Source of the DNA: an uncultured Lachnospiraceae bacterium
GTDB lineage: Bacteria > Bacillota_A > Clostridia > Lachnospirales > Lachnospiraceae
DNA: 7,494 bases
Direction: 5' to 3'
Assembly: GCA_947177885.1 (NCBI GenBank)
Contig: CAMWWF010000130.1
Location: 1 to 7,494, forward strand
Shown here piece by piece: positions 1 through 7,494 of the stretch (its first letter is position 1; each line of letters opens with the position of its first letter). The notes beneath the pieces were generated by a model. It ran no database searches. It had not been told where the DNA came from and saw nothing but the letters and a program-made list of their open reading frames with translations. Position numbers and translations under genes: made by a program.

Positions 1-59
1 ACACAGAGCCACATAACGCAGAACCGTGTTATTCGGTTCTGCGTTATGTGGCTCTGTGT
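1..59. repeat. Perfect 26-bp inverted repeat at the window edge
   Basis: Bases 1-26 are the exact reverse complement of 34-59, with a 7-base spacer (27-33, TGTTATT). The arm begins at the very first base. The element lies inside the start of a minus-strand reading frame, and its inner boundary at 34 coincides with the end of the third five-codon repeat unit. A perfect terminal palindrome with a short loop is typical of a fold-back chimera made during library preparation or assembly, in which case 1-26 is a false copy of 34-59. A real hairpin or bidirectional terminator is possible, because a short T run (59-62) follows on the plus strand, but its position inside a coding start makes that less likely. 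Confidence 0.95.
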
Positions 60-87
60 TTTGGAATTCCGTGTTTTGACTTTTCAT
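1..87 (-). CDS. 5' fragment of an unidentified T-box-regulated gene with pentapeptide repeats
   Basis: The frame opens at ATG 87-85 and stays open to the window edge (29 codons). A strong ribosome binding site, GAAAGGAG (106-99), lies 11 bases upstream; an in-frame ATG at 108 overlaps this site and is less likely, and a TAA lies just before it. The reading begins MKS and continues in five-residue units: QNTEF (78-64), QNTEP (63-49), HNAEP (48-34), then NN. The units match at 10-11 of 15 bases, so this is a degenerate tandem repeat in DNA and protein. Codons encoded by 1-26 are doubtful because that stretch is an exact inverted copy of 34-59. I do not recognise the protein; the hydrophilic Asn/Gln/Glu-rich start resembles no aminoacyl-tRNA synthetase start that I know. 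The T-box upstream suggests an amino-acid-related gene, such as a biosynthetic enzyme, transporter or synthetase. A chance frame remains possible, but the ribosome binding site argues against it. Confidence 0.5.
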   Translation of the reverse strand, partial: MKSQNTEFQNTEPHNAEPNNTVLRYVALC

Positions 88-354
88 TGTTTTCGTGTCT
101 CCTTTCATTTAATTGCCGCCTGCGGCAGTTTGTACCATTTGTGTCATGTGCGGCACTTGTGGCAATTCGTGTTACACTTTCCCATTGGTGATCTGACGGA
201 GCAGGACCTTTCGTCTGATCCAAATGCAACTGGAAAATTTCATGCGAAAGAAAAATGCCGTCAGCGCGGGAGTCTGCAAGGTATTGATGAAGATACACAA
301 TGAAAATACATATCGGCATGGTTTGCAGGGCAATTCATGTCCGTACTCAGCGGT
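88..354 (-). other. Long untranslated stretch between T-box terminator and downstream start
   Basis: About 267 bases lie between the terminator and the start codon at 87. No convincing gene is present: a 91-codon minus-strand frame (319-44) lacks a ribosome binding site, runs out of frame through the start of the gene at 87 and has no recognisable domain. Two possible RNA hairpins are visible: a stem at about 111-130 (TGCCGC/GCGGCA core, extended by A-U and G-U pairs) just upstream of the ribosome binding site, and an imperfect stem at 185-223 (TTGG, ATC and GACG segments pairing with CGTC, GAT and CCAA). I see no convincing promoter or second terminator. Confidence 0.4.
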
Positions 355-393
355 AAAAATAAAAAGCTCCCGTCCTTCAAAAGGACGAGAGCT
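355..393 (-). terminator. Intrinsic terminator of the T-box leader
   Basis: On the minus strand AGCTCTCGTCC (393-383) pairs with GGACGGGAGCT (375-365) with one G-U pair. Two further T-A pairs extend the stem to 13 bp with a 3-base loop. The stem runs into TTTTTATTTTT (365-355), a classic U tract. The 5' arm contains CTCTCG, which can instead pair with the CGAGA of the upstream T-box sequence, giving the mutually exclusive antiterminator expected of this riboswitch class. In the absence of uncharged tRNA the terminator should form and stop transcription before the gene at the left edge. Confidence 0.93.
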
Positions 394-425
394 GTAATGT
401 CTCGCGATACCACCTAATGTTTACT

Positions 426-443
426 GTCAGGCTCACGCCTGAC
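426..443 (-). other. Hairpin in the T-box leader just before the T-box sequence
   Basis: GTCAGGC (443-437 read on the minus strand) pairs perfectly with GCCTGAC (432-426) across a 4-base GTGA loop. It sits 11 bases upstream of the conserved T-box sequence. It could act as a spacer that positions the antiterminator next to stem I, or be an accessory stem specific to this leader. Function is inferred from position only. Confidence 0.7.
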
Positions 444-492
444 GGCCTCTTCGAGTACGACCCGGCGGATAAGCAGGATAACCGTGGAATCG

Positions 493-513
493 GGTTAATG
501 AAATCAATTAACC
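493..513 (-). other. Perfect 7-bp hairpin in the middle of the T-box leader
   Basis: GGTTAAT and ATTAACC pair perfectly across a 7-base loop (506-500). The stem lies between the stem II/III region and the antiterminator. An alternative pairing, AACCG with CGGTT, uses part of the same sequence, so the region may have two competing folds. It belongs to the segment that makes this leader longer than usual. Confidence 0.55.
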
Positions 514-600
514 GAAAACGGGCGGTTGAGCAAATGCATATCAGGGTTTATACTCTAGCACGATAACGGATGCGGGAACCGTCGCAGCCTACTAACTGTC

Positions 601-621
601 CGGAAAGTGTTTTGCTTTCCG
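601..621 (-). other. Stem III-like hairpin of the T-box leader
   Basis: CGGAAAG (621-615 on the minus strand) pairs perfectly with CTTTCCG (607-601) across a 7-base loop. It lies between stem I, which carries the specifier, and the GACGG...CCGTTATC segment typical of the linker before the antiterminator. This order matches the usual T-box architecture; the numbering as stem II or stem III is an inference. Confidence 0.65.
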
Positions 622-791
622 TCTCCTCAGACTCATCAAACAGCATTTGGTGCGAAGCTCAAAGATGTATTCACACACTGCTTCCCATGCGCCTCTCATC
701 ACCCGGCAGCTTTCTGTATGTTTCACTGTGTGCTACTTGTTCTTCTCATTGCTTTTCTAAATCAATCACTTGAATATGAAATTGTGGGATA

Positions 792-820
792 AGTATAGCA
801 GAACATTTGTAACTTGTAAA
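792..820 (-). promoter_or_regulatory. Sigma-A type promoter of the T-box leader
   Basis: On the minus strand TTTACA (820-815) and TATACT (797-792) are separated by exactly 17 bases. TGC directly before the -10 box gives an extended -10 element. Transcription would start near 785, just ahead of stem I, and read through the T-box towards the left edge. Confidence 0.8.
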
Positions 821-938
821 GAGTAATTTTTTGGAAAACAAAATTTGAAGATTGCTGCATGGCCGGACTGTTACAAATTGATCTCTGTTATCGAGATATG
901 TGGAAGATATGAGCAGGAGCGGAATGTATCGGTTCTGA

Positions 939-967
939 TTGAAAAAACAGTATGCTTCTGCTATAAT
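939..967 (+). promoter_or_regulatory. Sigma-A type promoter of yfhO
   Basis: TTGAAA (939-944) and a perfect TATAAT (962-967) are 17 bases apart, with TGC before the -10 box as an extended element. Transcription would begin near 974, leaving a leader of about 78 bases. Because the promoter lies downstream of the earliest in-frame start at 845, it rules out that start and supports the one at 1052. It is divergent from the T-box promoter, 118 bases away, and both share the ten bases TTCTGCTATA at the -10 region. Confidence 0.82.
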
Positions 968-1022
968 TTGGTGACGGGAAAACATGAGCTGAACTTCAAT
1001 GTCATAAATCTTGAAATGAGTG

Positions 1023-1037
1023 CCCGCCGAAAGCGGG
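1023..1037 (+). other. GC-rich hairpin next to the yfhO ribosome binding site
   Basis: CCCGC (1023-1027) pairs with GCGGG (1033-1037) across the loop CGAAA. It ends 3 bases before the purine-rich GGGGTG (1041-1046) that precedes the yfhO start. It could tune initiation or stabilise the 5' end of the mRNA; no ligand-binding class is recognisable. Confidence 0.45.
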
Positions 1038-1051
1038 TGTGGGGTGCAAAA

Positions 1052-3511
1052 ATGGAAAAGAGAAAAGCGTTGGTCTTAAATGGAATTCTATATGGCGGGG
1101 CCTTTGCGGTCCCGGTCTTTGCCGTGCTGTTTTTATTGCGGAAGAACGGACTTTATCCGTTTGGAGGCAGGACGTTGTTCATAATGGACATGAAAGACCA
1201 GTATATGGAATTCTATGCCTATCTGAGAAATATTTTTTCAGAGGGCAACTCGCTTTTTTATTGTTGGTCGCGCTCCATGGGCGGGAATTTTCTGGGCCTC
1301 TTTGCTTACTATCTGGCGAGTCCGCTTTCCTTTCTGACATGTCTTTTTCCGATAGAGAGAATGGACGCGGCCATCACGCTGCTCACCGTTCTGAAGATCG
1401 GACTTTGCGGCCTGAGTTTTGCAGTATACGGTAACTATCTGTGGAAGCGACAGGCAGGAGGAAAGTCCGCACCTGCGGTGATGATCTGGCTGTTTTCTTC
1501 CTGCTATGCACTGACATCCTATAATATGGTCTATTCTCTGTGCCTGATGTGGCTGGACGGGGTGATCCTGCTTCCTGTGATCCTGTTGGGCGTGGAGAAG
1601 CTGCTGGATGGAAAGAAGGGGCTCCATTATATGCTGGCGTTGGCGGCTCTTTTTGTGAGCAATTACTATATCGGTTACATGGCGGGGATTTTTACGGGCC
1701 TTTATTTCCTGTACCGTCTGACCTGCACTGTGACAGCGGAGCGCGCGGCCATAAGAAAGGCTTTTTTTTGCGGTGTGCGTTTTGGCATCTGCACTGTTCT
1801 GGCAACGGGACTGGCTGCTCCCCTGCTCCTGCCCGCAGTGAAGGATTTGATGCGGGGAAAGCTCTCCGGGGAAAGCGGCTATCAGCTGAGCTTTGAGACT
1901 AATTTTCCGCTTTCGGACTTTTTCGGAAAGTTCAGGAACGGGGTTTACAGCAGTATTACCGATTCCGGATTGCCGGCGGTGTACTGTGGTCTGACGGTGC
2001 TGGTGCTTGCCGTGGTGTTCTTTTATTGTATGGGGATCACGCTGCGGGAGAAGATTGGGGCATCTCTGCTTTTGCTCGTGTTGGGAATGAGCTTTTATTA
2101 CAAAGGTTTTAATCTGGCATGGCATGGGTTCCGGCCGCCGGTCTGGTTTCCTTATCGTTATGCTTTTCTGTTCAGCTTTGTGATGATTTACATGGCATTC
2201 CGTGCAGCCTGTGATCTGAGCACGGGCAGTGTCTGGAAAAGCCTGCGGGATCATCGGGAGGTGGCCGTCAGGGTGTATGTGTTCCTGGCGATGCTTTTCG
2301 TGGTGAATCTGGCAGACGTGGTGTCAAACGGACAGAAGATGCTGGAAGGGCTGGACGAGCAGTTCCAGTACACGGAAGCAGAGGAATATAATTCCTTTCT
2401 CGGCAGAACGAAGCCTCTGGCAGATTGGATCAGGCAGCAGGACGCCGGGCTGTACCGGGTCAATATGACTTATGAGTATTCAAAGAATGACGCAATGCTG
2501 CTGGGATTTCATGGGATGACACACTATTCGTCCACCTATAACTCGGCAGTCAACAGTCTGACGGAGAAGCTGGGAATAGCACAGTCTCATATCTGGAACA
2601 GCGGGTATGGCTCCAATCCGCTGTTGGACAGTCTGTTTGCCGTCTCCTACCGAATTTCGGACTGTCAGGAACCGGATTGCAATGAAAAGCTCCTGGATCA
2701 GGGGAATGGGGCGGCTGTCTACCGGAATCCTCTGGCATTGTCCATGGTGTACAGCGCATCTCTCCGGGATTTAAGTCCGGAACTGGAAGAGAGGGGAAAT
2801 CCCTACTGGAACCAGAATGTACTTTTAAACTCTATTGCCGGGAAGGATGAATTGTACTTTGAGGAACTGCCATATGTCTCTGACGAGCAGGAAAACAGCT
2901 GGTCATATACATTTGTGGCACCTGATGACAGCCCCATTTATCTCTATCCGGATACCAGCGGTTTGGGCGGAGGAGATGTATATATAAATGATGAATGGTT
3001 TGGGAATTACTTTACATCGACGACTACATGCTCCCTGTATCTGGGAAGCTATACACCGGGACAGGAGATTACGGTACGTCTGGAGCTTACCCAGGGATAT
3101 GTTGACGTGAACGGTGCGGTGATCGCCAGACTGGATACGGAAGTCCTGGAGACGGTTCTGAGGGAATTGCAGACGGGCAATATCCGATTGGAGTCCTATG
3201 AGGGCGGAACGCTGAAAGGGATGATCTCGGTGAAAGAGGGACAGACCGTCATGACATCTATTCCTTATGACGAGGGCTGGACGATACAGGTGGATGGTAT
3301 AAAAGCGGAGGCGGAAGAATTTGCCGGGACCTTTCTGGCGGTGGATGTCCCGGCGGGTGAGCATGAGATCTCCTTTTCCTATGTGTCTCCCGGGTTTGGC
3401 GCCGGGATGTGCCTTTTTGCCCTTGCAGTGATCCTGGCAGCGGTTTATTTCCAGGGATACAGAATACGGGCGGTGTGCGGCAGGAAAAGCAGTGTACACC
3501 AGTATCAGTAG
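1052..3511 (+). CDS. yfhO: YfhO-family polytopic membrane protein (GT-C-like glycosyltransferase)
   Basis: The 819-residue product, from ATG 1052 with GGGGTG 5 bases upstream, matches YfhO in length and architecture. The frame extends upstream to 845, but that part precedes the promoter at 939-967. A first membrane helix (about 8-29) is followed by an extracytoplasmic loop with D46, D49-Q50-Y51 and then the family signature around 65-91 (GNSLFYCWSRSMGGN followed by AYYLASP). The acidic pair in the first outer loop is where GT-C enzymes hold their catalytic Asp. About a dozen hydrophobic segments fill residues 8-430; a soluble region, probably outside the cell, covers roughly 430-780, and a last helix spans 783-802, leaving a short basic tail. 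Known relatives (Bacillus subtilis YfhO, Listeria counterparts) add sugars to lipoteichoic acid or other wall polymers from lipid-linked donors; that role is inferred here, since no partner CsbB/GtcA gene is visible. The gene stands alone with its own promoter. Family call is firm, exact substrate unknown. Confidence 0.93.
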   Translation: MEKRKALVLNGILYGGAFAVPVFAVLFLLRKNGLYPFGGRTLFIMDMKDQYMEFYAYLRNIFSEGNSLFYCWSRSMGGNFLGLFAYYLASPLSFLTCLFPIERMDAAITLLTVLKIGLCGLSFAVYGNYLWKRQAGGKSAPAVMIWLFSSCYALTSYNMVYSLCLMWLDGVILLPVILLGVEKLLDGKKGLHYMLALAALFVSNYYIGYMAGIFTGLYFLYRLTCTVTAERAAIRKAFFCGVRFGICTVLATGLAAPLLLPAVKDLMRGKLSGESGYQLSFETNFPLSDFFGKFRNGVYSSITDSGLPAVYCGLTVLVLAVVFFYCMGITLREKIGASLLLLVLGMSFYYKGFNLAWHGFRPPVWFPYRYAFLFSFVMIYMAFRAACDLSTGSVWKSLRDHREVAVRVYVFLAMLFVVNLADVVSNGQKMLEGLDEQFQYTEAEEYNSFLGRTKPLADWIRQQDAGLYRVNMTYEYSKNDAMLLGFHGMTHYSSTYNSAVNSLTEKLGIAQSHIWNSGYGSNPLLDSLFAVSYRISDCQEPDCNEKLLDQGNGAAVYRNPLALSMVYSASLRDLSPELEERGNPYWNQNVLLNSIAGKDELYFEELPYVSDEQENSWSYTFVAPDDSPIYLYPDTSGLGGGDVYINDEWFGNYFTSTTTCSLYLGSYTPGQEITVRLELTQGYVDVNGAVIARLDTEVLETVLRELQTGNIRLESYEGGTLKGMISVKEGQTVMTSIPYDEGWTIQVDGIKAEAEEFAGTFLAVDVPAGEHEISFSYVSPGFGAGMCLFALAVILAAVYFQGYRIRAVCGRKSSVHQYQ

Positions 3512-3513
3512 TG

Positions 3514-4347
3514 TCAGTCCGCTCTTTTGAGCGGCGGCATCTGCCGACAGTGAAGCAGCAATTCCGCCACATTCTGAAACGCATAGGTAGCGGGATATTC
3601 CGTATCTTTCATATCCTCCGGTCGGGCCTCTCCGGTAAACAGCACGCAGGTATCCACTCCGCCGTTGATGCCGCAGGCGATATCAGTGTAGAGCCTGTCG
3701 CCCACTACCAGGGTCTCTTCTCTGGTAAAACCGGATGATTCCAGACAGAGCTCCACTACTTCCTTACTGGGTTTTCCCAGGTACACAGGTGTCCTGTCCG
3801 TGGTGGAGGTGATCATATTGCAGATGGCGCCGCAGTCGGGAATAAAACCAAAGTCGATGGGGCACCGCAGATCGGGATTGGTGCCGTAGAAAGGTACGTC
3901 TGTGGTCAAAAGAACCCTGGATACCTGTATCAGCTTGTCGTAGGTCAGTTCACTGTCGTAAGCCACCACCACACAGTCAACGCCGTCTTCGGCTGTCTCT
4001 GTTATGTTCAGACCTTTCCTGCGAAGTTCTGCCACAAAAGATGCCGTTCCGAGCACAAAGATTTTCTCATCCCGGTAATGTGATTCCAGAAAACGTAATG
4101 TCATGTAGCCGGAGGTGATAAACTGCTCTTCCGAAGTCTCCAGACCGAAGGCTCTGCGGAATTTTTCCACATAATCCGCTCCGCTTCTGGTGGAATTATT
4201 CGTGATAAAATAGGACTTTCCCCCGATGGCCTCAATATGTGCCAACAGCTCTGCGCTGCCTTCGTACAGAGAGTCTCCTACGGCGAGAGTGCCGTCTATA
4301 TCAAATAAAAATAATTTTTTCTTTTTTAAGTGTTCAAGAGATTTCAT
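3514..4347 (-). CDS. HAD-IIA family (NagD-like) sugar-phosphate phosphatase
   Basis: This is a 277-residue cytoplasmic HAD hydrolase of subfamily IIA, the NagD/AraL/p-nitrophenylphosphatase type. Numbered from the upstream ATG at 4359, motif I is FDIDGTL with nucleophile D20 and acid/base D22; motif II is TNNST (53-57); motif III is GKPSKE with K196; motif IV is GDRLYTDI with D221 and D226. All catalytic residues are present. The type II cap lies between motifs II and III. I choose the start at 4347 (MKSLEHLKKKK) because GAGGG lies 5 bases before it; the start at 4359 has only a distant AGGA. Relatives dephosphorylate sugar or nucleotide monophosphates and often clear damaged metabolites; the substrate cannot be read from sequence. 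It is convergent with yfhO with 2 bases between stop codons and has no operon partner. No clear promoter is seen in the AT-rich upstream DNA. Confidence 0.92.
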   Translation of the reverse strand: MKSLEHLKKKKLFLFDIDGTLAVGDSLYEGSAELLAHIEAIGGKSYFITNNSTRSGADYVEKFRRAFGLETSEEQFITSGYMTLRFLESHYRDEKIFVLGTASFVAELRRKGLNITETAEDGVDCVVVAYDSELTYDKLIQVSRVLLTTDVPFYGTNPDLRCPIDFGFIPDCGAICNMITSTTDRTPVYLGKPSKEVVELCLESSGFTREETLVVGDRLYTDIACGINGGVDTCVLFTGEARPEDMKDTEYPATYAFQNVAELLLHCRQMPPLKRAD

Positions 4348-4538
4348 GGTTTCCCTCATTTTCGTGAATTTATTCCTGCAGGCAACGAGTCAAAGTTTAA
4401 AGAACTCTGAGTACAACTATTTGTGCTTATAAAACACTGTTTAAAATTTTCCATAAATTTGAAGCATTTATGTTTCTAAAATTATGACAACTGAATTTTT
4501 TGATCATATTGATACCCCCTTGCCCGCCTCTGGTGGAC

Positions 4539-4632
4539 ACTGATTTCAATATTGGGAACCTTAGTTCCAAACTTATACCCCAGGCGTGCTTTTGCACGCA
4601 TACTGATCAATATTTGGAACATCAGTTTCCAA
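4539..4632. repeat. Two imperfect direct repeats, each with a TTGGAAC-N4-GTTCCAA near-palindrome
   Basis: Copy 1 (4539-4570) and copy 2 (4602-4632) share ACTGAT, CAATATT, GGAAC, AGTT and CCAA in the same order, with two small gaps and a few substitutions. Inside each copy is a near-palindrome: TTGGGAAC-N4-GTTCCAA in copy 1, TTGGAAC-N4-GTTTCCAA in copy 2. In each, one arm is 7 and the other 8 bases, with the extra base on opposite sides. A further half-site, TTTCCAATAT, lies at 4652-4661. Spacing between copies is 63 bases, about six helical turns. This resembles a paired operator for a dimeric regulator, but no regulator gene is in the window; decayed mobile-element repeats are the alternative. 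Confidence 0.6.
4584..4599. other. Perfect 6-bp hairpin between the two repeat copies
   Basis: GCGTGC (4584-4589) pairs with GCACGC (4594-4599) around a TTTT loop. No T run follows on either strand, so it is not a standard intrinsic terminator. It is a GC-rich island between the two AT-rich repeats and may be part of the same element. Confidence 0.5.
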
Positions 4633-4863
4633 TTTTTTACTTTATAATACATTTCCAATATAGATTCGATTATACAAAAGTTTTCCGGTTATTATGCTTA
4701 CTATTTCCTTTTCATCAATGCTGCTGCCTGTGGCAGGTCGGTTGATTTACATGGTAAGAGTATATTTTTTCTTATACACTCCCTATATTTTAGCATAACT
4801 TGGATAATATGGAAACAAAACTTTGCTAATGAGGGAAAAGCAAATATATTGGCAAAAGAGGCG

Positions 4864-4892
4864 TGGAAATGATAAAGTGAAAATGATATAAT
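4864..4892 (+). promoter_or_regulatory. Probable promoter of the mpg-addB operon
   Basis: A perfect TATAAT (4887-4892) preceded by TGA forms an extended -10 element. The -35 candidate TGGAAA (4864-4869) is 17 bases upstream but is a weak match. The start of transcription would be near 4899, about 92 bases before the glycosylase start. I see no LexA-type (CGAAC-N4-GTTCG) operator near it. Confidence 0.65.
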
Positions 4893-4922
4893 GAAACAGT
4901 TGAAAAAGATAACAGATTTTCA

Positions 4923-4956
4923 AAATCCCGGCTGCAAAGGCAGGTGCAGGGGATTT
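4923..4956 (+). other. Stem-loop in the 5' leader of the repair operon
   Basis: AAATCCC (4923-4929) pairs with GGGATTT (4950-4956), and CTGC (4932-4935) with GCAG (4946-4949), giving 11 pairs interrupted by a GG bulge. It ends about 20 bases before the ribosome binding site. No U tract follows, so it is not a terminator. It may stabilise the mRNA or influence initiation; no known riboswitch class is recognised. Confidence 0.5.
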
Positions 4957-4990
4957 CTGAAAGGCTTTGGGCATGAGAGGGAGAAGCGGT

Positions 4991-5635
4991 ATGCCGGAGA
5001 AGAAGCGGCTTGGAAGAGACTTTTTTACAAGGGATGGGATCACGGTGGCGAAGGAACTGTTGGGAAAAACTCTGGTCCACAAGACACCGCTGGGAACCGT
5101 GCGTGGCATTCTGACAGAGGTGGAAAGCTACATGGGCGAGACGGACAAGGGCGCTCACACCTACGGCGGCAGGCGCACGGCGCGGACGGAGCCCATGTAT
5201 CATCAGGGCGGCACCTCCTATGTCTATCTGATCTATGGTATGTACAGCTGTATGAATATAGCCGCCATGACAGAGGGAAATCCCCAGGCGGTATTACTGC
5301 GCCGCGTCATTCCTGCGGACGAAGATTCCGAACGGATCATGCGGCAGCTCCGCCTGGAGGAATGGAACAGGAAACAGTTGAAAAAGAAGAAAGAACCATA
5401 TACCATGGAGCGGTATTCCGCTTCTCTGGACAAACATCTGGCGGACGGGCCGGGGAAGCTCTGTGTTGCCATGCATATAACGAAAGAGGACAATGACATA
5501 GACATGGTGGAGAGTGCGGATTTCTATGTGACGGAAGGAATCGAGGTAAAGCCCTCCCGGATCCGGGCGGGAAAAAGGATCGGTATCGACTATGCGGAGG
5601 AAGCTGCAGACTATCTTTGGAGATTTTATTTATGA
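4991..5635 (+). CDS. mpg: 3-methyladenine DNA glycosylase, AAG/MPG family
   Basis: The 214-residue product has the usual length of bacterial homologues of human AAG/MPG, which flip alkylated or deaminated purines out of DNA and cut the N-glycosidic bond, starting base excision repair. The N-terminal LGRDFF motif is at 7-12. The catalytic segment is TEVESY (42-47), with E45 matching human Glu125 and Y47 the stacking Tyr127. G-x-x-D-x-x-A-H (49-56), YVYLIYGMYSCMNI, the LLRR strand and DGPGKLC complete the family signature. The human TPRN is TART here (63-66), so its Asn is replaced. A lysine-rich insertion (QLKKKKEP region) slightly lengthens the segment before DGPGKLC. The start at 4991 has AGGGAG 7 bases upstream; an in-frame ATG at 4973 preceded by AAAGG is the alternative. 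The stop overlaps the addB start by ATGA, so the two genes are probably translationally coupled and form a repair operon. Confidence 0.93.
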   Translation: MPEKKRLGRDFFTRDGITVAKELLGKTLVHKTPLGTVRGILTEVESYMGETDKGAHTYGGRRTARTEPMYHQGGTSYVYLIYGMYSCMNIAAMTEGNPQAVLLRRVIPADEDSERIMRQLRLEEWNRKQLKKKKEPYTMERYSASLDKHLADGPGKLCVAMHITKEDNDIDMVESADFYVTEGIEVKPSRIRAGKRIGIDYAEEAADYLWRFYL

Positions 5636-7432
5636 GCCTGAAATTTGTATTCGGACCTTCCGGGTCCGGTAAGAGCAGACAGATTTATAACGAGATCACG
5701 GAGCGGGCCGGGAAAAATCCAGGGCAGAATTTCCTGATCGTGGTGCCTGACCAGTTTACCATGCAGACCCAGAAAGAGCTGGTGCTGCTGAACGACCGGG
5801 GCGGTATCATGAATATAGACGTGCTCAGCTTCGGCAGACTGAACCACCGGATCATGGAGGAGGTGGGCAGGGAGGAGATCCCTGTGCTGGACGATACGGG
5901 AAAGAGTCTTGTGCTCCAGAAGGTGGCGGCGAACTTAAAGGAAGAGCTGCCCGTGCTGGGGAGCTTTCTGCACAGGCAGGGCTACATCCATGAGGTGAAG
6001 AGCGCCATCTCGGAGTTCATGCAGTACGGCATCGGCACGGAGGATGTGTCAAAGCTGATCGCGTATGCCGGCAGACGGGGGGCGTTGGCGGGAAAGCTGA
6101 AAGATCTGGAGACTTTGTATAAGGGCTTCACAGAGTATATCAGAGGCAATTTCATCACCACCGAGGAAACGCTGGATGTATTGCGCCGTTCCCTGCATAA
6201 ATCAAAGCTGCTTCCGGGCAGCGTGGTGGTATTTGACGGTTTTACCGGCTTTACGCCGATCCAGAACCGTCTGATCCGGGAACTGATGCAGGTCTGCGGT
6301 GAAGTGATCCTGACCGTCACATTGGGCCAGGGAGAAAATCCCTATGTGAAGGACGGGGAGCAGAAGCTGTTTTATCTGAGTAAAAAGACAGTGGCGGATC
6401 TGGAGAAGCTGGCGAAGGAGGCGGGAATTCCCAGAGAAAAGGATGTCTTTATCGGCACTTATCACCGCTTTGAACAGGCGCCTGCACTGCGGCATCTGGA
6501 AAAGAATCTGTTCCGCTATCCCTTTCAGCCATACGGAGAGGAGCAGTCGGAGATCCGTCTCTTCGAAACCACTACGCCCAGGGATGAGGTGCACCAGACA
6601 GGGCTGAAGATCCGGGAACTGGTCAGAGAGCAGGGGCTGGCCTATCGCGATATTGCGGTGATCATGGGGGATCTGGAGGGGTATGCTCCCTTTGTGGAGA
6701 CGGAGTTCGCCCAGATGGAAATTCCCTGCTTTATTGACAGGACCAGAGGGATTGCCTTAAATCCCATGATCGAGTTCATTAAGAGCGCACTGGAGCTTTT
6801 TGAGAAGAATTTTACCTATGAGGCGGTGTTCCATTATCTGAGGAGCGGAATGGCCGATCTGGAGCGGTCTGAGATAGACGAGCTGGAAAATTATGTGATA
6901 CGCACGGGGATACGGGGCTATCGCAGTTACAGCCGCCTTTTTACCCATAAGACGGAAAAGATGGAAAAGGACGAGGAGGCCCTGGAGCGCATCAATCACC
7001 TGAGAGAGCGGATGATGGAACAGCTTTCTCCCCTGGCCATGAAGAAGGAGGGGAGGGTAAAGGACTATATTGACGGGCTGTATGATTTTCTGGTGCAGAA
7101 TAAGGTGCAAAATAAACTGGTAGAATATGAAAGACAGTTTGAGGAACAGGGACAGTTGCCCAGAGCCCGTGAGTATGCCCAGATCTACAGGCTGGTCATG
7201 GAACTGCTGGATCAGATATACGAACTGCTGGGGGAGGAGACCATTCCCCTGCCGGAGTTCCGGGAGATCCTGGAGGCGGGTTTCGGCGAGATCCAGGTGG
7301 GCACCATTCCCCAAAATGTGGACAGAGTGGTGGTGGGAGATATGGAGCGCACCCGTTTAAAGCAGGTGAAGGTGCTTTTTTTCCTGGGCGTCAATGACGG
7401 CAATATTCCCAAGAACGCGTCCAAGGGAGGAA
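5632..7432 (+). CDS. addB: ATP-dependent nuclease/helicase subunit AddB, 3' end missing at contig edge
   Basis: AddB is the second subunit of AddAB, the Firmicute RecBCD equivalent that resects double-strand breaks and responds to Chi. The start at ATG 5632 has GGAG 9 bases upstream; a TTG at 5617 is less likely. Walker A is GPSGSGKS (8-15). VPDQFTMQTQ (38-47) and VLSFGRL follow, then a Walker B-like FDGFTGFTP near 202, and VVVGDMERTRLKQVKVLFFLGVNDGNIPK motif residues end at 594. This order matches the inactivated-helicase part of AddB, which in Bacillus subtilis reads Chi. Genuine sequence covers about 600 residues of a protein usually near 1,150, so the C-terminal nuclease domain and its iron-sulphur cysteines are absent. 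The frame appears to continue to a TAG at 7477-7479, but those 15 codons are sequencing adapter, so this is truncation by the contig end and not a pseudogene. addA is expected downstream. It overlaps mpg by four bases. Confidence 0.95.
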
Positions 7433-7494
7433 CTGTCTATTATAAACATCTGACGCTGCCTACGATACTCCTTGTGTAGATCTCGGTGGTCGCC
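7433..7494. other. Nextera/Tn5 sequencing adapter (artefact): mosaic end, i5 index, P5
   Basis: Bases 7433-7451 match the reverse complement of the Tn5 mosaic end with 2 mismatches (A for C at 7439 and 7445). 7452-7465 match GACGCTGCCGACGA, the read-1 Nextera tail, with one mismatch (T for G at 7461). 7466-7473 read TACTCCTT, the reverse complement of i5 index AAGGAGTA (S507/N507). 7474-7494 match the reverse complement of the Illumina P5 oligo over all 21 bases. This is read-through past a short insert that escaped trimming and was assembled onto the contig end. It supplies a false C-terminus (VYYKHLTLPTILLV) and a false stop codon to addB. Confidence 0.98.

Follow-up and report, generated by a model that had tools for sequence, protein, structure and literature searches.

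A Nextera adapter at the end of a Lachnospiraceae contig and the false C-terminus that it gives to AddB

The window, a stretch of 7,494 nucleotides from an uncultured Lachnospiraceae bacterium (contig CAMWWF010000130.1), raises the question whether its right-hand end encodes an unusually short AddB or whether the end of this gene is an artefact. The reading frame concerned extends on the forward strand from an ATG at 5632 to a TAG at 7477-7479 and specifies 615 amino acids, counted from a listed ORF of 620 residues with a TTG start at 5617. A preliminary description had resolved the last 62 bases into mosaic end, read-1 tail, 8-base i5 index and P5, in this order and with three mismatches, and all of these parts were matched. 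The features of the region are the following:

5632-7431, forward strand: true addB sequence, the 5′ part of the gene with its first 600 codons (Pfam PF21445, E 2e-87; residues 1-600 of relative L001 at 94% in the best segment)
7432, forward strand: last possibly genomic base, A, corresponding in the alignment to the A of an ATC codon in relatives L001-L004 and L045
7432-7479, forward strand: artefactual 3′ end of the frame, comprising codons 601-615 (TVYYKHLTLPTILLV) as well as the TAG at 7477-7479, and absent in 80 of 80 relatives
7433-7451, forward strand: Nextera (Tn5) mosaic end, reverse complement, 17/19 bases (C7A, C13A), directly after the insert
7452-7465, forward strand: Nextera read-1 tail GACGCTGCCGACGA, reverse complement, 13/14 bases (G29T of the joint 33-mer)
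7466-7473, forward strand: i5 index S507 (AAGGAGTA), reverse complement, 8/8 bases
7474-7494, forward strand: P5, reverse complement of its last 21 bases, 21/21 bases

The joint 33-mer of mosaic end and read-1 tail, CTGTCTCTTATACACATCTGACGCTGCCGACGA, matched positions 7433-7465 of the forward strand with three mismatches (30/33; C7A, C13A and G29T), and none of 200 dinucleotide shuffles of the window matched it. Over the entire segment 7433-7494, 59 of 62 bases agreed with the adapter. The index letters found in the window, TACTCCTT, are the reverse complement of AAGGAGTA, the S507 index, which is printed together with P5 in PMC7589761, and a literature search placed the mosaic-end sequence in papers alongside the words Nextera and adapter. 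This confirmed that the 62 bases are Nextera library adapter DNA and thus an artefact. Since the window stops inside P5, position 7494 appears to be the true end of the contig.

Upstream of the adapter, the gene is an addB with an ADDB_N domain (Pfam PF21445) at residues 5-290. Its second half is missing from the window, because the genomic sequence stops. Residue T601 is specified by a hybrid codon composed of A7432 and two adapter bases, and the artefact peptide TVYYKHLTLPTILLV comprises the 15 residues 601-615. For comparison with other AddB proteins, the best 80 relatives were kept; a relative was encoded in 567 of the 594 stretches listed from genome contigs. The junction was read through with normal AddB sequence in all 80, and in 78 of them a stop was reached 531-580 codons past the junction, the other two (L025 and L059) running off their contigs still open. 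The motif pattern preceding the junction was found in 79 relatives and was each time followed by [ILV][IL]SD[MI]DR; the remaining one, L015, with GMNDG, did not fit the pattern and likewise continues to a stop 542 codons on (counted from SDIDR). In the five closest of the relatives kept (L001-L004 and L045) the alignment of the DNA extends as far as A7432, beyond which the sequences differ. The artefact tail was present at none of the 80 AddB loci, and the 33-mer of the window was absent, within three mismatches (enough to admit the canonical adapter as well), from the 13 relatives' genomes searched. The 62 bases were thus not found in place at 80 AddB loci and in 13 genomes, in relatives that may all belong to other species (the closest being 94% alike at the protein level). 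The peptide tail and its TAG had been called non-biological and any annotation of a short, 615-residue AddB wrong. Both statements hold, as the adapter parts were matched, none of the 80 relatives shows the tail, and addB breaks at the adapter junction where all 80 relatives continue. The 615-residue AddB is confirmed as an error of the record without biological basis.

Further observations were made elsewhere in the window. At its very start, positions 1-59 hold a perfect inverted repeat (arms of 26 bases, loop of 7 bases) followed by TTTT, which could be a terminator, a repeat at which assembly stopped, or a fold-back artefact. An exact 21-base piece of this repeat was absent from 295 loci, few of which cover the matching place. 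A T-box leader was matched at 378-758 on the reverse strand (RF00230, E 6.8e-19, although its 85.5 bits fall short of the gathering score, 93), and from there to the window start the same strand has only open frames of at most 96 codons. The DNA from about 357 to 802 was conserved partly or wholly in five of seven relatives' genomes, and positions 1-350 gave short matches only.

The break in addB is not confined to this contig. When residues 560-615 were used for a protein search and the best 120 of 337 proteins listed were inspected, one of them, P0001 (607 amino acids), was identical to the window and ended in KGGTVYYKHL; the other 119 had IISDMDREFL after PKNASKGG. The entry of P0001 comprises one contig of 2763 bp and three member sequences. 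On this contig, the protein breaks at the same residue as in the window and with the same two mosaic-end changes. Among these 120 best proteins, the tail of the window was thus common to P0001 only, which stops at KHL. The shared break point suggests that P0001 and the window come from the same library. A search with the tail itself scored 8000 candidate proteins, none of which reached E 10; a query of 14 residues is probably too short for this. A pattern scan for an adapter-derived peptide gave 0 matches. KHLTLPT is an error form of THLTLPT. Among the viral contigs listed, 75 of 180 canonical adapter ends had a frame of at least 100 codons open into the adapter, giving the peptide tails VSYTHLTLPT, CLLYTSDAAD and LSLIHI. 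The suggestion that the tail peptide marks other contaminated entries was therefore supported in kind by the viral ends, whereas the search with KHLTLPT itself listed no such entry at E 10 and only P0001 shares the tail.

The observed identity and position of the adapter, the break in addB and the continuation of the gene in its relatives are almost certainly explained by Nextera/Tn5 adapter that was assembled onto the contig end, where it became the false end of AddB; it probably came into the read by read-through of a short insert and escaped the trimmer. The insert of the library fragment would have been shorter than the read. Sequencing would have left the genomic insert at 7432 and proceeded through the adapter of the i5 side (mosaic end, read-1 tail, the S507 index and P5). 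With two wrong bases in the mosaic end, presumably arising in base calling, the adapter might have gone unrecognized by a trimmer that accepts about one error per 19 bases, and it would then have been carried onto the contig end by the assembler. Being open in the addB frame and bringing its own TAG, the adapter would lead a gene caller to a 615-residue AddB.

Adapter errors of this kind were found in other bacterial assemblies. Adapter within three mismatches of the window's form was present in 6 of 397 genomes of the family, the pattern being biased towards this form with the canonical adapter within reach. Three of the public Lachnospiraceae-family assemblies, G149, G163 and G391 (e.g., L265, L269 and L268), are heavily contaminated, with 88, 40 and 13 i5-side and 117, 32 and 15 i7-side matches, respectively, and the mosaic end was exact at the places listed. 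The mosaic-end variant of the window recurred in L267, at the end of a 3104-bp contig of G347, together with another index (reverse complement TTCTAGCT). A search of G346, G347, G385 and G542 with the canonical mosaic end and up to three mismatches gave 29 places, of which six were left out of the count (five inside contigs, and L320, which lies at the end of its contig, where the tail is poor and the mosaic end has three mismatches); the reversed pattern, used as a control, matched 0, 1, 1 and 3 times in these genomes. All 22 adapter ends counted in G346, G347 and G542 had either two (17 ends) or three (5 ends) mosaic-end mismatches, and ends with no or one mismatch were absent from these three genomes, though within the range of the search. 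G385 contributed one exact adapter end. A scan with the i7 tail, in which the mosaic end was not used, covered 396 genomes of the family and gave 16 places, spread over five of them. The edit distance of the mosaic end was at least 2 at all seven places in G346 and G347, G347:C31 being without a recognizable mosaic end, and 0 at all eight in G149 and G163; the single place in G367 had one mismatch and 143 bases after it. Scans with the i5 tail gave one place in 392 genomes of the order (L294, two mosaic-end mismatches) and one in 391 genomes of the class (L295, five mosaic-end mismatches). The latter, at 340-372 of L295 (G970:C80), is an adapter end with an exact read-1 tail that adjoins a run of N inside a scaffold.

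Viral contigs were scanned with a degenerate pattern permitting the three changes of the window, which matched at least 120 stretches. Among the 120 matches listed, the three variable bases were canonical throughout, and 119 lay at most 87 bases from the end of the stretch; in at least one case, L143, the contig extends beyond the stretch. Neither the exact 33-mer nor the exact 19-base mosaic end of the window was found in viral contigs. When the tail was searched for independently of the mosaic end, 79 contigs showed it at 81 places. An exact mosaic end stood at 76 of these places, and the remaining five comprised two single-base deletions, one place with three mismatches inside a contig, one with one mismatch, and one without mosaic end. 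In L204, a viral contig of 61.7 kb, i5 adapter and poly-A are followed by other sequence, so that the adapter is internal, and in the viral contig L082 the adapter adjoins NN away from the contig end; both are possibly adapter-bridged joins.

We consider it likely that the adapter of the window got past a trimmer whose tolerance was one error per 19 bases, because the window has exactly two mosaic-end errors, like the 22 ends with two or three. The usual tolerance of trimmers is a 10% rule. Two errors exceed it on 19 bases; the 33 bases of the window hold three errors and the first 12 bases one, and the rule applied to 12 or 33 bases would cut the adapter, so that escape would require the trimmer to have been supplied with nothing but the 19-base mosaic end. 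The error rate is defined as the number of errors over the matched adapter length (PMC5581536). Adapter also survives in other ways, as seen from the exact end in G385 and the place with one mismatch in G367. The preliminary description was correct in speaking of adapter, whereas "untrimmed" is probably less fitting than "escaped trimming".

Two rival explanations concern the trimming of the library and the errors. The library might never have been adapter-trimmed, the three errors being incidental. Such assemblies exist, as G149, G163 and G391 with their numerous i5-side matches document, but adapter that survives wholesale is nearly always exact (76 of the 81 viral tails and all eight places that the i7 scan gave in G149 and G163), and two errors in the mosaic end would be unusual for it, so that we regard this explanation as unlikely. 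To a similar degree it is doubtful that the changes arose by oligonucleotide synthesis or PCR and were borne by the library molecule instead of being made in base calling. The same two changes in P0001 would fit this origin, though P0001 might just as well have been assembled anew from the same reads. Polymerase errors favour transitions, but the 49 substitutions in the 22 ends (C>A 15, T>A 10, T>G 8, A>G 7, A>C 5 and C>G 4) included neither C>T nor T>C. A>T was likewise absent, and the single G was never changed. A special, recurrent adapter variant was also considered, as the mosaic end of the window stands in L267 as well, a match that came up first in a scan whose pattern was modelled on the window's variant, which favours it. 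This idea was rejected. The 17 two-error strings comprise 15 distinct ones, two strings occurring twice, and at least two coincident pairs have a probability of 0.0037 with uniform errors and of 0.35 when drawn from the observed errors; at the latter value, no special variant is needed. A signature of C>A/G>T changes only, suggested by 10 of 10 changes in the window, L267 and L294, was discarded too, since L264 differs and the wider set shows other types.

The other two rivals take the junction as biological. That the frame is open to the TAG at 7477-7479 is what a truly short AddB, or a genomic rearrangement cutting addB short in this strain, would display, but a catalogue index and P5 stand behind the mosaic end and all 80 relatives kept continue past the junction, which makes this reading exceedingly improbable. 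The mosaic end derives from the ends of Tn5, and insertion of a natural transposon end of the Tn5/IS50 type into addB would account for this part of the sequence; with the synthetic read-1 tail, the catalogue index and P5 directly adjoining, the chance of such an insertion is practically negligible.

Read-through with escape from the trimmer, the preferred explanation, might apply more widely. Quite plausibly, trimmed public assemblies hold hidden contig ends in which only adapter with at least two mosaic-end errors is left, the cut-off mirroring the tolerance of the trimmer. Such ends would be unseen by exact-match screens and would yield sets of false C-terminal peptides that resemble one another, as well as scaffold gaps flanked by adapter. 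An exact mosaic-end screen would pass the contig of the window and the 22 similar ends; screens should therefore permit about three mosaic-end mismatches and be restricted to contig ends and scaffold gaps. Annotating the contig at face value would create a false short AddB without its second half. In protein databases, the three viral peptide tails and their error forms can serve as warning signs. The biological interest of the locus is low, and the result has some value for database hygiene. Beyond the first reading, the analysis adds the likely reason why the adapter survived.

A literature search found no account of error-carrying adapter that escapes trimming, although one may exist, and for adapter-derived peptides it returned only work that is unrelated by its description. 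As to the protein, residues 1-600 of the window resemble ordinary Lachnospiraceae AddB (PF21445 and the relatives), whereas the nuclease domain PF12705 borne by many of the listed AddB homologues is lacking in the window protein. Short NexteraXT inserts that are read through into the opposite adapter and can affect de novo assembly have been described (PMC3906532); there, reads are treated, whereas the window holds the adapter in an assembled contig together with a false C-terminus. Illumina adapter at contig extremities of MAGs and isolates in the MGnify databases, despite reported trimming, was reported by Moeller et al. (2024; PMC11536531), whose main text contains none of the words mismatch, Nextera and protein. 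The study relied on exact matches to a 12-base TruSeq sequence, whereas the adapter of the window is Nextera and carries errors in the stretch by which it would be recognized.
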